This document shows, one piece after another, positions 1 through 64,000 of a DNA stretch of 64,000 bases. The stretch spans positions 1,178,001-1,242,000 of the forward strand of contig NZ_CP047946.1 in the NCBI RefSeq assembly GCF_014279655.1, given 5' to 3'. The stretch is from Synechococcus sp. ROS8604 (GTDB lineage: Bacteria; Cyanobacteriota; Cyanobacteriia; PCC-6307; Cyanobiaceae). The translations under genes and the position numbers were made by a program. The notes below the pieces were generated by a model that was given only the letters and a program-made list of their open reading frames with translations, made no database searches and was not told the origin of the DNA. Position 1 is the first letter of the stretch. Every line of letters starts with the position of its first letter.

Positions 1-242
1 GACGCAGGCATTACGGCGAACAGGGCAAAACCATTGATTTTTGGCTGGTTCGCAATCCAAGTTTTCTCAATACTCCTGAATTATCTGAAATCAAAGCCAA
101 GGTTCCCCAACCTTCCGCAGCAGTGGTTTCTACAGATGCAACCTTCATCACATTTATGAAGTTGAGGCTGGAATATGTGATCGAGGGACAATTCGAAGCA
201 CCAACTGATTCCATTCCAGATCCTCTTGCTGAAGCGAACTGA
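1..242 (+). CDS. ycf54: Ycf54 family protein, 3' part only
   Basis: The frame is open from base 3 and ends at a TGA at 240-242. It gives about 79 residues of C-terminus; the start lies outside the window. The segments IDFWLVRNP, SEIKAKVPQP and FMKLRLEYVIEGQFEAP are close to the conserved core of Ycf54. Ycf54 is a small protein needed for the oxygen-dependent Mg-protoporphyrin IX monomethyl ester cyclase, which forms the fifth ring of chlorophyll. The protein is normally just over 100 residues, so roughly the first quarter to third is missing. Family assignment is from remembered family sequence and is strong. It places the window firmly in a cyanobacterium. Confidence 0.88.
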   Translation, partial: RRHYGEQGKTIDFWLVRNPSFLNTPELSEIKAKVPQPSAAVVSTDATFITFMKLRLEYVIEGQFEAPTDSIPDPLAEAN

Positions 243-556
243 CCAAATAGAATTTAACCCCACCTCTGACGGTGATGACTGGGGGCAATGAGTGGCGATC
301 CTTATCAAGTTAAATAAAATGTGCGATCGTTAGACCTCTAATGATTGATATTGGCTAGGCAAGCTTCTTGCTAAAAATCGAGCTCGCGATTTTGTTTAAT
401 GATGGAAAGAGTCTGATTCGCGATTGTTGCGTTAGGGATTGCTTCGGTTTAGCCATATAAATGTGCACGATTGGGATCAGTTTCCTTCGCTGAGCTGGTG
501 CAAAAGTGTTTTAATAAAATTAGAAAAGTTTAATTTTTGAGATCTCTGCTTCCGTC
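243..556. other. Intergenic region, no gene recognised
   Basis: About 310 bases, visibly A+T-rich in the second half, between the end of ycf54 and a small secreted-protein ORF. The only structure I see is a short A/T-rich inverted repeat at 374-393. The last 40 bases are very A/T-rich and could carry the promoter of the ORF that starts at 557, but I cannot pick a convincing -10/-35 pair. Confidence 0.5.
374..393. terminator. Possible hairpin terminator after ycf54
   Basis: AAAATCG at 374-380 pairs with CGATTTT at 387-393 around a six-base loop, and a T-rich stretch (GTTTAAT) follows. The stem is short and mostly A-T pairs. It lies about 130 bases past the ycf54 stop, so its role as a terminator is weakly supported. 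Confidence 0.25.
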
Positions 557-712
557 ATGGTGATTCGACTTCCCTTGCTCGCCGCAATGTCTGCTTTCGT
601 GTTGGCTCTCGGCTTGGCAGCAGCATCCAATGCTCAGCAGGAACTCTTGAGGAGGCAGGTCTGTTGTGAGGGCTGTTCAATGAAAGCCGAGGTTTGTAAG
701 CCAAAGGCGTAA
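557..712 (+). CDS. Tiny secreted cysteine-containing protein
   Basis: A 51-residue ORF (ATG 557, TAA 710-712). Residues 1-26 look like a classical signal peptide: a basic residue at position 4, a hydrophobic run LLAAMSAFVLALGLAAA, then SNAQQ with cleavage expected after A26. The mature part is only about 25 residues and contains CCEGC and one further cysteine (four in total), then a lysine-rich end. No family is recognised. The clear signal peptide argues for a real gene; the short length and lack of an obvious ribosome-binding site keep confidence moderate. Cysteines exported to the periplasm or thylakoid lumen could form disulfides or bind metal, but this is inference. Confidence 0.5.
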   Translation: MVIRLPLLAAMSAFVLALGLAAASNAQQELLRRQVCCEGCSMKAEVCKPKA

Positions 713-873
713 GCGGTGTTTTCGGCTCAAAGATTTTGCTCTTATCGTTGACATCCCTATTGGCTTGTTTGTAATCCTGCTGAGGGAACGATCGGTTTTG
801 ATCGTATGATTGGCTAATCAAAGCATCGAGGCGGGCGGTGCTTTGATCATGAAGAGTATTTAGTCAGTCGCTC

Positions 874-1080
874 ATGGAGTTTAGTCGAGTCCAAATTATT
901 CAAGCGTTGTGCAATGAATATCTTCATTTGTTTAAAGATGCCTATGATCCGAGGTTTGATCTCTCATTTAAAGAGTATCAATTGTTGATGGAGCAAAAAA
1001 CTCTTGAAGAATTAATCAAAGAAACCTCCACAGATAAGGAGTTTTACACCCTGGATGACTTTATGAAGCGGTATGGTTAA
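874..1080 (+). CDS. Conserved-looking small protein, unknown function
   Basis: A 68-residue acidic, helix-rich protein without membrane segments or cysteine motifs (a single cysteine, at position 13). It starts at ATG 874 and ends in TAA. The sequence is rich in E, L, K and F, for example FKEYQLLMEQKTLEELIKE, consistent with a small cytoplasmic helical protein. I do not recognise a family. It stands alone, with about 160 bases before it and a long gene-poor stretch after it, so it is probably transcribed singly. Confidence 0.55.
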   Translation: MEFSRVQIIQALCNEYLHLFKDAYDPRFDLSFKEYQLLMEQKTLEELIKETSTDKEFYTLDDFMKRYG

Positions 1081-1285
1081 GCCGTTCATGTTGTTGGTCT
1101 GGTTTTTTCTGGTGCGAAGTTGATCACGACGTCAATCAAGGCTTGGCCTGGATGCAGTGAGTGCTCGCTCCTTAACTGCCACAACAGATTCGGGTCCTGT
1201 TGATTCTCTTTGATCTTGATGACAGCACAGAGGCTGGCGCCCTGCTTGAAAGCAGTTATGAATTACTTGGTAGCAGCATTCACTG

Positions 1286-1462
1286 ATGCAAATCAGTATC
1301 GCCTCAGCACAGCCTATTGGAACCGTGATTTGCGAAGGAGAGCATAAGCCTTTCAAAGCATCGGCGTGCCCTATTCGAGCGCTTGACTATGACGAATCAC
1401 AGATGAGAGATGACGACGTCATCCGACATCAACAGCGTTCAGAAGTGGAATATGACTGCTAA
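1286..1462 (+). CDS. Candidate 58-residue ORF, unknown
   Basis: ATG at 1286-1288 shares its A with the TGA that closes a preceding 28-codon frame (TGATG arrangement, typical of translational coupling). The ORF ends at TAA 1460-1462. The product is polar, with three cysteines (positions 16, 28 and 58) and an acidic/basic second half including MRDDDVIRHQQR. No family is recognised. An open frame of this length can occur by chance, so the coupling geometry and the otherwise empty surroundings are the only support. Confidence 0.3.
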   Translation: MQISIASAQPIGTVICEGEHKPFKASACPIRALDYDESQMRDDDVIRHQQRSEVEYDC

Positions 1463-1517
1463 TGATTCATGGCTGATACAGTGTTGATTGGCTGTTATCT
1501 TTCACAGAGAATTTAAT

Positions 1518-1561
1518 AAATGCAAATCAAATGCAAGTTGGATGCAAGTTAAATGCAAGTA
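1518..1561 (+). repeat. Four tandem 11-base repeats
   Basis: Four head-to-tail copies of an 11-base unit with consensus AAATGCAAGTT (1518-1528, 1529-1539, 1540-1550, 1551-1561). The core ATGCAA is invariant; differences are confined to the flanking bases. The spacing is close to one helical turn, so a protein recognising ATGCAA would meet its site on the same face of the DNA four times. No coding frame is supported across it. Confidence 0.85.
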
Positions 1562-2056
1562 GTGAGATCGTCTTCATCGCATCAAGGGTTGGTGAAGTTG
1601 TGAGTCGCCTTATGACGTCAGATTGGCATGATGTGCTGAAGAATGAGGCATCTCTCTAGTCGTTATCTCTCTGATCTCTTTTCATCCAAGGCCTTGATCG
1701 TGGACCACAGCATCTGGCGCAGATAGGATTCGTAGCAATTCAAGCTCTTCTTTGTAACACATTGGTTTGAGCTCATCTCAAGATAGATGTCCAAGCAATT
1801 CAATGATGCCTATTTTGCCCCAGCTCACGATGAAGGTAGAGCGTCAAGAACTTGTCAAAAAGATGGCAAAGCCTTTTATAGAAGAGCCCAATTATCTCCA
1901 AACCAAGCACTCGTTTACCTGTTTTGTTTCTCGGATGTCAGCGCCAACAGTTCTGCATTGTCTTGCTTTGATGGATGAGTAACTGCTTCTTTTGTTGGCT
2001 TTTGAATACTAGTTTACAAGGATCACCTATAGAATGGGGTTGCGATCTGAAATGAA

Positions 2057-2452
2057 ATGCAGCAACTTTCTTGGATCCAATTTGATTTAGCTGTTGAGAC
2101 AATCTCTGAACGCTATGGTTCTCGTTCTTTTGCAGGCGTTTACGGTGTTCCTCGAGGTGGTGTTTGTCTTGCAGTGGCTTTGAGTCACGCGTTCTCCCTT
2201 CCTTGGCTGCCAGAACCAAAGGACGGTTGCTTAGTTGTGGACGATGTGTATGAAACTGGGCAGACCTTGAGAGCCATCCGCGAACAGGTTGACGCGACTT
2301 TTGTTGTTTGGATGAGCAAGTGCGCTCCAGAATGGTGGGATGCTGCTACAACGATCTCAGCTGATGAATGGTTGGTTTTTCCTTGGGAAAATGTTGACCT
2401 TGCAGTAGAAGATGAAGGTCTCTATCGCGCCTCAAGATCCATGCATCCCTGA
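2057..2452 (+). CDS. Small type I phosphoribosyltransferase
   Basis: A 131-residue protein with the two hallmarks of type I phosphoribosyltransferases. GVPRGG at 30-35 is like the pyrophosphate loop, and VVDDVYETGQTL at 60-71 is the PRPP-binding motif (hydrophobics, two acidic residues, then a T/G-rich loop). FPWE at 108-111 resembles the C-terminal part of xanthine/guanine phosphoribosyltransferase (Gpt), so a 6-oxopurine substrate is plausible. At 131 residues it is shorter than most cellular enzymes. The next gene, a nucleoside deoxyribosyltransferase-like protein, begins nine bases after its stop, so the two are probably one transcript acting in base or nucleoside salvage. Substrate is inferred, not shown. 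Confidence 0.75.
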   Translation: MQQLSWIQFDLAVETISERYGSRSFAGVYGVPRGGVCLAVALSHAFSLPWLPEPKDGCLVVDDVYETGQTLRAIREQVDATFVVWMSKCAPEWWDAATTISADEWLVFPWENVDLAVEDEGLYRASRSMHP

Positions 2453-2461
2453 AACTTTTTC

Positions 2462-2929
2462 ATGACATCGAAAACCATTTATCTTGCTTCTCCTTACGGG
2501 TTTTCCGCCCAGTGCAAGCGCCTTCTGATTCCTGAGTTTGTGGAGGCTCTAGCCCATCTTGGTCTTACGGTTTGGGAGCCTTTTGAGCGCAATGCCAATC
2601 TCGACACCAGCGGGCCTGGATGGGCCTATCGCGTGGCCCAGCAATGCATGCAGGATGTCCGTGACGCTGACGGGGTCTTTGCGATCGTGAATGGAACTCC
2701 ACCAGATGAGGGGGTGATGGTGGAGGTTGGAGCTGCTTATGCACTCAACAAACCTGTTTTCCTGTTCCGTGACGACTTTCGCCGTTGCACCGATTCTGAT
2801 CAGTACCCTCTCAACTTGATGCTCTTTGCCGGGTTACCTGAATCGGACTGGCAGGAGATGGTGTACGACTCAATGGATTCAATTAAAAATCGTGATCGCT
2901 CCCTGGCTCAATGGGCGCAACTGGGCTGA
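2462..2929 (+). CDS. Nucleoside 2-deoxyribosyltransferase family protein
   Basis: A 155-residue protein with the layout of nucleoside 2-deoxyribosyltransferases: YLASPYGF near the start, an RDADGVFAIVNG strand (67-78), then PDEGVMVEVGAAYA, where E88 aligns with the nucleophilic glutamate of the family. NLMLF near 118 matches the segment that completes the active site in the neighbouring subunit. These enzymes exchange or hydrolyse the base of (deoxy)nucleosides or nucleotides; whether this one is a transferase or a hydrolase cannot be told. It follows the phosphoribosyltransferase by nine bases. Its last 22 bases overlap the 3' end of the opposite-strand gene at 2908-3543. Confidence 0.8.
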   Translation: MTSKTIYLASPYGFSAQCKRLLIPEFVEALAHLGLTVWEPFERNANLDTSGPGWAYRVAQQCMQDVRDADGVFAIVNGTPPDEGVMVEVGAAYALNKPVFLFRDDFRRCTDSDQYPLNLMLFAGLPESDWQEMVYDSMDSIKNRDRSLAQWAQLG

Positions 2930-3543
2930 TCAATCCAACTGCCCGATAAAGGGGAAAGGGCACCTTCTGCGTTGTACTGACGCAGAATTTGATGCGTGAT
3001 TCCGTTTTGATCACACCAGCGGATACCACAGCCCGTGATGTCTCCTTGTTGGCGATCTCTTGGATCAATGAATAACTCCACTCCTGGCTCCGGTTGCCAA
3101 ATCTGTAACGATCCAAAGGATGTTGATTGGCACTGCAGTGGTTGTGACGGGTTTTGTTGTTCTGTGTCTTCTTTGGCTTCTACGACATAAATGATCCGTT
3201 CGAGTCCGCTCACCCCATGGCGAACGATCATGCGTCGGCGTTGTTGTTGATTGACAACGCAGAGCTCCGCAACCCAGTTCCATGGTGTGATGAAATTGGG
3301 ACCTGTTGACCAGTGTCCAGTCTGTGTGACTTGCATCGATGGAGGAATCGATCCGAAATTCATCGATTGCTGCCGGCCATTCTCTTTGTAGGTCAAACAC
3401 GTCTGAATAAAGCCTTCGGCTTCTTTGACCTCAAGGGAAGTGGAGAAGCGCTCTTGTTCTCTTCCTGTGTGATCCATTCTGATAAAGCATCCCTGCCAAT
3501 GGCCACTGTTGTGCAGGAGCAAGGTTTCACGAAGATCATGCAT
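2908..3543 (-). CDS. DUF3598-like lipocalin-type protein
   Basis: A 211-residue soluble protein without a signal peptide. The opening LRETLLLHNSGHWQGCFIRMD, followed by a strand-rich middle with WVAELCVVNQQQ and RHGVSGLERIIYVVEA, resembles cyanobacterial DUF3598 proteins, which have a lipocalin-like beta-barrel related to the CpcS/CpcT bilin lyase fold. Function in this family is not established; a ligand-binding or pigment-related role is inference. ATG at 3541-3543 is taken as the start. The 3' end overlaps the convergent deoxyribosyltransferase gene by 22 bases. Confidence 0.55.
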   Translation of the reverse strand: MHDLRETLLLHNSGHWQGCFIRMDHTGREQERFSTSLEVKEAEGFIQTCLTYKENGRQQSMNFGSIPPSMQVTQTGHWSTGPNFITPWNWVAELCVVNQQQRRRMIVRHGVSGLERIIYVVEAKEDTEQQNPSQPLQCQSTSFGSLQIWQPEPGVELFIDPRDRQQGDITGCGIRWCDQNGITHQILRQYNAEGALSPLSGSWIDQPSCAH

Positions 3544-3603
3544 CGGTTGGTCAGATTGGTTTCAGTCGTTTGGCGAGCTTGGATGTGCTGCTTTAAGTAT
3601 TGA

Positions 3604-4185
3604 TTAGCCGATCCCCATAATCTTTTTATAGGAAGGACGTTCGCGCGTGGATTGAATTAATGCTTCGACTGAAGGATAGGCACTGAGATCCTCACTTGGG
3701 AAGAATAATTTGATATATGCCAAATAAGATGAGATTGCGCAATCAGCGGCACCCCATTTGTTGTTGACAAAATATCCTTTTGCAATTTCTGAATTTAGTT
3801 GCGTCAAAAGTCTTGGCAGGGTTTTTGCTTTTTGGTCTGGAACAAAAATCGCAAACGCTAATGTTGAGTTGGCAAAATGTGTCCATTGGCTAATTAATGA
3901 TCGATCGTATGGCCTTTTTACCTCGTTGCCATGATGCTCAGCTAAATGCAATAAAATGGCTCCTGATTCAAATAAGACAAGAGGTTGTCCGTTGGCATCG
4001 ACAACGGAATCATCCTTCATAGCTGGAAGTTTCCCGAAGGGATTAATCGATAGAAAATCTTCTTTTAGATGTTGTCCTTCAGCCAGCGAGAGTTCTACAA
4101 GCTCATAGGCAATGCCCATTTCTTCCATGTACCAACGGGGCATGGAGGCGCGGGTTTGGGGCCCGCCATAAAGGATGATTGTCAT
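3604..4185 (-). CDS. Glutathione S-transferase family protein (copy 1)
   Basis: A 193-residue protein with a thioredoxin-fold N-terminal domain: LYGGPQTRASMPRWYMEE (5-22), NPFGKLP (48-54, with the cis-proline) and ESGAILLHLAE (73-83, the E-S pair that holds the glutamyl part of glutathione). A helical C-terminal domain has WGAADCAISSYLAY, the GST N-capping-box region. The first serine in the catalytic area (S14) could activate glutathione, but this is not certain. A clear paralogue lies at 10154-10741 on the same strand. Its substrate is unknown; such enzymes usually serve detoxification or redox work in the cytoplasm. It lies 77 bases downstream of the LPOR-like gene and may be co-transcribed with it. 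Confidence 0.85.
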   Translation of the reverse strand: MTIILYGGPQTRASMPRWYMEEMGIAYELVELSLAEGQHLKEDFLSINPFGKLPAMKDDSVVDANGQPLVLFESGAILLHLAEHHGNEVKRPYDRSLISQWTHFANSTLAFAIFVPDQKAKTLPRLLTQLNSEIAKGYFVNNKWGAADCAISSYLAYIKLFFPSEDLSAYPSVEALIQSTRERPSYKKIMGIG

Positions 4186-4262
4186 CTCTAATAAATCTTC
4201 GCTTGTCTTGAGATGCTAATAGATGCTTGCTCTTGATGTGATCCCAAAAAGAGGTCTTGGAT

Positions 4263-5264
4263 CTAATGGGTCTCGCCGAGTTTCTGATTGATCAAGTGTT
4301 CGCTGAGTGTCCATAGTTCCTCTCCAAGCTTCTCATTGTTTCCCTCATTGCTTATCTCCGTTTCTTTGAAAACATGTTTTCCAGGTCTTATTAGTTGATT
4401 GCTGATGTATTGAAAACCGTTCTTTTCATAGATAGATCTATCGGCTAGTCCTGCAAGGAGTGATCCTGCTTTTTGCACGGTTTCTGTTAGCCGAAGTAAG
4501 TCTCTTGCAACGAACGTAAAGACAGCCAGGCCGATTGGATTTTGCTGACGACTTGTTCGAAAAAAGCCACCGCTTCCTTGAGGAATGACGAGCCCAGGGC
4601 TCCATGCAAGCACTGGGATCTCTTGCCCACTTTGTTTGAGTTTGATCGTAATATGTTTTGCCATGAGGATATTGCAGAGCTTACTATCTTTATAGGCTTT
4701 GTCGGCATCAAAATTATTTTGGCCGTTGAGCATTGCCATGCTTTTCTGATCTTTTAATCCAGCAAGTGTTCCTAGTGTGGCTGGTAGGCCAACGCGCCCT
4801 CCTCCACTGATTGGGTTGTGCACTTCAGAGCTGGTGATCACGAGCCGAGGTTTCTTGCTTTTGATAAGCAATGGCAGCAGGCGCATGGCGATCAGTTGAT
4901 GGGCCAGATGATTAACGCAGAACGTTTCTTCGATTCCTTGTTCAGTCAATCGTGGCTCTTTGATTCCTACATTTTGTAATCCAGCATTCAGAATGAGGGT
5001 GTCGATCGGTTCATTTTTTTGAAGGATTGTGCTGCAACCAGTTTCAATGCTTTTGAGATCTGTGAGGTTCATGGCTATTCCTTCTGCTTTTATGTGCTCC
5101 TCGCTCTCTGCCGACAGGGTTCTGACCGTTTTTTGACAGCGCTCTGCTGTGCGGCAGAGCAGTGTGAGGCGATGCCCTCTCTGCGTTAATTGTTTGCTTG
5201 CTTCGAGTCCGATGCCAGAACTTCCTCCTGTGATCAGAATTCGTTGCGCAGTCTGGTCTTGCAT
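4263..5264 (-). CDS. LPOR-like short-chain dehydrogenase/reductase
   Basis: A 333-residue NADP(H)-type short-chain dehydrogenase. TGGSSGIG (12-19) is the Rossmann loop, NAG lies at 93-95, the catalytic serine is in ITSSEVH (143-149), and Y191-x3-K195 sits in AYKDSKLCNIL. That last segment is nearly the signature of light-dependent protochlorophyllide oxidoreductase, and the C-terminal GEELWTLSEHLI also recalls the LPOR tail. However, the LPOR motif PGC, which carries the active-site cysteine, reads PGL here (223-225). I therefore call it a divergent LPOR-like paralogue whose substrate may not be protochlorophyllide. It precedes the GST gene on the same strand. Confidence 0.75.
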   Translation of the reverse strand: MQDQTAQRILITGGSSGIGLEASKQLTQRGHRLTLLCRTAERCQKTVRTLSAESEEHIKAEGIAMNLTDLKSIETGCSTILQKNEPIDTLILNAGLQNVGIKEPRLTEQGIEETFCVNHLAHQLIAMRLLPLLIKSKKPRLVITSSEVHNPISGGGRVGLPATLGTLAGLKDQKSMAMLNGQNNFDADKAYKDSKLCNILMAKHITIKLKQSGQEIPVLAWSPGLVIPQGSGGFFRTSRQQNPIGLAVFTFVARDLLRLTETVQKAGSLLAGLADRSIYEKNGFQYISNQLIRPGKHVFKETEISNEGNNEKLGEELWTLSEHLINQKLGETH

Positions 5265-5502
5265 TCAGGGCTGGAATGGTGATTGATAAGAGAAGAGTGA
5301 GGGCTTTTGTTCTATAGACTTCCTTGCCCTTGCTGTGATGCTTTATTGATCACTACGTGTTGCTTTCTGAAATGGTTAATTGTGTCTAACAATGTTTTAA
5401 GCAAGCTATCGATGCTGCTAGCGACTGTGAAATAAGTGCAATATAAAGAAACGCTTGGTTGGTTTTTTGAGTGGGTTGCGTGATGGTCTCTTCTTAAGGA
5501 TC

Positions 5503-5742
5503 TCACTGTTGTGGAATGCGCTCCCACCAGGATGGCTTGAGAAATGTGTCTTCATCGTTTGCTTCTACCAGGTCGCCGTTATTGAATTGATCAAAGTCAT
5601 GGGGGTGAATGTCAAATCCCCTCTCTGTGGCAACACTGCATTGATCATCGACATCTGCGCACTGACTTGATGCACAGAGAGCTTTCAACGTTGCATCGGC
5701 TTTGATGGCGTTGGCAAGGTCGATCACGGCCTGAGCGGACAT
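5503..5742 (-). CDS. Nif11-like small protein
   Basis: A 79-residue protein. Its first half, AQAVIDLANAIKADATLKALC followed by VATERGFDIHPHDF, follows the Nif11 domain pattern: an amphipathic helix, then an A-x-x-x-GF-x-h motif. Nif11-type sequences occur as stand-alone proteins and as leader regions of ribosomal peptide natural products. Here there is no double-glycine cleavage site. The C-terminus is acidic and ends with the unusual run LKPSWWERIPQQ. Three cysteines lie in the first half. No modification enzyme is nearby, so a peptide-product role is unsupported; a small regulatory or structural role is equally possible. ATG at 5740-5742. Confidence 0.6.
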   Translation of the reverse strand: MSAQAVIDLANAIKADATLKALCASSQCADVDDQCSVATERGFDIHPHDFDQFNNGDLVEANDEDTFLKPSWWERIPQQ

Positions 5743-5925
5743 GGGCTTTGTGTGTCTTCACTCCTTATAAGCGCTGATTCTTCCTTTTGGGGCTAGTTGT
5801 TGCTTGCCGGAGCCTTCTGCGGAAGAGGTTGCGGATGAGGTGCTGATGGTTCCAAGCGTTTCGTTGTGTTGATGACGTTCGGCTTGCATCGTTGCTAAGC
5901 CGAAGTCAGTCATGGTTTGGAAGCG

Positions 5926-6276
5926 ATGAAAGGACTGCGCTTTGCACTCTGCGTCCTGCCATTTCTGAGTGGTGGTGCCGTCTTCGCTGACTCCATGTCT
6001 TCCACGACTGTTCAGTTGCAAGTGGGTCAGTCGATCCGTGCGGCAGATGCTTCGTTGTTGGCATCAGGCTGGTTGCCACAACCCGATCAATCCATTGAGG
6101 GGCCTAGGCGAGATCCCTCCGGATCAGCCCTTCCTGCTCTTTCCGCCTGTTCTGGGACAGGTGTTGGCTTTTGTCGTTACGACTATGCCAAGGACCGACA
6201 GCGACTTTCGGTGGTAACGGTCCCCGCAGCGTCCTCCGATTTGTCTGGGTTGGTTCAGCGTTGGTGGATTGATTAG
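5926..6276 (+). CDS. Secreted protein of unknown function
   Basis: A 116-residue product from ATG 5926; an ATG at 5917 would add three residues but leaves a less compact signal peptide. Residues 1-21 (MKGLRFALC, then a hydrophobic stretch ending AVFA) form a signal peptide with cleavage expected before D22. The mature part is polar, with two cysteines in the segment SACSGTGVGFC that may form a disulfide. No family is recognised. It is divergent from the Nif11-like gene, and its stop codon overlaps the stop of the convergent membrane-protein gene by four bases. Confidence 0.6.
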   Translation: MKGLRFALCVLPFLSGGAVFADSMSSTTVQLQVGQSIRAADASLLASGWLPQPDQSIEGPRRDPSGSALPALSACSGTGVGFCRYDYAKDRQRLSVVTVPAASSDLSGLVQRWWID

Positions 6277-6509
6277 CCAATCATGTTGGTGAGCCTGAGC
6301 GTTCCCCGCAGATCAAAGACGCAGAAGACAACACCGATCACGATCAAATCCCAGGCCCGATGACGGATCGCCCAGGGCGCAAGGAAGACTTCAGCAATGC
6401 CGTGCAGGGCCGTGCCAAGCGCCACGTACTCGAGCACGAGTAATCCATGTGCCAGAAGGAACAGCCCGCTGGCTACAAAGCGCATCAACACTCGCCAGGA
6501 GGTAGACAC
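6273..6509 (-). CDS. Small membrane protein, unknown function
   Basis: A 78-residue hydrophobic protein with two to three predicted membrane segments: roughly 10-30 (FVASGLFLLAHGLLVLEYVA), a middle stretch around 34-48, and 53-68 (WDLIVIGVVFCVFDL). Basic residues near the N-terminus (R6, R10) suggest the N-terminus faces the cytoplasm. No known family is recognised. It ends with a four-base overlap of the convergent secreted-protein gene. Confidence 0.6.
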   Translation of the reverse strand: MSTSWRVLMRFVASGLFLLAHGLLVLEYVALGTALHGIAEVFLAPWAIRHRAWDLIVIGVVFCVFDLRGTLRLTNMIG

Positions 6510-6584
6510 AGCAATTGGAAAACAGAGTTAAACCTTACCGGTCTTTTTCCCAGCCATGTTTTCCTCTCGCATTAATCGGTACTG

Positions 6585-7061
6585 TTGAGAAGAGTTGTTC
6601 CGGTGCAGACGCCAATGGCCTCGTTGCCAGTTCCGGTTGAAGGACCTCTAGAGCGTGGTTTGCATCAGGACGGCAGGCGCTTAACTCCCCAGCGTCGACT
6701 AATTCTCGATCTGTTTGAACAAATCGGTGGCGGTACTCACCTCAGTGCCGAGGATGTCCACCGTTTGCTGGTGGATTCAAAGGCCCGGGTCTCATTGGCG
6801 ACGATTTACCGCACCTTGAGACTGTTGGTTGAGATGGGCTTTCTGCAAGAGCTTGAACTGAGTGATGGCGGTCGTCGTTTCGAGCTCTCCAGCGGCGATC
6901 ATGGCGATCATCATCATTTGATTTGCGTTCGTTGCGGCCGCACCGAAGAATTTGAAAGCATCCCGGTTCTTGAGGCTGGCCGTGATGCAGCCAAGCGATT
7001 CAACTTTGAACTGATCGAATCGAGTTTGAACGTGCGAGCCGTTTGCCCTAATTGCCTTTAA
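6585..7061 (+). CDS. Fur-family metal/peroxide-responsive repressor
   Basis: A Fur-superfamily regulator. The winged-helix part has RLTPQRRLILDLFEQ and HLSAEDVHRLL, with the recognition helix region SLATIYRTLRLL. A metal-binding core HGDHHHLICVRCG follows, and a second CxxC (CPNC) lies at the very end. The two CxxC pairs suggest a structural zinc site. From sequence alone I cannot separate Fur (iron), Zur (zinc) and PerR (peroxide); Fur or PerR seem most likely. Several starts are possible: TTG 6585, GTG 6603 or ATG 6615, the last giving 148 residues. Its stop is directly adjacent to the stop of the convergent repeat-protein gene. Confidence 0.85.
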   Translation: MRRVVPVQTPMASLPVPVEGPLERGLHQDGRRLTPQRRLILDLFEQIGGGTHLSAEDVHRLLVDSKARVSLATIYRTLRLLVEMGFLQELELSDGGRRFELSSGDHGDHHHLICVRCGRTEEFESIPVLEAGRDAAKRFNFELIESSLNVRAVCPNCL

Positions 7062-7535
7062 TCATTGATCGTTGCTTGGATGCTCTGAACAGGGCATCCA
7101 GAAGTCACCCATCGCGTGCACCCCTTGGCATCCTTGTGCAGCGGCCTGGGCTTCGGCTTCGGCCCGGGTGGGGTAGGCCATGAACCTCGGGTCATCGCCC
7201 TCTTGATGTTGGTTTGGCTGTCCATGCTGGTGAGCGCTGTGATCAGTCGAGTTTTTGCCTAAGGGCACGAGCCCCATGCTCATCGGTCCTGCGGTCCAAA
7301 CGCCCATGGTGTTCACTCCGATCGCCAACAGACCCATTCCCACCACCGAGAGGTTGATCACACCCATCGCGACAACTCCGATCGAGACGACCCCCATCGG
7401 AACAACCCCGATACAAATCACCCCCATGGGCACAACTCCGATGGAGACCGTCCCCAGCGGAGCAATTCCGATTGCGAATTTCTTTGGCGTCGTGCCGCAG
7501 TGTCCTCCTTTGGTCTTTGGGTCTGGATCAATCAT
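7062..7535 (-). CDS. Decapeptide-repeat protein with C-terminal DUF3721-like domain
   Basis: A 157-residue protein in three parts. Residues 1-23 are a polar head with one cysteine. Residues 24-93 are seven consecutive 10-residue units of the pattern VVPMGVxxIG. Residues 94-115 form a His/Gln-rich linker (five histidines). Residues 118-152 match DUF3721 as I recall it: FMAYPTRAEAEAQAAAQGC, then GVHAMGDFWMPC. The repeat has hydrophobic residues and glycine at fixed spacing, so a regular solenoid or a beta-rich membrane-associated fold is likely. It is unlike a standard pentapeptide repeat. Histidines and the paired cysteines suggest metal binding, and its convergent neighbour is a Fur-family regulator, but both links are inference. 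Confidence 0.7.
   Translation of the reverse strand: MIDPDPKTKGGHCGTTPKKFAIGIAPLGTVSIGVVPMGVICIGVVPMGVVSIGVVAMGVINLSVVGMGLLAIGVNTMGVWTAGPMSMGLVPLGKNSTDHSAHQHGQPNQHQEGDDPRFMAYPTRAEAEAQAAAQGCQGVHAMGDFWMPCSEHPSNDQ
7257..7466 (-). repeat. Seven 30-base coding repeats
   Basis: The DNA encoding residues 24-93 of the repeat protein consists of seven 30-base units. Copies two to four are most alike; at the codon level they share GG, ATG and GTG triplets at fixed positions. On the plus strand this appears as a periodic run of CCCAT and AACTCCGAT-like blocks. The repeats lie fully in frame, so unit gain or loss would not shift the reading frame. Confidence 0.8.
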
Positions 7536-7590
7536 TGATTAATTATTACTGCTCTTGTGGCGAGCAGAAGCTTCCGTCAATCTGGTGAGT

Positions 7591-7854
7591 ATGGACCTTT
7601 CTGGCGTTTCAGGCTTTCACGAAATTATCGTGCTCCAACCCCGAGGATTCGAAGAGGGGTTGGACGCGGTCATGGCTGTACGCGAGCAACGCACTGTTCT
7701 GCTCAACCTTTCAGAGATGGAGCCGAAACTGGCGCAGCGCACCGCTGACTTCGTTTCTGGTGGCGTCTATGCCCTGCAGGGGCAGGAGCGTCGTGTGGGA
7801 GAGCGGGTGTTGTTATTTGCACCAGCTTCTGTTGATATTGATCAGCTCAGCTAA
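7591..7854 (+). CDS. SepF-like (DUF552) protein
   Basis: An 87-residue protein from ATG 7591 (GTG 7585 and TTG 7555 are in-frame alternatives). The core VLLNLSEMEPKLAQRTADFVSGGVYAL and the end ERVLLFAPASVDI match the C-terminal domain of SepF/Ylm, the FtsZ-associated cell-division protein that forms a small alpha/beta sandwich. Canonical cyanobacterial SepF (Cdv2) is considerably longer, with an N-terminal membrane-binding helix and a linker, both absent here. This is therefore a stand-alone SepF-domain paralogue, and a role in division is inferred only from homology. Its 3' end overlaps the convergent arsS gene by eight bases. Confidence 0.75.
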   Translation: MDLSGVSGFHEIIVLQPRGFEEGLDAVMAVREQRTVLLNLSEMEPKLAQRTADFVSGGVYALQGQERRVGERVLLFAPASVDIDQLS

Positions 7855-8896
7855 GGGCTCCACCACAGCTGGAGCCTCCTCCAGCTGTGCATCCGAAACA
7901 GTGAGCTCCAACAGCTATCGGTTGGTTGTTGACGCTTCCAAATTGATTCAGAAGTTCATTAAGGGTCCTTGGTCCAGAACGCACGGGGATGCCTAATTGT
8001 TGATTGAAATCGCAGTCGAACAAATGTCCAGTCCAGTCGACACTGATCAAATGTCTGCACATCACTGCGCTGAGGTTGTTGTCGCGATGGGCTTGATGCA
8101 GCAAGGCGTAATAATCCTCAAGCTCACCATGGGCCTTTAACGTTTGGGCAAATCTTTGAATTGGCATGTTTGTGATGGTTAATAATCTGCTGAAATGAAT
8201 GCCATGATTTCCCAAGAGTTTTTCGCGATATATGCGTTCTAATTCTCCTTGTGCTGGTGGTAATTGTGCCCCTGAAGGATTGAAGACTAAATCCAGTTCA
8301 AGGTTGCTATTAGGCATTCCATAACCCAGTGCATTCAGGCTTTGTAGGCCAGCAATACTGCGCTGAAAAACACCAGCCCCTCGTTGGGTGTCTACTCTCC
8401 CCTCTTCAAAACATGGGAGAGAAGCAACCACTTTGACTCCTGCATCGGCCAAAAATGCAGCTAAATCTTCTTGGCCAGGTTCTTGCAGGATCGTGAGATT
8501 GCAGCGATCAATCACTTGAACACCAAGGTCCCGAGCTTCTTGGACCAGTGATCGGAATTGGGGATGCAGTTCTGGAGCACCTCCCGTTAGGTCGAGGCAG
8601 TTGAGTTTGAGCGTTTGGAGAACCTTGGGAATGAGCTTGATGTGCTCCTCTTCCATCATTTCCGTTCGCCACGGTCCCGCATTGACATGACAATGGCTGC
8701 AGCTCTGATTGCAGCGGTAGCCCAGATTCACTTGAATTGTCTCCAGCTCTCCACGGTTGAGTGCAGGGAACGGCTTCGCCCTTCGCTTGGGATCTTGCTC
8801 AGTGAGAGGGGAGATGGATGTCAAGGTGAGGGGATGAGGGGACCGAGGTGTTGGTTGTGGAGAAGGCTGCAGCGCTGCTGATGAGTTATTCAGCAT
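7847..8896 (-). CDS. arsS: Arsenosugar biosynthesis radical SAM protein ArsS
   Basis: A 349-residue radical SAM protein from ATG 8896-8894. Longer readings up to 8968 would run into the upstream gene, whereas this ATG lies just inside the stpA stop, giving a short coupled overlap. The cluster motif CNQSCSHC (about 62-69) is the CxxxCxxC that binds the 4Fe-4S cluster. The C-terminus has HCFGCTAGGGSSCGG, the cysteine-rich DUF3641 tail typical of ArsS. ArsS is proposed to build the deoxyadenosyl/ribosyl arsenical precursor of arsenosugars from dimethylarsenite. The usual partner, the arsenite methyltransferase ArsM, is not in this window. Confidence 0.85.
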   Translation of the reverse strand: MLNNSSAALQPSPQPTPRSPHPLTLTSISPLTEQDPKRRAKPFPALNRGELETIQVNLGYRCNQSCSHCHVNAGPWRTEMMEEEHIKLIPKVLQTLKLNCLDLTGGAPELHPQFRSLVQEARDLGVQVIDRCNLTILQEPGQEDLAAFLADAGVKVVASLPCFEEGRVDTQRGAGVFQRSIAGLQSLNALGYGMPNSNLELDLVFNPSGAQLPPAQGELERIYREKLLGNHGIHFSRLLTITNMPIQRFAQTLKAHGELEDYYALLHQAHRDNNLSAVMCRHLISVDWTGHLFDCDFNQQLGIPVRSGPRTLNELLNQFGSVNNQPIAVGAHCFGCTAGGGSSCGGALS

Positions 8897-10097
8897 CAGT
8901 GCATGAATGAGGCAATGTTTTAAACCAATCGACGTACTCATTGGGACCTCCCTTGACGAGGCAGTCAAAACGGAGTGGGTCGTCAGGATCGCTGATCCCT
9001 GACAGCTGGCTGTTGCTCAAATTCGGGCGATCGACTTCTCCATGACTGCTGTCCACAAGAACAACACGGGCTGGCCGGTCATAACTTGCACCGAGTTGTT
9101 GAAGAAGGGTTAAAAAGCCTCTGTCGCTTCCTCCTCGCAACCAACCATTACCCAGTGGACAGGGCGTGGATGTCACGGTGTCACCGACGCCAACCAGCAT
9201 CGGAATGGCATCGCGTTTGATGTGCTGATGACAAAGATCCAGCAGGGCTTGATGATCGTGGGGCGCGTTGCGCACATTGAACCTCTCACCAAGTGGTGCA
9301 GTCCCGGTTTTTTGTGCGATGTGCCGATTGATGAGCACGAGCAATCCCACTTCTTTGATGGCTCCCTTCAGCATGAATTGGATGTCAGTGGTTCCAACAT
9401 CGCCAGGTACTGCCGGTTTGATTCGTTCCTCACCAGAGGCATCAAGTCCCAGGTTTGGAGCGACGTGTAGAAAAAATGACTTGGGTAGTCCAGCCTCTGC
9501 AGCGGCTGACATCAGGGCATCCATCAAATCGGACAACATCAATTGCAGCTGTTTTTGGCGATCCACGTCTCCTTGGATCCTGCTGAACAGACTGTTCAGA
9601 TTGATGGTTGGTGAGACTTGCGTATCAAGAATGGCGAGCTTGAGTTCTTCCTCGAGTGCTTGGCCCTGTAAATCAGGCAGGACTTGACTCAGTTTGAAGC
9701 GCAATAGATCTTCCATCCTTTGAGGCACGGATTCCAGGAAGCTCATTTCCTCATCGCTGACCCCGGGGTGGCAAACCATGCCAAATCGGTCTTGAAATTG
9801 AACGCCTCCCGCGGCCAGCCCTGGCAGGTAGAGCCCCTCCTGTTGGGCCTTCTGGTTGTCGCCTAGGGCTTTTTCAACGAGTCGGTTTACACCTCGCCTC
9901 CCCTCATGTTCACCGTTCGTCAGCACGCTGAACTTGTTTTGCATCGCTGCCGCCGCTTGCACGTAATCAGCGCGAAGGCTGCGGGTGAGCGGATCTTTGA
10001 CAAGGGGCATGCAAACTCCGTCGAGGTCTTGCACGATCAGCAAGTCTGTCTCCGCACTCATTTCGTCACGGAGTGCATCAAGGCTTAGTGGTGCCAT
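8886..10097 (-). CDS. stpA: Glucosylglycerol-phosphate phosphatase StpA
   Basis: A 403-residue protein with an HAD-type nucleophile motif QDLDGVC (23-29; D24 nucleophile, D26 acid/base) and a late acidic motif VGVGDTVTSTPCPLG. Length and overall sequence fit cyanobacterial StpA, which removes phosphate from glucosylglycerol-phosphate to yield the compatible solute glucosylglycerol. Its partner GgpS (the synthase) is not in the window. The protein acts in the cytoplasm during salt acclimation. It lies directly upstream of arsS, whose start overlaps its stop; the two may share a message even though the functions differ. Confidence 0.85.
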   Translation of the reverse strand: MAPLSLDALRDEMSAETDLLIVQDLDGVCMPLVKDPLTRSLRADYVQAAAAMQNKFSVLTNGEHEGRRGVNRLVEKALGDNQKAQQEGLYLPGLAAGGVQFQDRFGMVCHPGVSDEEMSFLESVPQRMEDLLRFKLSQVLPDLQGQALEEELKLAILDTQVSPTINLNSLFSRIQGDVDRQKQLQLMLSDLMDALMSAAAEAGLPKSFFLHVAPNLGLDASGEERIKPAVPGDVGTTDIQFMLKGAIKEVGLLVLINRHIAQKTGTAPLGERFNVRNAPHDHQALLDLCHQHIKRDAIPMLVGVGDTVTSTPCPLGNGWLRGGSDRGFLTLLQQLGASYDRPARVVLVDSSHGEVDRPNLSNSQLSGISDPDDPLRFDCLVKGGPNEYVDWFKTLPHSCTDAE

Positions 10098-10153
10098 TGT
10101 TTGAGCGATGTCCTTAGGAGTTTTGAAGCGGTTCGAGAGCGCGATGGGGTGTT

Positions 10154-10741
10154 TTAGCGCAGATTTCCCATGGCTTTGCGATAAGCGGGACGACGCTCAA
10201 CATGTTTGATTGTTGTTCGAATTGATGGATAGGGAGTTAGATCGACCTGGGGAAACATTAGAGGTAAATAAGCTAGATAAGCCTGAATAGCGCAATCCGC
10301 TGCTCCCCAGATGTTCCCTACAAGGGGTTGACCTGTTTCTAATTGGCAATCCAACTCTTTCATGAGACGCGGAAATTCTTTCTCTCGATGCCTTGGAACA
10401 AGCATGGCAATTGATAGGGTTGAGTTGGCAAACTGTAACCACTGGCTTGTAAGAGCTTTGTGTTCAATTGTTTGGATGTCTTCGCTATATTGCTCTGCCA
10501 AGTGCAAAAGGATTGCTCCGCTTTCAAAGAGGGTGAGGGGTTCTCTATTTGGCATTGAAATACTTGAATCGATCAGTGTTGGAAGTTTTCCGAATGGGTT
10601 GATTGCGAGGAATTCTGTGTTGTAGTTCTCGCCCTTCTGATGATCCAGTTCGATTAATTGATAGGAGATGTCTTTTTCCTCCATGTACCAACGTGGCAGA
10701 CTTGCCCTCGTTTTTGGGCCTCCGTAAAGCGTCAACACCAT
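10154..10741 (-). CDS. Glutathione S-transferase family protein (copy 2)
   Basis: A 195-residue paralogue of the protein at 3604-4185. Both begin with LYGGPxTRASxPRWYMEE, share NPFGKLP and ESGAILLHLAE, and keep the helical-domain segment WGAADCAI. Between those blocks they differ at many positions, so the duplication is old. The gene stands in front of stpA on the same strand with a 56-base gap. The function is presumably glutathione-dependent detoxification or reduction; the substrate is unknown. Confidence 0.85.
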   Translation of the reverse strand: MVLTLYGGPKTRASLPRWYMEEKDISYQLIELDHQKGENYNTEFLAINPFGKLPTLIDSSISMPNREPLTLFESGAILLHLAEQYSEDIQTIEHKALTSQWLQFANSTLSIAMLVPRHREKEFPRLMKELDCQLETGQPLVGNIWGAADCAIQAYLAYLPLMFPQVDLTPYPSIRTTIKHVERRPAYRKAMGNLR

Positions 10742-11254
10742 GGAATCTTCCTCAGATTTCTAAAGCTTTTGGTGATGCTTCACCCAGGGGTTTCCAGTGT
10801 TATCATAATGGCTGATTGATTGTAAATACCAATATCAAAGGGGATCCAGCGCTCCTGTCGCTTTGATCAAAAGTCGTGAGATGGCTGTGGTTTGTTGTTG
10901 CGGAATCAGACTCTTATCTTTGTTGCTTGGCTGAAGACCAGCGTGATGCATCTGTATTAAATCGAACACTATTTAATCTTTGTGCTGGTTATGGCGAAGG
11001 GCTGCCTTGTTTGTTTGACCTCATTCTTTAGGCAGTTTTAATCTTTGCTTGGTTTCTGGGCCTTTGGTATTGAACAGCAAGAGCGCGAGATGGCTGTAGC
11101 TGCCTTGCTAGCGGGGGTTTTGAGGCGTGATTGTTTGAGCGCAGCTCCCTTTGTTCATGCCGCGAAGCATGCCCGCAGCCTGGTGCTTCCTCATCGGGAA
11201 CATCGAGCTCAGCTATGCCTTCTTTAGTGTTGGGGTGTGCAAAGCGATGGGTTG
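10742..11254. other. Divergent intergenic region
   Basis: About 500 bases between the second GST gene (minus strand) and the dehydrogenase-like gene (plus strand). It should contain both promoters. Short frames such as 11045-11227 show no recognisable protein. The A/T-rich part at 10950-11050 is the likeliest promoter area, but I cannot assign sites. Confidence 0.4.
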
Positions 11255-12784
11255 ATGGAGACGGTGCTGGATAGCAACTCATTTTTTTCGCCGTCTCTTG
11301 ATCGGGACGCCATCCACCGCCGCATTCTGGAGCTGGAGAAAGGCAAGGTTGGCCTCTACAGCGTGGGGCTCTATCCCGCCTCCCTGGCCTACAACTGCGC
11401 CATGCAGAAAAACAGTGAGGGGCATCTATTGCTGGCCCCTCGCCCAGGTCGTGACTTGCTTGGCGCGTTTCCCGACGATGTGATTCAAGGCATGGACGAA
11501 GTCCATGTGGCAACGATTGAGGCGATGGCCACCCACGAGCTTGCTGGCAAGCGTGTGACCAACTCCTTAGCCGACCTTCTGATGCGCTGTGAGTTGGTGA
11601 TCCTGAGTGCGAACAGCAACCACGTCGAGGAAGATCTGAGAGAGGCTTGTCGGCTGCGCTCGGAGCTCAACAGGGAACAAGTGGTGATTGCTTGTCTTGC
11701 TGGCTCGTTTGGTCATGATCAAATCGCCAATGAGTCTTATGTGCTCTGCGAAAAAGAGCCCAACTTGGCTTTTTTCTCTGGCTTTCATCGGCATGGAGCC
11801 TTACGAAATCCCCTGGATAGTTTTACGGCCAATTTCTGTCATCCCAATGCCCTAACGGCTCTTTTGGGCGCACGTTTGCTTGATTGTCTTTCGCCGAATA
11901 TTCAGGTTTCTCCGGGGGTTCACAACGTGGAGGGCCAGTACATCAAGGCAGCTAAAAACATGGCATCTGTGTTTGCAGGCTTTGGTTACTCGTTTCACAA
12001 ACAGAATCCAGGCGTTTTGCCGACGTTGCTCACGCTTCTTTTGGATCAATGTTTGGATCAGGCCGCCACGGTGTCAATGGCACGCCGCGATCGTCAACGG
12101 CTTTACAACCGCCAGCCATTTTCACTGACTGAACTCGGTTATGGCGTGCCGAGAATTGAAGCGGCCCTGGTGCGTGAAGGGGACATGGAGAAGGTTCGTG
12201 ACCATACCTTTGCGCAACTCACGGCGATGGTTGCTGATGTTCGCGGCAGCATGATGATGCCCGTTTCAGGGAAGCCAACGAGGAATTTTCAGGTTGGGCA
12301 GGTGCTTTCTGATCACATGCGCCTTGAGCAGCGTTGTCCGGAAAGCATGGAGGAGTTGGAAGGTTGGTGTGAAGCTGCCGGCTTACGCAAGGGCGGCCTA
12401 GAGGGGTTGAAGGCTTTGCGTTATTGGCCACAAATTGCGCGCAAATATTCCATTCCTGTTCACGATGCATCCATGATCAATTTGCTCTATATGGCTATTT
12501 ATGGGCGACAAGCGACCAAGGATGTTGCTTTTTCAGTCATGACTGATAGCCGGCAATTATCTACCTATTGTCAAGAATCTGTTCGACCATCCCATAGCCG
12601 CCGTTATGCCGAGGCTTTGCAGAATCTGGACCTGCCTGAGGCCATGGATCTGATCGTTAATGCGGTGATTGCAGATAATGCAAGGCGCCTGATTCGAGGC
12701 GATTCAGGGTTCGAGGATATGGAAGTTGATGATGATCCTCCGGCCTATCTTCGAGCGATGAATGTGATTGAAAATGCGCTTTAA
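11255..12784 (+). CDS. Glycerol-3-phosphate-dehydrogenase-like protein
   Basis: A protein of about 509 residues from ATG 11255 (GTG 11237 gives 515). The N-terminal half reads like a Rossmann dehydrogenase of the GpsA/ketopantoate-reductase type: a strand KVGLYSVGLYP, then SLADLLMRCELVILSANSNHV, equivalent to the second nucleotide-binding crossover. The middle has GVHNVEGQYIKAAKNMASVFAGFGY, which resembles the GpsA segment that carries a catalytic lysine. The classical GxGxxG is not present, and the C-terminal 200 residues are not recognised. A link to glucosylglycerol synthesis, which consumes glycerol 3-phosphate, is suggested by nearby stpA but unproven. It ends with a four-base convergent overlap. 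Confidence 0.5.
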   Translation: METVLDSNSFFSPSLDRDAIHRRILELEKGKVGLYSVGLYPASLAYNCAMQKNSEGHLLLAPRPGRDLLGAFPDDVIQGMDEVHVATIEAMATHELAGKRVTNSLADLLMRCELVILSANSNHVEEDLREACRLRSELNREQVVIACLAGSFGHDQIANESYVLCEKEPNLAFFSGFHRHGALRNPLDSFTANFCHPNALTALLGARLLDCLSPNIQVSPGVHNVEGQYIKAAKNMASVFAGFGYSFHKQNPGVLPTLLTLLLDQCLDQAATVSMARRDRQRLYNRQPFSLTELGYGVPRIEAALVREGDMEKVRDHTFAQLTAMVADVRGSMMMPVSGKPTRNFQVGQVLSDHMRLEQRCPESMEELEGWCEAAGLRKGGLEGLKALRYWPQIARKYSIPVHDASMINLLYMAIYGRQATKDVAFSVMTDSRQLSTYCQESVRPSHSRRYAEALQNLDLPEAMDLIVNAVIADNARRLIRGDSGFEDMEVDDDPPAYLRAMNVIENAL

Positions 12785-15432
12785 TCAATCATGATGACGT
12801 TGTCCGCCACGGATTTGTAGGGATCAGGATCACAGCTCAGAACAATCACCTGGAGGCCCCTTGAAACGGCTTCTTGCAACATCTTCAAAACGCCCTGCAA
12901 GCGCTGAGCATCCGTGTTAGTGAAGCCGTCGTCGAAGAGCAGGGGAAGACAGCCCCCATGCCGCTCTTTGAGGGTGTCGGCAATCGCGATGCGTAGGGCT
13001 GCATTCAATTGTTCTTTCATCCCGCCGCTTAATTGCTGAAAGGCAAAGAGCGTTCCCTCCCGTTGTAGGCCTAGTTGTTGCAAGCCATCTTGTGGGTCAT
13101 ACCCAAGCGAACAGCCGTCTTTTGGGTTGCCCAGCAGGGGTTGAAGGACCTGATTGATGTTCTGTTTAAGCGGATTGGAATAGCGCTGAGAGAGATCACT
13201 GCGCGCTTGTTGAAAGAGTTGAAGTAGATGGCTACGGGCGCGGACCAAGAGGGCTTCCTGCTGTTCAGCTTGCATGGCTAAGTCGAGCTTTGCTGAGGCT
13301 TCTGCCACTGCGGAGTGGAGATCACTCTGTCCAAGAGAGTCGCATCGTTCCAGGAGTGCACCACGCTGGCTCCCCAGCTCATGACGTTGCTCTGTGAGCT
13401 GATGCTCTAGGCGATCAAGCGTTTCTAATTCCGCTTTTGGATCGCAGATCTCTTGCCCTGGGATGGGTCGTTGAAGGTCCTGAATATGAGCTTTCAATGC
13501 CTGTTGTTGATTGATCAATGTTTGGATCAATTCTGCGAGTTGTTCCTGCGATCCCACCTCTTGTTCAAGTGTTTGATGTTGCTTTAAACGTTGCTCCTGC
13601 TCTGCTTTGAGTCGTTCTTGCTGGAGACGCTTCTGCTGCCATTGTTTCTGTTCGGCATTGTGCTGAACTTCCAGTTGCCGCATTTGTTGTTGATGAGTGT
13701 TGCTTTCGTCTTTCAACTCTCGGTAGTGAATCCGGCACGTTTCTAGGTCTTTTTCATCATCTGAACTGGGTTTCAGACCGTTGGCTGGAAGACCTTGATT
13801 GAGGGCATCCAACTGGAGACGTAACTCCTCGAGATTGGGGACTTTGTGTCCTGGAGGAGGAGCCAGTTGTGTTAATTGGGCTTTTAAGAGTGCTTGCTGT
13901 TGGAGAAGGTGGTTGCGTTGTTCGTTGCGTTGTTGAGCCTCCTCAACGGAGCTTGCGTTCCAACGCTTTAAGCCAGCTTGCAAGGCACTTTGTAGGGTCT
14001 TTTGTGTGTTTTCGAGTGAGGCGAGTCCTGTTCCTTCGCCTGGGCTGATCTTTAGACGGACGTGCTCTCCAACGCCAATGCGGAAGACCCCTGCTTGTTC
14101 GCATGATTCACCTTCCTTCAGATCTGATCCCTCAATGGAAATGGTCTGATCTGCCGATTCCACCAAAACTTTGGAGGCCATGCTCTCGATGCGAATCGCG
14201 ATGGCCCGAAGCTCCTCTTGGGTTTTGTGCAGTTGCTGCAGGTCTTGGGCGGTCCCGGCATCGATCTTGTTGAGCGCCGCGTTGAGTTGCTGTTGCTGTT
14301 CGGTTAAGCGTTGGCGTTCCTGATCCTGCTGATGGACACTCTCAAGGCGCCGTTGCAGGTCATCGCGGTCCTTTCGTTGTCTCAGCAAGAGCCCCTGTTC
14401 TTCCAGGGTTTGTTTTTTTTGTTCGAGTTCTGCGGTCCGCTTCTGTGCCGCTTTGATTTGGTTGCTGGCCGCGTTGCAGGTCGTCTCTAAATCTTTGAGT
14501 TCACGCTCCAAGCTGGCCAGGCTGCGCTCACAGGCAGTGCTGTCAGCCGCAAGCTGGCGCAAGCTGGCGCAGCTTTTTTCGAGTTGCTGCTGCTGCAGGG
14601 TGAGTGGCTTCAATTGTTGAAGCGCTTCCTGCCACTGAAGCAATCGCTGGCGCTGTCGTCGGAGTTCAGGCAATTGCTCGCGTTCCAGGGCGCGCAGCTT
14701 GGTTTCAACCCGATCGAGCTCATCACAGGACAGCTCAAACCCCTGCAGTTGTTCCAGGCTTGAAGCGTGATGCTCCTTGGCGGCTTTAAGAGCTTCTTGC
14801 CGCTTCCACAGTTCGCTTTGCTGACGAACGCCTCGGCTGCTCAAGCTTTCGGAGACCAGGCGTTCGAGTTGGGTGTGAACGCGTTGATCCAAGGGTGATT
14901 GCAGTGATTGCTCGGCTTGTTGTTCCAAGCATTCGATCAAGCTGTTGAGGTCGTAGTGCTCATGGCCGAGGCTCAGCAAGTCGCGACCCGATTCACCCTG
15001 CTTGACCCAAAGATGGGCCCAGCGGCTGGGCAATGTTTTGTTCACCTGCCTGCTGTTGAGGATCTCGTCAACGCCGAGCAAGTGGGCTAGCTGATCCTCA
15101 GCGGCTGATCCAATCAGAGCCGCCTGCCCTTTGGCTGCCAATTGGGTGGTGCCACTGGGTCCGCTGAAGCGTTTGAGCAGGGTCCAGTGTTGTTGGCTGG
15201 CTTCAAATTCCAGCTTGATTTGGGGGTGGCCGGCATGGAGCTGGGAACGCAGATCCTGCGCTGCCGTCCCACTGGCGGCCGCACGCACAAACAGGGTTCG
15301 ATGCAGTGCCTCTACCAGGGAACTTTTGCCGCTTTCATTGGCTCCGCCAATGACCGTTAACCCTGGAGCAAAATCAAGAACCAGTTCTTGATGGCGGCGA
15401 ACGCTGGTGAACTCACTGCGAATCAGCCGCAT
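12781..15432 (-). CDS. SbcC/YhaN-like coiled-coil ATPase
   Basis: An 883-residue SMC-like ATPase. Walker A is GGANESGKSS (29-38), the ABC signature is LSGGMKEQ (801-808) and Walker B is LLFDDGF (831-837). Long Q/L/E-rich coiled coils lie between. A strand-rich segment near 424-470 interrupts the coiled coil, as in YhaN-type proteins. I find no CxxC zinc hook, unlike Rad50/SbcC. Its start overlaps the end of the phosphoesterase gene by ten bases, so the two are co-translated and probably form an Mre11-Rad50-like complex acting on DNA ends. The physiological substrate is unknown. Confidence 0.8.
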   Translation of the reverse strand: MRLIRSEFTSVRRHQELVLDFAPGLTVIGGANESGKSSLVEALHRTLFVRAAASGTAAQDLRSQLHAGHPQIKLEFEASQQHWTLLKRFSGPSGTTQLAAKGQAALIGSAAEDQLAHLLGVDEILNSRQVNKTLPSRWAHLWVKQGESGRDLLSLGHEHYDLNSLIECLEQQAEQSLQSPLDQRVHTQLERLVSESLSSRGVRQQSELWKRQEALKAAKEHHASSLEQLQGFELSCDELDRVETKLRALEREQLPELRRQRQRLLQWQEALQQLKPLTLQQQQLEKSCASLRQLAADSTACERSLASLERELKDLETTCNAASNQIKAAQKRTAELEQKKQTLEEQGLLLRQRKDRDDLQRRLESVHQQDQERQRLTEQQQQLNAALNKIDAGTAQDLQQLHKTQEELRAIAIRIESMASKVLVESADQTISIEGSDLKEGESCEQAGVFRIGVGEHVRLKISPGEGTGLASLENTQKTLQSALQAGLKRWNASSVEEAQQRNEQRNHLLQQQALLKAQLTQLAPPPGHKVPNLEELRLQLDALNQGLPANGLKPSSDDEKDLETCRIHYRELKDESNTHQQQMRQLEVQHNAEQKQWQQKRLQQERLKAEQEQRLKQHQTLEQEVGSQEQLAELIQTLINQQQALKAHIQDLQRPIPGQEICDPKAELETLDRLEHQLTEQRHELGSQRGALLERCDSLGQSDLHSAVAEASAKLDLAMQAEQQEALLVRARSHLLQLFQQARSDLSQRYSNPLKQNINQVLQPLLGNPKDGCSLGYDPQDGLQQLGLQREGTLFAFQQLSGGMKEQLNAALRIAIADTLKERHGGCLPLLFDDGFTNTDAQRLQGVLKMLQEAVSRGLQVIVLSCDPDPYKSVADNVIMID

Positions 15433-16622
15433 GAAGCCTCCTGATCCTCTGCTTCTTCCAGCACAATCCTCTGCAATTCGAGCAGCGCTTGTTCGAGCAT
15501 GGCCCGATCTGCTGCGTTGTGCTCAGCGCCGGGGGCGGTAGCGCTGTTGTCATCCAATTCAGCTGCAAGCTCTGTTGTGATGCCCCTGATCAAGGGCGCA
15601 TCGTCGCGTTGCAGAAATCTTTGAAATTCTCCTGGTTCCGGCCTGCGCTTGGGCATCCCGCGAATTCTGAGGTGGAGAAGTTGTTGATCTAAATCTTGCA
15701 AATCCTGTTGCAACTGTTGGTGCTCTTGAAAAGAAAGTTGGCCGCTGAGCTCAATCCTCACAAGATCTTTCCCAACCTTGCGCCCTACAGAGGACGCGAT
15801 TGTTTTTTTGAGGCCTTGAAGATCAGCCCCACTGTTCAGCGTGGCGTCGATCCTGTGCCATGACATGGCCCCTGTTGCCATCGGAGTGACCTCTGGGGTC
15901 CGTTGTCGGTGCACGTCCACCAGAAGGGCTTGCGAGCGTTGGTCGTGAGAACTTGTGGGGAAACGATCGGGTTCAGGGGTGCCGGAATACCAAGCGCGTG
16001 GGTTCATTTGGGTCAGGGCATGCCAATCCCCTAGAGCGATGTAGTCCACCTCCTCTTCAGGCCATCGATCGAGATGCAATTGGTTGACCTGTCCCTCTGC
16101 ACCAAAGCCCTGAACGGAACCATGGGCGAGTACGACCCTGGGCTGATCGTGGGGCAACGCACTCCAGTTCAGGGATTCCAGCCAATCTGCGGGGCTGCGA
16201 CTGTCTCTTTGGCGCAGCAACGGGCAAGGCAGTATCACCATGCCTGCCATGACCTGAGGCTCTTTTTGCAGGAGAAGCTGCAAGTTCGGGCAACGCTCCC
16301 GCATTTGACGTTGCACATCTCGGCGCTGCCAGATGCCACCAGCACCTCCATGGTCATGGTTTCCAGGAATGACCAGCACAGGACAGCTGATCGAAGCGAT
16401 GGCTTCCATCACCTCCATCACAATGCCTGGCGCCACCGTGCTCGAGTCGAATAGATCACCGGCTACCAGGACGGCATCAAGGTTGTGTTCGCTTGCTGTT
16501 GAAGCGATACGGGATACGGCATTGATCCGTTCTTGCTGAAGTCGGGCTCGTTTTTGAGGATCCTCAATCCAGTGATACGGCTTGCCGATTTGCCAGTCAG
16601 CCGTGTGAAGAAAACGTGGCAC
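15423..16622 (-). CDS. SbcD/YhaO-like metallophosphoesterase nuclease
   Basis: A calcineurin-like phosphoesterase of about 399 residues. The motifs are TADWQIG (first metal-binding D/H region), VAGDLFD (second) and PGNHDHGG (third), followed by VLAHGSVQGFG and ALGDWH. These match Mre11/SbcD/YhaO nucleases. The start is set at GTG 16622-16620, which puts the RFLHTADW strand right at the N-terminus as in relatives. An upstream ATG at 16760 would add 46 unrelated residues and run across the divergent gene's start. It is the first gene of a two-gene unit with the SbcC-like ATPase. Confidence 0.82.
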   Translation of the reverse strand: MPRFLHTADWQIGKPYHWIEDPQKRARLQQERINAVSRIASTASEHNLDAVLVAGDLFDSSTVAPGIVMEVMEAIASISCPVLVIPGNHDHGGAGGIWQRRDVQRQMRERCPNLQLLLQKEPQVMAGMVILPCPLLRQRDSRSPADWLESLNWSALPHDQPRVVLAHGSVQGFGAEGQVNQLHLDRWPEEEVDYIALGDWHALTQMNPRAWYSGTPEPDRFPTSSHDQRSQALLVDVHRQRTPEVTPMATGAMSWHRIDATLNSGADLQGLKKTIASSVGRKVGKDLVRIELSGQLSFQEHQQLQQDLQDLDQQLLHLRIRGMPKRRPEPGEFQRFLQRDDAPLIRGITTELAAELDDNSATAPGAEHNAADRAMLEQALLELQRIVLEEAEDQEASCG

Positions 16623-16743
16623 CGTTGCTGAGTGGGTGTTCTGACCCCATGCTGCCGCTTCCCGGCTCTTTTTCCGCACACTCAGCGCTGGCGGATCAGC
16701 AGATACACGGCATTGTTTCGTCTTGAGTCTCATGCGATTCGTC

Positions 16744-17898
16744 ATGGCCGATGCCACCACCAGGCTTTACCCATCGCTTGACGCGATTGCAGGACTGTTT
16801 CATCCGCCCGAGCAAATCACCTCGATTGACACGCTTGGCTCTGGAAACGTGAACGACACCTTTTTGGTGTCCCTGGCAGCGGATGCGGATTGTCGGGCCT
16901 TTGTCATGCAGCGTCTGAACACAAGCGTGTTCGAAAAGCCCGAGCTGGTCATGCGCAATTTGCTTGCCTTGGGCACGCATGTGCAACAACGTTTGGCGAC
17001 CGATCCCCCTGAATTGGCTGGACGGCGTTGGGAGATTCCAAAGGTTCTCCCCACACGCCATCGCAAAGGCCATTGGGTTGAGCACAACGGTGAGTTTTGG
17101 CGCTCGATTTCCTACATCGGAGCGGCCACCACGAGTGATGTGATCCGCGATGCTGGCCATGCCCGAGAGGTGGGGTATGGATTGGGAATGTTCCATCACC
17201 TGATCAGTGATTTACCCACTGGCGACTTGGCAGACACCCTTGAAGGCTTCCATATCACTCCCAGCTATCTCAACCATTTCGACACTGTTTGCCGAGATCA
17301 AACCCAGTGGATTGAGAAGCAGTTATCTCTCGATCCGCGCCTGAAAAGTGCGCTTGATTTCGTGGAACGTCGTCGCGACTGCGTGGATGTGTTGGAGGCG
17401 GCTTGTGCACGCGGTGAGCTGCAACGACGCCCGATTCATGGAGATCCCAAGATCAACAATGTGATGCTCGATGAGCGCAGTGGTCGCGCGGTGGGATTAA
17501 TCGATCTGGATACGGTCAAGCCCGGATTGGTGCACTACGACATCGGCGATTGTTTGCGTTCTTGCTGTAACCCTCTTGGCGAAGAGACCTTGCAGGTTGA
17601 GATGGTGAGGTTCGATCTCAACCTCTGTCGGGCGATTCTTGAGGGCTACCTCACGATGGGCCGTTCTTTTCTTTCCGACCAGGATTTTCGCTATCTACCA
17701 GACTGCATTCGTTTGATTCCGTTTGAGCTTGGGTTGCGCTTTTTAACCGACTATCTGGATGGCGATCGTTACTTCCGAACAGATCGGCCTTCTCACAATT
17801 TGGATCGAGCCTTGGTGCAATTCGCGCTGACCCAATCGATCGAAGTCCAGGGGGATGACCTTCAGCTCATGATTCGCGAACTTTCAGGAGCGTGCTGA
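16744..17898 (+). CDS. APH-family small-molecule kinase
   Basis: A 384-residue protein from ATG 16744 (16723 is an in-frame alternative). An N-terminal nucleotide-binding segment, LGSGNVNDTFLV, is followed by HGDPKINNVMLD around 230-241, the catalytic loop of the aminoglycoside-phosphotransferase fold with Asp as base, and IDLDTVKPG, which supplies the metal-binding Asp. The HGDPKxNNV version and the LDTVxPG motif resemble N-acetylhexosamine 1-kinase, so a sugar is a possible substrate. It is one base apart from the DOMON-like gene downstream, forming a likely operon. Confidence 0.75.
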   Translation: MADATTRLYPSLDAIAGLFHPPEQITSIDTLGSGNVNDTFLVSLAADADCRAFVMQRLNTSVFEKPELVMRNLLALGTHVQQRLATDPPELAGRRWEIPKVLPTRHRKGHWVEHNGEFWRSISYIGAATTSDVIRDAGHAREVGYGLGMFHHLISDLPTGDLADTLEGFHITPSYLNHFDTVCRDQTQWIEKQLSLDPRLKSALDFVERRRDCVDVLEAACARGELQRRPIHGDPKINNVMLDERSGRAVGLIDLDTVKPGLVHYDIGDCLRSCCNPLGEETLQVEMVRFDLNLCRAILEGYLTMGRSFLSDQDFRYLPDCIRLIPFELGLRFLTDYLDGDRYFRTDRPSHNLDRALVQFALTQSIEVQGDDLQLMIRELSGAC

Positions 17899-17899
17899 A

Positions 17900-18508
17900 A
17901 TGTCGCGCCATCCCGTGATGGTTCGGCAGGTTTGCCCGCTCCTTCCGCAAGAACCCCAAGAATCACCCAATCTTTTGCTCAGTGCTGAGTTTGTTTGGCG
18001 TGAAGGAGGCGTTCTTGAACTCAGCTACAACCTTCGTCCTTCCCAGCGTGATAGCGATTTGCTCGCGCTTGCGTTGCCTTGCTTAGAGCCAACATCAGGT
18101 CCAGCGACAGGTTCAGTTACAGGTTCATTGCAGGGGGATCGCCGCGATGAGCTTTGGAAGCACAGTTGCTTTGAGGCGTTCATCGGGTTGCCCGACTCTC
18201 AGCAGTATTGGGAATTAAACGTATCGCCGTTGGGTCACTGGAATCTGTACAGCTTTGAGCGCTATCGACAGAGTGGCTCTGGCTTGGTTGAGGCCTTGCC
18301 ACCAGCCGTCACCGTCCGACAAACGCGACGGGACTTTCGTTGTGATGTGGTCTTGGATTTACGTCCTTGGTGGCCGATTGAGGGCATGCCTGAACTGGGC
18401 TTGACGATGGTCCTCGAGGAAACCAATGGCCGTCTCAGCTATTGGGCGCTCTCCCATCCAGGGGAGGCTGCAGACTTTCATGACCGTCGCAGCTTTTTGA
18501 CCTGTTGA
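17900..18508 (+). CDS. DOMON-like domain protein
   Basis: A 202-residue protein without a signal peptide. The segment DELWKHSCFEAFIG, then YWELNVSPLGHWNLYSF and YR, is characteristic of a cyanobacterial DOMON-like family (a beta-sandwich that in other proteins binds heme or sugars). A low-complexity T/G/S stretch lies between residues 70 and 82. It begins one base after the kinase stop codon and is probably translationally coupled. The binding partner is unknown; a carbohydrate link with the kinase is inference. Confidence 0.65.
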   Translation: MSRHPVMVRQVCPLLPQEPQESPNLLLSAEFVWREGGVLELSYNLRPSQRDSDLLALALPCLEPTSGPATGSVTGSLQGDRRDELWKHSCFEAFIGLPDSQQYWELNVSPLGHWNLYSFERYRQSGSGLVEALPPAVTVRQTRRDFRCDVVLDLRPWWPIEGMPELGLTMVLEETNGRLSYWALSHPGEAADFHDRRSFLTC

Positions 18509-18527
18509 TGGATCGTCGAAGCTTTTG

Positions 18528-19520
18528 ATGATGACTTCAGTCCGCCGCCTCCTGATCTCTCTTTCCCTCGTGGCGATTCCCCTGGCCTGGGGCTGTGGCT
18601 CCCCTGCCCTCCAGGACCCCAAAAATCAAGAGCAGGGAGTCTCGGAACAGGTTGAACCAACGGAGCTCGCTCTTCCAGCTCTCCCTACAAGCCCAGATCT
18701 TCCCCGCGCTCCTTCAGGAGCGCACTATCCGCTGTTTCCGGCGAACCCTGATCAGCTCGCTCAATTGTTGTCAGAGATTGAGCTGGCCATACGCAATCCC
18801 GACGTCTCCTCAGAGGCCATACCCCCTCTGGCTCATCAGCAACAGGTGCTCTATCGGGTGTTGTCGCATCGCCCTGCTCTCGCCAATCAGGTGAGATCCA
18901 AGCTCGATGAGCGCTGGCGCTGGGTGTTTGATCAGCACATCGCAGCTCGGCGCTCGTTTCTCGCCATGCATCGTGGCCCTGCTTCCTCCACGCTTCCGGC
19001 CTGGCGGATTCAGACTCCGGCTCCTCCAGATCAATTGCTCAAGGCTTACCGCAGTGCTTCAGCGTCCACAGGGATCGACTGGGAGATTCTGGCTGCTGTG
19101 AATTTGGTCGAAACGGGGATGGGTCGCATTGATGGCATTTCCGTCGCCAATGCTCAAGGTCCCATGCAATTTCTACCGACAACCTGGACGGAACCTGGAA
19201 TTGGCAGGGGTGGTGACATTCGCGATCCATGGGATGCCATCCATGCGGCGGCACGCTATTTGGTGCGCCGTGGTGGTCTTCAGGACATCCGAAAAGGGCT
19301 CTGGGGATACAACAACAGTGATCATTACGGCAGGGCTGTGGTCCATTACGCCGACCTGTTGAAACGGGATCCTCTCGCCTATCGCGGTTTGTATCACTGG
19401 CAAATTCACTACGCCTCGTCGGTGGGTGATCTCTGGCTTCATGAGGGGTACAACCAGCAACAGCCCACAAACGTCTTGGAGTATTTGCGTCAAAACCCGC
19501 ACAGTCGTCCTGCAGGTTGA
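18528..19520 (+). CDS. Lytic transglycosylase, exported
   Basis: A 330-residue protein from ATG 18528 (TTG 18525 and ATG 18531 also possible). The N-terminus is a signal peptide (RRLLISLSLVAIPLAWGC); C23 could be lipid-modified, though the W at -2 is atypical. After a proline-rich linker, the C-terminal half has the SLT goose-type fold: WEILAAVNLVETGMGRI with the catalytic glutamate near 194, then AQGPMQFLPTTW and GYNNSDHYGRAV. It would cleave peptidoglycan strands in the periplasm with release of 1,6-anhydromuramyl ends. It follows the DOMON-like gene closely on the same strand. Confidence 0.85.
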   Translation: MMTSVRRLLISLSLVAIPLAWGCGSPALQDPKNQEQGVSEQVEPTELALPALPTSPDLPRAPSGAHYPLFPANPDQLAQLLSEIELAIRNPDVSSEAIPPLAHQQQVLYRVLSHRPALANQVRSKLDERWRWVFDQHIAARRSFLAMHRGPASSTLPAWRIQTPAPPDQLLKAYRSASASTGIDWEILAAVNLVETGMGRIDGISVANAQGPMQFLPTTWTEPGIGRGGDIRDPWDAIHAAARYLVRRGGLQDIRKGLWGYNNSDHYGRAVVHYADLLKRDPLAYRGLYHWQIHYASSVGDLWLHEGYNQQQPTNVLEYLRQNPHSRPAG

Positions 19521-19584
19521 GGCTTAGAAACTGGCTTGATCGCCTTTGACCTCTACGATTCCGATCAGATGAAGGCTGAGCTCT

Positions 19585-20289
19585 TTGGCGAAGGAACTGA
19601 CGCATCGAGCCGATGAGCTCAAGACCCTTGGCTGGTCCACGGACGAAGTGGCCCGATACGCCGAGCTATGGGACTATCGCCAGCGTTGGGGAGCGATGAA
19701 CCTCGAACGTGAGGATCGTTTGTTCCTGCGTAAGGCTGAAGCCGCACTCCCAGCGATTGTTTCGGGCAAGGCTGCAGCGAAAAAGGCGATCAACGAAAAG
19801 TCCTATTACCGCTGGCTCTGTTTCCATCTAGAGGCGATGGATACGGCTGAAGCCGGGTATGCCTTACCCGAAGGATCCCGTGGTGCTTGGCCGATCTTGC
19901 TGGAGGAGGAGAGACGTTTGCTCGATTACTACCTGCCAGTTCTTGGGCTTCCCGACACGATTAAGGCCAAAGCATTTGATGCGGTCCGGGAAGAACTCGC
20001 GGCCCAGGCTGGTCCTCTCGCCGCTGCAGATGGTCAGACCAAGAATTACGACTTCATGGCTGCCTTAAAGGAACTCAAGGCGCAAGAGAACAGCAAGTGG
20101 CGTCATTTGCGCGAGCAGGAGGGTGACCAGCCCTATCCAGTGCTCAGTGCTGAAGCAGCAAGCTCCTTCCGATCAGAAGTGCGCAGTCGCTTTGGCCCTC
20201 TGATGCGTGACACGCTTCCATCCCTTGCTGAGACTGAAAAACCGGCACCTGACGACAATTGGAACCCTGCAATGGAAGTTGCGAGCTAG
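19585..20289 (+). CDS. Conserved-looking protein of unknown function
   Basis: A 234-residue soluble protein. The only in-frame start near the beginning is TTG 19585; an AAGG nine bases ahead (GATGAAGGCTGAGC) could serve as ribosome-binding site. The sequence is helix-rich and charged, with WDYRQRWGAMNLEREDRLFLRK and SYYRWLCFHLEAM; no catalytic motif, cysteine pair or membrane segment is seen. It lies 24 bases before metY and may belong to the same transcript. I do not recognise a family. Confidence 0.6.
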   Translation: MAKELTHRADELKTLGWSTDEVARYAELWDYRQRWGAMNLEREDRLFLRKAEAALPAIVSGKAAAKKAINEKSYYRWLCFHLEAMDTAEAGYALPEGSRGAWPILLEEERRLLDYYLPVLGLPDTIKAKAFDAVREELAAQAGPLAAADGQTKNYDFMAALKELKAQENSKWRHLREQEGDQPYPVLSAEAASSFRSEVRSRFGPLMRDTLPSLAETEKPAPDDNWNPAMEVAS

Positions 20290-21636
<1,347 letters not shown>

Positions 21637-21640
21637 GTAG

Positions 21641-21690
21641 GGAGAGGTGGTCGGTCACTTGGAGCCCAAGGCCCAGGTGATCGATTCTCC
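21641..21690 (+). terminator. Extended hairpin after metY
   Basis: GGTCACTTGG (21653-21662) pairs fully with CCAGGTGATC (21673-21682) as RNA, using two G-U pairs, around a ten-base loop. Outer GGAGA (21641-21645) and TCTCC (21686-21690) can extend the structure. There is no T tract, so it may be a transcript-stabilising or attenuating hairpin rather than a classic terminator. It lies between the metY stop and the metA start. Confidence 0.45.
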
Positions 21691-21807
21691 GTGCAGTCAT
21701 GGAGATGGGCTGTGGCTACCTTGAAAAGACCACACCATGCATAGAAAGGCCGCTCGTCATTGAATACATGATGGATCAAACTCAGTCAGTGGAAGGGATC
21801 TGAGCTG

Positions 21808-22701
21808 ATGGCACTCATACTTCCTAGGAACTATCACAAGATCACCGCTGTTGAACGGAACCGGATCTCTTGGATTGAACCTGAACAAGCCGAGCGTCAG
21901 GACATCCGGCCCCTGCGCATTGGCATTCTCAACATCATGCCCCTAGGGAAGCAGTACGAATTCAACCTTTTGCATCCTCTGGGCCTTTCGGTTCTTCAGA
22001 TTGAACCGATTTGGATTCGTCTTCAATCGCATGCCTACCGAAGTTGGGACCAGGCCCATCTCAACCAGCATTATGTGAGTTGGGAGGAGGCTCAGTCCCA
22101 GCGCCCATTGGATGGATTAATCATTACCGGTGCTCCAGTGGAACACCTGGCATTTGAGGACGTCACCTATTGGCCAGAATTGGTTGAGCTGATTAAGGAA
22201 GCTCGTCACTCTTGTGCCAGCACTCTGGGCCTCTGTTGGGCTGGGTTTGCTCTGGCCTATCTCGCTGGAGTGAACAAGGTGACGTTCGATCGGAAATTGT
22301 TTGGGGTGTTTCCGATGCGCAGTCTTGTGCCTGGTCATCCGCTCATGGGAACGCAGGATGATCAATTTCTCTGTCCCCAAAGCCGTCATGCGGGTTTGCC
22401 GGATGCGGCGATGGAATCGGCGCAACGCCAGGGGCGACTGAGGCTTTTAGCCCATGGAGAGAAGGTGGGGTACACCATTTTTGAGACGCCAGATCAGCGT
22501 CAGCTCATGCATCTTGGCCATCCCGAATACAACGTCGGGAGGCTGCAAGGGGAAATGGAGCGCGATCGCGCCCGTGGTGATGTTCCACCGCCTGAAAACT
22601 TTGACGCGGATCACCCGAGAACGCTCTGGCGTTCCCATCGCAATTTGCTCTTCCAGCAGTGGTTGTGGTTCTGCTACCACCGTGTGAGTCTGCAGTCCTA
22701 A
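21808..22701 (+). CDS. metA: Homoserine O-acyltransferase MetA, predicted acetyl type
   Basis: A 297-residue MetA-family protein. LRIGILNIMPLGKQYEFNLL begins the fold, GLCWAGFAL holds the nucleophile (C143) and HLGHPEYN contains the late conserved histidine and glutamate. In this family one residue in the ITGAPVE/ITGAPLG loop correlates with acyl donor: Glu in acetyl-CoA enzymes, Gly in succinyl-CoA enzymes. Here it is E112 in ITGAPVEHL, so acetylation is predicted. This fits the O-acetylhomoserine sulfhydrylase directly upstream. MetA-type genes are often named homoserine O-succinyltransferase by default; that label is probably wrong here. Confidence 0.9.
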   Translation: MALILPRNYHKITAVERNRISWIEPEQAERQDIRPLRIGILNIMPLGKQYEFNLLHPLGLSVLQIEPIWIRLQSHAYRSWDQAHLNQHYVSWEEAQSQRPLDGLIITGAPVEHLAFEDVTYWPELVELIKEARHSCASTLGLCWAGFALAYLAGVNKVTFDRKLFGVFPMRSLVPGHPLMGTQDDQFLCPQSRHAGLPDAAMESAQRQGRLRLLAHGEKVGYTIFETPDQRQLMHLGHPEYNVGRLQGEMERDRARGDVPPPENFDADHPRTLWRSHRNLLFQQWLWFCYHRVSLQS

Positions 22702-22714
22702 CCAGAACGGCGCC

Positions 22715-22732
22715 CCCTCTAGCAGGAGAGGG
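22715..22732. terminator. Possible hairpin between convergent genes
   Basis: CCCTCT (22715-22720) and AGAGGG (22727-22732) form a six-pair stem around AGCAGG, between the metA stop and the convergent DUF723-like gene. There is no T tract on either side. It may end transcription from both directions, but this is only suggested by position and G+C-rich pairing. Confidence 0.4.
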
Positions 22733-22740
22733 CGTGCCCG

Positions 22741-23055
22741 CTAGGAGGACAGGGCTCCCTTTTTTGCGGCTGTTTTGATTGGAGCTGGGGTTTCGGTCGG
22801 CCGCTGAGCAGCATCGCGATTGAGCTCCCGCTCCAAGGCGGCAATCCGTCTTTCTCTGAGGCAGTGCCGACAGCCCCCTGTGGTTTGCAGATGTTTCTCA
22901 GGCGTGATGTTGATCAGTTGCACCGGATGGTCGTTGCAACGAATTTTGACCGGACTCTTGTAGCTGCGGTATTTGATCTCTGAATAATCAAAGTGTTCAC
23001 CGAAGCGCTCATGCGCCCGTTTGAGAAACTCCGATTCCGTGATACGAGCTGCCAT
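22741..23055 (-). CDS. DUF723-like small protein
   Basis: A 104-residue protein. FLKRAHERFGEHFDYSEIKY followed by SPVKIRCNDH and GGCRHC follows the pattern of DUF723 domains, short modules with paired Cys/His found in phage and bacterial proteins near homing or nuclease domains. One metal site could be formed by C60, H63 (CNDH) and C82/C85 (CRHC). The last 30 residues are basic and proline/alanine-rich. No nuclease domain is attached. Function is unknown; nucleic-acid binding is inference from the basic tail and zinc-ribbon-like residues. Confidence 0.6.
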   Translation of the reverse strand: MAARITESEFLKRAHERFGEHFDYSEIKYRSYKSPVKIRCNDHPVQLINITPEKHLQTTGGCRHCLRERRIAALERELNRDAAQRPTETPAPIKTAAKKGALSS

Positions 23056-23140
23056 GGAAAGAATGTATGGGTAGTTCGCTCGAAGTTTTCGTCTCTGTTA
23101 TGGCTCGTTACTGGTTTGTTGTTGGCAAGACCCTCGATCG

Positions 23141-23728
23141 ATGAGCTGGAACCATCGTGTTGGCTGGCTTGAACCGCAGGCTTCGGCTTACTGGTTTGGA
23201 CTGTGTCAGGAACAGATCGTCTGGGAGCAGCCCCAAGTTCGGGTTTACGGCAAGGTCCATCCTGTGCCGCGATTGGCGGCTTTCCTTGCGGACGCTTCAG
23301 TGTCGTATCGCTATAGCGGTGTGACGCATCGAGGCCAGGGATGGCCCGACTGGTTTACGCCTTTGCTTGAGAAGGTGAATGAGAGTTGTTCGGCTCCATT
23401 CAATGGATGCCTGTTCAATCTCTATCGGGATGGAGACGACCGCATGGGTTGGCATGCTGATGATGAACCGGAGATTGATGCCAACTATCCAATCGCCTCC
23501 CTTTCGTTTGGTGCCACCAGGGCTTTTCAGTTTCGTCATCGCCAGAGCCAGTGCCGAGAGGAACTAGCGCTTGCGGACGGGGATCTGCTGGTGATGGAGC
23601 CTGAGTGTCAACGCTTGTGGATGCATGGCCTTCCGGTTCGCAGGAGGGTCCGCACGGCACGGTTGAACCTCACGTTCCGAGTCTTTCTGCCATCGTCTTC
23701 AGCAGCCAAGCCCAAATCGGAATTGTGA
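23141..23728 (+). CDS. AlkB-type 2-oxoglutarate dioxygenase
   Basis: A 195-residue Fe(II)/2-oxoglutarate oxygenase of the AlkB family. The iron ligands are H105 and D107 in WHADDE and H162 in WMHGLP. R174 and R180 in RLNLTFR fit the 2-oxoglutarate-binding arginines. FNLYRDGDDRMGWHADDE and PIASLSFGATRAFQFRH match AlkB/ALKBH2-type proteins, which oxidatively remove methyl groups from alkylated DNA or RNA. Substrate specificity cannot be decided. The 3' end overlaps the convergent transporter gene by 59 bases. Confidence 0.9.
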   Translation: MSWNHRVGWLEPQASAYWFGLCQEQIVWEQPQVRVYGKVHPVPRLAAFLADASVSYRYSGVTHRGQGWPDWFTPLLEKVNESCSAPFNGCLFNLYRDGDDRMGWHADDEPEIDANYPIASLSFGATRAFQFRHRQSQCREELALADGDLLVMEPECQRLWMHGLPVRRRVRTARLNLTFRVFLPSSSAAKPKSEL

Positions 23729-24533
23729 TCCCTGCGATCAGGGTGCTGCGCCAAATGAGCTGTGCTGCTGCCGTGCTGTCTGCCTGTTCGGTTTCTGCGA
23801 TCAGAAGCACGGAAATGGCCGTTGGGGCTGCAGCCTGCAAGACAAGGGCCTGACGCGCGATAGAGCTGATGGGAAGGATCAAGCTGAGTCCAAACAGAAA
23901 GGCAGGAAAGAGCAAAAGCTTGCAGACCAGCGCAGCATTCAACAGGTTGGCGGGAGGGCGCTGTGTTTGCTCAGGGTCTCTCTGCTCAGGATGCGTTGCT
24001 GCTGACCTCTCCTCTGCAAGGCCTGCGAGTCGCATGCCCACAACGATCAAGGCCAGCACGATGACCACCCTTGAAGGCATCCAGAGTGCGGTCGTAATCG
24101 TTGCTTGCCATGGCGTTGCCATCACAACCAAGGCTCCCAGGAGTCCTCGTGATGCTGGACTCGAACTGAGGTGGTTGACTAACTCACGCCAACGGTAAAG
24201 ATGAGCTTCCGGCCTGGCTCCTGCGAGCCAGATGGGTCCGAGCCCCCAACAAAGCAGGGTTGCGCCCAAGTCGTAGCCGATGCTGATCGATAGGGCCTCC
24301 GGGGGGAGTAAGGCCAGGGCGACCGGAATCCCGAAATAAGCCGTGTTGCCGACGCAACTTCCCAGTTGAAGCGTGGGTGATAGTCGCTGATTGCCGCCTT
24401 CACGCCAACTGTTCAGCATCAGCAGCATGACCATGATGGCGGCCGCGGCGATGGCGGCCGTGCTCACCAGGGAGCTATTCAATCCACCCTTCAAGAGCAA
24501 GCCCATCAGGCTGATGGGAACGCCGTAGCGCAC
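23670..24533 (-). CDS. AEC-family transporter, true start probably further upstream
   Basis: A membrane protein with eight or more hydrophobic segments resembling auxin-efflux-carrier (AEC) family permeases. The first canonical start codon in frame is GTG 24533, giving 287 residues. The frame, however, is open further upstream to about 24700 and encodes LLVELIPGLLSGYLLGRF, which looks like the missing first membrane segment of the family. That extension contains no ATG, GTG or TTG in frame. Either initiation uses a rare codon (CTG or ATT) or the protein lacks the segment. The substrate is unknown. The 3' end overlaps alkB by 59 bases. Confidence 0.7.
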   Translation of the reverse strand: MRYGVPISLMGLLLKGGLNSSLVSTAAIAAAAIMVMLLMLNSWREGGNQRLSPTLQLGSCVGNTAYFGIPVALALLPPEALSISIGYDLGATLLCWGLGPIWLAGARPEAHLYRWRELVNHLSSSPASRGLLGALVVMATPWQATITTALWMPSRVVIVLALIVVGMRLAGLAEERSAATHPEQRDPEQTQRPPANLLNAALVCKLLLFPAFLFGLSLILPISSIARQALVLQAAAPTAISVLLIAETEQADSTAAAQLIWRSTLIAGITIPIWAWLLKTMAERLGT

Positions 24534-24680
24534 GAGTGGCGTCGCTAGCGGTTTGATCCACCCCGGTTTGAAGCGTCCAAGCAGATATCCACTCAGAAGG
24601 CCTGGAATGAGTTCAACCAGGAGGCGATCAATCGCGGTGTCTGCCAGATCTCGGTAAAGACTAGGAACATTCGCGATGAT

Positions 24681-24932
24681 GTGCCAAAGTCTCAGCTGTC
24701 CTACGACCGGTGCTCAGTGGCTGTTTCGGCTCCTTTCTGTTCCATCCCCCAGAGAGTTGTTCGGCTCAGTGAGGCCTTGCAAGCTCAACGTGAGCGCTTG
24801 CAAGAGCGTTTGGCTGAGCAAATCAACAGCCTCCCCGTTGACAATGAAAGCTGGCTGCAGACCGAAAGGGAGCTTGTGGCAGCTGAGCGGGCTCTGCACC
24901 AGTTGGATGGCCGTTGTCAGTTGGTCATTTGA
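24681..24932 (+). CDS. Small coiled-coil protein, unknown
   Basis: An 83-residue protein from GTG 24681. Its central part, [23 protein letters not shown] and then [16 protein letters not shown], is a strong heptad-like amphipathic coil. A second frame at 24676 is also open but has poorer composition. No family is recognised. The gene starts close to the 5' end of the AEC transporter frame on the other strand, and its 3' end overlaps the convergent ABC ATPase gene by 16 bases. Confidence 0.55.
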
Positions 24933-25660
24933 TTGAGAAAGCGCCTGCTGCGCTCTTCTTTGGCATGACTAAAAAATGTCTTGGCGTCGGAAAGTTCAAC
25001 CACTTTTCCCGCGTCCATAAACAGCACCCGGTCAGCGACCTCACGGGCAAATCCCAGCTCATGGGTGACGACCACCATGGTCATTCCTGCTGAGGCCAGC
25101 GTGCGCATGGCATCGAGAACTTCTTTGACGCGTTCTGGATCGAGAGCACTGGTGGGTTCGTCAAAGAGCATCACCTCTGGATCCATCGCCAAAGCTCTGG
25201 CGATGGCGACCCGTTGTTGCTGCCCGCCACTGAGCTGGGCGGGGCGTTTCATGGCCTGATCAGCAATCCCCATTTGGCTCAACAGCGCCATGGCCCTAAG
25301 TTCCGCCTCTTTTTTATACGTCTTTTTGACACGGATTGGCGCCAAGGTGATGTTATCGAGGATGGAGAGATGGGGAAACAAATTGAACTGTTGAAACACC
25401 ATTCCAACCCGGCGCCGGATTCGTTTGATCTGTCGTTCGTCATGGTTGGAATCCAGCTGAATGCCTACGATTTCCAGCTGACCTTCATCAATGCTTTCCA
25501 ACCCATTGAACGTGCGGATCAAGGTGCTTTTTCCTGAACCAGAGGGCCCCATGACCACAAGAACTTCACCAAGGTTGACGCTGAGATTGACCTCATCAAG
25601 GGCTCGATGATCGTCGGAATAGGACTTGCTGACGGACTGCGCTTGGATGGCAATGGACAT
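24917..25660 (-). CDS. Polar amino-acid ABC transporter ATPase
   Basis: A 247-residue ABC ATPase of the GlnQ/AapP/BztD type. Walker A is [10 protein letters not shown] (39-48), the signature is LSGGQQQR and Walker [14 protein letters not shown] precedes the H-loop [15 protein letters not shown]. It is the last gene of a five-gene minus-strand unit: binding protein, permease, DUF308 protein, permease, ATPase. It energises uptake of amino acids across the inner membrane. Together these resemble the general L-amino-acid (Aap/Bzt) systems; exact specificity is unknown. Confidence 0.92.
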
Positions 25661-25684
25661 GGTGTTTTGGAAGTACGAGCGGTC

Positions 25685-26713
25685 TTAGGAGCCAGTCGAT
25701 AAGAGGCCTTGACGTTCAATTCGCTTTGCCAAAAGGGCCATCCCTGAACAGAGCAGCCAATAGACACCGGCGAGCCAGACATAAACCTCAAGATGACGGC
25801 CGATGTATTCAGGGTTTGCAAGCAAGCTTCTGCTAATTCCTAGTAGCTCGATCAATCCAAGAATGGCCATTAAGCTGGTGTTTTGCAGCAACCCGATCGC
25901 TTGGTTGGTTAAGGCCGGAACAGCAATTTTCAGTGCCTGGGGAAGAATGATCAGTCTCATCGTGAGGGACGTATTGAGACCGAGGGCCGCGGCCGCTTCC
26001 CCTTGGGTGGGCGGGATGGACTGCAGTCCTCCGCGCACATCCTCAGCGACATAGGCCGCGGCAAACAGTGCAAACGCCATCACCGCTCTCAAGACTCGGT
26101 TGATTTCGATTTCAACCGGGAGGAAGAGCGGTAGAAGCAATTGCCCAAAGAACAACACCGCAATGAGAGGGACGGCACGCATGAGGTCGATGTAGAGGCG
26201 GCAGAGCATCGCCACCAAACCCAAATGGGATGTTCTGCCGATCGCAAGCGCGACACCCATGGGCAGGGCTAACGCCCCACTCGCTGTTGTCAGCAGCAAT
26301 GTGAGTGTGAGCCCGCCCCAGGCGCGAGATGGCACGGCTTGAAGGTTGGCGGTTCCGGCCAGCAGGACAACTCCGGTGGGCACCATCAGGATCCATGCCC
26401 ATGGCAAGAGAGGCTGGAGGCGTTTCAGAGCTGGAGGTAAGCGATCACTGCCCAGCGTGGTGATCGTCAAGATCAGAATGAGGACCATCCATAGCAAAGG
26501 CCGCCAGCGTTGATCAGCGGGATAGCTGCCAAAGGCATACAGCGGAATGTTGTGAGTCACAACCCGCCAATCAGCCCCAGTGATCAGCCAGGATCCGGTT
26601 GACCAGAGAGCCCAAGCAATCAACCCGAGGATGAAAAGGCTGAATGCGGCCTCAATCGGTTTTTGGCGCCAACGTTGATAACGCCGCTGCCGAGGCTTGA
26701 ATCGGCTCGCCAT
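25685..26713 (-). CDS. Polar amino-acid ABC permease (AapM/BztC type)
   Basis: A 343-residue permease from ATG 26713-26711, whose A is shared with the TAA of the preceding gene (TAATG overlap); this coupling decides the start over a longer reading to 26803. Several membrane segments lie in the N-terminal part; the EAA-like loop EAAAALGLNTSLTMRLIILPQA identifies a His/Glu/Gln/Arg-type permease. The extended N-terminal region is typical of AapM/BztC, compared with shorter GlnP proteins. It pairs with the permease at 27242-28141. Confidence 0.9.
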   Translation of the reverse strand: MASRFKPRQRRYQRWRQKPIEAAFSLFILGLIAWALWSTGSWLITGADWRVVTHNIPLYAFGSYPADQRWRPLLWMVLILILTITTLGSDRLPPALKRLQPLLPWAWILMVPTGVVLLAGTANLQAVPSRAWGGLTLTLLLTTASGALALPMGVALAIGRTSHLGLVAMLCRLYIDLMRAVPLIAVLFFGQLLLPLFLPVEIEINRVLRAVMAFALFAAAYVAEDVRGGLQSIPPTQGEAAAALGLNTSLTMRLIILPQALKIAVPALTNQAIGLLQNTSLMAILGLIELLGISRSLLANPEYIGRHLEVYVWLAGVYWLLCSGMALLAKRIERQGLLSTGS

Positions 26714-27216
26714 TAGCTGGCGGCTGATGGAGCATCTGTGGGCTTGAGCAAGTTCAAGGCTGACAGGAAAAGAGAGACTCCAAAGATGGTCCCCAAAGCC
26801 CACAGGCTGTCAGAAGGCCATTCGATCACCAGCAGCAATCCGAGGACGGCCGTCACGATTCCATCCACCACCACAAGCCCGCGTGCGGGTGCATTCGTAC
26901 TGGCACCTGTTGCCAATTCCATCACCCCTTCCACAAGCAAGAGGACACCTGCAAACAGCGTGAGACTGATTTCACTGTCGATTGGGTCGATCAGAATGAA
27001 GACAGCACCGCCGATATAAAGCAGGCCTGACAAACCTTTAAAGAGTTTCCCTTGATTGTTTGGAATATCTCCAATCCGAAGTAGTTGATTCAGCCCAGCC
27101 ACGAACACAATTCCCCCTAATCCAATGGTGAGAAGGGTTGCTGATGCAAAGGGCAGCAAAATGGCTGCGATGGACGCCACAATTAAAAGGGCTGCGGCGA
27201 TACGGCGAGTATTCAT
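26713..27216 (-). CDS. DUF308/HdeD-like membrane protein within the ABC operon
   Basis: A 167-residue protein with about six short hydrophobic segments: LLIVASIAAILLPFASATL, LTIGLGGIVFVAGLN, then LLYIGGAVFILI, LTLFAGVLLLVEGVMELA, LVVVDGIVTAVLGLLLVI and LGTIFGVSLFLSALNLL. This regular pattern is that of DUF308/HdeD membrane proteins. It lies between the two permease genes of the amino-acid transporter, with a one-base stop/start overlap to the downstream permease and 25 bases to the upstream one. No such subunit is known for these transporters. Co-transcription is nearly certain from the spacing; a functional link is unproven. Confidence 0.75.
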   Translation of the reverse strand: MNTRRIAAALLIVASIAAILLPFASATLLTIGLGGIVFVAGLNQLLRIGDIPNNQGKLFKGLSGLLYIGGAVFILIDPIDSEISLTLFAGVLLLVEGVMELATGASTNAPARGLVVVDGIVTAVLGLLLVIEWPSDSLWALGTIFGVSLFLSALNLLKPTDAPSAAS

Positions 27217-27241
27217 AAAAGCGGACTGCTGCAGGTTCAGT

Positions 27242-28141
27242 TTAATGATGGTGCTGGCCCTTTAAAACAGCTCGGTTCAGCAGCTGCATGCCCCCATTGA
27301 TCAGCAAGTTCAGGAGCAGAAAACTCAGTAAAAGCAGCAAAAATCCCTCGATTGCGCGTCCTGTTTGGGTGATGGTTGTGTCACTCACCGCATAGAGATC
27401 GGCGTAGCCAACGGCAATCGCCAAGGTACTGTTTTTAGCCAGATTCAAATATTGACTGCTCAGGGCAGGAAGGATTGCAGGAAGGGCCTGGGGAAGGACG
27501 ATGCGGCGTAAGCCCAGGCCCTCCGTCATACCAAGACTGCGGAAGGCCTCCCACTGACCTCGTGGCACGGAATCGAGACCACCGCGAACCACCTCCGCAA
27601 TCGACGCTCCCGTAAACACGCTGAGTCCGAGCAGGACGGCTGCAAACTCCACACTGAGCGTGACTCCGAGCAAGCTGATCCCCTGATTCGACAGGTGAAT
27701 GACTGCTCCAAGGGGGGCCCATGGCTCGGAAGGAAGTCCCAGGAAGGCAACGAAGTACCAGAACAGAAGCTGCAAGAGAAGAGGGATCTGACGAATCAAT
27801 CCCACATAGAGAGCTGCTAACTGTCTCAACAAGGGATTGAGACTGCGGCGAGCAGCACCGGTGGTGACCCCAAGCAGGGTGGCCAACACAATCCCTGCAA
27901 CGATCACGCGCAAGCTGTTCAACCATCCCATCAACAGGGCCCAGGCTGTGCTTTCTGAAGGTTGATAAGGAAGCGGGTGCTCACTGAGCGCGAACCCTGC
28001 GGGTCGCCACAACCAATCAAAACTGAGCCCTAGGCCCGTTCTTATCAAATTGACGGCGAGGTTGTTAATCAGAATCCCCATCACCGTGAGGAGCCCAAGC
28101 ACGATGATGACCTGCCACCACCAGCGTTTCGAACGATTCAT
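27242..28141 (-). CDS. Polar amino-acid ABC permease (AapQ/BztB type)
   Basis: A 299-residue integral membrane permease. Basic N-terminus (NRSKRWWW), about eight hydrophobic segments in all, and the loop EAFRSLGMTEGLGLRRIVLPQALP that contacts the ATPase. A long first periplasmic part, as in BztB/AapQ, includes FALSEHPLPYQPSES. The ATG overlaps the stop of the binding-protein gene by four bases (28138-28141). It forms the translocation channel with the second permease. Confidence 0.92.
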   Translation of the reverse strand: MNRSKRWWWQVIIVLGLLTVMGILINNLAVNLIRTGLGLSFDWLWRPAGFALSEHPLPYQPSESTAWALLMGWLNSLRVIVAGIVLATLLGVTTGAARRSLNPLLRQLAALYVGLIRQIPLLLQLLFWYFVAFLGLPSEPWAPLGAVIHLSNQGISLLGVTLSVEFAAVLLGLSVFTGASIAEVVRGGLDSVPRGQWEAFRSLGMTEGLGLRRIVLPQALPAILPALSSQYLNLAKNSTLAIAVGYADLYAVSDTTITQTGRAIEGFLLLLLSFLLLNLLINGGMQLLNRAVLKGQHHH

Positions 28142-29190
28142 TGGAACGGGGGTGAGGTCAGCACACCTCCATTGCTGTGCAAATGATTGAGGCCTCTAGG
28201 GATCGGCACGGCGCTTTTAGGGCCGAGATGTCGATCATAGATTTCACCGTAATTTCCTACTGCTTGGATCACTTTGACAATGAAATCGTTGTTTAAACCT
28301 AGCTTTTGACCTAAATCACCTTCTATGCCAAGAAAGCGCCTCAGTTGAGTGAGTTCAGGTCGGCGTTTGGCTTCTTCAACTTTGTCTCCAATATTTTGTT
28401 GGTTAATGCCTAATTCTTCCGCGGCGATCAATGCATAGATCACCCAGCGCATGGCGTCGGTGAGTCGCTGATCACCACCTGCTGCCAGTGGAGCGAGGGG
28501 CTCTTTGCTCAAGACTTCAGGGAGAATGACGTGTTGCTCGGGGTTGTTAAAGCCGGATCGGGCCGCAGCGAGCTGAGAGCGATCGGAGGTCATGGCGCTG
28601 CAGCGACCTTGGAGGTAGCCGGCGATCACTTGATTGAGATCCTGATACTTGACCGGTTTGTAGTCGATCCCTCTGGCCTGAAAGGCATCGTTGAGGTTTT
28701 GCTCGGTTGTCGTGCCTGAGCCCACGCAGATGGTTTTGCCCTTGAGGTTGCTGAGCTTGGTGATTCCACTGTTGCGCTTGACCAAGAGCCCCTGCCCGTC
28801 GTGGAACACAACGGGAGCGAAGCTGACGCCGTTTCCTCCCGCAGCATCTCTGCTGAGGTTGAACGTGGTGTTGCGCGATAGCAGATCAATTTCTCCAGTT
28901 CGGAGCGCAGTGAATCGTTCGGGAGCGGTCAGAGACCTGTACTGCACCTGATCTGGGCTTCCAGTAAAGGCCGCAGCAAAGGCTCGGCAGATGTCTACAT
29001 CCAGTCCTGCAAAGGATCCATCCCTTTGTAGAAAACTAAAACCGGGAATTTTGCCGCTGACTCCACAGCGAAGTTCTGTTCTCCGTTTGATCAGATCAAG
29101 TCTTGAAGCACCGCCTTCTCCGAGAGTGGCGCATCCATTCAAAACAAATAGGAGAGAAACCAGCGGCAGTGCAAGAAGACGGACTCTCAT
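28138..29190 (-). CDS. Amino-acid ABC transporter binding lipoprotein (AapJ/BztA type)
   Basis: A 350-residue binding protein. The start is taken at ATG 29190-29188, giving the lipoprotein-type signal RVRLLALPLVSLLFVLNGC with lipobox L-N-G-C; the longer reading to 29340 adds an implausible N-terminus. The segments LRCGVSGKIPGFSF, DVDICRAFAAAF and RNTTFNLSRDA are typical of AapJ/BztA proteins binding polar L-amino acids. It is the first gene of the transporter operon. The promoter must lie within about 110 bases, overlapping the divergent gene at 29301. Confidence 0.92.
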   Translation of the reverse strand: MRVRLLALPLVSLLFVLNGCATLGEGGASRLDLIKRRTELRCGVSGKIPGFSFLQRDGSFAGLDVDICRAFAAAFTGSPDQVQYRSLTAPERFTALRTGEIDLLSRNTTFNLSRDAAGGNGVSFAPVVFHDGQGLLVKRNSGITKLSNLKGKTICVGSGTTTEQNLNDAFQARGIDYKPVKYQDLNQVIAGYLQGRCSAMTSDRSQLAAARSGFNNPEQHVILPEVLSKEPLAPLAAGGDQRLTDAMRWVIYALIAAEELGINQQNIGDKVEEAKRRPELTQLRRFLGIEGDLGQKLGLNNDFIVKVIQAVGNYGEIYDRHLGPKSAVPIPRGLNHLHSNGGVLTSPPFQ

Positions 29191-29300
29191 CTGATTGTCT
29201 CTGGTAGGGATCAAGTGTGTCAGAGCTCGTTCATCAAGGGGAACGATCTTGTCAATCCAAAGAACTGGTTTAGTTTTCACACGTGTTCGTGAACAGCTCG

Positions 29301-29624
29301 ATGATGCGAACCTTTGTGGGATCGGCCCTGTTTTCGGCACTGATTTTATTTGGCATGGTTCCTCCAGTGATGGCCTGGAAGGAAACTGATCAACAGGCTT
29401 ATTACAATAAGATGTCCCTCTTAAAAGTAATGCTTGAGGGGGCTCGAATCAGGGCTGTTGAAACGAATGATTTGCAAACCCTTTGTCTGATCATGAGCAT
29501 CGGTAACGATGTGACCGTTCGCTATGTCGAATTGAATCCGAATGATGTTGAGATCAGGAATCGTCTCGAAGGCATGCGCAATGACTTGACGGCTTGTTTG
29601 GCACTCCTCTACAACAAGAAATAG
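29301..29624 (+). CDS. Secreted protein of unknown function
   Basis: A 107-residue product from ATG 29301 (29304 and GTG 29283 are alternatives). The signal peptide MMRTFVGSALFSALILFGM continues to VMA, with cleavage expected before WKETD. The mature part is helix-rich and includes two cysteines (QTLCLIM and TACLALL). I recognise no family. It is transcribed away from the amino-acid transporter operon and its end is 19 bases from the convergent SulP gene. Confidence 0.6.
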   Translation: MMRTFVGSALFSALILFGMVPPVMAWKETDQQAYYNKMSLLKVMLEGARIRAVETNDLQTLCLIMSIGNDVTVRYVELNPNDVEIRNRLEGMRNDLTACLALLYNKK

Positions 29625-29643
29625 TGCTCAAGCTGATTCACGC

Positions 29644-31230
29644 TCAACCATGACTGCCCTCAGGTTGACTTCCAATCTTTTCAAACAGATTCAAACTCTC
29701 TTTGTTTAACCCCTCCACATTCACGACCGATCCGCCAAGTCTGAGCTTGCGAATGAGTTGGTTGAGTGCTCCAACGCCGCTTTGATCCCAAATATGTGCC
29801 TGGCTCATGTCAATGGTGATTCTGGCTGGATGATCGTGTACGTCAAATCCTTGTAGGAAATAAATCTTGCTTACAAAGAACAATTGTCCACTGACTACAT
29901 AGCGACTTTCGTCTTCAGTGATTTTGATCGCTTCAACGCGAATCACTTTTGCGACTTTGCGGCTGAATAAAATGCCTGCAAGGGCCACGCCTGCCAATAC
30001 ACCTAGAGCAAGGTTGTGGGGCGTGGTGAGCATGGTGACCGCGAACGTCATCAGCATCACGGCCGTGTCACTTTTGGGGATATTGCGAATATTGCGCAGC
30101 CCAGCCACGTCGGCTGTGCTCACGGCGATTCCAATCATGACTGCGACCAGCGCGGCCATGGGGATCTGCTTCAGCCAAGTGCTGGCAAGCAAAATCATCG
30201 CTAAGAGGCTGATCCCCGACGACAGGGTGGAGAGACGTGTACGTCCACCGTTGTCGATGTTCATGACGGACTGGCCGACCAAAGCGCAGCCAGCCATTCC
30301 GCCGAACAAGGAGGACACGATGTTTGCAATTCCCTGGCCTTTTGCTTCCGTATTTTTATTTGAATTAGAGTCAGTTCTCTCGTCAAGAATGTCTTGGGTT
30401 AGGAATGTTTCCATGAGGCCAACCAGCGAAATTGAAAGTGCTGTTGGCAAGACAATCCCAAACGTTTCAAGACTGAAAGGAACCCGTTGATTGCTTACAT
30501 CGCCAAAGGGAAGGTTAAAAATAGGAAGGCCATTCGGAAGCTCTCCAAGGTTCATGACCTTGGGAATGTCCAGATTCAGCCCCATGCTGATGGCTGTAAT
30601 TACAATGATCGCTACTAGTTGGGAAGGCAGCACGCGTGTGATGCGGGGTAGGCCATAAATAATGACAAGACCAAGCAAAACGAGGGCCCAGACAACGGGA
30701 ATTTGACTTCCACTGAGGGCCTGCATGGCATGGTCATGGCCGGCTTCTCCAAAGTGAAGGTTGATTCCCAATTGAGGAAGTTGAGCCTGAAAGATCAATA
30801 AAGCAAGAGCATTCACAAATCCGCTTAAGACACCCAGAGGCACGAATCGCATCTGATAAGCCAGGCGTAAATATCCCCAGAGAATTTGGAAGACTCCGGT
30901 GAGAATTCCTGCCGCCATCAAATAGGCCAGGCCCAGGCCTTCCCCCCGCGCATTTCCTGTCGCGACCAATCCGGTCATCAACAGGGCTGTCGATCCCGTG
31001 GCGGAGGTAATCATCGCCGTTCGTCCACCGACGAAGGCAATTGTTATGGAGAGGCAAAAGGCTCCAAACAATCCAACTCTGGGATCCACGCCTGCGATCC
31101 CAGAGAAGGCGATCGCTTCTGGAATCATGGCGAAGGCCACGACCAGGCCTGAGAGAACATCCCGTCTCGGATTGCTGAACCAGTTCTGAAGTCCCATTGC
31201 GGGAGAGGAAGCCATGGGCGTCAGTGCCAC
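29644..31230 (-). CDS. SulP-family anion transporter with STAS domain
   Basis: A protein of 528 residues from GTG 31230, or 523 from ATG 31215. The N-terminal signature [31 protein letters not shown] is that of SulP transporters, followed by ten or more membrane segments. The C-terminal 100 residues form a STAS domain ([22 protein letters not shown]). SulP proteins carry sulfate, bicarbonate or other anions, often with sodium. The sequence does not look like BicA of Synechococcus PCC 7002, so bicarbonate transport should not be assumed. Confidence 0.88.
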
Positions 31231-31251
31231 TTTCTATTCAGGGACCGTATC

Positions 31252-32520
31252 TCAGAGAGGTGGCAGCAACCCGTGGGGATCGTGATGTGTTTTCAATTGA
31301 TTGAGGCCTGGAAGCCAGTCTTGAAACGCGTCATGGAGTTCCGCCTTGTGGCACGACAGGTGGGGATGGATCTGAGCGAGGTGAGCACCTGGGCAGTAGT
31401 CAGAGACAAGGTTGTTGGTCTGCCATAACCACTCCAGTGCTCGGTCTCGCCCCTTGGTATCACCTGCGGACCAAGCGGCTGTACACCATGGTTTCCAGAT
31501 CGCATCGCGATGAAGGAAGGAGGTGCGTGAAACGGGAACCTGAGAACTCTTCCCACCAAGTTGTTGGGCACTGATTTGGCATCCGGGGTGAGGACGCCTG
31601 CGCATGAGTTGCTCCAGTTCTGCCATGAGTGCCGGCCAGCGTTGGCCCCAGGCTGGCCCGAGCTTGCTGACGATTTCGGTGTGGATGCGCCCTTGGAGGT
31701 CCGTGGATCTCGCCAACGATCCAAAGGGGGGCTGGGCGTGTTGGCCGGGCACCATCGTCATGCTGGATTCGGGGCAGTGGCCAAGCCGTGTTTTCAGCGA
31801 CTCCACCGCTTTTATCGCGGCAGCGTCGTTCGCAAAGCAAACAATGAACAGCTCAATTCTTTCGTTCCAGGTCCACTGCAAGCTGGCGCTGTGGTTCCAC
31901 TGTTCTGCCACCTCCATCGCAATGGAAAGCTGCTGAGCGCTGCCAATGCTCCGCCAAATGACGAGCGGTGTGAGCTCCTGCGTACGCAACCGGATCGCCG
32001 TGACAATGGCTAGGAATGGAGCGGCACCGAGCAGGCCTCTCCATTGCTGCTGCTCTTCATGGGGACTCACCGGGGCTGACAGCTCGAAGCAGTCGCCGTT
32101 TCCCCAAACGCCTCGCAGCCCCACGATGTGATCCATGGCTAGGCCCTGGGATCGGCTTAGGGGACTGATGCCACCCGTTAAAACAAAGCCGCATCCTGGA
32201 ACGGTGGAGAGGCCAACGGGGATCGAGCGCCCCCTGGTTTGCAGACCTTCTAAAACCTCGGCCATAGACAGTCCTGCCCCAATCTCCACCTCATCGCCTG
32301 CTTCGCTGATCACCATCTGGCGATGGCGCGCTCTTAAGTCCAGAGTCCAGAGTCCATCGGCAGCACAGCGACTGCTTGTGCCCCCTGAACAAACCATCAA
32401 CGGGCTTGGCTGGATCCCTTGGCGAATCAGATTGGAAAGCGTGATTGCATCAGACGAGATCCACCCTGCTGGGTGTGAATCGTTGGCCAATGGATTCCAA
32501 AGCGCAGCATGCTTGGTCAC
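31252..32520 (-). CDS. FAD-binding oxidoreductase (PCMH/vanillyl-alcohol-oxidase type)
   Basis: A 422-residue flavoprotein; start GTG 32520. The N-terminal FAD part reads LMVCSGGTSSRCAADGLWTLDL, then VEIGAGLSMAEVLEGL, and PVGLSTVPGCGFVLTGGISPLSR, matching the PCMH/FAD-binding-4 fold, which holds FAD and often attaches it to His or Cys. The C-terminal half is substrate-binding and not recognised. A typical berberine-bridge-like C-terminal motif is absent. Function is unknown; relatives oxidise sugars, hydroxyacids or alcohols. Confidence 0.75.
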   Translation of the reverse strand: MTKHAALWNPLANDSHPAGWISSDAITLSNLIRQGIQPSPLMVCSGGTSSRCAADGLWTLDLRARHRQMVISEAGDEVEIGAGLSMAEVLEGLQTRGRSIPVGLSTVPGCGFVLTGGISPLSRSQGLAMDHIVGLRGVWGNGDCFELSAPVSPHEEQQQWRGLLGAAPFLAIVTAIRLRTQELTPLVIWRSIGSAQQLSIAMEVAEQWNHSASLQWTWNERIELFIVCFANDAAAIKAVESLKTRLGHCPESSMTMVPGQHAQPPFGSLARSTDLQGRIHTEIVSKLGPAWGQRWPALMAELEQLMRRRPHPGCQISAQQLGGKSSQVPVSRTSFLHRDAIWKPWCTAAWSAGDTKGRDRALEWLWQTNNLVSDYCPGAHLAQIHPHLSCHKAELHDAFQDWLPGLNQLKTHHDPHGLLPPL

Positions 32521-32614
32521 GTTTTGGCTCCCATGCGAACCGGTGGTCGAGGCAAGACCAACAAGCGCGATTCAACAATGCCGAGGATAGTGTCGTGGGA
32601 GTGGAACGAACCGA

Positions 32615-33730
32615 GTGAGTTCAGATCCGAGTGCGCCGCAACCATCGCCTTACGGCGTTTTAATATGTGGTCATGGCAGTAGGAATCGCTTAGCGGTTGA
32701 GGAATTTGAACGTCTCGCGCTCGGTCTTCGCCGGCGCCTGAGCCCGATTCCTGTTGAACATGGGTTTTTGGAATTTGCCAATCCAATCCTTGGGGATGGT
32801 TTGGATCGCTTAAGAGAGCAAGGGGTGGAGCGGGTTTTGGCCATTCCGGCCATGTTGTTTGCAGCAGGCCACGCCAAAAACGACATCCCGTCTGTGCTGA
32901 ACACCTACAGCGCTGAAACGGGTTTGGAGATCGATTACGGCAGAGAACTGGGTGTTGATCGATTGATGATTGCAGCCGCAGGCGCTCGGATCCAAGAAGC
33001 CTTGGACGCTAATCCAAGCGTTCCTTTGTCCGAAACCATGTTGGTGGTTGTTGGACGCGGGTCATCGGATCCCGATGCCAATTCCAATGTCGCCAAGGTT
33101 GCGCGGATGCTTGTGGAAGGTTTTGGCTTCGGCTGGGGAGAAACCGTCTATTCAGGCGTGACGTTCCCGCTGGTGGAGCCAGGTCTGCGACATGTGGTGC
33201 GCCTTGGGTTTAAGCGCATCATCGTCTTCCCCTATTTCCTGTTTTCTGGTGTTCTTGTGACCAGGATTCGCCAGCACAGTGAACGCGTCGCCAACGATCA
33301 TCCCGAGGTGGAATTTCTGCATGCCTCCTACCTCGGAGACCATTCAAGGGTCCAAGACACGTTTGTGGAGCGGGTGGATGAGGTGCTCGGTGGTGAAACA
33401 GCGATGAATTGCTCGCTCTGTAAATACAGAGCACAGGTGCTCGGCTTTGAGACAGAGGTGGGCCTAGCCCAGGCCAGCCACCATCACCATGTGGAGGGCC
33501 TGACCGATGGCTGCGATCTATGCGAGCGCGAGTGCACCGGTGCCTGTCAGCCCGATGGTGTGCCTATTCCGCTGGGGGGTGGGCATCCGTCTCCCACGCA
33601 TGGAGACCACATACATGCTCACGACCACGACCATGGACATCACCCCTATCCGCATGCGGAACATCCCTTAGGCCCGAGCACCCTTCGTGCTCGCCGTGTG
33701 GATTCAAAGACAGATGCCCCTGAATCATGA
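32615..33730 (+). CDS. CbiX-type sirohydrochlorin chelatase with metal-rich tail
   Basis: A 371-residue protein from GTG 32615. Two tandem CbiX-like domains: GVLICGHGSRN and FAAGHAKNDIP (the two catalytic histidines) in the first, VVGRGSSDPDAN and FPYFLFSGVL in the second. It would insert cobalt (B12 route) or iron (siroheme route) into sirohydrochlorin. After residue 260 come cysteine clusters (CSLC, CDLCERECTGAC) and a very His-rich tail (HIHAHDHDHGHH), which likely store or deliver metal. The long form with a His tail occurs in cyanobacteria; siroheme is needed for nitrite and sulfite reduction. Which metal is used is not resolvable from sequence. Confidence 0.87.
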   Translation: MSSDPSAPQPSPYGVLICGHGSRNRLAVEEFERLALGLRRRLSPIPVEHGFLEFANPILGDGLDRLREQGVERVLAIPAMLFAAGHAKNDIPSVLNTYSAETGLEIDYGRELGVDRLMIAAAGARIQEALDANPSVPLSETMLVVVGRGSSDPDANSNVAKVARMLVEGFGFGWGETVYSGVTFPLVEPGLRHVVRLGFKRIIVFPYFLFSGVLVTRIRQHSERVANDHPEVEFLHASYLGDHSRVQDTFVERVDEVLGGETAMNCSLCKYRAQVLGFETEVGLAQASHHHHVEGLTDGCDLCERECTGACQPDGVPIPLGGGHPSPTHGDHIHAHDHDHGHHPYPHAEHPLGPSTLRARRVDSKTDAPES

Positions 33731-34124
33731 AGAACGCACTTTGTCACTCGCTTTCTCAAGGAATCTGTCCCGCGTAAGTCCAAAGAGACTTGCCCATATA
33801 AGCGAGGCTGATCAATCAAAGATCAAGCTGATTACTCCTTCTTTTTCCACAGAATCGGCCTCGTTTTCCACGGTCTTTGTGCGGGATCCAGGCTCATTGC
33901 TGAGAGTCTGTGGTTTTCCAAACTTGGCTTCAATTGAACTTGACAGCTTCTGCAGTGTCAGTACTCGGTTCAAAATTATCACGGCTTGGTCTTCGAGATC
34001 CACTGGGGCGCAATGAATCTCGCCTGGGTTTTTCTCTCATCCCCTCAATGTCTTCGTCTTTGACGCTTGCCCCCTTCATGTGTATTCCTTAGGAACGAGC
34101 CCTACCAAGGATTGCCCCCATTTC
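33731..34124. other. Intergenic region with one weak ORF
   Basis: About 390 bases between cbiX and the DUF2811-type gene. The minus-strand frame 33812-34003 has reasonable amino-acid composition but no family match. Plus-strand frames overlapping the cbiX end look like chance. The segment should hold the promoter of the DUF2811-type gene. Confidence 0.4.
33812..34003 (-). CDS. Weak candidate small ORF
   Basis: A 63-residue frame starting with GTG on the minus strand. The product is charged and helix-compatible (LEDQAVIILNRVLTLQKL), ending VEKEGVISLIFD. Composition is more protein-like than the opposite frames. No ribosome-binding site or family is seen, so this is listed only as a candidate. 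Confidence 0.2.
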   Translation of the reverse strand: MDLEDQAVIILNRVLTLQKLSSSIEAKFGKPQTLSNEPGSRTKTVENEADSVEKEGVISLIFD

Positions 34125-34388
34125 ATGGATCGATATCACCTTGAACATTGCGAAACCACCGTCGCTGAATCAATCAACGACCTAGGAATTTCATCGGTGA
34201 GCATGGAAGCTGAAATCCCCGAGGTTCTTTATCGCGGAATGAAGGATTTCATTGGACTAAATCCTCGCTGGGATCAATATCGTCTGCTTAGTTCAGCAAT
34301 TGCTCAATTTTTAGTACAAAATGGTTGTACAGATCGAGCTGTTACAGAGCGCTACCTCGATGATCTGTTTACGCGCTCTGAGGTCTGA
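34125..34388 (+). CDS. DUF2811 family protein
   Basis: An 87-residue protein from ATG 34125 (an ATG at 34080 would add 15 residues). The core SMEAEIPEVLYRGMKDFIG, then NPRWDQYRLLSSAIAQFLVQNG and RYLDDLF, matches DUF2811, a short cyanobacterial family of unknown function. The predicted fold is a strand followed by helices, like a ribbon-helix-helix protein, which might suggest DNA binding; this is inference. The last 20 bases overlap the convergent GMC oxidoreductase gene. Confidence 0.8.
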   Translation: MDRYHLEHCETTVAESINDLGISSVSMEAEIPEVLYRGMKDFIGLNPRWDQYRLLSSAIAQFLVQNGCTDRAVTERYLDDLFTRSEV

Positions 34389-36027
34389 GCACCTGCAAAC
34401 AAGCTCTCCTCGTAAGGGCCATCATCGTCAACGTTGGACTTTGCCACGCTGAAGAGGGCCAACAGGAGCCGTCAACGACCAATACGTTTGGACAGCGCCA
34501 GAGGCGATTCCAGGCATCCACAACGCTGTTGTTCTCATCGCTGCCCATCGGAGCTCCACCCAGCTCATGCACGTAGTATCCAGGCGGAGGAGCGCCTGCC
34601 TTCATGGCCTCCATGTTGCTGACAACAGGTTCGATAAGCGGCATCTTGACAAGATTGGTAAGCGGTTGAATCTCTCCTCCCCCAAGAGCAATGGCCTCAG
34701 CCATCATTTTGTGCATGTGAGCCACCATCGCTGTTTCGTTTGCTCCCCATCGGCAGCTGATATGCGGGATGGGAACGCCCCAGCGATCGACTGATTCCGA
34801 CAAGGTGACCCGGTTTTGAGCAGACGGGAGCACTTCCCCGTGACCAATCAGAAAACCCAAGCGACATTCGGGATTCCTTTTTAACCACCAAGGCGGATCA
34901 AAGCGATTGATTGCGCCCCAAAGTCCATACCCTCTTGAAAATGGGAGAAGCCCGTCGCGTTGTGGTGGAAGACTCCCAAAGGGAAGGAAAAAACTTCCAG
35001 CCCCCGACAATTGGCTGGTGGGGTCTTGGTCTTGGAGAGGTTGACGCCCACTCCTGCTTGGAACGGCAAAGAAGCGGCAGGTTGAGACGTGATCCATCAA
35101 GTGACGCCCCAGGCTGGCTGAGGGATCCTGAAAGCCTCCTTCTGGTGCTGAGCCCTCTGAGAGCAATAGAAATCGCAGCGAGGCAATGGTGGAAGCGCAG
35201 AGAACCACCAAAGCTGCCTCCAAAGCCATGCGCTCACCGTTGCGTTGATCGATCACAACGACTCCGCGGGCACGACTTTGATCGCCGTTCATCAGTAGGC
35301 GTTCTGCCAGGTGCCCTGACAGCACTTCCACGCGTCCAGTGGAGAGGGCTGCGCTGAGACTGCTTCCCGGACTGCTTGATGGGGGCCATGGACACTCTGC
35401 GGACGGTTGATGTGCTGAAAACCCACGGGAGTGAATCATCTTGATGTCAGTCGAGTCTTGGAGGTCCCTCGCCAGCTGTTCTTCCTCTGGGGTGAAGCTC
35501 AGGGGAGCGGTGGTGCAACCATCTGGGAGCTGCGCTAGTCCATCTCTGTTGCCATGAACAGCAAATTGCCGTTCCAAAGCGGAATAATGCGGATCAAGGT
35601 CTTGATGGGAAATCGGCCAGGAGGACCCGTGGCCATCACGCTCTGCAGCTTTAAATTCCAGGTCTGAGAGTCGAAGGGTGATTCCACCCCAGGTCAAACT
35701 TCTGCCTCCAACCTGGCGTCCTTGAGTCCAGAGAAAAGGTTGATCGTTTGGTGTGGAATACGGATAGCGCTGCTCATCGGCATAGAGCAGTGGATTGTGT
35801 TTCCAGTAGCCGGGGTGCTGGGCCTGAAGCCGATGCTTTCCGCTGAGAAGGCCGCGAACCCGTCTCATGCTGTTGCTGGGTTCGCTCCCCAAGGCCTCTT
35901 GAGCGCTGAGGTCGGGTCCTGTTTCCACCACCAGGACACGGACCCCTGCTTCAGCGAGCGTTTGGGCGGCTACGCCTCCGGTTGCACCTGAACCGATCAC
36001 GATGGCTTCGAAGGGTTTCAGCGGCAC
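34369..36027 (-). CDS. GMC-family FAD oxidoreductase
   Basis: A 552-residue flavoprotein; start GTG 36027. The dinucleotide motif is GSGATGGVAAQTLAEAG (12-28), followed by the ribityl-binding E in VETG. LWTQGRQVGGRSLTWGG matches the GMC family second signature region. The C-terminus has the HELGGAPMG and NVLVVDGSCWPSS segments that hold the catalytic His and close the FAD site. Relatives oxidise sugars, sterols or alcohols. Here the substrate is unknown. The 3' end overlaps the DUF2811-type gene by 20 bases. Confidence 0.85.
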   Translation of the reverse strand: MPLKPFEAIVIGSGATGGVAAQTLAEAGVRVLVVETGPDLSAQEALGSEPSNSMRRVRGLLSGKHRLQAQHPGYWKHNPLLYADEQRYPYSTPNDQPFLWTQGRQVGGRSLTWGGITLRLSDLEFKAAERDGHGSSWPISHQDLDPHYSALERQFAVHGNRDGLAQLPDGCTTAPLSFTPEEEQLARDLQDSTDIKMIHSRGFSAHQPSAECPWPPSSSPGSSLSAALSTGRVEVLSGHLAERLLMNGDQSRARGVVVIDQRNGERMALEAALVVLCASTIASLRFLLLSEGSAPEGGFQDPSASLGRHLMDHVSTCRFFAVPSRSGRQPLQDQDPTSQLSGAGSFFLPFGSLPPQRDGLLPFSRGYGLWGAINRFDPPWWLKRNPECRLGFLIGHGEVLPSAQNRVTLSESVDRWGVPIPHISCRWGANETAMVAHMHKMMAEAIALGGGEIQPLTNLVKMPLIEPVVSNMEAMKAGAPPPGYYVHELGGAPMGSDENNSVVDAWNRLWRCPNVLVVDGSCWPSSAWQSPTLTMMALTRRACLQVLRPQSA

Positions 36028-36451
36028 AGCTCAAGCGATGACCTGTTCTTAGTGTCCCTCTTCGCCAGCGGATTCGATCAGCTGAGTGACCTGGCAGAGA
36101 CTGAGTGCCTTGATCAGTCGTTGGGATGGGGATGTCTTGATCCAATCATTGAAGTTCCACTCAGACTTCATTCCTGATATTAATTGCTTTTTGAAGTAAG
36201 AATCGATCTATTAAGCCTTGCTTTGGACAGTCTTGATGTTTCGTTGATCGGCTTAATGCGGTATGAGTTTTTAGGATAAAGTTTTTGACATATTTGTTTT
36301 ATTAGAAGTGAGGTTTTGTGTTGCGCGCGCCCATTCGAGGGTGACTCTCTACTTGTCAATCAATGGTTTAAGTGTGAGAACACGTTGCTGGGTCTGAAGT
36401 CCAAGAATGAATGATTCTTCGAACATGGATGGGATTGACGTGTCAAGCATT
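36028..36451. other. Intergenic region, nothing recognised
   Basis: About 420 A/T-rich bases between the GMC oxidoreductase start and the terminator of the tRNA gene. It presumably holds the promoter of the GMC gene at its left edge. I find no ORF above 40 codons with plausible composition and no clear repeat. Confidence 0.45.
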
Positions 36452-36474
36452 AAAAAACCCCTCATAAAGAGGGG
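36452..36474 (-). terminator. Intrinsic terminator of tRNA-fMet
   Basis: Read on the minus strand, CCCCTC pairs with GAGGGG around a five-base loop and is followed by six T. It lies just beyond the tRNA 3' end on the same strand, so this is a textbook Rho-independent terminator for the tRNA transcript. Confidence 0.85.
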
Positions 36475-36484
36475 CCTTTGGAAT

Positions 36485-36561
<77 letters not shown>

Positions 36562-36614
36562 TTGACCCCAAAACTATACAACTTGGGGTTCGCAGCCCTA
36601 GCGATTGTGAGCGT

Positions 36615-37586
36615 TCACGCGCGGAGTTCTCCTTTCACTTCGAGCCGCAGGCCTGGGCCGATGATCAACATCTTGTCCTCTAGTTCGTCCAGGCTCCCCT
36701 GAGTGATCCAATCAAGTTGTCGCAGGAGATGCAGCGCGACCGCCTGTTTGGCACGACGAGAGCCATCTTCCACCTTGATCGCAACTCCCAGGCCATCTCC
36801 CGTTCTGCTCAAGCACTGAACGCCTTCGGCGCCCCCCTTGCTAATCACCTGCTGATGTGAGCGGGACATGAGCTCTGTGTCGAAGCGACCCTCTCCGGCC
36901 ACAAGCTTGGGGTGGGCGAGCATCGCTCTGCTGATTTGCTCTAGCTCTGCATGGGTTGAAGCGCCGAGATGGGCATAGAGCAAGGCGATCTGGGACAGCT
37001 GTAGGAGCAGGGTGGGCGCACCACAGTCATCGCGCTCAGCCACGAGTTCCTGCGGCGGGAGTCCAAGGATTTCCCCCACGCGCCGATTGATTTCTTGCTG
37101 CAGTGGATGATCACCTTGGAGATAGCTCTCGAGGGGCCACCCCATTTTTCGTGATGTGGCAAGGAATGCCGCATGTTTTCCAGAGCAATTATGCTCCAGT
37201 GGACTGTGACCCCAAGTTGGAATTGGACAGTGGAGAGCGTCCGGCTCTAGTTGGGCGTTCCAAAGCAGTCGGAACGCTTCCCTGGCATGTTCAGCAGTCC
37301 CGGCATGGGAGGAACAACTGATCGCCAAGCCGCGATCGCCAAAGTCATAGCTTCCGGAGGCGCCACTGCTGAGGGCAGGCAAGGCCTGGAAGGGCTTGAG
37401 TGCTGATCTCACGAAGGTTTCGTGATCAGCCCGTCCGGCCTTCATCAGGATTCTGCCTTTTGCATCACAGACGACGGCATGGACGCGATGGATGGATTCC
37501 ACCGAGGAACCTCGTTTCAGCACGACCTCAAAAGCAGGACAGCTGGAGTTTCTGGACGATCTGCCGTAGCCAGAAGAAAGGGTCAT
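36615..37586 (-). CDS. Asparaginase (Rhizobium/AsnA-II-like type)
   Basis: A 323-residue protein. It begins FEVVLKRGSSVESIHRVHAVV, then RSALKPFQALP, AISCSSHAGTAEH and EHNCSGKHAAFLATSR, matching the Rhizobium-type L-asparaginase II family, a group unrelated to the amidohydrolase and Ntn types. Conserved S/K pairs in SALK and the GKHAAF segment probably make up the active site. It would hydrolyse asparagine to aspartate and ammonia. Its start lies 33 bases after the CGLD27 stop, so it may be the last gene of a unit with CGLD27, RsfS and DUF3318. Confidence 0.85.
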   Translation of the reverse strand: MTLSSGYGRSSRNSSCPAFEVVLKRGSSVESIHRVHAVVCDAKGRILMKAGRADHETFVRSALKPFQALPALSSGASGSYDFGDRGLAISCSSHAGTAEHAREAFRLLWNAQLEPDALHCPIPTWGHSPLEHNCSGKHAAFLATSRKMGWPLESYLQGDHPLQQEINRRVGEILGLPPQELVAERDDCGAPTLLLQLSQIALLYAHLGASTHAELEQISRAMLAHPKLVAGEGRFDTELMSRSHQQVISKGGAEGVQCLSRTGDGLGVAIKVEDGSRRAKQAVALHLLRQLDWITQGSLDELEDKMLIIGPGLRLEVKGELRA

Positions 37587-37619
37587 AGAGGAGATCTCAG
37601 CAAGAAAATGTCAGCGAAA

Positions 37620-38114
37620 TTAGAGCGCCGTACAGAGGCTGGCTCCACCAAGAATCAGCCCTGTGGTTGTGGCCATGGCTCTGCCTAGCCGTCCAAGGAT
37701 GGGGCGAACTTCATGTTGGGCAAGCAGCAGATCACGTTCGCGCCATGACAAGGGTTTTTCCCAAACTTGTCCGTCATACCAACCGGATTCTTCGTATTCC
37801 ACGCGTTCAGAAAGAAGACGCTTGTGGACATAGCTCCAACCCAGCCATTGGCGCACCAATAACAACATCGGTAAAACCAGCCCCGAAACAGCACCTGCCA
37901 GCACGAGGCGAACCGGATCGTGTCTCAAGCTCCAACTACCGCTCGCGATCAACACGGTGAGAGGAACGATCAGAAGCCAACTCAAAACCAAAGCTTTGTC
38001 TAGATCGATTTGTCGATGACGCGGCCAGGCAAAAAACCATGATTGGCTGAGCTGGGAAAACTCTTCCTGGGGACGTTGGTCCGGGGGAACAGGGCAGGAG
38101 ATTGTCGCGGCCAT
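37620..38114 (-). CDS. CGLD27 family protein (DUF1230)
   Basis: A 164-residue membrane protein. The conserved start CPVPPDQRPQEEFSQL followed by SWFFAWP identifies CGLD27 (DUF1230), conserved in cyanobacteria, algae and plants. Two or three membrane segments are visible (ALVLSWLLIVPLTVLIA, LVLAGAVSGLVLPMLLLV and a C-terminal stretch). The plant protein is chloroplastic and has been linked to iron or photosynthetic acclimation; a thylakoid role is likely but not shown by sequence. The gene follows rsfS by 11 bases. Confidence 0.85.
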   Translation of the reverse strand: MAATISCPVPPDQRPQEEFSQLSQSWFFAWPRHRQIDLDKALVLSWLLIVPLTVLIASGSWSLRHDPVRLVLAGAVSGLVLPMLLLVRQWLGWSYVHKRLLSERVEYEESGWYDGQVWEKPLSWRERDLLLAQHEVRPILGRLGRAMATTTGLILGGASLCTAL

Positions 38115-38125
38115 ATGAACAGGTG

Positions 38126-38494
38126 TCAGAGGCCTACGGATGTCTCGGACGCTAGATGGGGACGGCGTTCACCGTGACTCCAGAACGCTTCTAGGTCGTA
38201 ATAACTGCGTTCCTGCGATTGCAGGATGTGAACAATCAACTCGCCGTAATCCAGCAGGGCCCAGCGACCTTCATTCAGCCCTTCCTTGCGTAGGGGGAGT
38301 CGTTGCGCTTCCTCTTCCAGGCGGTCTTCAACCGATCGAGCCATGGCCTTGACCTGAACGTCACTCTGACCGCCTGCAATCACTAACCAATCGGCCAGGC
38401 TTGAGACCTCTTCGACCCGAATCAGCTGGATATCCACACCCTTGCGGTCATCGCAAGCCTCGGCTGCAAGCTCAGCGAGTTGTTCACTATCCAT
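38126..38494 (-). CDS. rsfS: Ribosome silencing factor RsfS
   Basis: A 122-residue protein from ATG 38494-38492, which lies inside the last codons of the upstream gene (eight-base overlap) and removes a non-conserved N-terminal extension. DRKGVDIQLIRVEEVSSLADWLVIAGGQSDVQVKAMA and RWALLDYGELIVHI are typical of the RsfS/Iojap fold. It binds uL14 and blocks ribosomal subunit joining when nutrients are short. It is the second gene of a minus-strand set with DUF3318 and CGLD27. Confidence 0.92.
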   Translation of the reverse strand: MDSEQLAELAAEACDDRKGVDIQLIRVEEVSSLADWLVIAGGQSDVQVKAMARSVEDRLEEEAQRLPLRKEGLNEGRWALLDYGELIVHILQSQERSYYDLEAFWSHGERRPHLASETSVGL

Positions 38495-39122
38495 AAACGT
38501 TCTCGCTGGTAACGGATTGATTGGAGCCTTGTTGCTGAGCCATTTCAGCTCTTGCTTTGCCTGCACTTTTGCGGAGGGCTTCCAGCCGATCTTCGTAAAA
38601 ACTCCGCTTTTTCTTTTTGCGTGTCTGCTCCACTAACTCTTTGAGGGCCCCACCCAAGCTTTTGTATGAGTTCGGAACGCTGTAGCCAAAGCGGCAAGCC
38701 AGATCAATCGCCCGCTCATCTGCCGCGATCGCATCACGAAGACGCTTCTCGGCATTGTTTTTGAGATACAGGCGATAGCCGGCAAACCCGGACAAGCCAA
38801 GGGCCATGAACAACAGCAGGCCGTCCTGGACCCAAAGCTCACCAATCGCGCCGCCCAGGCCAATAGCCAGAGCAGCCATTTCCCATCCATCTCTGGGGAT
38901 GGTGTCGTTTTGGATGCGACCGACTTCGTGCCAAAACAGCAGGTTTCTGTGATCGAGAGCGAAGCTGTCCCATTGGTCGAGATCCACCTGAATCTCGACC
39001 TCATCTCTGCCGATCTCTTCAAGCGTGATCAGAGCAGGTTCCACAGCAGCAGCAGCTTCCACGAACACCCAGCTCTGCATCTCTGGTGGCAGCAACCCTT
39101 TCAGTCGCTGGAGCTCACTCAT
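38487..39122 (-). CDS. DUF3318 family membrane-associated protein
   Basis: A 211-residue cyanobacterial protein. The N-terminal half includes ELQRLKGLLPPEMQSWVFVE and EIGRDEVEIQVDLDQWD, then DHRNLLFWHEVGRI, matching DUF3318. Two hydrophobic segments (AALAIGLGGAIGELWV and LLLFMALGLSGFAGYRLYL) follow. The C-terminal part is basic and coiled. Function is unknown. The stop overlaps rsfS, so the proteins are probably co-translated. Confidence 0.8.
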   Translation of the reverse strand: MSELQRLKGLLPPEMQSWVFVEAAAAVEPALITLEEIGRDEVEIQVDLDQWDSFALDHRNLLFWHEVGRIQNDTIPRDGWEMAALAIGLGGAIGELWVQDGLLLFMALGLSGFAGYRLYLKNNAEKRLRDAIAADERAIDLACRFGYSVPNSYKSLGGALKELVEQTRKKKKRSFYEDRLEALRKSAGKARAEMAQQQGSNQSVTSENVYG

Positions 39123-39241
39123 GGTGAATCAAACTCTCCTTAGCCCCAACGCTAGCGACCAACCGACCCGAAAGGTTGCTGGTGAAATCTTTCAAGGGCT
39201 CCACATGGGAGTATTGGCTGGTTTGGCTGTATTGAAGGCCC

Positions 39242-42200
39242 ATGCCCCGGCGGAACGATCTTCGTCGCATCCTCCTGTTGGGTTCCGGACCGATTGTGAT
39301 CGGACAGGCCTGCGAGTTTGACTATTCAGGAACTCAGGCTTGTAAAGCCCTGAGGGCAGAGGGATTTGAGGTCATCCTGATCAACTCGAATCCGGCGTCG
39401 ATCATGACGGATCCGGAAATGGCGGATCGAACGTACGTCGAGCCGCTCACGCCAGACGTTGTTACTCGTGTGATTGAACAGGAGCGGCCCGATGCTTTGC
39501 TTCCAACCATGGGAGGGCAGACCGCTCTCAATCTGGCGGTTGCTCTTGCCGAAAATGGAACGCTGGAGCGGTTTGGCGTTGAGCTGATCGGTGCTGATCT
39601 CAAAGCCATTCAAAAAGCAGAAGACCGTCAACTGTTCAAGCAGGCGATGGAGCGCATTGGCGTTCACGTTTGCCCGTCAGGAATCGCGTCCAATTTGGAC
39701 GAGGCTGAATCGGTTGGTGCCTCGATTGGCAGCTATCCACGCATCATTCGACCCGCCTTCACGCTCGGTGGAAGTGGCGGCGGGATTGCCTATAACCCCG
39801 AGGAGTTCAGTGCCATTTGCAAGACGGGCCTGGATGCCAGTCCTGTCTCTCAAATTCTGATTGAGAAATCTCTTCTCGGCTGGAAGGAATTTGAGCTTGA
39901 GGTGATGCGTGATTTGGCAGACAACGTCGTGATTGTTTGCAGCATCGAGAATTTGGATCCCATGGGGGTCCACACCGGTGACTCGATCACCGTGGCACCA
40001 GCCCAAACGCTGACAGATCGGGAATACCAAAGGTTGCGAGATCAATCGATCGCGATCATTCGTGAGATCGGTGTGGCCACAGGTGGAAGCAATATCCAGT
40101 TCGCCATCAATCCGGCTGATGGCGAAGTGGTGGTGATCGAAATGAATCCAAGGGTGAGTCGCTCCTCTGCCTTGGCCAGCAAGGCCACTGGATTTCCGAT
40201 TGCCAAGATCGCTGCGAGGTTGGCGATTGGATACACCCTCGATGAGATCCTCAACGACATCACTGGGAAGACACCAGCCTGTTTTGAGCCGACCATCGAC
40301 TACGTGGTGACGAAAGTCCCTCGTTTTGCATTTGAAAAGTTCCGGGGATCTCCCGCTGTTTTGACAACCGCGATGAAGTCGGTTGGTGAGGCGATGGCCA
40401 TCGGTCGTTGTTTCGAAGAGTCGTTCCAGAAAGCGTTGCGATCCCTGGAGACTGGCCTGTCCGGCTGGGGGGGGGATCGTCCGGAGCCCTCGTGCTCTAA
40501 AACCGATCTTGAACGCTCGCTACGAACACCTTCTCCCGATCGAATTTTAGCTGTGCGTAGCGCCATGCTGGCAGGAATGACGGATGATCACATTTATGAA
40601 TTGAGCCATATTGATCCTTGGTTTCTTGCAAAGTTAAGGCGATTAATTGATGCTGAATCTGAGCTTTTAAAGGACCGTACGCTCGAAGATCTTGATGAAC
40701 CAGCGCTGTTAAAACTTAAAATATTGGGGTATTCGGATCGTCAAATTGCCTGGTTTGTTGATAGTAAAGAGCTTGATGTGCGAGAGCGCAGGGATCAATT
40801 GGGCGTGACTCCTGTCTTTAAAACAGTGGATACATGCGCCGCTGAATTTGCCTCATCCACTCCTTATCACTACTCAACCTATGAGCGTCCGCTATTTCGC
40901 TTGAAGCCAGATGGAAAACTTCAACCCATGGCTCCCTCCACTGAAGTTGTCGTTGAAACAAGACCCAAGCTAATGATTTTGGGTGGAGGTCCTAATCGCA
41001 TCGGCCAGGGTATTGAATTTGATTACTGTTGCTGTCACGCCTCTTTCTCTGCGCAGGATCAGGGTTTTGCGACGGTGATGTTAAACAGCAATCCTGAGAC
41101 GGTCTCTACGGATTACGACAGCAGCGACCGTCTTTATTTTGAGCCTCTAACGCTCGAAGATGTGCTGAATGTGATTGAGGCAGAGTGCCCCAGTGGAGTG
41201 ATTGTTCAATTTGGTGGGCAGACACCTCTCAAGCTTGCCTTGCCTCTTTTGAATTGGTTATCTACAGCGAAGGGAGTGTCGACCGGGACTCAAATTTGGG
41301 GGACTTCACCAGAATCTATCGATCTCGCGGAAGATCGAGAACAGTTCGAGGCCATTTTGCGGAAACTCGATATCCGACAACCTCGTAATGGTCTAGCTCG
41401 AAGTGAAGTTGAAGCGCGATCCATTGCTGGCAACGTTGGCTATCCCGTCGTGGTTCGCCCCTCCTATGTCTTAGGTGGGCGCGCTATGGAAGTTGTCTTC
41501 GACGAGACGGAGCTCAATCGCTATATGAAAGAGGCTGTTCAAGTAGAGCCAGATCACCCTGTACTGATTGATCAGTATCTAGAAAATGCTGTTGAGGTTG
41601 ATGTTGATGCCCTTTGCGATCGTGAGGGTACCGTTGTGATTGGAGGCTTGATGGAACATATCGAACCGGCAGGAATTCACTCTGGAGATTCAGCCTGTTG
41701 TTTGCCTTCTATTTCTCTGAGTGATGATGCTTTGGCTGTTATTCGGCGTTGGAGTGAGGCGTTAGCGACAACATTGAAAGTTCAAGGATTGATCAATTTG
41801 CAATTTGCGGTTCAACGTGCTGTTGATGGAGAAGAGAAGGTGTTCATCATCGAAGCCAATCCCCGTGCATCTCGAACGGTTCCCTTTGTGGCCAAAGCCA
41901 CCGGTGTTCCTTTGGCCCGACTGGCAACACGCCTGATGGCTGGTGAAACCTTGAGTCAGGTTGGTCTGCTGAAGGAGCCCGTTCCTCCTTTGCAAACCGT
42001 CAAAGAAGCGGTGCTTCCCTTCCGGCGTTTTCCAGGGGCCGATTCTCTTCTCGGTCCCGAGATGCGCTCGACTGGTGAAGTGATGGGTTCTGCATCTGAT
42101 TTCGGCATGGCTTTTGCCAAGGCAGAACTCGCGGCAGGGGAAGCGCTGCCTACCGCCGGAACCGTCTTTCTTTCCACGCATGATCGCGACAAGACGGATT

Positions 42201-42565
42201 TGGTGCCTGTGGCGCGCCAGCTGATTGGATTGGGCTTCAAGTTGATTGCCACGTCTGGAACTTCCAGGGCTTTGCGTGAGCAAGGGTTGGAGGTTGAGTC
42301 TGTCCTCAAAGTGCATGAGGGACGCCCCAACATCGAAGACTTGATTCGCTCTGGTGGGGTGCAGTTGGTGATCAATACGCCGATTGGACGTCAAGCTGCT
42401 CACGATGATCGCTATTTGCGCCGGGCCGCTCTCGACTATTCCGTTCCCACCCTCACCACACTGGCTGGTGCGCGTGCGGCTGTTGAGGCGATTGAAGCCT
42501 TGCAAACTCGAACAATCGTGATTCATGCCCTACAAGACGTCCACGCATCGCTTGTTGGCCAGTAG
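39242..42565 (+). CDS. carB: Carbamoyl-phosphate synthase large subunit
   Basis: A 1,107-residue protein. Two homologous ATP-grasp halves: the first opens [27 protein letters not shown], with [12 protein letters not shown]; the second opens [24 protein letters not shown], with [11 protein letters not shown]. The C-terminal MGS-like domain contains [11 protein letters not shown] and [11 protein letters not shown]. It makes carbamoyl phosphate for arginine and pyrimidines using ammonia from CarA, which is not in the window. The middle 40.6-41.9 kb reads visibly richer in A/T at third positions than the ends, which is unexplained. Confidence 0.97.
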
Positions 42566-42591
42566 GGTTTTAGAAGCTTGCTGTTGATCTC

Positions 42592-43266
42592 TTGACCACG
42601 ACCTCCGCGACAGTTATCGCTCCAGGCAGCGATTGCCGGGACGCTTTTCGTGCTGCTTATCAAAACCGCTACACCTGGGATCCAGGATTTGCTGGATATT
42701 CAGGTCGTTGCATTTGGCTACAAGGTGATCGCTCTGTTGAAGGGACTTTCCGTGTTGGTGCTGATTTAAAAGCGAAGGTTGAGGGGGTCACTGATGCTGA
42801 AGTTGAGAAGGCATTCGCCTCGCAATTGTGGGAAGTTTGTATTCATCGCGTCCGCCGCACATTTGAACAGACCCATTCAGAGAATACATTCACCGCTGGG
42901 GATTGCACCGATGAAGGCCTCGAAATCATCATTGGTGGGAAAGGTCAGGGCGATAAGTACCGTATTAAAGATGATGTTGTGACGATGGTTCACCGTCACA
43001 TTCACGGAACGGTGGTAACCATTCATACCAAGAGTACAACCGATACGGGTATGGGATATCTCAGCCACACCTACACCAGTGAGTACGCTGATCCCAGCAC
43101 AGGAAAGAGTAAAGGCGGAATTAACACCTTTGAGGATCTGTTTGTTCCCTTAGATGCAAATGGACCTTGGGTCCTTGCATCGCGTCGAGTGACGACAGCG
43201 TCCTTTGATGGTCAGGATGCATCTGAGCAGACCTTCCTGTTCGAGGACTTGCACGCTCTGACGTAA
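42592..43266 (+). CDS. DUF3386 family protein
   Basis: A 224-residue protein, apparently starting at TTG 42592, 26 bases after carB. The opening DCRDAFRAAYQNRYTWDPGFAGYSG and the later HTYTSEYADPSTGKSKGG with FEDLFVPL match DUF3386, a cyanobacterial family of unknown function. The protein is beta-rich and soluble, without signal peptide. Its stop lies 11 bases before the start of the AGCS transporter gene, suggesting co-transcription. Confidence 0.8.
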   Translation: MTTTSATVIAPGSDCRDAFRAAYQNRYTWDPGFAGYSGRCIWLQGDRSVEGTFRVGADLKAKVEGVTDAEVEKAFASQLWEVCIHRVRRTFEQTHSENTFTAGDCTDEGLEIIIGGKGQGDKYRIKDDVVTMVHRHIHGTVVTIHTKSTTDTGMGYLSHTYTSEYADPSTGKSKGGINTFEDLFVPLDANGPWVLASRRVTTASFDGQDASEQTFLFEDLHALT

Positions 43267-43277
43267 AAGGAAAAACT

Positions 43278-44666
43278 TTGGGCATAATGCCTATAGTTTT
43301 TGTAATTGTCTTGAATACTGTCCTTTCTGAAGTCAATGGCTTCGTCTGGGGACCATTCACTCTTTGGTTGATTGGTCTTACTGGTCTTTATCTGATGGTG
43401 GGGTTGAAGTTTCAGCCCCTTCTCAAAATTGGATTTGGATTTCGTGCAGCCATCTCTTCGATTCGCGATAGTTCAGGGGAGGGTGATGTCAGTGCCTTTA
43501 AAAGTCTGACGACGGCCTTAGCAGCGACGATTGGTACGGGAAATGTCGCTGGAGTCGCAGGCGCCATCGCAGTCGGTGGACCAGGGGCCGTTTTTTGGAT
43601 GTGGCTGATTGCTCTTGTCGGCATGGCTACGAAATATGCGGAATCACTGCTTGCTGTTCACTACCGAGAGGTGGATGAACTCGGTGAGCATGTTGGTGGA
43701 CCGATGTATTTCATTCGCAATGGACTTGGAAAAAACTGGGCATGGTTGGGTTGGCTATTTGCATTTTTTGGAGCCTTAGCGGGTTTTGGTATTGGTAATG
43801 GTGTACAAGCCAATGCCATGGCGGAGGCTTTGCAAGATTCTTTGGGAATTCCACCTTTACTCACAGGCATCGTCGTCGCTTCGATCACGTTGGCTGTTCT
43901 GGTTGGCGGTATCGAACGGATTGGTCGTGTCACCCAGGTTGTTGTACCGGTTATGGCCGGTGTGTATGTAATTGGTGCTGTGGTGATTTTGATCGCTAAT
44001 TTTGACAAGGTTCCTGGAGCATTTGGCCTCATCTTTTCCAATGCTTTTACAGGGCAAGCTGCAGCTGGTGGATCGCTCGGTGCTGTCATTCAACGGGGCA
44101 TTGCCAGAGGAGTGTTCTCAAATGAGTCAGGCTTGGGTACGGCGCCCATTGCTCAGGCTGCAGCGAAGCCTGGTGATCCTGTTCTCCAAGGTTCTGTAGC
44201 CATGATCGGAACATTTATTGACACGATCGTAATCTGTTCGATGACTGCTCTTGTCATTCTGATCAGTGGCTTGTACTCCCAGGTTGAATATGTTTCAGGA
44301 GCTAAAACTGTGTCGTTGACGATTGATGCCTTTGGAGTCGCACTTCCTGGTTTTGATTGGATCGTTGTCTTTGGCACAGTCTTTTTTACATTGACAACGA
44401 TTCTTGGGTGGGGTTACTACAGCGAGAAGTGTCTTGAATACATTGCTGGCGTTAAGGCCATACGACCTTTTCGTTTGGTTTGGGTAGCCGTTGTCGTTTT
44501 TGGTGCCGTGGCTTCAGGTGGTGCCGTCTGGACGATTGCAGAAATTCTGAATGGCTTGATGGCTATCCCTAACTTGTTAGGCCTATTGCTATTATCGCCA
44601 GTGGTCTTTCGATTAACAAATGTCTATGATTTCAAGACAAGTAGCAAATCATCAACGACCAATTGA
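43278..44666 (+). CDS. Alanine/glycine:cation symporter (AGCS family)
   Basis: A 462-residue transporter with about eleven hydrophobic segments. SFKSLTTALAATIGTGNVAGVAGAI-type sequence (AATIGTGNVAGVAGAIAVGG) and NESGLGTAPIAQAAAK are signatures of the AGCS family, which takes up alanine or glycine with sodium or protons. AAAGGA at 43265-43270 sits six to seven bases before TTG 43278, which favours that start over ATG 43287. A strong bidirectional hairpin lies downstream. Confidence 0.92.
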   Translation: MGIMPIVFVIVLNTVLSEVNGFVWGPFTLWLIGLTGLYLMVGLKFQPLLKIGFGFRAAISSIRDSSGEGDVSAFKSLTTALAATIGTGNVAGVAGAIAVGGPGAVFWMWLIALVGMATKYAESLLAVHYREVDELGEHVGGPMYFIRNGLGKNWAWLGWLFAFFGALAGFGIGNGVQANAMAEALQDSLGIPPLLTGIVVASITLAVLVGGIERIGRVTQVVVPVMAGVYVIGAVVILIANFDKVPGAFGLIFSNAFTGQAAAGGSLGAVIQRGIARGVFSNESGLGTAPIAQAAAKPGDPVLQGSVAMIGTFIDTIVICSMTALVILISGLYSQVEYVSGAKTVSLTIDAFGVALPGFDWIVVFGTVFFTLTTILGWGYYSEKCLEYIAGVKAIRPFRLVWVAVVVFGAVASGGAVWTIAEILNGLMAIPNLLGLLLLSPVVFRLTNVYDFKTSSKSSTTN

Positions 44667-44737
44667 TTTGGGTTATTTGCTTGACAAAATGCAATAATGA
44701 TTCTTTTGTGGTGTGTCAACACCCTTAATTGCTCAAT

Positions 44738-44776
44738 AAAAAAGGCTTGCTGGTATTTAGCCATCAAGCCTTTTTT
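44738..44776. terminator. Strong bidirectional terminator
   Basis: AAAAAAGGCTTG (44738-44749) and CAAGCCTTTTTT (44765-44776) are perfect inverted copies of 12 bases around a 15-base loop. T runs occur on the 3' side of each strand, so it can end transcription of both the AGCS gene (plus) and the DUF6447-like gene (minus). Confidence 0.92.
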
Positions 44777-44818
44777 GTGATCTGAATCAATCACATGAAT
44801 TGGTGCACTAAGGTTGCA

Positions 44819-45055
44819 TCATGCATCGCCAATAGGTGTTACTTCCTTTAGACGTTCGTTGAGCTGCATCGCCATCGACTGACGCCCAACTGCAAGCACT
44901 TTGAGGGTGTCCTCGTGCATACGTAGTTGGGCATCAGCAACCTGCATTCCTCTGACGAGCTCTTTCAGATCATCTGGGAGCTTATTGAGGTCATAGCGTT
45001 TGCCTTCAAAGGTCAGAATTGGATTCTGGTCTTGAGAGACGGAAGAGCTGGTCAT
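44819..45055 (-). CDS. Small protein, DUF6447-like
   Basis: A 78-residue protein (ATG 45055; TTG 45058 gives one more residue). ILTFEGKRYDLNKLPDDLKELV, then QVADAQLRMHEDTLKVL, has the layout of DUF6447-type small cyanobacterial proteins: a short beta-hairpin naming the KRYD/DLxxLP motif and a following long helix. The function is unknown; the helix is probably an oligomerisation coil. It is the first gene after the terminator, transcribed from the interval near 45.06-45.1 kb. Confidence 0.55.
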   Translation of the reverse strand: MTSSSVSQDQNPILTFEGKRYDLNKLPDDLKELVRGMQVADAQLRMHEDTLKVLAVGRQSMAMQLNERLKEVTPIGDA

Positions 45056-45108
45056 CAATGAGATGCAATCGCAAAGATCTTATTGGCTGGTGCGTTACTT
45101 GAAACCAT

Positions 45109-46848
45109 TCATTCGTTAACGCGGATGAATTGTCTTTCGCAGAGTTCCCGATATCTGCCGCCCTGGCTCATCAGAGCGTCGTGGCTGCCCTGTTGGCTAA
45201 TGCGACCATGCTCTAAGACAACAATCAGGTCGGCTTCTTGAACGGTGGCCAGACGATGGGCGATCACAATCACAGTTCGGCCCAGCATGGCTTGCTTGAG
45301 TCCAAGTTGAACGGCGGCCTCCGCCTCTGCATCGAGGGCACTGGTGGCTTCATCCAACAACATCACGGCGGGATTTCCCAGCACAGCTCTGGCAATGGCA
45401 ATGCGCTGGAGCTGTCCGCCGGAAACGTTGGTGCCGCGCTCTTGCAGACGGGTGTTGTAGCCGTCTGGGAGACGGATGATGAAATCGTGGGCGTTGGCGA
45501 GCTTTGCGGCTTGATGGAGCTGTTCCTGCGTGGCCTGTCGACCAAATCGAATCGCTTCCGCAATCGTTCCTGAAAAGACGCTGCTGCGTTGCGGCACCAG
45601 AGCCACTTGTTGTCTCAGGTCGCGCGCGCTGACCTGGCTCAGATCCTTGTCATCAAAAAGGAGCTGTCCTTTGTTGACGCGATTAAAGCGAAGGAGCAGA
45701 GAAAAAAGTGTTGTCTTACCAGCCCCCGACGGTCCCACGAGGGCCACAACTTGTCCGGCCTTGATGGAGAGATTGAAGTTTTGAAGAACTGGTTGCCCTG
45801 GGGTGTAAGCGAATTCGACTTCATGGAAGTTCAAATCTCCCCGCAAGCGACCAAGCGGGAGCGACGGGACGGGATCGGCGGGTTCCGAAGGCTCCTTCTC
45901 GATTTCACGCAGACGGCGCAGTGAGGATTGTCCCTGCTGAAATTCGTTGTAATTCGCCGTGACATGGGCGATCGGATCGATCAGCAGGACCAGGCCGGTG
46001 AGATAACTGATCAACTCAGGGACGGCAAGGTCGCCGCTACTGATCCTGATCGCGGCTAAGACCAGGACGGTGGCGAAACCCAGGACCTCAATGATCCCGA
46101 CCACGGGATGTTGAAGCGCCACCAGGCGATAGGTGTTGTACCGAGCTTGGCGATGCTGATCGATTTCATCTTCAAAACGGCGCTCTAGCCAGGGTTCTGC
46201 CGCAAACGCGCGTACCAGTGGTAGCCCTTCGATGGCTTCTCCCAGCAGACCTGCCAGCTCACTCACCTTTTTTTGGCTTCGTTCTGTGGCGACCATCACC
46301 CTCGCTCCAAACAGGCTGATCAGCCAGGCAACGAAGGGTGCTAGCAGCAGGATTGCGAGGGTTAATTTCCAGTCAAGCCAAAGCATGTAGCCAAGAACGG
46401 CCACTAACTGCAGAGCACTTGGGATGCTGTCGTGGAGGGTTTTGTAAATCACCTCGCTCACACGATCGGCATCTTCGGTGAGCCGATAGGTGAGATCACC
46501 TGACGACATTTTTTCCAAGGCACCGAGCTGCACCTTCTGAAGCCTTTGAAACAGGTCTCGTCTCAGCGACTGGCTGACTTGCAGAGCAGGACCTGCAAGC
46601 AGGGAGTCTTGGCCAAATTGTGCGAGTTTTTGGATCGCGAACACCAACAGAACCAGGCCAATGACCGGCAGGATTCTTTGCAAATCACCCGAGCCCACAT
46701 CGGGCAAGAGTCGGCCCATCAGTCGCATCAACACCAACTGGCTGCTGACAAAAACCAGCATGCAAAGAGTGCCGATCGCCAGGAGACGCCTGTGAGGTCG
46801 CAGCAGTGGAATCAATCTGCGGAATCCCGCTTCTGATGGCTTCAGCAT
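45109..46848 (-). CDS. ABC exporter, fused membrane and ATPase domains
   Basis: A 579-residue half-transporter from ATG 46848. About six membrane segments lie in residues 1-310 with the loop EAIEGLPLVRAFAAE. The ATPase domain has Walker A GPSGAGKTT, signature NVSGGQ, Walker B VMLLDEATSALD and an H-loop (IVIAHRL). The arrangement is that of MsbA/LmrA-type type IV exporters, which act as homodimers exporting lipids, peptides or drugs; the substrate here is unknown. The start is divergent from the S4-domain gene with under 50 bases between them. Confidence 0.9.
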   Translation of the reverse strand: MLKPSEAGFRRLIPLLRPHRRLLAIGTLCMLVFVSSQLVLMRLMGRLLPDVGSGDLQRILPVIGLVLLVFAIQKLAQFGQDSLLAGPALQVSQSLRRDLFQRLQKVQLGALEKMSSGDLTYRLTEDADRVSEVIYKTLHDSIPSALQLVAVLGYMLWLDWKLTLAILLLAPFVAWLISLFGARVMVATERSQKKVSELAGLLGEAIEGLPLVRAFAAEPWLERRFEDEIDQHRQARYNTYRLVALQHPVVGIIEVLGFATVLVLAAIRISSGDLAVPELISYLTGLVLLIDPIAHVTANYNEFQQGQSSLRRLREIEKEPSEPADPVPSLPLGRLRGDLNFHEVEFAYTPGQPVLQNFNLSIKAGQVVALVGPSGAGKTTLFSLLLRFNRVNKGQLLFDDKDLSQVSARDLRQQVALVPQRSSVFSGTIAEAIRFGRQATQEQLHQAAKLANAHDFIIRLPDGYNTRLQERGTNVSGGQLQRIAIARAVLGNPAVMLLDEATSALDAEAEAAVQLGLKQAMLGRTVIVIAHRLATVQEADLIVVLEHGRISQQGSHDALMSQGGRYRELCERQFIRVNE

Positions 46849-46890
46849 CAAGTCAGACTATCAATGGCGATTGGACTGACTGGTGCAGGA

Positions 46891-47088
46891 ATGAGACTTG
46901 ATCAATTCCTTAAATGGATGGGCTGGGTGGCGACGGGTGGAGAAGCCAAGCTGAGGATTCAAGGGGGTGACGTGTTCGTCAATGGCGACCTTGAGCAGCG
47001 GCGTGGCCGTCAACTGAAAGCCGGCGATCGCGTCCAAATGGGTGTCGACTCTGCCGAAGTTTCGGATTCTCTTCAGGCAGGGCCGTAA
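46891..47088 (+). CDS. S4-domain RNA-binding protein (YbcJ-like)
   Basis: A 65-residue protein from ATG 46891 (an ATG at 46864 adds nine residues). MRLDQFLKWMGWVATGGEAKLRIQ and GDVFVNGDLEQRRGRQLKAGD form an S4 alpha-L RNA-binding motif with the usual conserved lysine/arginine residues. Short stand-alone S4 proteins of this kind bind structured RNA or ribosomes. Its stop is 33 bases before tpiA; it is the first gene of a plus-strand run with tpiA, folP and a DCC protein. Confidence 0.85.
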   Translation: MRLDQFLKWMGWVATGGEAKLRIQGGDVFVNGDLEQRRGRQLKAGDRVQMGVDSAEVSDSLQAGP

Positions 47089-47121
47089 GTTGTCAGCTGC
47101 TGAGCTGCAGAGGACGGAAGC

Positions 47122-47853
47122 GTGCGCAAACCGGTGATTGCTGGCAACTGGAAAATGCACATGACCTGTGCGCAAGCCAGGGCCTGGATGGGCACGTTTC
47201 TCCCTCTCATTGCAGAGCTGCCCGATGACCGACATCTGGTGGTGGCTCCACCCTTTACGGCGATCAGCACGCTCGCTGAGCTGAGCCAAGGAACGCGCCT
47301 TGAACTATCCAGCCAGAACGTGCACTGGGAGGGAGAGGGCGCGTACACCGCTGAGATCTCTCCGAGCATGCTCAAGGAGCACAACGTTGAATACGCGATC
47401 GTTGGTCACAGCGAACCTCGTAAGTACTTCAGCGAGAGTGACGAACAGATCAACCACCGTGCGCGATCGGCTCAAACCAATGGCTTGATTCCGATTGTTT
47501 GCGTTGGGGAAAGCGACGAGCAGCGCAGCCGAGGAGAGGCTGAGAGGGTCATTCGTCGTCAGGTTGAACAGGGCTTAGAAGGACTGGACCCCAGCCAGCT
47601 GGTGGTGGCCTACGAGCCGATCTGGGCGATTGGTACGGGCAAAACCTGTGAAGCGAGTGAAGCCAATCGCATCTGCGGATTGATTCGTAGTTGGGTGGGC
47701 TCACCAGATTTGATCATTCAATACGGGGGCTCCGTGAAACCAGGCAATATCGACCAGTTGATGGGAATGAGTGATATCGATGGGGTGTTGGTTGGCGGTG
47801 CCTCTCTCGACCCTGAAGGCTTTGGGCGGATCGCGAACTACGTGAAAAGCTGA
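47122..47853 (+). CDS. tpiA: Triosephosphate isomerase
   Basis: A 243-residue TIM; start GTG 47122. GNWKMH (catalytic lysine), [11 protein letters not shown] (catalytic histidine region), [12 protein letters not shown] (catalytic glutamate and flexible loop) and [10 protein letters not shown] are all present. The change from the usual VGHSERR to VGHSEPR is minor. It interconverts dihydroxyacetone phosphate and glyceraldehyde 3-phosphate in glycolysis and the Calvin cycle. Confidence 0.97.
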
Positions 47854-47858
47854 CGTCG

Positions 47859-48692
47859 ATGCGCTGGCCGAAGGATTGGGGCACGCGCCCTGCCGTGATG
47901 GGAGTGATCAACCTCACTCCCGATTCCTTTAGCGATGGTGGTCAGTTCAATCAGCTCGATCGGGCCTTGGCTGAGGCGGAGCGTCAGATTGCCTCAGGGG
48001 CTGATTGTTTGGATCTAGGTGCGCAAAGCACCAGGCCGAATGCGACTGAAGTGGGAGCGGATGAGGAGCTCAAGCGCCTGTTGCCAACGCTGAAGGCCAT
48101 TCGTGCCGCTTACCCCAAGGTGTTGATCTCCGTTGATACCTTTCTTGCCGTGGTCGCCAACCAGGCGCTGGAGGCTGGCGCTGATTGGATTAACGATGTG
48201 AGCGGTGGACGCCGTGATTCAGAGATGTTTCCGCTGATCGCTCGTGCGGGATGCCCATTTGTGCTGATGCACAGTCGCGGCACGAGCCAAACGATGGATC
48301 GCTGCACGGACTATGGAGAACAGGGTGTTGCCCAAACGGTTTTGGAGGAATTACGAGCAGCAACAACGTGTGCTCTTGAGGCCGGTATGAATCGTGACCA
48401 GTTGCTTTGGGATCCAGGCCTTGGTTTTGCGAAAACAACCGCACAAAATCTCACCCTGTTGCAGCAGCTCGAGACCCTTGTGGCTGAAGGGATTCCCCTG
48501 TTGCTGGGTCCCTCTCGAAAACGTTTTATCGGAGCTGTGCTCGATGAACCAAGAGCTCGTGCCCGTCTTTGGGGGACGGCTGCTGTCTGTGCCAGGGCGG
48601 TGGAGGCTGGCGTTGCCGTCCTACGTGTGCACGACGTAGGACCTATTCATCAAGTGGTGACCATGGCCTCAGCCATTCGTTCAGATCGCTAG
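47859..48692 (+). CDS. folP: Dihydropteroate synthase
   Basis: A 277-residue TIM-barrel enzyme. MGVINLTPDSFSDGGQFNQ is the family N-terminal signature, then DLGAQSTRPNATEV, SVDTF and DPGLGFAKT, with GPSRKRFIGAV at the pABA/pterin phosphate site. It joins 4-aminobenzoate to hydroxymethyl-dihydropterin diphosphate in folate synthesis. The ATG lies five bases after the tpiA stop, so the two are coupled. Confidence 0.95.
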   Translation: MRWPKDWGTRPAVMGVINLTPDSFSDGGQFNQLDRALAEAERQIASGADCLDLGAQSTRPNATEVGADEELKRLLPTLKAIRAAYPKVLISVDTFLAVVANQALEAGADWINDVSGGRRDSEMFPLIARAGCPFVLMHSRGTSQTMDRCTDYGEQGVAQTVLEELRAATTCALEAGMNRDQLLWDPGLGFAKTTAQNLTLLQQLETLVAEGIPLLLGPSRKRFIGAVLDEPRARARLWGTAAVCARAVEAGVAVLRVHDVGPIHQVVTMASAIRSDR

Positions 48693-48716
48693 AACAAGGT
48701 CGATTTCCATGTGGCG

Positions 48717-49118
48717 ATGATGAGTGAACCGAGTCTCACTCTCTTGTATGACGGTGGATGTCCGCTGTGTCTTCGAGAAGTCAAGTTTCTGAAACGCCGC
48801 GATTTGCATGGAAGGCTCGCTTTTATCGACATCGATCAAGACGCCTACGACCCTGCCCAATGGAAGGGAATTAGTTACCGAGAAGCGATGGCACGCATTC
48901 ATGCCATCCGTGCTGATGGAGAGATTCTTCAGGATGTGGCTGTGTTCCGAGAGGCCTATCGCTGCGTTGGACTTGGTTGGATCTATGCCCCGACCCAATG
49001 GCCTCTGATTGGATCTTTGATTGATCGCATCTATGCACTTTGGGCCTCGCAGCGTTTGCGCATGACAGGACGCGCAAGCCTAAATGAACTATGCAATTGC
49101 AAGCAGAATGCTTCTTGA
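48717..49118 (+). CDS. DCC-family thiol-disulfide oxidoreductase (DUF393)
   Basis: A protein of about 133 residues from ATG 48717 (GTG 48711 and ATG 48720 are alternatives). The DCC motif YDGGCPLC (CxxC redox pair) and FLKRRD follow, then LAFIDIDQDAYD and the C-terminal helix DRIYALWASQR. Proteins of this thioredoxin-like family are of unknown function but some are membrane-associated redox factors. It ends the S4-tpiA-folP run. Confidence 0.85.
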   Translation: MMSEPSLTLLYDGGCPLCLREVKFLKRRDLHGRLAFIDIDQDAYDPAQWKGISYREAMARIHAIRADGEILQDVAVFREAYRCVGLGWIYAPTQWPLIGSLIDRIYALWASQRLRMTGRASLNELCNCKQNAS

Positions 49119-49410
49119 TTCAGGGCGATTCGCGGCGAAAAGTTTTCTGATTGCATGATAATTGCCTCCTCTATCTCGTTGTAGAGTCTCTAAAAAGCAA
49201 GCCTATTTTTTGAACACTTTGAACTTGCAAGCTCTTATTGAAGAAATTCTACTGTTGGCTTGTATTCTCGAGCCCTTGAGTCGGAGATGAGTCTTCGTAG
49301 CATGATCAATAAAAAGCTGCAAATATACATTGTTAATGGGTTCTAGCGACTATTTCTTCAAAGCGCTTATGTGCTTCCAGGATTTATTTATGAGATGGAA
49401 CCGGAAAAGA
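49119..49410. other. Intergenic region before the convergent chlH end
   Basis: About 290 A/T-rich bases between the DCC gene and the end of chlH, which come from opposite strands. No ORF of note and no strong hairpin. The short TTCGCGGCGAA palindrome near 49130 is followed by AAGTTTTCT and might weakly terminate the plus-strand operon. Confidence 0.35.
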
Positions 49411-52400
49411 TTACCCCTCTGATGTGACTCCTTCGATTCGATCCTCAACCTCTTGATAAAGCTCTTGAAGTTGTTGGATATTTTCATTAGAAGTTTCCCA
49501 GTATCCACGGCCGTTTACTTCTAGCAGGGTGCCTACAATGCGCCTGAAACTATGAGGGTTGAGTTCCAGTAAGCGTTTGCGCATTTCTGGATCGTTGATG
49601 AATGTTTCATTCGCTTCTTCGTACACAAAGTTGTCAACAGATCCGCTAGTCGCACTCCACCCGAGCGTGAAGTTGAGTCGTTTGGCTACCTCACGCACAC
49701 CTTCATAACCCGAATCAAGCATCCCTTCGTACCACTTCGGATTCAGTAATTTGGTGCGGGAGTCAAGGCGAATGGTTTCGCTTAAGGAGCGAACCTGAGC
49801 ATTCGCCGTGGTCGTGTCTGCGATGTAGCTCGTGGGTGTTTTCCCATCATCGCGCAGCCCCTGAATCAGCTTGGTGGGGTCGCTGTCGAAGTAGTGGCTG
49901 ACATCGGTGAGCGAGATCTCAGCGGAGTCGAGATTTTGGAATGTCACGTCTGCTGTCTTCATGACTGATTCGAAGACGTCGCGTTTTTGATCCATTTCGC
50001 CGGGGTTGTCGGCATTAAATGCAAACGTTTTGCGGGAGAGATACATCTCCTGCAGTTCTCCTTCCTCTTCCCAACTGCTGTTTTCAACGGCGAGGTTCAC
50101 ATTTGAGCTGTAGCTGCCGCTGGCATTAGAAAACACACGGCAGGCAGCATCGCGAAGGGTTGTTCCTTCTTTTTCAGCTTGTTCAAGAGCATGTTTTCGA
50201 ACAAAGTTTTGTTCAAAGGCTTCATCAGATTCCGCAGCCATCTTCACGCCTTGATCAATCAGGGCCATCTGATTGATAAATAAATCTCGGAACACGCCCG
50301 AACAATTCACCACAACATCAATCCTTGGTCGGCCCAGTTCTTCCAGGGGAATGAGCTCTAGCTTGTTAACCCTGCCTAAGGAGTCTGGAACGGGGCGAAC
50401 TCCGATGAACCAAAGGATCTGTGCGAGAGATTCCCCGTAGGTTTTGATGTTGTCTGTTCCCCAGAGCACGCAAGCGATGGTTTCAGGCCAATCGCCTTGC
50501 TCTGCTCTCTGGCGTTCGATCAATTTGTCGACAACAACTTTGGCTGCAGCAACAGCTGCTCTGGTTGGAATCGCTTGAGGATCCAGAGCGTGAATGTTTT
50601 TGCCACTGGGCAGTACGCCTGGATTCCGGATTGGGTCTCCACCAGGTCCTGGGAGAACGTATTCCCCATCAAGAGCCCTTAAGAGGCTCTCCATTTCCAT
50701 GTCTGCGCAGATTTGTTGGAGGCAGAAACGCAAATAGGTAAACAGGGTGTCCAGCGCCGTGTTGTCGATGCTTGAAAAGCCACCAGCTGAACAGGCTCGG
50801 AACCAAGGCGATGGCAGTTTGAATCCGAAGCGAGAGATCAGATCCAGCAACCAACCAAAGTTTTCTCGCATGTTGACGCGACCATCACCCCCTGTGAGCG
50901 ATCGCACCATGGAACCCACAGCAGCGCGTGAGACTTCTGTGATCGTGCGATTGAGCTCCACATCTTCAAGCACACCATCGTCGTTGCCTCGATAGATGTC
51001 TTCAATCTTGCGGCCGATCGATTCTGCGAGCAGCCCAGGAAGAGAACGAAGGCCTTCTTCTTCACGCTCCAAGGCGGCAATGCTCACCAGCGTTGCAATC
51101 GCTTCTTCTGCTGTGGGCGGCTTGCCGATGGTATGGAGGCCGCATGGAAGCAGGCGACTCTCAATTTCCATCAATTGGCGGTAGATGGCCCCAACAATGG
51201 CATCGCGATCTTCAAGCGTTAGATCAGAGGAATCATCGTCTGGAAGGGTGACGTCTTTATCAAGATTGCAAAGGCGAGCGGTTTCCACGATTGCATTCAC
51301 GATCTGAACTCCTCGACCGCTTTCCCTCAGTTGTTGATAGGAACCCACCAACTCACCCAGCTCCTTTAAGCCTTTGTAGAGGCCAGCATTTTCTGCTGGA
51401 GGTGTGAGGTAACTAATCGTGGACGCATATCCCCTCCGCTTAGCGATCGTTGCTTCAGATGGATTATTCGCTGCGTAGTAATAGAGATTTGGCAAGGCTC
51501 CGATGAGGGAGTCTGGATAACAGGTTTCACTCATACCCATTTGCTTGCCGGGCATAAATTCAAGGGACCCATGGGTTCCGAAATGGAGCACGGCATCTGC
51601 TCCCCAAACTTTCTCTAAATAGGTGTAATAGGCCGCGAATCCATGGTGGGGACTTGCGCTGCGGGAATAGAGAAGGCGCATGGGATCGCCTTCATAACCA
51701 AATGTTGGTTGTACCCCAACAAAAATATTTCCAAAATGACGTCCATAAATCAATAAATTCTGTCCGTCACTGTTTAAATTACCTGGTGGTTTTCCCCAGT
51801 TTTCCTCTAAGCGTTCGGAATAGGGAGTGAGTCGTTCATACTCTTCAACGCTCATGCGATGGGCGATCGAGAGTTCTGGTGAGCCTTGAAGCGCTTCTGG
51901 ATCGTTGATGACTGTTTCCATGAGTGCCTTGGCATCACGCGGCATGTCCTGCACGTCGTATCCCTTGGCCTTCATTTCTTGAAGAACCCTGTGAATGGAA
52001 TCGAAAACGTTCAGATAGGCGGCCGTTCCCACATTTCCTTTGTCAGGGGGAAAGCTGAAAACAGTGATCGCTAACTTTTTTTCTGCCCGTGGTTTGAGCC
52101 GTAGGGACGACCATCGGATTGCCCTCTCCGCGATGGCATCGACGCGATCTTGAAGGGTGTGGGCCTTGCCAGTGGCGTCATCACGACCAGATAAAACAAT
52201 CGGTTCGATGGCTCCATCTAATTCGGGAATCGCGATTTGCAGTGCAACTTGTACTGGATGAAGGCCTAGGTCACTTTTCTCCCATTCCTGGGTGGTTTGA
52301 AAGACCAATGGCAGGGCCACCATGTAGGGCCTGTTGAGCTTTTTGAGCGACTCAACAGCCTTCGGGTGATCCTGACGCGCTGGACCGCCAACCAGGGCAA

Positions 52401-53424
52401 AGCCTGTCAGCGAAACGATGCTGTCGACCAAAGCCTGATCTGAATTGAGCGGGTCGTAGAAGAACGCATTGACCGGCTTTGAGAAATCAAGACCTCCGCA
52501 GAAGATCGGAATCACGCGTGCACCACGGAATTCAAGTTCTTGGATGGTGGCTACGTAATGGGCATCGTCTCCCGTCACGATGTGACTGCGCTGAAGCACA
52601 AGGCCAATTACTGGCCCGTTACGGGCTTTTTCGTTGAGATCTGGGCGACTGGCCGTCCAATTCAAATATTCCTTCAAGTCCTCAAACATTTGAGGTGCGA
52701 GTGGATGCCAAATACCTAGATCAGGAAAGACTTCGGGATCTGCAACGGCTAAATCAGGACGATCATCACTTTCTGATGCAGGAAAAACATATTTATCAGC
52801 CAGCATCAGCAGAAAATTGCGCAGATTATCTGGAGTGCCACCCAACCAATATTGAAAACTGAGCATGAAGCTGCGGGCGTCTTGCGCTTTCTCGACAGGC
52901 AAATACTTGAGCACCGTTGGAAGCGTGTTCAAAAGTTTGAGCATGGCGTCTTGAAACCCTGCGCCACCAGCTTCCTTTCGCTTTTTCATGAAGCCGGCAA
53001 TCGCGCTCTTGCTCTGGCCGAGTTGCGCCATCGAGAAGCTGCCAAGCTTGTTGAGACGCATCACTTCTGGCATCGAAGGGAAGACGACTGCGGCCTTCAA
53101 TCGATCGCGGTGCGGACTGACAGCATCAACAACTTTTTGTGCCAGATCTTCAATGAAGATCAGGGATCCAATAAAGACATCCGTTTCAGCGATGTCTTTT
53201 TGAAAATCTGCATAGTTGAGCTCATCACGTAGTTCCTCGATGAGATAACCGCACAGTTCGATACCAATGGGACCGTCTTGGGCATTAAGGCTGACCGCTG
53301 CCTGCGTTAACGCACTCTGATATTGCGGTTCAAGAACGACGTAGACGGCCTTCATGACCGAATGGTGATTGTTGTTCTCAGCAGGAACAATCCGACGATC
53401 AGCGGAACGGACCTGCGTAAACAT
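49411..53424 (-). CDS. chlH: Magnesium chelatase subunit H
   Basis: A 1,337-residue protein from ATG 53424 (GTG 53430 gives two more). The N-terminal region [20 protein letters not shown] and the central [19 protein letters not shown] and [26 protein letters not shown] segments are diagnostic of the large CobN/BchH family, and the length matches cyanobacterial ChlH. It is the protoporphyrin IX-binding subunit that works with ChlI and ChlD to insert Mg2+, the first committed step of chlorophyll synthesis; the others are not in the window. Its promoter must lie in the 110 bases before dapB on the opposite strand. Confidence 0.97.
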
Positions 53425-53542
53425 CAGCACTTCTAAGCAATGTAAAGAAGCTTACGGGTGTGAGAGTCGCTCTGCTTGAGATCGGTATTTCGTGTTACAT
53501 CCGCGCCTGGCCCCATAGGCTGAGTCCATCTGCAACACGTTC

Positions 53543-54394
53543 ATGAGCGACATCCAGACCGGCTCGATACCCGTAGTGGTGACCGGTGCGCTGGGTCGAA
53601 TGGGTGCAGAAGTGATTCGAGCTGTGCAGATGGCTCCGGATTGTCATCTAGTGGGTGCCGTGGACAACACGCCCGGCAAAGAAGGGCAAGACGTGGGCGA
53701 ATTACTGGGGCTTTCGGCCCTTGAGGTGGCTGTGACTGCTGATCTAGAAGGCTGTTTGTGCTCTGCAAGTCAGGCGGTTCGTGATGCAGGGCCTGGGCAA
53801 GGAGCCGTCATGGTGGATTTCACCCATCCTTCGGTGGTGTACGCCAACACCAGAGCTGCGATTGCCTATGGAGTGCATCCCGTGATCGGGACCACGGGGT
53901 TGTCACCGGCTCAACTTGATGACCTCCAATCCTTTTCCGACAAGGCATCCGTGGGTGGAGCTGTGATTCCCAACTTCTCTGTGGGGATGGTGCTGCTTCA
54001 GCAGGCCGCTGCTGCTGCTGCCCGGTTTTATGACTACGCCGAGCTGACCGAGCTGCATCACAACCGCAAAGCCGATGCTCCTAGTGGAACCTGCATCAAA
54101 ACAGCCGAACTTATGGAGGAGTTAGGCAAACAATTCAACGAATCAGAAGTGGATGAGCATGAATCCCTTGCTGGTAGCCGTGGTGGGCAGCGTCCGAGTG
54201 GGCTGCGATTGCACTCTTTGCGATTGCCTGGCCTGGTGGCCCATCAGGAAGTGATGTTTGGCTCCCCAGGTGAGACCTACACCCTGCGACACGACACGAT
54301 TGATCGGGCTGCCTACATGCCAGGCGTTTTGCTTTGCGTCCGCAAAGTGCGGCATCTTCAAGCCCTGGTCTACGGCCTTGAGCGTCTTCTTTAA
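53543..54394 (+). CDS. dapB: 4-hydroxy-tetrahydrodipicolinate reductase
   Basis: A 283-residue enzyme of lysine and cell-wall diaminopimelate synthesis. [18 protein letters not shown] is the nucleotide-binding site, then [21 protein letters not shown] and [13 protein letters not shown], and [20 protein letters not shown] holds the catalytic H/K pair. Sequence is full-length. It reduces hydroxytetrahydrodipicolinate with NAD(P)H. It is divergent from chlH and followed by an unidentified membrane protein and an Hli gene. Confidence 0.97.
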
Positions 54395-54406
54395 CGGGTT
54401 GGCACG

Positions 54407-55081
54407 ATGTTGATTCCGCTTCGTCCCGGTGAGTTGTATCGGTTGATTCCTGCTGTTGCTACGGGCCAGCAATTCAGATCTGCCCTTGGCAATCCTCGAA
54501 AAATTCTCCAGCGTTTGCTGATCGCCACGATTGGGGGAGTGATCACTCTCTTGATCAGTCAGAGCCAGCTATCCAGTCGTTGGGGCTCGATCTTGCTGGT
54601 GATTGGTGTTGTGTTTCTCCTCTACATCTTGTGGGGACCGATCGTCGAAGCTGGTCGAAAAAATGCAGTCTTACGTCGCTATCCAGCTGCCGCTCTTTTT
54701 GAAGGGGAGATCGTTAAGACCTATCGGCAGGAGCGAGTTGAAAATCAAAGGGAGCAGGCTGATGCTCGCGGCCAGCTTGAATTGATTGAAAATCGACGGA
54801 CCTGGCTGGTGCTGGAGCTAGCTGATGAGGACGGCTATCTCGGACGGATCTCTTTTCCAATGACCAAACAACACGCTTCGATCCGCCCCGGAGTTGTGAT
54901 CCGTTGCGTGGTCCTGAGTGATCGCAACGACTTTTCGAGATTGGGGGCCCTAACGGATGCTTGGCTTCCTGGCCTGCGGATGTGGATCGGTGAGTACCCA
55001 TACCTGCTGCGCCCTGCATTTGAAGACCTCTGTCGCATGCGCTTGCGCAAGGTTTCTTCACAAATGGGTTACACTTCTTAA
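54407..55081 (+). CDS. Membrane-anchored protein, unknown function
   Basis: A 224-residue protein with two hydrophobic segments near residues 37-50 (LLIATIGGVITLLI) and 60-77 (GSILLVIGVVFLLYILWG). The rest is cytoplasmic-like: a polar part with VKTYRQERVENQREQ and LELIENRRTWLVLELADEDG, ending in YPYLLRPAFEDLCRMRLRK. I recall similar cyanobacterial proteins loosely named phosphate ABC transporter permease, but nothing in the sequence supports that. It sits 12 bases after dapB and 17 bases before the Hli gene, so it likely shares their transcript. Confidence 0.6.
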   Translation: MLIPLRPGELYRLIPAVATGQQFRSALGNPRKILQRLLIATIGGVITLLISQSQLSSRWGSILLVIGVVFLLYILWGPIVEAGRKNAVLRRYPAAALFEGEIVKTYRQERVENQREQADARGQLELIENRRTWLVLELADEDGYLGRISFPMTKQHASIRPGVVIRCVVLSDRNDFSRLGALTDAWLPGLRMWIGEYPYLLRPAFEDLCRMRLRKVSSQMGYTS

Positions 55082-55098
55082 ACACCGGTAGGTTCCCC

Positions 55099-55350
55099 AT
55101 GACTCAGGCCTCTACAAACGCTGCAACCATTCGCGGCGCAACAGTGACCACCGAAGATGGTGGTCGTCTCAATGCCTTCGCAACAGAGCCACGCATGGAA
55201 GTTGTGGACGTCGAGAGTGGTTGGGGCTTCCATGAGCGTGCCGAAAAGTTGAACGGTCGAATGGCCATGCTTGGCTTCATCGCTCTGCTTGCTACTGAAC
55301 TGGCCATGGGCGGTGAATCCTTCACCCGTGGACTGCTCGGCATCGGCTGA
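55099..55350 (+). CDS. High-light-inducible protein (Hli/SCP)
   Basis: An 83-residue single-helix chlorophyll-binding protein. The helix carries the family motif ERAEKLNGRMAMLGFIALLATE, with ExxNGRxAMxG providing chlorophyll and pairing residues. The long polar N-terminus faces the cytoplasm. Such proteins dimerise in the thylakoid membrane and bind chlorophyll and carotenoid to quench energy under high light or during photosystem assembly. The gene is followed by a flavin monooxygenase gene after eight bases. Confidence 0.93.
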   Translation: MTQASTNAATIRGATVTTEDGGRLNAFATEPRMEVVDVESGWGFHERAEKLNGRMAMLGFIALLATELAMGGESFTRGLLGIG

Positions 55351-55357
55351 TCACGGT

Positions 55358-56527
55358 ATGACCGGCACTTTGGCTCCGATACGGATCAATGGAGCCGGTC
55401 CAACTGGAAGTTTGTTGGCCATTGGTCTTGCGAACTTCGGATACTCAGTTCATCTATTCGATCCCCTCACTGCGGAACAGATTTGTTCCCGCAGCAGGGC
55501 TTATGCGCTAACTCATTCCTCAAGACGTCTCCTAACGCGATTGGGATTTTGGAATGAGTTAGTTCCGTTTTTATCACCCTTTAAGACGCTCCGCCTAGAA
55601 GATCGTGGCATCAACCGGTTTGTAAATTTTACAGAATCAGATCTTCATTCATCGAATCAATCAACGCAATCTGTTGGTTGGATTTTGGATCATAGTTCCT
55701 TGATGAAGCTCTTCATGAGCAGGCTTGAGGGTTCACCTCACATAAATCTTCATCTTGGTGAGACGACGCATCAACAAGCTAAACCTCTCGATTTTTTTGG
55801 TTTGGTTATTGCCGCTGATGGCCCCCGATCTCCAACGCGATCACAGTTCAGCTTCCCGTGGTGGTCCCACACCTATACGCAGGGCTGTTTAACCGCAAAA
55901 GTTCATTTTCGTGATCTTGATTCTGAATACGCTTTTGAATGTTTTAGGCCGGAAGGACCTTTGGCTATTCTTCCTCTAGGAAATTCAGATTTCCAAGTTG
56001 TATGGAGTGCGCCTCTTCGTCGATGCCGTCAGCTAGCCGGTCTTGAAAGGTCTGCTTTTTTGGATCAGCTTTGTACCATCCTTCCTCAGGGACTCGAGCC
56101 TGATGCTTTGCTCGATTCACCCGCTGCTTTTCCTTTAGAGATTAGTTTTGCGCCAAAACTGAATAGAAAAAATGTTGTTCTGGTTGGTGAATCTGGCCAT
56201 CGCTGTCACCCTGTGGGAGGGCAAGGACTCAATCTTTGTTGGCGAGATGTGGACATTCTCCTTCAAATAATGACGTCTGCTTCCTGTGTACGGCGTGGTT
56301 TAAAAACTGTGCCTGGTGCTTACAGCAGGCGTCGTTATTTTGATTTGTTAACGGTGGCTCTGGCGACGGATCTTCTTGTGCGTTTGTTTTCTAACCGCCA
56401 ATCAGCACTTTTGCTTGTCCGCCGTTTTGGGCTGTTCATGCTCAAGCACTCTCCCTTGTTTCGGCGTATTTCGCTGCAGGCGATGTCGGATGGACCCAGC
56501 ACGCTTTTGCAAAGCTTGCCAGAGTGA
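55358..56527 (+). CDS. UbiH/COQ6-type flavin monooxygenase
   Basis: A 389-residue protein from ATG 55358, eight bases after the Hli stop. The FAD motif is INGAGPTGSLLAIGLANFGY, and GESGHRCHPVGGQGLNLCWRD matches the late G-D-x-x-H-x-x-x-P-x-x-GQG region of aromatic hydroxylases. The middle DGPRS segment is also present. This type hydroxylates quinone precursors in other bacteria; in cyanobacteria the substrate is uncertain and may be a plastoquinone-like or carotenoid-related compound. Its position next to the Hli gene is suggestive but unproven. Confidence 0.82.
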   Translation: MTGTLAPIRINGAGPTGSLLAIGLANFGYSVHLFDPLTAEQICSRSRAYALTHSSRRLLTRLGFWNELVPFLSPFKTLRLEDRGINRFVNFTESDLHSSNQSTQSVGWILDHSSLMKLFMSRLEGSPHINLHLGETTHQQAKPLDFFGLVIAADGPRSPTRSQFSFPWWSHTYTQGCLTAKVHFRDLDSEYAFECFRPEGPLAILPLGNSDFQVVWSAPLRRCRQLAGLERSAFLDQLCTILPQGLEPDALLDSPAAFPLEISFAPKLNRKNVVLVGESGHRCHPVGGQGLNLCWRDVDILLQIMTSASCVRRGLKTVPGAYSRRRYFDLLTVALATDLLVRLFSNRQSALLLVRRFGLFMLKHSPLFRRISLQAMSDGPSTLLQSLPE

Positions 56528-56546
56528 GCGCAATTGATTGGTTTTG

Positions 56547-56759
56547 ATGGTCATTAGTAGTGACCCACAACCCAAGCCATCCGCTGCGTTGCTCGCTTAC
56601 TTACAGGGCAAGCTTGGGCTGAGTGCCAGTGCCATCAATCTTGGCCTTCGCCAAGCTGAATTGGAACAGGCACCCCTGCCTGTGGTTCTCTGGAGTTTTG
56701 GACTGCTCAGTTTGCAGGGATACCAAGACGTTTTGGACTGGCAGCAAGCTCAGGAGTAG
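56547..56759 (+). CDS. DUF2949 family protein
   Basis: A 70-residue protein from ATG 56547 (TTG 56538 is possible). [24 protein letters not shown], then [21 protein letters not shown] matches DUF2949, a small cyanobacterial family. Two helices separated by a proline-rich turn are predicted. Function is unknown. The last ten bases overlap the convergent apt gene. Confidence 0.85.
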
Positions 56760-57268
56760 TGAATCAGAGATTCAACATGGATGTCGGAGGGAAGACGCGT
56801 GCGTCCTTCTAAATCGCTGAGTTCCACGATGAAGGCGCAACCAACGAGTTGGCCGCCTGCCTTTTTGACTAAATCGCTTGTTGCCGAGGCAGTCCCTCCT
56901 GTTGCTAAGAGGTCATCAACAATTAAAACTCTCGGCTGTTCTCGCATGGCATCTGCATGAATCTCGAGACGATCCGTTCCATATTCCAGGGCGTAATCAA
57001 TTCCGTAGACCTTGCTGGGAAGTTTGCCTGGTTTGCGCACTGGAACAAATCCCAGTTTCTTTTGCGTTGCTAGACCCATTCCTACGATGAAACCTCTGGC
57101 TTCAATTCCCACAATCAGGTCTGGTTTCAACGAATCGCAGAGCGCTCCTAGACGAACCATGACCTCGGCCCAGCCCACGGGGTCGCGCAACATCGGGGAG
57201 ATGTCTCGGAAGAGAATTCCTGGTTTTGGAAAGTCCGGAATATCTTGAACGTAGTGGCGGAGATCCAA
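56750..57268 (-). CDS. apt: Adenine phosphoribosyltransferase
   Basis: A 172-residue enzyme starting at TTG 57268. It has [16 protein letters not shown] at the start, [15 protein letters not shown] and the PRPP motif [14 protein letters not shown]. It converts adenine and PRPP to AMP in the cytoplasm. Length and sequence match typical bacterial Apt. It is the second phosphoribosyltransferase in the window besides the Gpt-like protein at 2057. The final ten bases overlap the DUF2949 gene. Confidence 0.95.
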
Positions 57269-57845
57269 GAACGCTTTCTGGTGAAACTTACAAGGAATTA
57301 TCGCAGATATTGCCTAGGAGGAGCATGAACGCGCTTGTCCCTAAAATAGCTCATTTGGTCTGATCCACTTTGCGTGAATCCATCATGACGTTGCAACGAT
57401 CTGAACTTATTTCCTATTTGCATTTTCGTTCTCATGAACGTTTCCTTTGCTGCTCATGTTTGACTCTATTGATTGAAGTGTTTTTCGTGAGTGTTTCTTT
57501 CGCTTGCTGATACGTTGTTTTTCATGCCTATGTTTTCGTTTTGCATTTAATTTGTACCGCTAGCCTTGCAATGGTTGATAGGGTTTGCGGCTAAGAATGA
57601 CCGCTCGCTGAGCGCTCTCGTTTCTTGTTTGGCTTGGATCCTGTGTCAATTCCAGCTGTTGTCGCCATTCTCTTGAAAGGATTGTTTCAAGCCTTAGAGT
57701 TAGCTTGTCTTGCATATGGCCAAACGTTTTTGGCTGCTGATGAGGGGGCTGATAACGGCTTTTCTGATCGTGTGTTAGCACTGCATCCAAGCTTGATTTG
57801 ATTGAAATCGAATCGGTATGACCCGAATTGGTACGCCACCCAACC
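57269..57845. other. Long intergenic region
   Basis: About 580 bases between apt (minus) and the DUF3038 gene (plus); it should contain both promoters. The first half is A/T-rich with T-runs. One minus-strand frame of 51 codons (57560-57715) has protein-like composition and is listed separately. No repeat or stable hairpin stands out. Confidence 0.4.
57560..57715 (-). CDS. Candidate 51-residue ORF
   Basis: An ATG-initiated frame inside the intergenic region: KLTLRLETILSREWRQQLEL followed by a Q/R-rich second half ending RKPYQPLQG. Composition is compatible with a small helical, basic protein. It has no recognised family and no clear ribosome-binding site, so it is only a candidate. Confidence 0.25.
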   Translation of the reverse strand: MQDKLTLRLETILSREWRQQLELTQDPSQTRNESAQRAVILSRKPYQPLQG

Positions 57846-58403
57846 ATGACTGAATCACCAGTCACTTCTCCCCAAGAAGCGTCTTTGCAAACGGCGGTTC
57901 TTGGCCGTCGAGGGATGGAGCGTCTCGATCTTCTTTTGCTCACGGTGGAGTCCTTGGACTTCAACGGAGGTGAGGCCATGCTTTGGGCCACCCAACAACT
58001 CGGCTTCGAAAGTCTGTTCCCAAACCGGGTAGAGCTTTGGAAGCGTCGATGCCATAACCCGCTTCGACGCTCCACCCGTCGTGGAAGGCTTGGTTCGGCT
58101 GAAACAGAGGCCCTTATCAGGCTTCTCTGTGCCATGGCTGATCGGCTTTATCCGATGCTTCACCAGCTTCTCTCGAGTCGTGAACCGGCTGACCTCAGCA
58201 AGGAGCGTTGGGCTTTAGTTGACCAACGCTTGAGGGATTTGATCGCTGAGCGCTTCAATCTCCGCCGGGGGGCTGTTCAACGCTTGCTCAGCACCGATCA
58301 CTCAGCTTCGATTCAACGACAGCTTGTTTTGACTCTGGCGCTGGCTGCCGGACCTGGTGGAGTGGATCGCTTGCGGGCCAGTCTTCTTGACCCAACACCC
58401 TGA
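57846..58403 (+). CDS. DUF3038 family protein
   Basis: A 185-residue soluble protein from ATG 57846. RGMERLDLLLLTVESLDFNGGEAMLW, FPNRVELWKRRC and LLCAMADRLYPMLHQLL match DUF3038. This family is regularly found next to DUF4335 in cyanobacteria, as here, so the pair probably works together; what they do is unknown. The stop codon TGA shares a base with the ATG of the next gene. Confidence 0.85.
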   Translation: MTESPVTSPQEASLQTAVLGRRGMERLDLLLLTVESLDFNGGEAMLWATQQLGFESLFPNRVELWKRRCHNPLRRSTRRGRLGSAETEALIRLLCAMADRLYPMLHQLLSSREPADLSKERWALVDQRLRDLIAERFNLRRGAVQRLLSTDHSASIQRQLVLTLALAAGPGGVDRLRASLLDPTP

Positions 58404-59047
58404 TGATCTCGATGCTCAAACTCTCTTATCGCTACGACCAAACGGCGTCCAGGCTTGAGGTGGATGGACTTCCTGACTTCTCCGCTGGACATGGCGACAA
58501 CGTGATTGGGATTCTGTCTGCCTGGCGTCTTCAATTGGTCGGTGCTCCTGAACTGGAGGGGAAACGCGATCACCTTGAAGCCTTGATGGCTGTTGTGCTT
58601 CCCTATGCACGCCATCAAATTTCCGGAGTTTCCAGGGCTGAAGGATGGTCGCAGCATCCAGTGAGCATCCGCCCTGTGGAGGGTGGTCACCAACTGGAAC
58701 TGACGAGCAGTCAGCCGGATGTTCCCCCGTTGGAAATCAAGTTGGATGATGCTGATTTCGCCGATCTTTTGCGCTGCTTAGATGCACTCCGTGCTGATGA
58801 TCGCGTGGCGATCTCTTGGCCTGAGGTTGTCAATCATCCCTTGAGTCGTCGTGAATTGGTGGAGCGGGTCCCCTTGGTTCGTCGTTTAGCTGCACCTATT
58901 TTTGGAGGCGTGGCCCTGGTTGTGGTTGGGGTCATGGCCATGGTGATTCCATTGCCCATGCAGGAGACCAAGGCTCCAACCGACTCCGTAGAGGCTCCCA
59001 GTTCTGACTCGGTTAGCGATCCTTCACAAGTCGATCCAGCCCGTTGA
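58403..59047 (+). CDS. DUF4335 family protein
   Basis: A 214-residue protein. LKLSYRYDQTASRLEVDGLPDFSAG opens the family domain (DUF4335). One membrane segment lies near 169-190 (PIFGGVALVVVGVMAMVIPL), followed by an acidic S/D-rich tail. It starts by sharing one base with the DUF3038 stop (TGATG), so coupling is certain. It is probably a cytoplasmic domain anchored at its C-terminus. Function unknown. Confidence 0.82.
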   Translation: MISMLKLSYRYDQTASRLEVDGLPDFSAGHGDNVIGILSAWRLQLVGAPELEGKRDHLEALMAVVLPYARHQISGVSRAEGWSQHPVSIRPVEGGHQLELTSSQPDVPPLEIKLDDADFADLLRCLDALRADDRVAISWPEVVNHPLSRRELVERVPLVRRLAAPIFGGVALVVVGVMAMVIPLPMQETKAPTDSVEAPSSDSVSDPSQVDPAR

Positions 59048-59096
59048 CCCTGTTTCGGTTTTCGCCCATATATTGGCGTTGATTGCTCGTCTATCA

Positions 59097-59342
59097 ATGT
59101 CCCCCAGTTGGTCTGATCTGAGACGGCGTGTCGCAAGGATTGGAGCTTCTCTGGATGTGGTTGTACGCAGCGATCCGGAGGTTTGTGGCTTGAGTGGTGC
59201 TGATCATCAACTCACACTTCATCACAGTGGTTATGGAGATTGCACTGTTGGAGATCTCAGTTTAATTAACTGCCCCAATGAGTTAGTTCTCATTGAATTT
59301 GAGCGCTGGATGCGTCGCGCGAAGGAGTCGTTAGTGCCATGA
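59097..59342 (+). CDS. Small protein, unknown
   Basis: An 81-residue protein from ATG 59097 (59073 gives eight more). It contains two conserved-looking cysteines in VCGLSG and DCTVGDLSL, and DLRRRVARIGASLDVVV near the start. No membrane segment. No family recognised. The stop overlaps the following gene's ATG by four bases (ATGA), so both proteins are co-translated. Confidence 0.55.
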   Translation: MSPSWSDLRRRVARIGASLDVVVRSDPEVCGLSGADHQLTLHHSGYGDCTVGDLSLINCPNELVLIEFERWMRRAKESLVP

Positions 59343-59788
59343 GCTCCAAGAACATCACTCGCCTGCCTCTTACGCAGAAAGAGCGTCGTGTTTTCCGCCA
59401 ACGCAAACGATCTTCCAAGCGTTTGCCTATTTGGATGATGTTTTTGGAGTCAGTCTTGCTGCTCCTGCTTGGGACTGGCTTGCTCGCTGGTTTGAGCTGG
59501 TTACCGACAAAGGTCGATGCCATCGTTGTTGTGAGTGAAGCGATTGCGGATTTAATTCGCGGTCTCAGTCAATTGCTCGAAGCGTTATTAGGTTTGTTGG
59601 CAGTGATTCTGATTGCTGCACTTCTGGTGTTGGGTCTGCTGGCGTTGATCTCAGGTTTGATTCGATTCGTGCGTACGTTCTCAGTTGTGTTCAAATCATC
59701 AGCTCGTCGACAAGCCCTTCAATCTTCCAACGCTCCGAGACAAAGCTCTCGTTCGGCCCGTAGCCGCCGGCTGCGCGGATCTCGCTAA
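59339..59788 (+). CDS. Two-segment membrane protein, unknown
   Basis: A 149-residue protein with a basic N-terminus (KERRVFRQRKRSSKR), two membrane segments around 32-55 (MMFLESVLLLLLGTGLLAGLSW) and 79-111, and a very basic C-terminal tail (SARRQALQ, ending SRRLRGSR). Strongly positively charged ends on the same side of the membrane suggest that both face the cytoplasm. No family recognised. Coupled to the preceding gene by a four-base overlap. Confidence 0.6.
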   Translation: MSSKNITRLPLTQKERRVFRQRKRSSKRLPIWMMFLESVLLLLLGTGLLAGLSWLPTKVDAIVVVSEAIADLIRGLSQLLEALLGLLAVILIAALLVLGLLALISGLIRFVRTFSVVFKSSARRQALQSSNAPRQSSRSARSRRLRGSR

Positions 59789-59800
59789 TCCGGGTGCATC

Positions 59801-60256
59801 TCAACGAGACCTCGATCGAGGAGCGAGCGAACGCTGCATCATCCATAGTTCGTTCAAAGTCAGGCCCCCGTCACCATTGCGGTCCAGGCTTTCGAAATTT
59901 CGCTGCAGCCAGGGCAGAGATGCCACCTCCTTGCGATCCAGTTGGCCATCGAAATTTCGATCGGCTTGTTTAAAGCGTCTTTGCAAGCGCAGCCCGCTTG
60001 GATGCGTAGCGGAGGGTCTGATGTCCTCAATCAATAAATAGTTGCGGGACGGATGGCGTTGTAACCGTCGTTCGAGATAAGGCTGGCCGCTCACTTCTTT
60101 CCTTTCCAGACGTCCATCACGATTGGAATCCATCCGAACGAATAACGCTTCCATTCGGGTGCCGTAATGACGCACAGGGTTGGCTTGCACACCTTGATCT
60201 GCCAGCAGGAGACCAGCCCCTAGTGCAACGAGTGTGAAAGTGACCCTTTTCTCCAT
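59801..60256 (-). CDS. Exported EF-hand protein
   Basis: A 151-residue protein with a signal peptide (EKRVTFTLVALGAGLLLADQ, cleavage after VQA expected) and three EF-hand loops of 12 residues: D43-E54, D99-E110 and D125-E136, each with D-x-N/D-x-D-G-x-L-x-x-x-E form. The second and third are adjacent, the first is separated by a basic linker. It probably binds calcium outside the cytoplasm. Calcium-binding proteins of this type in cyanobacteria are of unknown role. It converges with the membrane-protein gene at 59339, twelve bases apart. Confidence 0.82.
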   Translation of the reverse strand: MEKRVTFTLVALGAGLLLADQGVQANPVRHYGTRMEALFVRMDSNRDGRLERKEVSGQPYLERRLQRHPSRNYLLIEDIRPSATHPSGLRLQRRFKQADRNFDGQLDRKEVASLPWLQRNFESLDRNGDGGLTLNELWMMQRSLAPRSRSR

Positions 60257-60434
60257 GACAGAAGACTATGGAATCTGATTGGTAAAGAGATGTCTGAGTG
60301 ATGACAGATCGTCAATTAACTGTGACATGGTCCGCCTCGGCGCGACAGTTTGCTTGATGCTCCATACGATCGGAGCGTTCAACTGATGTGGGGAGAGTGA
60401 TGACGAGATCATTGTTGCTTGGGATGGTGTGGCG

Positions 60435-61196
60435 ATGAACCAGCCCTCCAGCACCGCTTCGAACTCACCTGCAAAAAAAGCTTCGATGATTTGGGTCGTG
60501 GATGACGATCCGGACCTTCGTCAGATGGTGGGCACCTATTTGATCGATCAGGGGTATGACGTGCGCTGCTTGAGTGATGTCAAGCAGCTTGAGGCGAGGC
60601 TTGAATTTCAGCGCCCAGATTTGATCGTGCTCGACTTGATGATGCCTGGCGATGATGGGCTGACATCACTACGACGCTTGCGCGACGCTGGTGACGATCT
60701 TCCTGTGGTCATGTTGACGGCGAGAGGAGATGGCGTTGACCGCATTATTGGCCTCGAGCAGGGGGCTGACGACTATCTTGCGAAGCCGTTTCTTCCCCGT
60801 GAGTTGTCAGCACGCATCGAAGCAGTGCTGAGAAGGCGAAGTTCGATTCCCGCTGGCACTCCCTTGGCTGAAGGCGGCGATGTGACGTTTGGAGAGAATC
60901 AATTTGATCTTTCCGCCAGAACGCTGTTTCGCGACGGGATGCCTGTCGTGATTACCAGCGGTGAGTTCAGCTTGCTGGCAGCGTTTGTGCAGCATCCCCA
61001 CCGACCCTTGTCGAGAGAACGACTCATTGAGCTGGCTCGCGGACCAGGGTCTGATACGGATAGTCGCAGCATGGATGTACAAGTTTCGCGGGTTCGCAAG
61101 CTGGTCGAACCGGATCCAGCGCGTCCTCGTTACATCCAAACGGTATGGGGATACGGCTATGTCTTCGTACCTGATGGACAACCTCGTTCGCGTTGA
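60435..61196 (+). CDS. OmpR-family response regulator
   Basis: A 253-residue regulator from ATG 60435 (GTG 60429 gives two more). The receiver has VVDDDPDL (acid pocket), the phosphorylation site D67 in VLDLMMPGDDG and K116 in YLAKPF. The C-terminal winged helix contains EFSLLAAFVQHPHRPLSRERL and MDVQVSRVRKLVEPDPARPRYIQTVWGYGY. It is followed by its partner histidine kinase with an eight-base gap. The target genes are not determinable. Confidence 0.92.
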   Translation: MNQPSSTASNSPAKKASMIWVVDDDPDLRQMVGTYLIDQGYDVRCLSDVKQLEARLEFQRPDLIVLDLMMPGDDGLTSLRRLRDAGDDLPVVMLTARGDGVDRIIGLEQGADDYLAKPFLPRELSARIEAVLRRRSSIPAGTPLAEGGDVTFGENQFDLSARTLFRDGMPVVITSGEFSLLAAFVQHPHRPLSRERLIELARGPGSDTDSRSMDVQVSRVRKLVEPDPARPRYIQTVWGYGYVFVPDGQPRSR

Positions 61197-61204
61197 GGGC
61201 TGGA

Positions 61205-62548
61205 ATGACCCCACGGGTTTGGCAAGTTCGACTTCGATCCCTATTCGGTTGGAGTGGCCTTGCTCTCGGCAGTTGGGCGTTTTGCTTATTGGTTTTACAG
61301 GTGTTGTTTGGACAGCAGCTTGAGCAGCTGCAAACAGTCCAGCTCGGCCGTGACTTGGCGCTAAATGTAAGGCTCACGGAGTTGGCTCTCGAGCGCTACC
61401 CACCCCATCTGGTGACCGAACTCACCGGTCTTGACCTCACTGTTGCAATCCACCCCAAGCCGGATCAAAAGCTTCCATCCGCAGGCTTTCAACGCCAGGC
61501 CAACGCTCTGCAGACGCAGCTTTGTGAGCGTCTCTCCCATTGTCCGATGGTCGTGGCTGATCGAGATCACGAAGGCGATCGCGGAATTTGGATTGAGCTC
61601 ATTTCCCCGCTGGAACCGATTTGGTTGCGCGTCAATGTGCGCGCTCCGATGAGCTGGCCGCCGGAACCCACCCTGTTGGGTTTATCACTGGTTGGGGCGG
61701 GCATGATTTGTGGTGGCCTCTTTCTCCTCGTGGAGGTGGAGGCACCGCTTCGTGGATTGGAAAAGGCGCTGTCCCGGGTTGGGGATGGAATCGATCCTGA
61801 TGCTGTTCCTGCGCGTGGCGCGCCAGAGGTTCAGCGTCTCACGCGCCGTTTCAATGCAATGGTGCGACGTTTGGCTGCCAATCGGAACGAAAGAGCCACC
61901 ATGCTCGCTGGAATCGCCCATGACTTACGCGCACCCATCACTCGGCTGAAGTTTCGTTTGTCGCTGCCTCAACTCAGCGCCACAGAACGTGAGCGTTGTG
62001 CCGGTGATTTGCAGTCTCTGGAACGAATCACAGGTCAGTTCCTGCTGTTTGCAGGTGGCGGCGATGAAGAACTTTCTGTGCCCGTTCCTTTGGATCAATT
62101 GCTGGCTGAGGTGGCGAGCAGTCATCCTGCCGATCAATTGCAGCTTCAGCTGGACACCTTTGAGGTGATGGTGAAACCAGTGGCTCTGAGTCGAGCCGTT
62201 GCCAACTTGATCGACAACGCGTTCACCTATGGCCAAGCTCCCGTGGTGCTGCGATTGCTGCGCTCTGCTGATCAATGTTCAATCGAAGTTTGGGATCAGG
62301 GTGATGGCATGCCTCAGCGTCAATGGGAGCAGGCTCTTCAACCGTTTCACCGCCTCGACTCCTCTCGGGGAGGACAGGGGCACTGTGGATTGGGGTTGGC
62401 GATTGTTGTGCATGTGGCGCGACTCCATGGTGGCCATCTCGATTGCCTCTATGCCGATGGTTCGGATGATTTGAAGGTTCCAGGCCGCTTTGCGATTCGT
62501 TTGTCATTGCCGATGGATCTATTGGTGGAGAACGTTGCGAAAAGCTGA
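61205..62548 (+). CDS. EnvZ-like sensor histidine kinase
   Basis: A 447-residue kinase from ATG 61205 (TTG 61193 is an alternative). A first membrane segment (WSGLALGSWAFCLLVLQVLF) is followed by a periplasmic domain of about 120 residues and a second membrane segment (LLGLSLVGAGMICGGLFLLVE). HAMP, then the dimerisation helix with AHDLRAPITRL (phospho-accepting H), and the ATPase motifs ANLIDNAFTYG and DQGDGMP and GLGLAIV follow. Together with the preceding regulator it forms an OmpR/EnvZ-like pair; the sensed signal is unknown. Confidence 0.92.
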   Translation: MTPRVWQVRLRSLFGWSGLALGSWAFCLLVLQVLFGQQLEQLQTVQLGRDLALNVRLTELALERYPPHLVTELTGLDLTVAIHPKPDQKLPSAGFQRQANALQTQLCERLSHCPMVVADRDHEGDRGIWIELISPLEPIWLRVNVRAPMSWPPEPTLLGLSLVGAGMICGGLFLLVEVEAPLRGLEKALSRVGDGIDPDAVPARGAPEVQRLTRRFNAMVRRLAANRNERATMLAGIAHDLRAPITRLKFRLSLPQLSATERERCAGDLQSLERITGQFLLFAGGGDEELSVPVPLDQLLAEVASSHPADQLQLQLDTFEVMVKPVALSRAVANLIDNAFTYGQAPVVLRLLRSADQCSIEVWDQGDGMPQRQWEQALQPFHRLDSSRGGQGHCGLGLAIVVHVARLHGGHLDCLYADGSDDLKVPGRFAIRLSLPMDLLVENVAKS

Positions 62549-62607
62549 ATTTCCACCCCTTTTGTTGATTTCGGAGGCACCAATGGGATGTTGCTGATCC
62601 CGTTTTC

Positions 62608-63585
62608 ATGGGCCATAAGGAGAACAAAAAGTCAAAACACAACGGCAAAAGCAAGGAAACGGCCCCATCCACCCCTTCGCAGCCCATATCTGATGAGTGG
62701 GTTGATGCCGTGGATCAAAGCCAGCACAACAGCGATTCCTCGCCTGAATGGCACGGAGATGAACTCGAGCGGCCAAGTCACAACGGTGAACGACTCAAGA
62801 AAAAGATCTATGAGTCTGAACTGGAAAAACTCCAGACACAGCTCGTCAAAATGCAGTACTGGATCAAGGAAAAGGGTTTCCGCATGATCATCCTGTTTGA
62901 GGGACGGGATGCAGCTGGTAAGGGAGGCACGATTAAACGTTTAACGGAACCCTTAAATCCCCGTGGAGCCAGAGTGGTTGCTTTGGGTACCCCTTCTGAT
63001 CTTCAGAAAACGCAGTGGTATTTCCAGCGTTATGTGAAACATTTTCCAGCTGCGGGCGAAATAGTGGTGTTTGACCGCAGTTGGTATAACCGTGCTGGTG
63101 TGGAACGGGTAATGGGGTTCTGTACTCCTAAGGAGGTTGAGGCCTTTCTTGAGGATTGCCCTCAGTTCGAACGAATGTTGGTTCGTAGTGGCGTGTTGTT
63201 GTTGAAGTATTGGTTTTCCGTGAGTGATACGGAACAAGAAAATCGTTTTCAATCACGCATCGATGACCCCACGCGGCGTTGGAAGCTCAGTCCAATGGAT
63301 CTTGAGGCTCGTAATCGTTGGGTTGAGTTTTCTGAGGCAAAGGATCTGATGTTCGCAAGCACCAACATCCCTGAAGCGCCATGGTTCTCGGTAGAAGCAG
63401 ACGATAAGAGGCGAGCCCGTCTTAATTGTTTGAGGCACATTCTTAGCAAAGTGCCCTGGGAAGACATGACTCCTCCAGCGATTGAATTACCACCAAGGCC
63501 AAAACAGGGGTCTTATAAGAGACCACCCATCAATGAACAATTTTTTGTTCCTAATCATTATCCCTATGATTCACCCAGTGATTGA
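62608..63585 (+). CDS. ppk2: Polyphosphate kinase 2
   Basis: A 325-residue PPK2. The P-loop is GRDAAGKGGT, the Walker B region is VVFDRSWYNRAGVE and the lid segment has RSGVLLLKYWFSVSD, followed by DDPTRRWKLSPMDLEARNRW. It is a class I-type single-domain enzyme with a 70-residue low-complexity N-terminus. It uses polyphosphate to phosphorylate nucleoside diphosphates (or the reverse). Its gene begins 60 bases after the histidine kinase, so co-transcription with the two-component system is possible. Confidence 0.93.
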   Translation: MGHKENKKSKHNGKSKETAPSTPSQPISDEWVDAVDQSQHNSDSSPEWHGDELERPSHNGERLKKKIYESELEKLQTQLVKMQYWIKEKGFRMIILFEGRDAAGKGGTIKRLTEPLNPRGARVVALGTPSDLQKTQWYFQRYVKHFPAAGEIVVFDRSWYNRAGVERVMGFCTPKEVEAFLEDCPQFERMLVRSGVLLLKYWFSVSDTEQENRFQSRIDDPTRRWKLSPMDLEARNRWVEFSEAKDLMFASTNIPEAPWFSVEADDKRRARLNCLRHILSKVPWEDMTPPAIELPPRPKQGSYKRPPINEQFFVPNHYPYDSPSD

Positions 63586-63763
63586 TTGGCCTCTTGCGGT
63601 TTGATCCTATGGAGTCGATCTTTGATGGTGGCATTTTTGTATAACGAGAGTGTTGTAGCAGCTGCATCGAATGCAGAATGCCACTAGCTTTTATGATCAA
63701 TCCATAATTTTTGTCTTGGCTACAATGATTTTTTTCATATGTCGCTGTTCATTGTGACTATTG

Positions 63764-63979
63764 ATGCGGGTTACTGCTTTCTGGCAAATAAGGTTTTGGG
63801 GTTCAATTATTCATGAATACATGGATCTTCGCTTGATTGAATTGCTTGGCAAGTACCAGGAAGAAGAGCTTGAAGCCATCGAGCGATGGTTCAATTACAC
63901 ACAGCCATTGGCAAATGAAATTATGGGAAATATGAAGATTGCGAGAGGAACCATTGTGAGGGAGAAAAACACTCAATGA
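63764..63979 (+). CDS. Small protein of unknown function at the window's right edge
   Basis: A 71-residue frame from ATG 63764; an internal ATG at 63821 (MDLRLIELLGKYQEEELEA) may be the true start and gives 52 residues. The second part is helical and acidic, then IMGNMKIARG. No family is recognised. It stands alone after an A/T-rich spacer. Confidence 0.5.
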   Translation: MRVTAFWQIRFWGSIIHEYMDLRLIELLGKYQEEELEAIERWFNYTQPLANEIMGNMKIARGTIVREKNTQ

Positions 63980-64000
63980 TGCCTGCGTGGCCCTCTAAAG

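Follow-up and report, generated by a model that had tools for sequence, protein, structure and literature searches.

The Pfam families GLTT (PF01744) and DUF3721 (PF12518) are already known, and no paper naming the GLTT repeat or domain, DUF3721 or either accession was found in one open-access literature collection. Copper proteins with Met/His motifs, e.g. those of the CopC and CusF types, provide one point of comparison for a protein in which both families are present. Another is provided by the pentapeptide repeat proteins (PF00805), the fold of which is given in a review as a right-handed quadrilateral β-helix (PMC8145042).

In the window, i.e. the whole 64,000-nucleotide stretch of Synechococcus sp. 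ROS8604 DNA that was analysed, GLTT and DUF3721 are tied together by fusion in a single minus-strand gene encoding 157 amino acids. New here are a ladder of Met, His and Cys residues in the repeat, the His tails of GLTT proteins without DUF3721, and the metal contexts of DUF3721 paralogues. The gene and its parts are as follows:

7062..7535, minus strand: coding sequence, 157 amino acids, stop codon included (open reading frame and relatives)
7494..7502, minus strand: N-terminal His-Cys-Gly motif, residues 12-14 (H12, C13 and G14 at 90% or more in 63 aligned relatives)
7257..7466, minus strand: GLTT-type pentad repeat, residues 24-93, seven 10-residue units (PF01744 8.5e-18, phase test, conservation, ladder counts)
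7188..7256, minus strand: His-containing linker, residues 94-116 (4 His in the sequence)
7077..7175, minus strand: DUF3721 domain, residues 121-153, with GCxGxHxMGxxWMPCxxH (PF12518 6.3e-15, same place in the genome-wide profile search, model pLDDT)

A pentad repeat fused to a DUF3721 domain

The sequence-only reading described seven perfectly phased 10-residue units at residues 24-93, and this description holds, with no insertion between the units (IAPLGTVSIG, VVPMGVICIG, VVPMGVVSIG, VVAMGVINLS, VVGMGLLAIG, VNTMGVWTAG and PMSMGLVPLG). The glycines and methionines, there taken as fixed, do follow a period of ten, except that unit 4 ends in Ser and unit 1 carries Leu27; one of the ten phases reads Leu (residue 27) and then six Met (residues 37, 47, 57, 67, 77 and 87). 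The accompanying view that this is not a pentapeptide repeat has to be given up, since the basic period is five. Of the 15 glycines in residues 21-93, 14 fall in one phase modulo five, a number reached in none of 100,000 shuffles (best shuffle, 11); two kinds of pentad, xxxMG and xxxIG, alternate to give the period of ten. The repeat belongs to the described Pfam family GLTT (E 8.5e-18; 64 bits against a curated cut-off of 21; five stretches), a match that rules out an unknown repeat family. It is, however, not of the PF00805 kind, which gave no Pfam hit at E up to 1 and whose A(D/N)LXX-type consensus the sequence does not follow. The C terminus, seen from the start as DUF3721-like, is indeed a DUF3721 domain, matching positions 1-33 (the full length) of the profile (E 6.3e-15; 55.1 bits against a cut-off of 27), in which two each of Cys, His and Met surround a Trp. 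There was no match to the protein in NCBIfam, nor among the sequences of solved structures, where no relative was identified by sequence.

The window gene is real and conserved. A match was found in 67 of 99 genomes, the own genome included, some of these matches being to one of the two domains only, and 45 of the 48 loci with relatives among the genome contigs searched are titled Synechococcus or Prochlorococcus. GLTT is present in 90 of 386 cyanobacterial genomes sampled (E up to 1e-4), and neither GLTT nor DUF3721 was found in any of 14 control genomes. The GLTT or DUF3721 genes of five loci (L152, L153, L189, L191 and L195) were placed by tblastn or hmmscan. A phage or plasmid origin was rejected, since searches of 50,697 phage and 72,556 plasmid records gave no relatives, 33 candidate stretches on viral contigs gave no confirmed case, and PHROGs and PADLOC gave no match. 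Two contigs (L007 and L014) filed as a gammaproteobacterium (CPC316) carry a typical Synechococcus copy with window-type neighbours, a probable case of binning contamination.

The alignment of 63 relatives was drawn from 106 homologous frames, and 62 of its members have a DUF3721-like ending; it omits close copies, short or separate GLTT frames, distant forms, two sequences containing N (L014, L019) and one that is frameshifted (L087). The suggested comparison of repeat number among relatives gave a divided result, in that residues 21-78 are gap-free in 63/63, ruling out free variation of repeat number, while the repeat is variable over its final one and a half units, the MG of the last being present in 41/63 and lost in the Prochlorococcus-type copies. 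M37, M47, M57, M67 and M77 are invariant in this set, and H12, C13, G14, C136, H140, M142, W146, M147, C149 and H152 are conserved at 90% or more. Stand-alone GLTT genes of about 65-100 residues lie near the fused gene at seven loci (L030, L047, L100, L101, L111, L124 and L183), and most of them have Cys in place of one ladder Met. The fused gene at L111:2131-2574 (genome G040) has one in-frame TGA inside the repeat and may be a broken copy or a sequencing error.

The structure predicted for the repeat depends on the relatives supplied. With the 63 near relatives the repeat was modelled poorly (pLDDT about 50) and DUF3721 as a helix and two strands (pLDDT block means 77-80, residues 121-150). 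With 43 wider relatives, the best of five models was all β (pLDDT block means 78-90 over residues 11-70 of the domain), the other four scoring 42-55. Either of the two arrangements proposed by the sequence-only reading, a β-solenoid or a membrane stack, may apply. Comparison of the first model with known structures gave weak matches to VgrG and to phage spike and fibre chains (best Z 3.2), and the β model gave one match above Z 5, to the adhesin EibD (Z 6.3, rmsd 6.1, 79 aligned residues). Both Z scores lie under the level that the tool regards as meaningful, and it rates the EibD match as possibly only a common arrangement; Foldseek against the PDB returned no matches at E up to 0.001. These likenesses are what would favour a secreted or surface β-structure, e.g. 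a trimeric stalk with the ladder in the trimer core and no role in metal handling. We regard this as very unlikely, given that no signal peptide is apparent by eye in the window protein, that in such cores other hydrophobic residues should also be acceptable, and that it leaves the metal contexts described below unexplained.

The Met/His/Cys ladder, the linker and the tails

The residue before every second glycine forms a ladder, newly described here, of possible metal ligands spaced ten residues apart. For 43 aligned GLTT domains, a set extending to other cyanobacteria, the 215 cells at the five inner positions of the ladder comprise 197 Met, 14 His and 4 Cys; the first position is less constrained (15 Leu, 10 His, 8 Arg, 6 Thr, 3 Met and 1 Ala). 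The wider count gives the same picture, 97 of 100 distinct segments having 381 Met, 27 His and 6 Cys in 485 ladder cells, with all 71 exceptions (Leu, Thr, Arg, Ala or Ile) at the first listed position. At the alternate positions these 97 segments have mainly Ile, Ala, Val, Leu and Phe, with a few others, among them two Met, one Cys and no His; the alternation is absent from L095 and from two L097 frames. Because the three segments dropped were those with fewer than three Met, His or Cys in either register, the excess of Met is partly selected, but the replacement of Met by His and Cys only is not. That Met, past the first position, gives way only to His or Cys looks like selection for ligands, and is what would be expected of a soft-metal ligand.

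A structural rod or a membrane plug, in which Met is kept for packing and only DUF3721 touches metal, is the alternative that we take most seriously, although we hold it to be rather doubtful. Residues 20-93 have no Asp, Glu, Lys or Arg and a GRAVY of 1.7, so that they may associate with a membrane, and the β-rich model is broken at the xxP positions. In the window protein Pro immediately precedes Met at two steps of the ladder (residues 36-37 and 46-47), and the stronger metal context belongs to DUF3721. Packing Met should, however, drift to Leu, Ile or Val, which is at odds with its replacement beyond the first position by His or Cys only, and His-bearing tails are found in 24 of 36 GLTT proteins that have no DUF3721.

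These tails emerge from a survey of 130 distinct ladder proteins, a DUF3721-like ending being present in 92 and absent from 36, with two set aside (L082, L087). Linkers in the 92, as defined by script, have three or more His in 53 cases and none in 36. In several relatives that have no His in the linker (e.g. L030, L031), a separate DUF3721 gene lies immediately upstream; its product begins like a leader and ends in a His-rich stretch. Of the 36 proteins lacking DUF3721, 24 have a tail with three or more His, one has a tail with two His, and 11 have no tail; these 11 are nearly all small, stand-alone and from picocyanobacteria. The core of DUF3721 itself is well conserved, the first Cys being present in 97/97 distinct domains and the His in 95/97; the pattern used for this count required the second Cys and allowed only His, Tyr or Phe at the His position.

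Gene neighbourhoods and regulation

The immediate neighbours of the window gene are these:

6585..7061, plus strand: Fur-family regulator, convergent (tail to tail) with the window gene (PF01475 2e-31; closest solved proteins are ferric uptake regulators)
7591..7854, plus strand: short SepF-like gene, divergent neighbour (PF04472 8.4e-21)
7847..8968, minus strand: arsenosugar biosynthesis radical SAM protein ArsS (TIGR04167 1.3e-131)
8886..10097, minus strand: glucosylglycerol-phosphate phosphatase, GgpP (TIGR02399 2.4e-167)

The flanking region also holds two similar glutathione S-transferase-like genes (by eye; 3604-4185 and 10154-10741, both minus strand) and a small Nif11-like peptide under the Pfam cut-off (5503-5742, minus strand).

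Loci of the window type (L002-L027 and L046, three of them titled Prochlorococcus) have Fur and ArsS in 27/27, GgpP in 25/27 and SepF in 17/27, and ZnuA, ZnuB, ZnuC or HupE in 0/27; the 27 matches to a Zur query are to Fur, with which that query cross-matches. In the 20 loci of the Prochlorococcus type (L049 omitted), ArsS, GgpP, SepF and, at 60% identity or more, Fur are found in none, while Znu genes are found in three, HupE in two and a porin-like gene in five (50% identity or more); 13 of the 20, with flanks of up to about 4 kb, lack all three. The porin-like gene has a His/Met-rich N terminus and is divergent from a DUF3721-GLTT pair (L181:3300-4487, L031:2673-3839); there is a weak OprB match for that of L031 (4.7e-6) and none for that of L181.

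The sequence-only reading gave weight to the convergent Fur gene. As a neighbour it is constant at loci of the window type, but its absence, at 60% identity or more, from the 20 Prochlorococcus-type loci means that the pairing alone says little. The same loci bear on a further alternative, that the protein serves another process (division with SepF, an iron response with Fur or, with GgpP and ArsS, the chemistry of compatible solutes or arsenosugars), the metal contexts of relatives being irrelevant to it. The frequency of these four genes at window-type loci speaks for such a role, but the protein is still conserved at the Prochlorococcus-type loci, where all four (Fur at 60% identity or more) are absent, and in other lineages the fused gene has Znu- and Zur-like neighbours; we consider this alternative improbable.

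DUF3721 genes elsewhere are more clearly associated with metals. The own genome has five, one being the window gene beside Fur, and three of the other four adjoin znuABC-type genes, an RND pump, or a multicopper oxidase/DUF411/MerR cluster, with no clear context for the fourth. The first of these three follows a ZnuA/ATPase/ABC-3 set in a stretch that also holds a second ZnuA and ABC-3, an ArsP_1 permease and a DUF1980_C protein, the second adjoins an ACR_tran (RND) pump, and the third lies among DUF411, DUF305, MerR and multicopper oxidase genes. The first stretch (L192, C1:1811500-1826500) is a metal island of about 10 kb comprising two ZnuA/ABC-3 systems, DUF3721, ArsP_1, DUF1980_C and a gene that looks cytochrome-like by eye.

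In 28 genomes hand-chosen from the 99, mostly complete, there are 84 DUF3721 genes. At least 19 of these, among the matches listed, lie within 3 kb of ABC-3 (0.27 expected from rounded genome sizes), eight within 3 kb of HupE (0.32 expected, likewise from rounded sizes), and at least 23, among the matches listed, within 3 kb of a Fur gene. An ABC-3 permease lies within 3 kb of a DUF3721 gene in 19/19 same-genus genomes, and since there is one such gene per genome, the link is probably one inherited arrangement rather than 19 events. For the nine genomes of other genera the matches listed include no ABC-3 within 3 kb, which is an undercount, because in two of them (G039, L174; G040, L184) the fused gene lies no more than 3 kb from a ZnuB-like one. 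In other lineages (L041, L042, L174, L177, L181 and L184), genes resembling ZnuB, Zur and ZnuC are found near the fused gene, and at L175 Zur-like and MerR genes.

For distant GLTT genes, neighbours were read in 24 genomes, of which four have clear metal genes and three a BlaI-type regulator; on reading, no metal-related neighbour was noticed in the other 17, one of which (L160) yielded no GLTT gene by gene caller or tblastn. The four cases comprise CopC/CopD in two genomes of one genus (DUF1775 confirmed in one), a set of HMA-ATPase, multicopper oxidase and DUF411, and an ACR_tran pump with a two-component pair, where the gene next to the pump on the GLTT side has no Pfam match. GLTT (L189) and DUF3721 (L195) are thus each found once beside a multicopper-oxidase/DUF411 cluster, and it is these two that are fused in the window protein. 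Linkage to metal transport in more than one lineage was found for paralogues and relatives, but not for the window's own lineage. Together with the ligand-like residues, the neighbourhoods of paralogues and relatives support metal handling as a likely general role, as the sequence-only reading had proposed.

With respect to regulation, the best solved match of the Zur-like genes of L181 and L175 is entry 7ne9 (1.5e-44 and 3.3e-37), which we take to be the Zur protein of WH8102, and another gene of the own genome matches the same entry at 2.1e-58. Scanning with a consensus for a Zur-type box revealed none in the approximately 110 bases upstream of the window gene, where at best 8 of 14 bases agree (8-10 of 14 upstream of seven relatives); in the own genome, the second znuA (position 1662 of the L192 locus) is preceded by a box that scores 13 of 14 in the same scan. 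The Zur regulon of WH8102 has been described as eight genes (PMC9337993); the main text of that paper does not contain the term 'DUF'.

A proposed role and comparison with known systems

The domain make-up, the residue conservation and the gene neighbourhoods are observed, and it is from the ligand-like residues and the neighbourhoods that we infer metal binding, the metal, the location and a relay or buffer role. On this basis the protein would be a metal-binding buffer or relay, linked to the envelope or at its inner face, a proposal that we hold to be somewhat on the probable side. A rigid, glycine-regular and probably β-rich GLTT rod would carry a Met every ten residues, replaced in some relatives by His or Cys; a flexible His-bearing linker would follow and then the DUF3721 domain, and the protein would hold a transition metal or pass it to and from importers and exporters. 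The Met/His/Cys ladder would be best suited to a soft metal, such as Cu(I), and the znu neighbourhoods to zinc. Weighing against the proposal are the lack of a Zur-type box upstream of the window gene, of metal-transport neighbours in its own lineage and beside most of the distant GLTT genes read, of an apparent signal peptide, and of linker His in 36 of the 92 relatives with DUF3721. More speculatively, and to our mind unlikely, though less so than a trimeric stalk or a role in another process, the cyanobacterial GLTT repeat may be a molecular wire or store for a soft metal, a glycine-regular β-rod in which Met, His or Cys side chains are stacked every ten residues and Cu(I) or a similar ion is handed between a His-rich or DUF3721 collector and membrane transporters. 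If so, the repeat fold would exist to form a linear metal ladder.

Both families point to the handling of trace metals in picocyanobacteria, the growth of which depends on scarce metals, and the ladder provides a concrete hypothesis.

Comparison with the known systems brings out both likenesses and differences. A glycine every five residues is common to the GLTT family and the window protein; the Pfam description of the family names no function, and the Met/His/Cys alternation is a feature of 97 of the 100 cyanobacterial segments examined. The DUF3721 match covers all 33 positions of the profile, but several other members are short proteins with a leader-like N terminus (by eye), while in the window protein it forms part of a GLTT fusion. 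Pentapeptide repeat proteins share the five-residue period and the β prediction, but have an A(D/N)LXX-type consensus in place of the xxxMG/xxxIG pentads of the window repeat. Finally, although no sequence relation of the window protein to any solved chain was found, the interchange of Met and His at candidate ligand positions resembles that in the Met/His-motif copper proteins of the CopC and CusF types.
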